DNA from: Smittium culicis
Lineage: Eukaryota; Kickxellomycota; Harpellomycetes; Harpellales; Legeriomycetaceae
Assembly (NCBI GenBank): GCA_001970855.1
Contig: LSSN01002900.1
Span: 1-13,938, forward strand
DNA length: 13,938 bases
Direction of reading: 5' to 3'
Of this stretch, positions 1 through 13,938 are shown piece by piece. The notes under the pieces are model-generated. The model was given only the letters and a program-made list of their open reading frames with translations, did not search any database and had not been told where the DNA came from. Position 1 is the stretch's first letter. Each line of letters starts with the position of its first letter. A program made the position numbers and the translations under genes.

Positions 1-19
1 AAAAAAAAAAAAAAAAAAA
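1..19. repeat. Poly-A tract at window start
   Basis: Nineteen A residues end 6 nt before the SelH start codon. The SelH promoter therefore lies outside the window, or this marks an assembly edge. Confidence 0.7.
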
Positions 20-25
20 CTTACC

Positions 26-655
26 ATGGCCATTACGAGGAGCAGAGCCTCAAACCCTGGCCAAAAAAACTCTAGCTCTGACAATGTTCTAATGCCCAAC
101 AAGGCTACTACTGCAACTAAACGAAAAATCAAGGAGCAGATATCAGATCAAGATCAAAAACCAGAAATTGAGAAAGTTCCTGAGCCAGAAACGAAAAAGG
201 CATCAAACGCAGAACAAGAGCAGGTACTAAAAGTAGAACAAAAGTCGGAAACTGTAGAGGCTGATTCTTCAGAAATTTCCCATAAAGCACCAAAAAAGCA
301 AAAGCAAAGCAATAAAAAAAAAACTTTGCCACCTAGCCCAAAGCAAATTAAAAGCGACTCTTCAGATGCAGATCTTCACCTCCAAACAAAGAATCTCGTA
401 TCCATCGAGCACTGCGTTAGCTGACGAGTATACAAGTCGAATGCTACTAATTTAGTAAAGCAGGTCGACGCCGAGTTTCCTGGTATCTTTACCTTTGAGC
501 TCAACAGTACCAAACCAAGATCAAAATCTTTTGAAGTCTCAATTTCGAACAAAACTCTATGGAGTGGCCTCAAGTTGGGTCCCCCAAGAAGGCTCAAGTT
601 CCCAGATCCTGAAACCATTTCAAAACTCTTCAAAGAATTTGTCTCGCAGCAATAA
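26..655 (+). CDS. SELENOH: Selenoprotein H-like protein (in-frame TGA read as selenocysteine)
   Basis: Thioredoxin-fold-like (Rdx family) redox protein. In animals SelH is a small nuclear/nucleolar protein with a CxxU active site and AT-hook-like basic tail, linked to redox and DNA-damage responses. The frame starts at ATG 26 in a good context (ttaccATGG), meets TGA at 422-424 and continues to TAA at 653-655, giving 209 residues with Sec at 133. The motif around the TGA reads SIEHCVSU (C130, U133). The part after the TGA carries the SelH hallmarks: NSTKPRSKSFEVSI, then LWSGLKLGPPRRLKFPDPE near the C-terminus. Homology therefore spans both sides of the TGA without an indel. Residues 1-120 are a low-complexity Lys/Glu/Ser-rich extension with basic clusters such as KKQKQSNKKK, a likely nuclear localisation signal. 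Animal SelH is about 122 aa, so this is longer. No intron is needed. UGA is followed by C, a weak termination context. Alternatives are a pseudogene with one stop, or ordinary readthrough. Confidence 0.9.
422..424 (+). other. Selenocysteine codon (TGA), residue 133 of the SelH-like protein
   Basis: The codon sits exactly where animal SelH has Sec, three residues after Cys130 (C-V-S-U). The same frame stays open on both sides with family-level similarity. The neighbouring SMC1 gene ends on TGA at the family's usual C-terminus, so TGA is not globally reassigned here. The base after TGA is C. Confidence 0.88.
436..469 (+). promoter_or_regulatory. Candidate recoding stem-loop just downstream of the Sec UGA
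   Basis: GTCGA (436-440) pairs with TCGAC (465-469), TGC (442-444) with GCA (460-462), and TACT (445-448) with AGTA (454-457). This gives about 12 base pairs, broken only by one unpaired base on the left and two 2-nt bulges on the right, with an AATTT apical loop. The stem begins 11 nt after the UGA. The pairing is seen directly. A role like a selenocysteine redefinition element (known from animal SelN) is inference, and chance pairing in coding sequence is possible. Confidence 0.5.
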
Positions 656-660
656 TAACA

Positions 661-721
661 CAATCTAAATCCAGCTACCTTTCTCGAGTCTATAGCCTCT
701 AGTTACCTATAGAGCGGATTG
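661..721 (+). promoter_or_regulatory. Stem-loop in the SelH 3' UTR, candidate non-canonical SECIS
   Basis: Starting 5 nt after the SelH stop codon, CAATC (661-665) can pair with GATTG (717-721); AATCC (668-672) with GGATT (716-720) is an alternative. TCTATAG (689-695) pairs perfectly with CTATAGA (707-713) around an 11-nt loop starting with CC. The canonical ATGA...AA...TGA core of a eukaryotic SECIS is absent. It could be a divergent SECIS, a 3'-end processing structure or chance. Confidence 0.35.
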
Positions 722-841
722 GTCATTTATTAGTTTATTTATATGACGACAATTTACTTTATAATCATTCCTCAATCCTCACGCTTTTCTTGGTTACTTT
801 CAGAATTTGGTGAGTATAAGGGTCTAATTCCAATGCATCTC

Positions 842-862
842 AAAAAAAAAAAATTTTTTTTT
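842..862. repeat. A12T9 homopolymer junction
   Basis: Twelve A (842-853) directly followed by nine T (854-862), between two convergent genes. Such poly(dA:dT) junctions are stiff, hairpin-capable and prone to sequencing length error. It may act in 3'-end formation for both genes. Confidence 0.7.
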
Positions 863-1120
863 AAAATGTTCTTTCAATGTTTTTTATATTTCTTCTTTAT
901 TTCAAAATCTCGGTTACTTAATTTGTGTAGAAAAAATAATTATTAAAAGACATATTTTTTAAAAAAAGGGTGCATAATTGCCTGATACAAATAATAAACT
1001 CAAAAAAATATAACTTAATCCATTTATATCAAAATTTCCACATATTTCAAGTCAATTATTCCAAAAAGCTCATAGCCATATTCGCCTTATCCCGTTCACC
1101 GTATAATCATATAATTTAGA

Positions 1121-1882
1121 CTAAGGGACTACACTTTCAATGTTCCATGTATTGGATTTCTTGTCGAGTGTGTAAATGTACCTAAGGTGTACCTTTTGAC
1201 TAAGATCACAATAGTCAACTCTATCCGCTTGCAAACATATAAGTCCGTAGTTTTGACAAACTGCTGAGGTACTAGTTCCCTCATTGGGAGTTTCAATGAC
1301 TGTATTATTGCTGCTTGAAACCTTTGATCCAGGTACAGGTCCATTGAACCATCTCTTTAAAGAATTGGAATGCTTCTCGTAAGTAATACTCAAAATATCG
1401 TTCTCAGTACCAACTATCTTGCTACTTTCATTTAAGTCCTCAATCCCTAAAAACGCCGCTGAAGGAACAGATGTTGAGCTGTCGTCGTTTTTTCCATTCC
1501 CGAAATACACCTCGCTAGCTGCTTTATCGATACCTAAAACAGAAGCAATTCCCCCAATTCGGAACTGCTCCATCGTCTCTGGGAAAAAAAATCCAACTTC
1601 GCAGAACTTGTTATGCTGTATCTCTCCCACTTTATCGGTCTTCAAATGCGTGCTGAAAACTAAATCGTCACATCCTTCTCCATTTCCACTACTACTACTG
1701 CCTGGCTGTACCGATCCCATAAATCCACGAAGAACTACCGCTCGAACTTTAGGTCTCAACTCGCTATTAACCGTCGCCAGATTACCCACAACAACGCTCC
1801 CGCCTCCTACAGTCTTCTCGGCTCTCTTCTTCAACGCATTCTTGAACAATTTCGACCAGCCACTAACAACAATTTCGCTCAT
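1121..1882 (-). CDS. Alr4036/PPOX-family FMN-binding protein (pyridoxamine 5'-phosphate oxidase-like)
   Basis: Intact single-exon gene of 253 residues, start codon at 1882-1880, stop TAG. The layout matches the pyridoxamine 5'-phosphate oxidase Alr4036-type flavin-binding domain known in fungi, plants and cyanobacteria. It opens with an N-terminal W-x3-F-x3-L helix (residues about 8-20) and NLATVNSELRPKVRAVVLRG, the first split-barrel strands, whose Arg residues normally contact FMN phosphate. Then come LVFSTHLKTDKVGEIQHNKF, EQFRIGGIA, RWFNGPVPGSK and a closing W-N-I-E-S-V-V-P, matching the family's typical W...(v)nP end. Several Ser/Gly-rich stretches (for example SSSSGNGEG) look like lineage-specific loop insertions. 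The exact substrate of this subfamily is not established, so vitamin B6 oxidation should not be assumed; a generic cytosolic flavin-dependent oxidoreductase is the safest call. It is divergent from SMC1 and may share its promoter region. Confidence 0.85.
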   Translation of the reverse strand: MSEIVVSGWSKLFKNALKKRAEKTVGGGSVVVGNLATVNSELRPKVRAVVLRGFMGSVQPGSSSSGNGEGCDDLVFSTHLKTDKVGEIQHNKFCEVGFFFPETMEQFRIGGIASVLGIDKAASEVYFGNGKNDDSSTSVPSAAFLGIEDLNESSKIVGTENDILSITYEKHSNSLKRWFNGPVPGSKVSSSNNTVIETPNEGTSTSAVCQNYGLICLQADRVDYCDLSQKVHLRYIYTLDKKSNTWNIESVVP

Positions 1883-2241
1883 TTTCCAGCTTTTATTTGA
1901 ATTTACTTTTACTTTTACTTTATTTATTATTCTTTTTTAAAACTATCTGTAATAAAATTTTTGACGTTTTAAAGAATTTATATACTTTCATTCATTGTTT
2001 ACTTTTTTTCAATCTGTAAACACTGCTGGCCAATTATTTCTATCAATCTTGACGCCCTTTTTTTTTCCTTTCTTTTTGCTCTACTTTAACTTTGACATCG
2101 TTTTTTTTTTTAATAAACTAAATATTTGCCCTCCAATTTAATTTAGCTTTTTAATGGCCTAGTTTAATAATTTTTTATTTTTTACTCTTTTCTCCCACTC
2201 CAATCTCTCTTATATATATTTTTGTAATCTTCTTTCTAGCT
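1883..2241. promoter_or_regulatory. Divergent promoter region between PPOX and SMC1
   Basis: A 359-bp spacer with many poly-T tracts. On the + strand it holds CCAAT at 2030-2034, 2133-2137 and 2200-2204, and a TATA-like run at 2211-2218 about 24 nt before the SMC1 ATG. TGTTTAC (1996-2002) and GTAAACA (2016-2022) form an inverted pair matching the forkhead core GTAAACA. TTCTAG just before the ATG (about 2234-2239) resembles a 3' splice site, so a 5' UTR intron is conceivable. All functional roles are inferred from motif resemblance. Confidence 0.5.
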
Positions 2242-5200
2242 ATGGGCCAACTCATTCAAATCGAAGTCGAGAATTTCAAATCTTACAAGGGCCATCAAAT
2301 TATTGGCCCTTTTGGCTCTTTCACTGCTATAATAGGTCCCAATGGTGCAGGTAATTATTCACTTGCCTTAAATCTACCTCTTTCGACCCTCCTATTTCCC
2401 TTTATTTCACCAACTTTTAATAAAAATATACTATACACCTTTACATTTTCTATTTGAACAAATACAGTTCATCACTTTATAATTATTCACTGCACCTTTT
2501 TTCAATAATTTCTTTATACGTATATTCTAGGAAAGAGCAATCTAATGGACGCTATCAGTTTTGTCCTGGGCGTTAAAAGCACCCACCTTCGTTCCACTCA
2601 ACTCAAAGAACTTCTTTACCATTCCCCGCATACTATGGGTCCGAATGAAATTATTAAAAAAGCCTCTGTCACAGTTGTTCTACAAGAAAATAACGCTGAT
2701 TTTCGCTTCAAAAGAAGGTAAAACCCATTTCTCTATATTACTTTTATTTATTACTATTTATACACTGAGTATACTATCGTATTCCTCCTTCTACACCCCT
2801 AATTCTTTTACTGTACTTTATTTCAGTATCACAGCTAGCGGAGGAAGTGAATACAGTATTAACGATAAACTAGTTTCTTTCCAAGATTATAAAGCACAGC
2901 TTGAAAAATTTCACATTATCACCAAAGCTAAAAACTTTCTCGTCTTCCAAGGTGACGTTGAAGCTATTGCTTCTCAATCCTCAGCCGATTTAACTGAGCT
3001 TATTGAAATTATGTCTGGGTAAGTACATATCACTCCACCCTATAATAATAATAATAAAAATAATAATTCTTCGGCCTTTTATCGTAAAATATAAAATTTT
3101 ACTTTGCCGTCTAAAATATTCTTATTGTATCAATTTCTAAATATTTAATTCATTATAAACAGCTCCATCGAATTCCGAAACGAATATGACATCCTAAAAA
3201 GAGAAGAAAAAAACGCAGCCGAACTTTCCAACTCTTCTTTTAACAAAAAAAGAGCAATTGCAGCTGAACTCAAAGCAGTTCTTAAACAAAAATCTGAACT
3301 TGAAACTTACGAGAAAAAAAAATCCGAGCTCGTTAAACTCAATGTAGAATATATGCTCTGGAAATTACTCCAACAGGACTCTAAAATCGATAAAGATAAT
3401 TCAGATATTGCCAATTTATCCTCCCAAATCTCATCCTTATCTTCTGAATCATCCACCGCTAACACTAATGTTGAGTCCCAAAGAAGATTCCAAGCTAAAG
3501 CTTTTAAAGACCTATCAAAAGCTGATAAAAATGTCAAGCTAATCGAAAAACAGCTCGAAGAAAATGTAAAGATCTTTTTTTTTTTTTTATAACTAAACTT
3601 TTTTATGTCACAGATAACCTTTTCGAAATTTACATTGTATATAAACCTAATTCTTATTAATAACCTTTTATTATTTTAAAAGCAACCGACACTTGTTGCA
3701 AATAAAGAGAAAGCTGATGCTATTAGCAAGAAAATTTCAATCTTGAACTCAAACATTGAAAGTTTATCTTCTGATTCTAAGCGCCAACGTAATATTGCTT
3801 CTAATATGGAAAATGATTTAAAAAAAATCATTTCTGCAAAAAATCGAAATCAAGGTTTAATCTCCTTTCTAATTTATTGTCTTTTTATATTTATCATTTT
3901 TTTTATGCTTCAAATTTTTTCATTATTAAATTTAATATAGAATCAATGGAGTCAAGTTTTGGTAAAAAGTATTTTAAAAGCCAATCTGACGAAGCGAATG
4001 CCATATCTGAATACTATATGCTCGAGTCTAGACTGAACACTGAAGTTCAGTCATTATCTCAACTATTAAACGATACTTCTCTAAAACTCTCTACAATGGA
4101 AATGAAAAAGTCTAGAGCTGAAGTAAAAAAAGATGAGTTATCAAAGCAACTATCTGAAAAGAAAGAACAGAAAAGAGCTTACAACACCCAGCTATCAGAA
4201 GCCAAATCAAGGCTTTCGGATTCTTCTTCAAACAAGGATAAATTGATTTCTGATATCGCAAAAACTAAAAAAAGTCACGAAAAAATAAAAGCTAAAGAGC
4301 TGGAAATTAATGAAAAACTTAAAATTATCCTCCAACAAATTTCCCAAACAAGAGCTATTGAAAACGAGTCAAAAAAAGAACGTAAAGATGCGGAAATTCT
4401 TGCTGCTCTAAAAAGACTTTTTAAAAATGTTTATGGCCGCATTTCTGAATTGTGCAAACCAACACAAAGAAAATACGAGCTTGCAGCTATTGTTACTTTC
4501 GGTAAATTTGCAGACGCTATCGTTGTTGACTCCCAACAAACTGCTATCGAGTGTATCCGTTATTTAAGGGAGCAAAGAGCCGGAAAAGCTACCTTTTTGC
4601 CCCTAGACTCACTCTCAAACAACTCTGTTAGCGATACTTTACGCCGCGCTCATCCTAATTCCAGACTGGTTATTGATGTTTTGGAATATGACTCAAAGTA
4701 CAGTCGCGCCATTTCCTTTGTTTGTGGCTCAAACATTGTTTGTGATACTCTTGAAGTTGCCCGTGAGCTTTGCTACAATAGAAACTTGTCCGTCAAGGCC
4801 ATCACACTAGATGGATCTGTTATTCATAAAAGTGGTAATATCACTGGTGGTACCTTCTCAAAAACCGGCTCATTAAAGTCCAACCTTGATAAATGGGAAA
4901 GAGGTAGCATTAACTCCTTAATAAAAACTCGCGATGAATTGACAATCTCTTTGAATAAGCTCACTAAAGAAAGAAATTTCTCTCATTTGATTGAAAATTT
5001 GGAAATCCAGCTAGCTGACGCTGAAACTCAATACCTTTCTTCAAATGACAACTTGCTCCGAATCAATAGATGGCTTGAATCTTGCAGCGTTGAGTCTAAA
5101 AACTTAGAAAGACAATTAGATGTTGTTGATGATGAGCTTGAATTATTATCATCTGAGATTTCGTCTCTCAATAATGAGCTATCAAAGGCATCCAGTAAAT

Positions 5201-6690
5201 TCAATAAAGCTTCAGAACCTGTTTTCCGTGAATTTTGTTCTAAATACAATTTCTCTTCAATTGATGAATTCAATTCAATTATCGAAAACAAAAAGAAATT
5301 ATCAAAAAAGCAACTTGAATTCGATAACCACATATCCAAGCTGGAAAATCAGATTCTTTTCGAGCATGAACAACTCGAAATCATAAATAACGACAAATCT
5401 CGCAAACAAAGCTTGCTAAACCAAGTTAACGAGGACTTGATCGCAACTCAAGCTGAGATTCAAGCCCTTGAATCTACCTTGAGCTCACAAATAAAACAAT
5501 TGTCTAAACTCCGTAAAGCCCACAATGATTTGCAATCAAGCTTTAACTCTGAATCTAACAAGCTAACAGAAGCTAGAAACCTTTATGCGGATTTAACTTC
5601 TTCGCTGGATGTTGTTACTAAGTCAAAATCTGTCAAAGAAACTGAACTTGCCAAATCACTCGATAAAAAGCTCGCTATATTACGTAAATGCCGCCTTGAA
5701 AGTATCAATATTCCGCTAAAATCTGGCACTCTTACCTCGGTTCCAATTTCGCTAGCAAATATTTCTACAAGACCAGACGGCATTAGCGAATCTTCTCTTG
5801 TAAACAATCCTGTTCATAATATAAAGCCTGACTATTCTTCATTACCACAATCCTCTAGAGCAAAATTAAACTCTAAAAATATCTCTGATCCTAATTCAGA
5901 AGAAGCAAGAGAAATTGAGTTTCTTGAAACTAGCTACAGCTCCAAAATTGCTTCAATTAATTTTGAATTGAGTTCAATGGCACCTATTTCTCACGCACGT
6001 GAAAAATTAAATGCACTACAACAAAAATTAGAAGATTCCGATAAGGAATTCGCCAATCTCAGAAATGTTGCAAAAAATGTACATGCTCGTTTTTCAGTCG
6101 TTAAAAAATCCCGCCACGAGCTTTTCACAAAAATGTACCAACACATCAGCCAGTCAATTGACAAATTTTACAAAATCTTGACCAAATCAAATATGTTTCC
6201 AATTGGCGGAACGGCCTATTTAAACTTGGAAAATAATGAAGAACCATATTTGGGCGGAGTCAAGTATCACGCTATGCCGCCATTGAAACGTTTTAGAGAC
6301 ATGGAACTGCTTAGTGGAGGAGAGAAAACTGTTGCAGCACTAGCTCTTCTGTTTGCACTTCAATCATACTTACCATCGCCTTTCTTTGTTCTTGACGAGG
6401 TTGATGCTGCTCTTGATTTAGCTAACGTTGTTCAATTGGCAAACTATTTACGCCTCCGTTCTTCGCAAACCCAGCTTACTGCCCCAGGTGATGAAAATGA
6501 AATTACTTCAGAAAAGAATTCAAGAAAATCTAAAGGCAAGAAACCTGACCCTTCAAACTTTCAATTCATCGTTATCTCCTTAAAACAACCGCTATACGAG
6601 CGTGCAGGAACCTTGGTTGGCATATATAAAGACCAACAAAGCAACAGCTCAAAAACTCTCACTCTTGATCTCAATCAATACCCAGAATGA
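2242..6690 (+). CDS. SMC1: Structural maintenance of chromosomes protein 1 (cohesin subunit SMC1), six exons
   Basis: ATPase core subunit of cohesin. It pairs with SMC3 at the hinge and with the kleisin at the heads to hold sister chromatids together in the nucleus. Exons by my splicing: 2242-2350, 2531-2717, 2827-3018, 3163-3565, 3683-3854 and 3941-6690, giving 3813 nt and 1270 residues (animal SMC1 is about 1230). It begins [17 protein letters not shown], as SMC1 proteins do. Walker A GPNGAGKS is at 32-39 and [12 protein letters not shown] follows in the N-lobe. Coiled coil runs to about 510, the hinge is about 514-660 (YGRISELC to NITGGTF), and the second coiled coil runs to about 1100. 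[15 protein letters not shown] precedes the signature LLSGGEK (LSGGE at 1145-1149); Walker B FFVLDEVD is at 1169-1176. The H-loop region FIVISLK begins at 1230, and the C-terminus [10 protein letters not shown] is SMC1-specific rather than SMC2, SMC3 or SMC4. About 30 residues between Walker B and the H-loop region are a basic low-complexity insert. Stop is TGA. Confidence 0.97.
2351..2530 (+). other. SMC1 intron 1
   Basis: 180 bp, GTAATT donor and TTCTAG acceptor. It splits the Gly37 codon inside Walker A (GPNGA-G-KS). Splicing restores the universally conserved GKSN sequence, which fixes both ends with confidence. Confidence 0.95.
2718..2826 (+). other. SMC1 intron 2
   Basis: 109 bp, GTAAAA donor and TTTCAG acceptor, with a CTAAT branch-site-like motif at 2799-2803, 24 nt before the acceptor. 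Joining gives [20 protein letters not shown], matching the SMC1 family. Confidence 0.93.
3019..3162 (+). other. SMC1 intron 3
   Basis: 144 bp, with a perfect GTAAGT donor and an AACAG acceptor. It contains a short TAA/TAAA microsatellite around 3041-3065. Joining gives [15 protein letters not shown], as expected for the family. Confidence 0.94.
3566..3682 (+). other. SMC1 intron 4
   Basis: 117 bp, GTAAAG donor followed closely by a T-run, and an AAAAG acceptor. A CTAAT branch-like motif is at 3647-3651. It falls between codons in the first coiled coil, where sequence conservation is weak, so the exact acceptor is less certain than for introns 1-3. Confidence 0.82.
3855..3940 (+). other. SMC1 intron 5
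   Basis: 86 bp, with a weaker GTTTAA donor and an ATATAG acceptor. The reading frames of exons 5 and 6 differ, and the exon-5 frame meets a stop at 3938-3940, so splicing is required. Joining gives [14 protein letters not shown]. Confidence 0.85.
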
Positions 6691-7410
6691 GCATTTTCTT
6701 TTTCTTTTAGCTAATTACTCTACCTAGCTATGTTTATATATCATTTTTGTTATTATTACACTTTTCTTTATACCATTATGTTTTTTTTAACAAAAAATAT
6801 CGTTTTTTTTATTTTTTTTTTTCGTATTAAATATCTACGAGCTAGCAAACAGTTAAGATACCAACTCCTCTTTCTCTACTTTTATTTATTTGCTAAAATT
6901 AATTATATTCTAAATTAACTTTTTATATTTTATTAAAAAAATAAAAATAAAATAATATATAGTTTAATTGTACTTATAAAAAGTTTGACTAAAAAAAGAT
7001 GAAAAATCAGTTTTTTTTGTGATACATAGTTATCCATTAGGTCATTTATAATTTTTTTACATATAGTTTTATTTTATTATACTAATCAATTTTATTGAAA
7101 ATTGAATCTCACCAGTAAATATATTAGTCATAAGTGTTTAAGTATATAGTAAAGATTATATATAATATTTGCTATACTTTAAATTATGTTATAGGTTTAT
7201 TATCTATTAAAAAAATTTTTTAATTACTTTTATTTTGTGCATATGTCTAAGATTCAGTATTTTTTACTATGATCAACTCTAGGATCTATGTTTGTTCATA
7301 AATACTAAAACACATATTTGATAAATATCGAAGAAACTAACATTGCCAAATTGGGTGGAATTTCAATTTTTTTACTATTCTTATCCATCTATTTGTGAAA
7401 TTTTTTTATA

Positions 7411-7445
7411 ATTAATTTATAAAAATTAATTTATAAAAATTAATT
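7411..7445. repeat. Short tandem repeat, 14-bp unit, 2.5 copies
   Basis: The unit ATTAATTTATAAAA occurs at 7411-7424 and 7425-7438, followed by the half unit ATTAATT at 7439-7445. The copies are identical. Confidence 0.9.
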
Positions 7446-8666
7446 ACATCTAAAAAAATGGTTATTCTAAATACTAATTGCTGATATTCAAACTTTTGGG
7501 AAATGAAATAAATATTTAAAGACTAAATATCATTTATTGAATATATATAAACATATTTTATAAAATTGATCGGTAGAAGTACAAAAAATTATCAAGGTCA
7601 AATTAAACTTACTGGAATGTATATACAATATTTATTTTGGGTTTTAATAAACATGCTTTTATTAAAATTATAAATATATAATTTTAAAATGAGATCATCC
7701 TAATATAAAAGCTTAAGAATTTTTAATTTTAAAAACATATAAATAGTTATAATAAAAAAAATATTTTAGCGAGTTTTAAAATCAATTATAAAGAAAAAAA
7801 TTTAAAATTAGCTATCATTTAATTTTTTTTATACTACGCATAGATAATAAAATCAGCATTAAACTCTAGAATTTTTACAACTTATTTTTACTTTTTCCCA
7901 CTTTTAGTTTAATTTGATCACAAAAATTTATCAACCCTGCTTTATTGAAGTATAGCAATTCTAAATTCAACATCTTTGGCATTGAAAATTATTATTTTAT
8001 TAAAAAATGATGGAATAATCTTCAAAAAATATCTGAAACTTTGTGTTTATATTCATTATAAAATCGATTGGATTTTTAGATACTATCAATTATATTACTC
8101 ATATTTCTTATTTACAATAAAATGTATTACAAAGGGTTTTTAATCTAGGATTTTCTTATGACTGTCTCATATATGTTTTTCTTTTTTTTTTTAGAAATTC
8201 TACCAATATGCTCTCTTCGGTTTATATCTGGGCTCTTAAATCTTTAATTAATTATATTCATTTATCTCATTAAAAAATAATCAGTGATTAAATTCGATTG
8301 GTGCTTTTTCTCAGCATCTTTTGTATCAATAAATTTTAAAATACAAGTTTTTTTTAGTCTGATTATGATTCTTTAAAGGATAATCATTTGATTATTAGAC
8401 TCTATTTTATCATCCATCAATAATATCTTTCCAACACAATTCCAGATTATATTATTTAGAGTACAAAATCGACTTTTCTGAGCATATTTGCTAGAATAGA
8501 ATTTTTTATTTTGAATTCAACAGCAATATTATGTAGAATTTTTTTCGCCTATCCAATCTGAGTATATTATACTTTTATCGCAATATTATATATCTCATTA
8601 GTATTGATTTTTATACCAACACCCCAATTCTCTTTATAACATGCATCTTAGTTGAATATTTTTGTT

Positions 8667-8684
8667 CCGAAAATTATTTTTCGG
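8667..8684. repeat. Perfect 7-bp hairpin
   Basis: CCGAAAA, loop TTAT, then TTTTCGG. In either direction it lacks an associated gene, so no function is proposed. Confidence 0.6.
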
Positions 8685-8977
8685 CTTTAATATTTAGCAG
8701 CAGTCTTATTTTTTTAAGGAAGCCCCTGAGATTGTAGAGCAAAAAAATTATCGAAATTTTTATTTACAGCACCTTAAGTGCAAAAATTAAAAATATTGAT
8801 ACTAAGTAAAATAGATATTTTCTATTTCGTGCCTCAGTAGCAGGAAATATTTGAGCTATGTCAGAATTTTTTTAAATTTTTTTTTGAAATAAAATTTTCG
8901 CTTTTGGGATTTTCAGATTCAATTTTATATGCTGCAATATTGTTTTTTGATAATTTCGTATTTCTGACATGAGTTTA

Positions 8978-9005
8978 ATATCACCTGCTTATTAATAAGT
9001 GATAT
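8978..9005. repeat. Nested palindrome
   Basis: ATATCAC (8978-8984) is complementary to GTGATAT (8999-9005) and encloses the 12-bp palindrome CTTATTAATAAG. No gene is adjacent. It could be a cruciform-prone site or a remnant of a small foldback element. Confidence 0.6.
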
Positions 9006-10033
9006 GATTCAAGTTTTAATGAAAAAAATTATATTGATAGATGCTTTTATTGAGCTTATATAAAACTATTCTTAATGATAATTGAATAATTTATTTGAAA
9101 TTAATATTCAAAATTTATGAAATTGAATAAATAAATTCATAATTGATTAAATGAATAAACGATTATTTACAATCAAAAAATTTCGTTCCTTAAATTTTCA
9201 ACTCGTTGAATTATAAAATATTTATATTATTTTAATCATACCAACCATATTTATTTTTTTATTTATCATAATTAGTTATTTATTTTTTATATTATTTTAT
9301 TTTATTATCAGATGTTAATTACTTATTTAAAATGGTTTTTTTATCTTATCTAAAATATAGTATTATTTTTGACATTAACAAGCATAAATCAATTTTCAAT
9401 TGATTTTATCTGTAATCCATTTAAATTTTTATGCTACTTAAATAAGAATATAAATATATTCTCTAATTATTGTATTCTTATTATCATTTGTATAAATTAA
9501 AATTATTTTAATAGTATTGCAGAAATATTATGTAATCACATACAGAAAAAATTCTAGCATACTACTTCAAAATATAATGTAATCAAAAAAAAATATTGAA
9601 AGCAGTAAAATTAGACAATAGCTTTTAGTTAAAATCATAATTATCAAATATTTCTTATTTTCTTATTTTTTTAATTTGAAATTTGAAAATTATTTTTAAA
9701 TATTTTAAAAGCATTTAAATAAAATCCTCAAAAAAAATATGACTTTTAATTCATATTTCAGAATTTGAGATGTATAAAATTCGAAATAAGGATAAAAAAA
9801 TCTTGATTTTTTCAATAATTTACTTTAGATATCAGTAAATATGTATCAGTTATACGTATATATTCTCAATCATATCAGGCTCTCATTAATTCATATTATA
9901 TGAGGAAAGAAGACATATTAAGGGTTATTATTTTATTTTATAAAAATAAACAGAAAATATAAAGCCAATATATATAAGTGGATTAAAATTAAATATAAAA
10001 AAATCTTCTGTATTAACTTTGAAGTAATCGTTA

Positions 10034-10049
10034 GTGATATACTTATCAC
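10034..10049. repeat. Small inverted repeat beside the recombinase relic
   Basis: GTGATA, loop TACT, TATCAC. It lies at the edge of the GC-richer island and may belong to the end of the decayed mobile element, but this cannot be shown from one copy. Confidence 0.5.
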
Positions 10050-10089
10050 GTTTCGGAAAATGTGAAATGGGTAAGGGTGGATGGCACTT

Positions 10090-10180
10090 AATATTTCTCC
10101 TCTCCTCGTATAATATGAATTAATCGAACTCTAAAGAGCTCGATTAATTGTTACGTTATACTTCAGAGAGGGAAAATATT
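10090..10180. repeat. 91-nt long imperfect palindrome following the recombinase stop
   Basis: The two roughly 45-nt arms pair in blocks: AATATTT, CCTCTC, GTATAA, AATTAATCGA and CTCT on the left match their complements on the right, with small mismatched gaps and a 2-nt centre at 10133-10134. On the - strand it begins 3 nt after the recombinase stop codon (10186-10184). It may be the element's terminal structure, a transcription terminator, a foldback element or a source of small hairpin RNA. Confidence 0.85.
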
Positions 10181-10183
10181 TTG

Positions 10184-11334
10184 TTAATTCAGATTTAAAA
10201 TCGACTTAGTCAAGTTAATCGAAGGATTTCTTGCGAGTCCATAATATTTATCAAAGATTGAATATTCTGAACAAAATGCATGTAATAATATTTCATCTGA
10301 TGACGCCCCTGAGTTTGTAGTTAGTGTCGCATCTATTTCTCTACCCTTTGGTATGAGTGCATTCGGATCGCGGTGTATCATATCTGAAATAGATATGATT
10401 TTTTTGGCTATACTATCAACTGATAGTGGTTTTGAGCTAAATTTAATTAACCTAAACAGCTAATTAACATTCCATTTGTTTTTATTATCTGGTGTTGGAT
10501 AAATTTTAGCCACTATATTTTCTTTATTAACAGATAATACTAATACTGGGCATAAAATAGTATCGGTTTGAGAGCTTATCTCGAAAGTTTTTTGTATTTG
10601 GAGGCCACTTCGTTTTTTTTTTCTTCTTGGTGCTGCATATACTAAATTTAGCATCTCTAGGCTTACTTGGTTGCGTTTATCATCTATTTTATGGATATCG
10701 AAGGCTCTAAGAAACCCTGTAACTGATAAAAACCAGAATTTTTAGTGGTGAATTATTTAAATAGTGACTCTCTTAAGGGACCTTATTTCTTCAGCAGAAC
10801 CAGAACTGGTGAGATGTCGATTACCCGTATAAAAAAGGATATAATTTAAGCATTTTCCAATGATCTTGTGAATTCCAAAAACATTTGTTGATTTGATACA
10901 TTATTTCATTTTACCGCTATTCTTAGGAGTGCAGATTTATAAGGCTTTTTTGAGCCTAATTTCAGTTTTTCTACTATGTATATCTCTTCTAGGTAGTTTA
11001 TTATTTGGGAACTGAAATTTCAGCGGTTATCCCCTTTGAGATTCTTCAGTATAAAAATCGCTTTTGTACATAACTATGCCTAAAATACCGTCTGGAATTT
11101 CTTTTTTATTTTTGTTATGGATAAAGTGAATTGAGTAATTACTGAGGCCTTGGGATTCGAGGAAACGCCTCTAATCCTTTAATAAATCAAGATCCAATGT
11201 TTTTTTTTCTATAGCAGGAACTTTCCGCTTTTTAAATTCGGTATGATCGTCTTTGTTTGTCGAAGGAACGGTGTGAGACTGGAAGGATAATAGGTTCCGA
11301 AAAAAAACGGAAATTTCTAAATTTTTTTCACCAG
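10184..11334 (-). pseudogene. Tyrosine recombinase/integrase relic, frameshifted
   Basis: Catalyses DNA strand exchange for integration of DIRS- or Crypton-like elements when intact. Three pieces are visible. The N-terminal part (11334-11030) includes FLESQGLSNYSIHFI, like the SAM-like helices of YR elements, with a TAG at 11173-11171 and a stop at 11029-11027. A middle part (about 10835-10742) carries VIDISPVLVLL and PLRESLFK in another frame, with stops. The catalytic part (10741-10184) has SVTGFLRAFDIHKIDD (first catalytic Arg), LNLVYAAPRRKKK (basic beta-strand region), DTILCPVLVL, LIPKGREIDATL (second Arg box) and SIFDKYYGLARN (candidate Tyr nucleophile). That last part is one frame interrupted only by TAG at 10462-10460. 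Cys stands where many relatives have Trp (AFCSEYS). The family call rests on motif recall rather than a search. Multiple lesions mean it is not functional. Confidence 0.68.
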
Positions 11335-11997
11335 TTACTGTTGCTCGTTCTCATAAAAATTTCTGAACTATCTGAAATATCAGGTTCTATGGCGGGTGTC
11401 TGTATGGGCTGGTGAACCAGGAACAATTTTAGGCATGTACATTCAGAAATAATGCCGTATTGTCTGGGAAAATGCGCAATTAAGCTTCCACCTTCTTTTT
11501 TCAGACAGGTTGCGAACATTTCTACTTCTTGTTGGCTATAAGGTGAATTCAGTGTTTTGTATTCCTCCAGTGATATAGAATATTTGACTTTCTCGGTCAG
11601 TCAACTAGGCGCATCTGCATTAATGATCAGCTACGGTAGATAGGTGACCTGAGATCTGGTATTCGTTTCCAGACAGCATGTCCAGATCTTATTGCTATTA
11701 AGAGAGTTTCCGGGAAATTTTTTCCTCCAAATTTTCTTACATACTCAAGAGCGGTTGTGATAGTTGTATAGACAAACTCTGATTGACCGAAAAAGATGTT
11801 GAGTTTGAGTGTTTAAAATGTTTTGAGCAGTTTTTTTTGCTTTTATTTGTATTTTAGCCTCGATTGGATTTCATGATCCTGAAATAAATTTGTGTTCTTC
11901 CTTATGGCACCTTTCGGTATGAGTTTCTGTACCATATCAGTTAATATTTTGAGTTTTTCTTGGTCCAATGTAGCTTGATTTTATCTTTTTGATCCAT
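11329..11997 (-). pseudogene. Decayed N-terminal/Gag-like region upstream of the recombinase
   Basis: Starting at an ATG at 11997-11995 (MDQKDK), successive frames look like one broken protein. The first is TLDQEKLKILTDMVQKLIPK, then a shifted IEAKIQIKAKKTAQNILN. Next comes an open segment at 11812-11630 (FFGQSEFVYTT to KRIPDLRSPIYRS, stop 11629-11627). Another segment then runs to a stop at 11330-11328 (VKYSISLEEYKTLNSPY to IFMRTSNSNW) and includes the 63-residue open frame at 11519-11328. I recognise no domain. Its position before the recombinase, in the same orientation and with the same base composition, suggests it was the N-terminal half of one long ORF of roughly 600 residues or a separate Gag-like protein. 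Confidence 0.45.
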
Positions 11998-12000
11998 AGA

Positions 12001-13938
12001 TTAAGTTTAATGTAAATAATTCTTTATAATAATATTTTATTAAAATTATAAGTTTATTTTATTTATGCTGGTAAAGTACGTTTGCGAATTAAAAGACTAA
12101 AAGGATATCACACCGTGTTCTTAAAAGTCTATATCATAAAAAATTAAATTAACTCATTTTAATCAACTTATTTTTATTGGATTTAGATTTTCGGTTTAGT
12201 TTTATCAAATCAGATGGTAAAACTTAATATATCTCCTCGCTGAATTATAATAAAATTAATATATCAAAGTTAAACTAAAAACTGAATTTCACTTATTAGG
12301 TTTTTATTTAATTTAATTTTTTAAAAAATTAATACAATAACCTTTCTTTGGAATAATATTCAGTTTTATGGATTTATTATAATCCTATTATTCTAATTTT
12401 AAAGTTGATTTAAATTATGTTTTCTTTTTTTTTAATAAATTTTTCTTGCCCTAAATAATTATTAAATCAAAATTTCATGATAAAAATTTTTGCTAAAAAT
12501 ATTCTATAATCTGAAGATTTTGATTTTTTGTTTGTTTCAGGTATTTTTATTTTTAATTTTGAATATTAAACTAAATGTGTTTAATTACATTTTTTTATAA
12601 CTATTTGCAGTTCTAAAATTATATAATTCTTCATCTGCCCGATTTATTTTAGCATAAACCTATTTTTGAATATTTTTTGATTACTAAACTCAGATATTTG
12701 ATAATTTTTTTCTTTACTTTTTTTTTTGGTACTAAATAATTTTTACTGCTTATTTTTTAAATCAATAATTATATTACATTTATTTTTAATGATAATAATT
12801 AAATTATTATGTCTTTTTGTTACATATTTATTTTAAATTACAAATAAAAAAATGTTGTGTACATTTTAACCAATGAGGTACTAGATATGAATTTAGAGTG
12901 GTAATTATTTCAAAAAATATTTCATAATTATATACTAGAGGATTTAGTAAGAAAAAATCTCTTATTTCTTATAAAGAAAGTTTTTATTTATGAAATGATA
13001 TTTCTGTGCTTTATACTAAAAGATTTAAATTATCTATTTTAACTTATTAAAATAAAAAATAACCCTCATATAATCATTTCATATAGGATATTTATAGAGG
13101 GGGTTTTTACATCAAAACTCAGAATATCGGGGATACTAATTGTTCTCTTTTAAACGAAATCATATTTTTTTATTTCATCACAAATAATAAAAATTAAATA
13201 CAATCTTTAAGTACGGTTAATTGGAGAATTTCTATGAGCGAAGATTTTTATCCATATATTATTTCACTCAATATTTTTCGTACAAAAACATTACTAATGG
13301 GCACAACTTTAGCGTAGTCGGATATTATGCTAATAGCGATTCCCAGCTAATGATAATAGATTCTTTATATAAATATATCCAAAGCTAATTCGAAAGAGCA
13401 TTCATAAAAGTAAACAAATTTTGCTAAAAAGTTTCAAATTCTAGACCCTAAAACTTTGATATAACCAATGAAAATATCCATTGAATAATTTTATGAAATC
13501 TATGTAGAGAAAGTTCTTCAAATTTGCCTCAGAGCTATTGCTTTTAATCTATCAGTGCTTTAAGTCAAAAATTATATCGTGCAGATATATTAATTTATAT
13601 ATCTATAGCTAATTATTATATGCTTATAATAGATATGACTTCGTTTTTAGGAGACGATTTAATTGTGTGTAAGGTCTCGATGCATTTTAATTTTGTGTCA
13701 ATGTTAAATATTTAATAAAGAATATTTTTGAATAAATTGATAATTTGCGTCTTGTTAATTTTATTTGGAGGAGAATTATAACAACAATTTAAATTTTTTT
13801 TTTGCTTCCTCGATTCATATTTCTTTCGCTGAGGGGTTTCTAGAAAATTATTCTTTGTATGTGTCATATTTTATAAAAATTATATTTTAAACGCCACTGT
13901 ATGTTATTAGAAAACAATTAGTGCAGTTATACGTCATT
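12001..13938. other. AT-rich gene-poor stretch to the window end
   Basis: About 1.9 kb of very AT-rich DNA with long T and A runs and no gene-like open frame on either strand. Short frames exist, for example one starting at 13233 (MSEDFYPYIISLNIF...) that stops after 28 codons. They show no recognisable family. An inverted repeat at 13061-13105 is the only structured item I can support. Confidence 0.55.
13061..13105. repeat. Imperfect inverted repeat
   Basis: AACCCTCATATA (13061-13072) is nearly complementary to TATAGAGGGGGTT (13093-13105), separated by 20 nt. The G5 run is unusual in this background. Function unknown. Confidence 0.55.

Follow-up and report, generated by a model that had tools for sequence, protein, structure and literature searches.

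A reading frame near the start of a 13,938-nucleotide stretch of Smittium culicis DNA (the whole stretch is called the window here) is interrupted by one TGA. The question is whether this codon is read as selenocysteine (Sec), ends the protein or is spliced out. An older survey of 284 fungal genomes, which preceded the 2019 report of fungal Sec use, found neither SPS2 nor selenoproteins (excerpt of PMC4561486). In an excerpt of PMC10778597, the 2019 report (Mariotti et al. 2019, Nat Microbiol 4:759) is credited with nine Sec-using species. Seven of the nine belong to Harpellales according to a passage of PMC10386755, and SelenoH and the Sec machinery are described as common to Harpellales, and as expressed in Zancudomyces culisetae, in a passage of PMC12611240. 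S. culicis is an insect-gut fungus of this order. The preliminary description of the window, made from the letters alone, had pointed to a probable fungus and mentioned Harpellales-type fungi, which is borne out, and its statement that selenoproteins occur in a few early-branching fungi including Harpellales agrees with the same passages of PMC10386755 and PMC12611240.

A literature search found no paper pairing Smittium culicis with a selenoprotein. The finding is already known in kind, and probably in this very gene too. As far as those two passages go, the Harpellales SelenoH shares with the gene described here its family, its fungal order and the Sec machinery in the genome, and no difference appears. 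Working from raw sequence, the analysis adds independent confirmation of the retention of the Sec trait in a Harpellales fungus, with TGA at the Sec sites of two genes.

Reading frame and redox site

The frame at 26-655 is very probably the SelenoH gene of S. culicis, with an in-frame TGA likely decoded as Sec. At the level of sequence, the analysis establishes the SelenoH identity, the position of the TGA at a CxxU site and the use of TGA as an ordinary stop elsewhere. The features of the gene are:

26..655, + strand: coding sequence of SelenoH; 209 residues when the TGA is counted as one, ending in TAA at 653-655
398..631, + strand: Rdx domain (Pfam PF10262), thioredoxin-like fold, residues 125-202
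413..424, + strand: redox motif C-V-S-U (CxxU), adjoining the start of helix 134-150 of the predicted fold
422..424, + strand: predicted selenocysteine codon, in-frame TGA, residue 133; also present in the contig of the apparent second haplotype

Translation confirms a single frame with one TGA, at codon 133 (422-424), as first described, and by protein comparison its start and end match those of the public S. culicis protein P0002. A second SelenoH copy lies on contig C2495 (27088-27714), with the same TGA and 100% protein identity. Over 2081 bases, C2495 shows 98.9% identity to the window contig, and their SelenoH genes differ once, synonymously, at position 406, so the two contigs look like two haplotypes. 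The preliminary description had named a sequencing error at the TGA as something that would overturn the Sec reading. As C2495 repeats the identical TGA, a lone read error is unlikely.

The profile search proposed in that description places the 209-residue translation above the cut-off of the Pfam domain Rdx (PF10262; residues 125-202, E-value: 4.2e-8, 33.7 bits, cut-off 22.6). The match runs across the TGA, so that the SelH-type sequence noticed on both sides of the codon falls within one Rdx/SelenoH domain. The predicted fold is thioredoxin-like, with residues 134-150 (17 residues) as helix 1. The segment GPPR[RK]LKFP, which we take as defining SelenoH, is common to the window protein and to proteins named Selenoprotein H of Portunus and Acropora.

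The CxxU motif with TGA at the Sec position, also claimed earlier, is confirmed by the frame and by an alignment with 37 relatives. At site 130-133, 20 of the 37 (P0004-P0012 and P0014-P0024) have C-x-S-W, with Trp at the Sec position, and three have CxxC; residue 133 is Cys without Cys130 in three, Ser in one and absent in nine, and the remaining relative (P0033) is misaligned at the site. These counts use all 37 relatives; the alignment used for the fold (A3) comprises the query and 21 of the 37, leaving out P0002, P0003, P0008, P0013 and P0027-P0038, and alignment A2 uses three of five sequences. Judging from the protein sequences, the Trp of the 20 relatives is most likely a TGA called as Trp by gene callers. 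A sign of this is that P0018 (W at the site) and P0029 of Acropora (stretch missing) are the same behind the site in the segments compared. Databases may hold many hidden selenoproteins with CxxW.

The SelenoH-like model of Syncephalis fuscata (P0033) is without the redox-motif stretch, where a skipped Sec codon would fall, and may be another hidden fungal selenoprotein. The protein of another fungal relative, Piptocephalis cylindrospora (P0025), has CxxC. No relatives were found in prokaryote genome contigs.

The public gene model

The public protein named 'Selenoprotein H [Smittium culicis]' (P0002) agrees letter for letter with the window protein outside a gap of 16 residues, 131-146 (V-S-U-R-V-Y-K-S-N-A-T-N-L-V-K-Q), which include the TGA. 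Comparison of P0001 and P0002 with the DNA locates the omission:

416..463, + strand: stretch of 48 nt dropped as an intron by the public model (GTTAGC...CAG); holds the TGA

The public model most likely omits the Sec codon wrongly, as if it were intronic. That the TGA lies inside a real 48-nt intron and is spliced out is very unlikely. By eye, the stretch does have GT...AG ends and a TACTAAT-like branch site, and its removal preserves the reading frame. Against this, the second half of the family's redox couple is encoded within the stretch, together with 13 of the 17 helix 1 residues, and relatives keep the site as C-x-S-W or CxxC in the proportions given above. When the stretch is removed, the Rdx score drops under the cut-off, to 15.3 bits from 33.7, and the two public S. 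culicis models that lack the TGA stretch score 15.3 and 16.6 bits. The introns of a neighbouring SMC gene are 86-180 nt long, four of the five with GTA donors, as opposed to 48 nt and GTTAGC. A second S. culicis model (P0003, 77% identical) skips a different, overlapping stretch around the same place. The loss of the redox residue and of most of helix 1, the conservation of the site, the fall in Rdx score, the difference in intron size and the different stretch dropped in P0003 are grounds on which the intron is judged likely false. The skipping of UGA is also named as a common flaw in vertebrate selenoprotein annotation (excerpt of PMC12822975), which is counted against a real intron.

The Rdx scores are to be read with the weakness of this profile on the SelenoH family in mind: it matches 12 of 22 family members at an E-value of 0.01, and it also fails on two relatives in which the stretch is retained (17.5 bits in one, no match in the other). 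An Rdx search of the S. culicis genome gave no match and missed the window SelenoH gene itself, so that search is insensitive. The preliminary description had expected gene callers to truncate or miss the Sec codon. It was indeed missed, by means of the 48-nt 'intron', whereas truncation did not occur, as the model continues past the TGA. Public annotation thus hides the trait in a model that is named Selenoprotein H, yet has no selenocysteine.

Selenocysteine genes and the genetic code

The preliminary description had called for a search of the same genome for Sec machinery. The outcome is mixed: tRNA-Sec, SepSecS, a TGA-bearing SPS2 and a probable PSTK are present, and searches of the incomplete assembly gave neither EFSec nor SBP2. 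The genome searched amounts to 56.3 Mb, on 2529 contigs. For the two published assemblies of S. culicis the sizes are 77.1 and 71.1 Mb (Table 1 of PMC5954228), so part of the genome seems to be missing and absences carry little weight.

A tRNA-Sec with anticodon TCA lies on C205 (Rfam and ARAGORN; 58.3 bits, cut-off 47); the other four of the five tRNA-Sec matches are below the cut-off. All five SepSecS exon pieces are above the cut-off and lie on C2478 (best E-value: 5.5e-42). Three selD/SPS exon pieces lie on C1608; none of them reaches the whole-protein cut-off (E-values: 2e-8 to 9e-4). The frame upstream of these pieces runs FRLTKYSGLKG-TGA-GCK and is spliced to VSREDL through a 129-nt GTATGT...TAG intron. 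This SPS2 gene (L025:1724-3364 on C1608) has its in-frame TGA at L025:1805-1807. LKG-U-GCK is presumably the Sec-site motif of SPS2, and as the TGA sits in GLKG-U-GCK, the gene carries a Sec-site TGA of its own. Eukaryotic SPS is generally a selenoprotein, and SPS2 is a marker of Sec use, according to a passage of PMC4561486. The PSTK candidate is a 317-residue frame on C868, probably PSTK by sequence. Its best NCBIfam match is PSTK (E-value: 6.7e-8, far below the curated cut-off), its best PDB matches are PSTK (E-values: 0.0012 and 0.0021), which we take to be archaeal, and its best Pfam match is the KTI12 family (E-value: 2.9e-7). The earlier claim of a functional Sec codon is supported in so far as Sec is predicted from the position of the TGA and the Sec genes of the genome.

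EFSec was not found in the 56.3-Mb assembly with a selB profile, human EFSec, a motif pattern or the domain PF21208. The selB profile gave 23 matches on 20 contigs, and on each of these contigs the translation, inspected by eye, resembles a GTPase other than EFSec. We take these to be mitochondrial EF-Tu (C749, C1276), eEF1A (C2078), eRF3 (C347, C1007), HBS1 (C1057), mitochondrial IF2 (C614), eIF5B (C65), eIF2-gamma (C1835, C1565), GTPBP1-like (C865, C1228), Snu114-like (C55), Ria1-like (C1683), TypA-like (C2399), eEF2 (C1218), mitochondrial EF-G-like (C64) and Bms1-like (C521, C2465, C2470). The matches of human EFSec are part of this set of genes, the motif pattern matched an eIF5B-like gene only, and PF21208 gave one match (E-value: 0.56). 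Beside this chance match, on C695 (L034), frames resembling a LINE-type reverse transcriptase were seen by eye. SBP2 was not recognised among five L7Ae matches in the 56.3-Mb assembly; these look like eS12 (C124), NHP2 (C950) and two exons of eL8 (C350), and the fifth is a short frame on C2270.

The neighbours of SelenoH in the window bear on the meaning of TGA and on the extent of the 3' UTR:

1121..1882, - strand: gene in convergent orientation, product like pyridoxamine 5'-phosphate oxidase (context only)
2242..6690, + strand: SMC-family gene, five introns placed by eye; ends with TGA

The SMC gene, presumably SMC1-like rather than another SMC, has introns of 180, 109, 144, 117 and 86 nt (placed by eye). 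Its spliced frame has 1270 sense codons, none of them TGA, and its final codon is TGA; the code is therefore not considered reassigned. That TGA stands for an ordinary amino acid in the nuclear genome would account for two genes with an in-frame TGA, SelenoH and SPS2, but both TGAs sit at the Sec sites of their families, and the SMC gene, the single other gene counted, uses TGA to terminate. Such a reassignment has next to no probability. Behind the SMC gene the window is AT-rich and gene-poor; within this stretch, part of 10000-12000 is less AT-rich and holds short broken frames only (by eye), possibly a decayed mobile element.

Signals for Sec insertion and proposed model

Animal SelenoH mRNAs bear a SECIS element in the 3' UTR. 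The window gene differs from them in having no recognised SECIS. Its 3' UTR is confined by the convergent gene to about 465 bases, unless the two genes overlap:

656..1120, + strand: 3' flank up to the convergent neighbour; consensus SECIS not recognised

Rfam gave no SECIS, at E-values up to 10, in 1-2300 of the window or behind SPS2, and RF00031 gave none in the whole 56.3-Mb genome (133 of 936 candidates scored; no control genome gave a match). Version 1 of a purpose-written SECIS scanner gave three candidates in 656-1500; the AA/CC feature is present in just one of them, at 1197, which lies inside the neighbouring gene and was rejected. Version 2, with changed filters, gave none in 656-1120 (at least one candidate arose in 43 of 100 mononucleotide shuffles), one unstable candidate in 656-2200 and 11 candidates behind SPS2, none of which is claimed as a SECIS. 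The sole positive control of the scanner, which it found, is one mammalian SECIS, and its sensitivity for fungal elements may differ. No paper was found with the phrase fungal selenoproteins together with SECIS. Mariotti et al. 2019 are said to have described most fungal selenoproteins as lacking a consensus SECIS and showing other RNA structures, which fits the null results here.

The lack of a recognised SECIS would also be expected if SelenoH were a pseudogene and its TGA a plain nonsense mutation. This is highly improbable: the TGA falls at the exact Sec position of an otherwise intact frame, both haplotypes keep it and differ by one synonymous change, and SPS2 likewise carries a TGA where its own family has Sec. 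A Sec codon remains the preferred reading, and a candidate signal lies in the coding sequence:

436..469, + strand: predicted RNA hairpin, candidate Sec redefinition element; 34 nt, 13 pairs, -10.3 kcal/mol

The hairpin starts 12 nt past the TGA (11-nt spacer) and spans 12-45 nt behind it. When 1-1120 was scanned against dinucleotide shuffles, 431-510 ranked first among 105 80-nt windows (z = -3.24) and 431-540 first among 102 windows of 110 nt; among 107 60-nt windows, 11-70 ranked first. Folding of 405-490 is not special (z = +0.29), and the 3' flank at 690-790 is no more stable than its shuffles (z = -0.71). Measured against synonymous-codon shuffles, the stretch of 86 nt that follows the TGA has z = -2.79, and 0.4% of 1500 shuffles reach its stability; the hairpin, selected post hoc, is equalled by none of 1500. 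After gene-wide correction (best 80-nt window anywhere), the proportion is 6.7% of 150 shuffles, and for 36-, 48- and 60-nt windows the most extreme lie elsewhere, at about 290-349. As a control, the SMC exon gave equally extreme values in one of 89 86-nt and two of 90 48-nt windows, and 17 of 2711 34-mers fold just as stably. Behind the TGA of the SPS2 mRNA there is no significant structure (17-27% of 1000 shuffles as stable). Because of the SMC control, the gene-wide correction, the other windows and the SPS2 result, the hairpin is regarded as a lead rather than a finding.

In SEPN1, SRE elements located behind the UGA promote its recoding, and one survey describes stem-loops in the same region of SPS genes that contain UGA (passages of PMC4561486). 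The hairpin resembles the SREs of SEPN1 and SPS2 in being a stem-loop within the coding sequence that closely follows the UGA. A difference is that the SPS2 gene of S. culicis shows no significant structure there. That this hairpin, and not a 3' UTR SECIS, directs Sec insertion, as a bacterial-style local signal in a eukaryote, is unlikely.

A structure behind the UGA could instead aid readthrough in which a near-cognate amino acid is inserted, as has been suggested for the SPS1-UGA genes of Hymenoptera; HRE/SRE elements are a precedent for readthrough in the part of PMC4561486 concerned. Such readthrough is extremely unlikely here, as the genome retains tRNA-Sec, SepSecS and a TGA-bearing SPS2, and SPS2 genes accompany selenoproteins in eukaryotes in the excerpted part of the same survey (PMC4561486). 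Decoding as Sec is preferred, and bears on how the ribosome is told to insert Sec in a fungal mRNA with no recognisable SECIS, to which the literature searched gave no answer. The candidate hairpin makes one answer testable.

The proposed model for Sec insertion in SelenoH is as follows. PSTK would phosphorylate Ser-tRNA(Sec), which SepSecS would convert to Sec-tRNA(Sec) with selenophosphate from SPS2. EFSec and an SBP2-like factor, both not found in the searched contigs, would deliver Sec-tRNA(Sec) to the SelenoH UGA. With no recognisable SECIS in the 3' flank, the best candidate for the mark of this UGA would be the coding-sequence hairpin just behind the codon. The product would be a nuclear thiol-selenol oxidoreductase of thioredoxin-like fold, whose Cys-x-x-Sec couple would lie where helix 1 begins. 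A basic nuclear motif (RKRK) and an AT-hook in the N-terminal part are named as SelenoH features in a passage of PMC10650576; by eye, neither was identified in the N-terminal part of the window protein. This part is lysine-rich and was modelled at a pLDDT of about 50. The window protein resembles animal SelenoH in its CxxU-type site, its GPPR[RK]LKFP segment and its lysine-rich N-terminal part.
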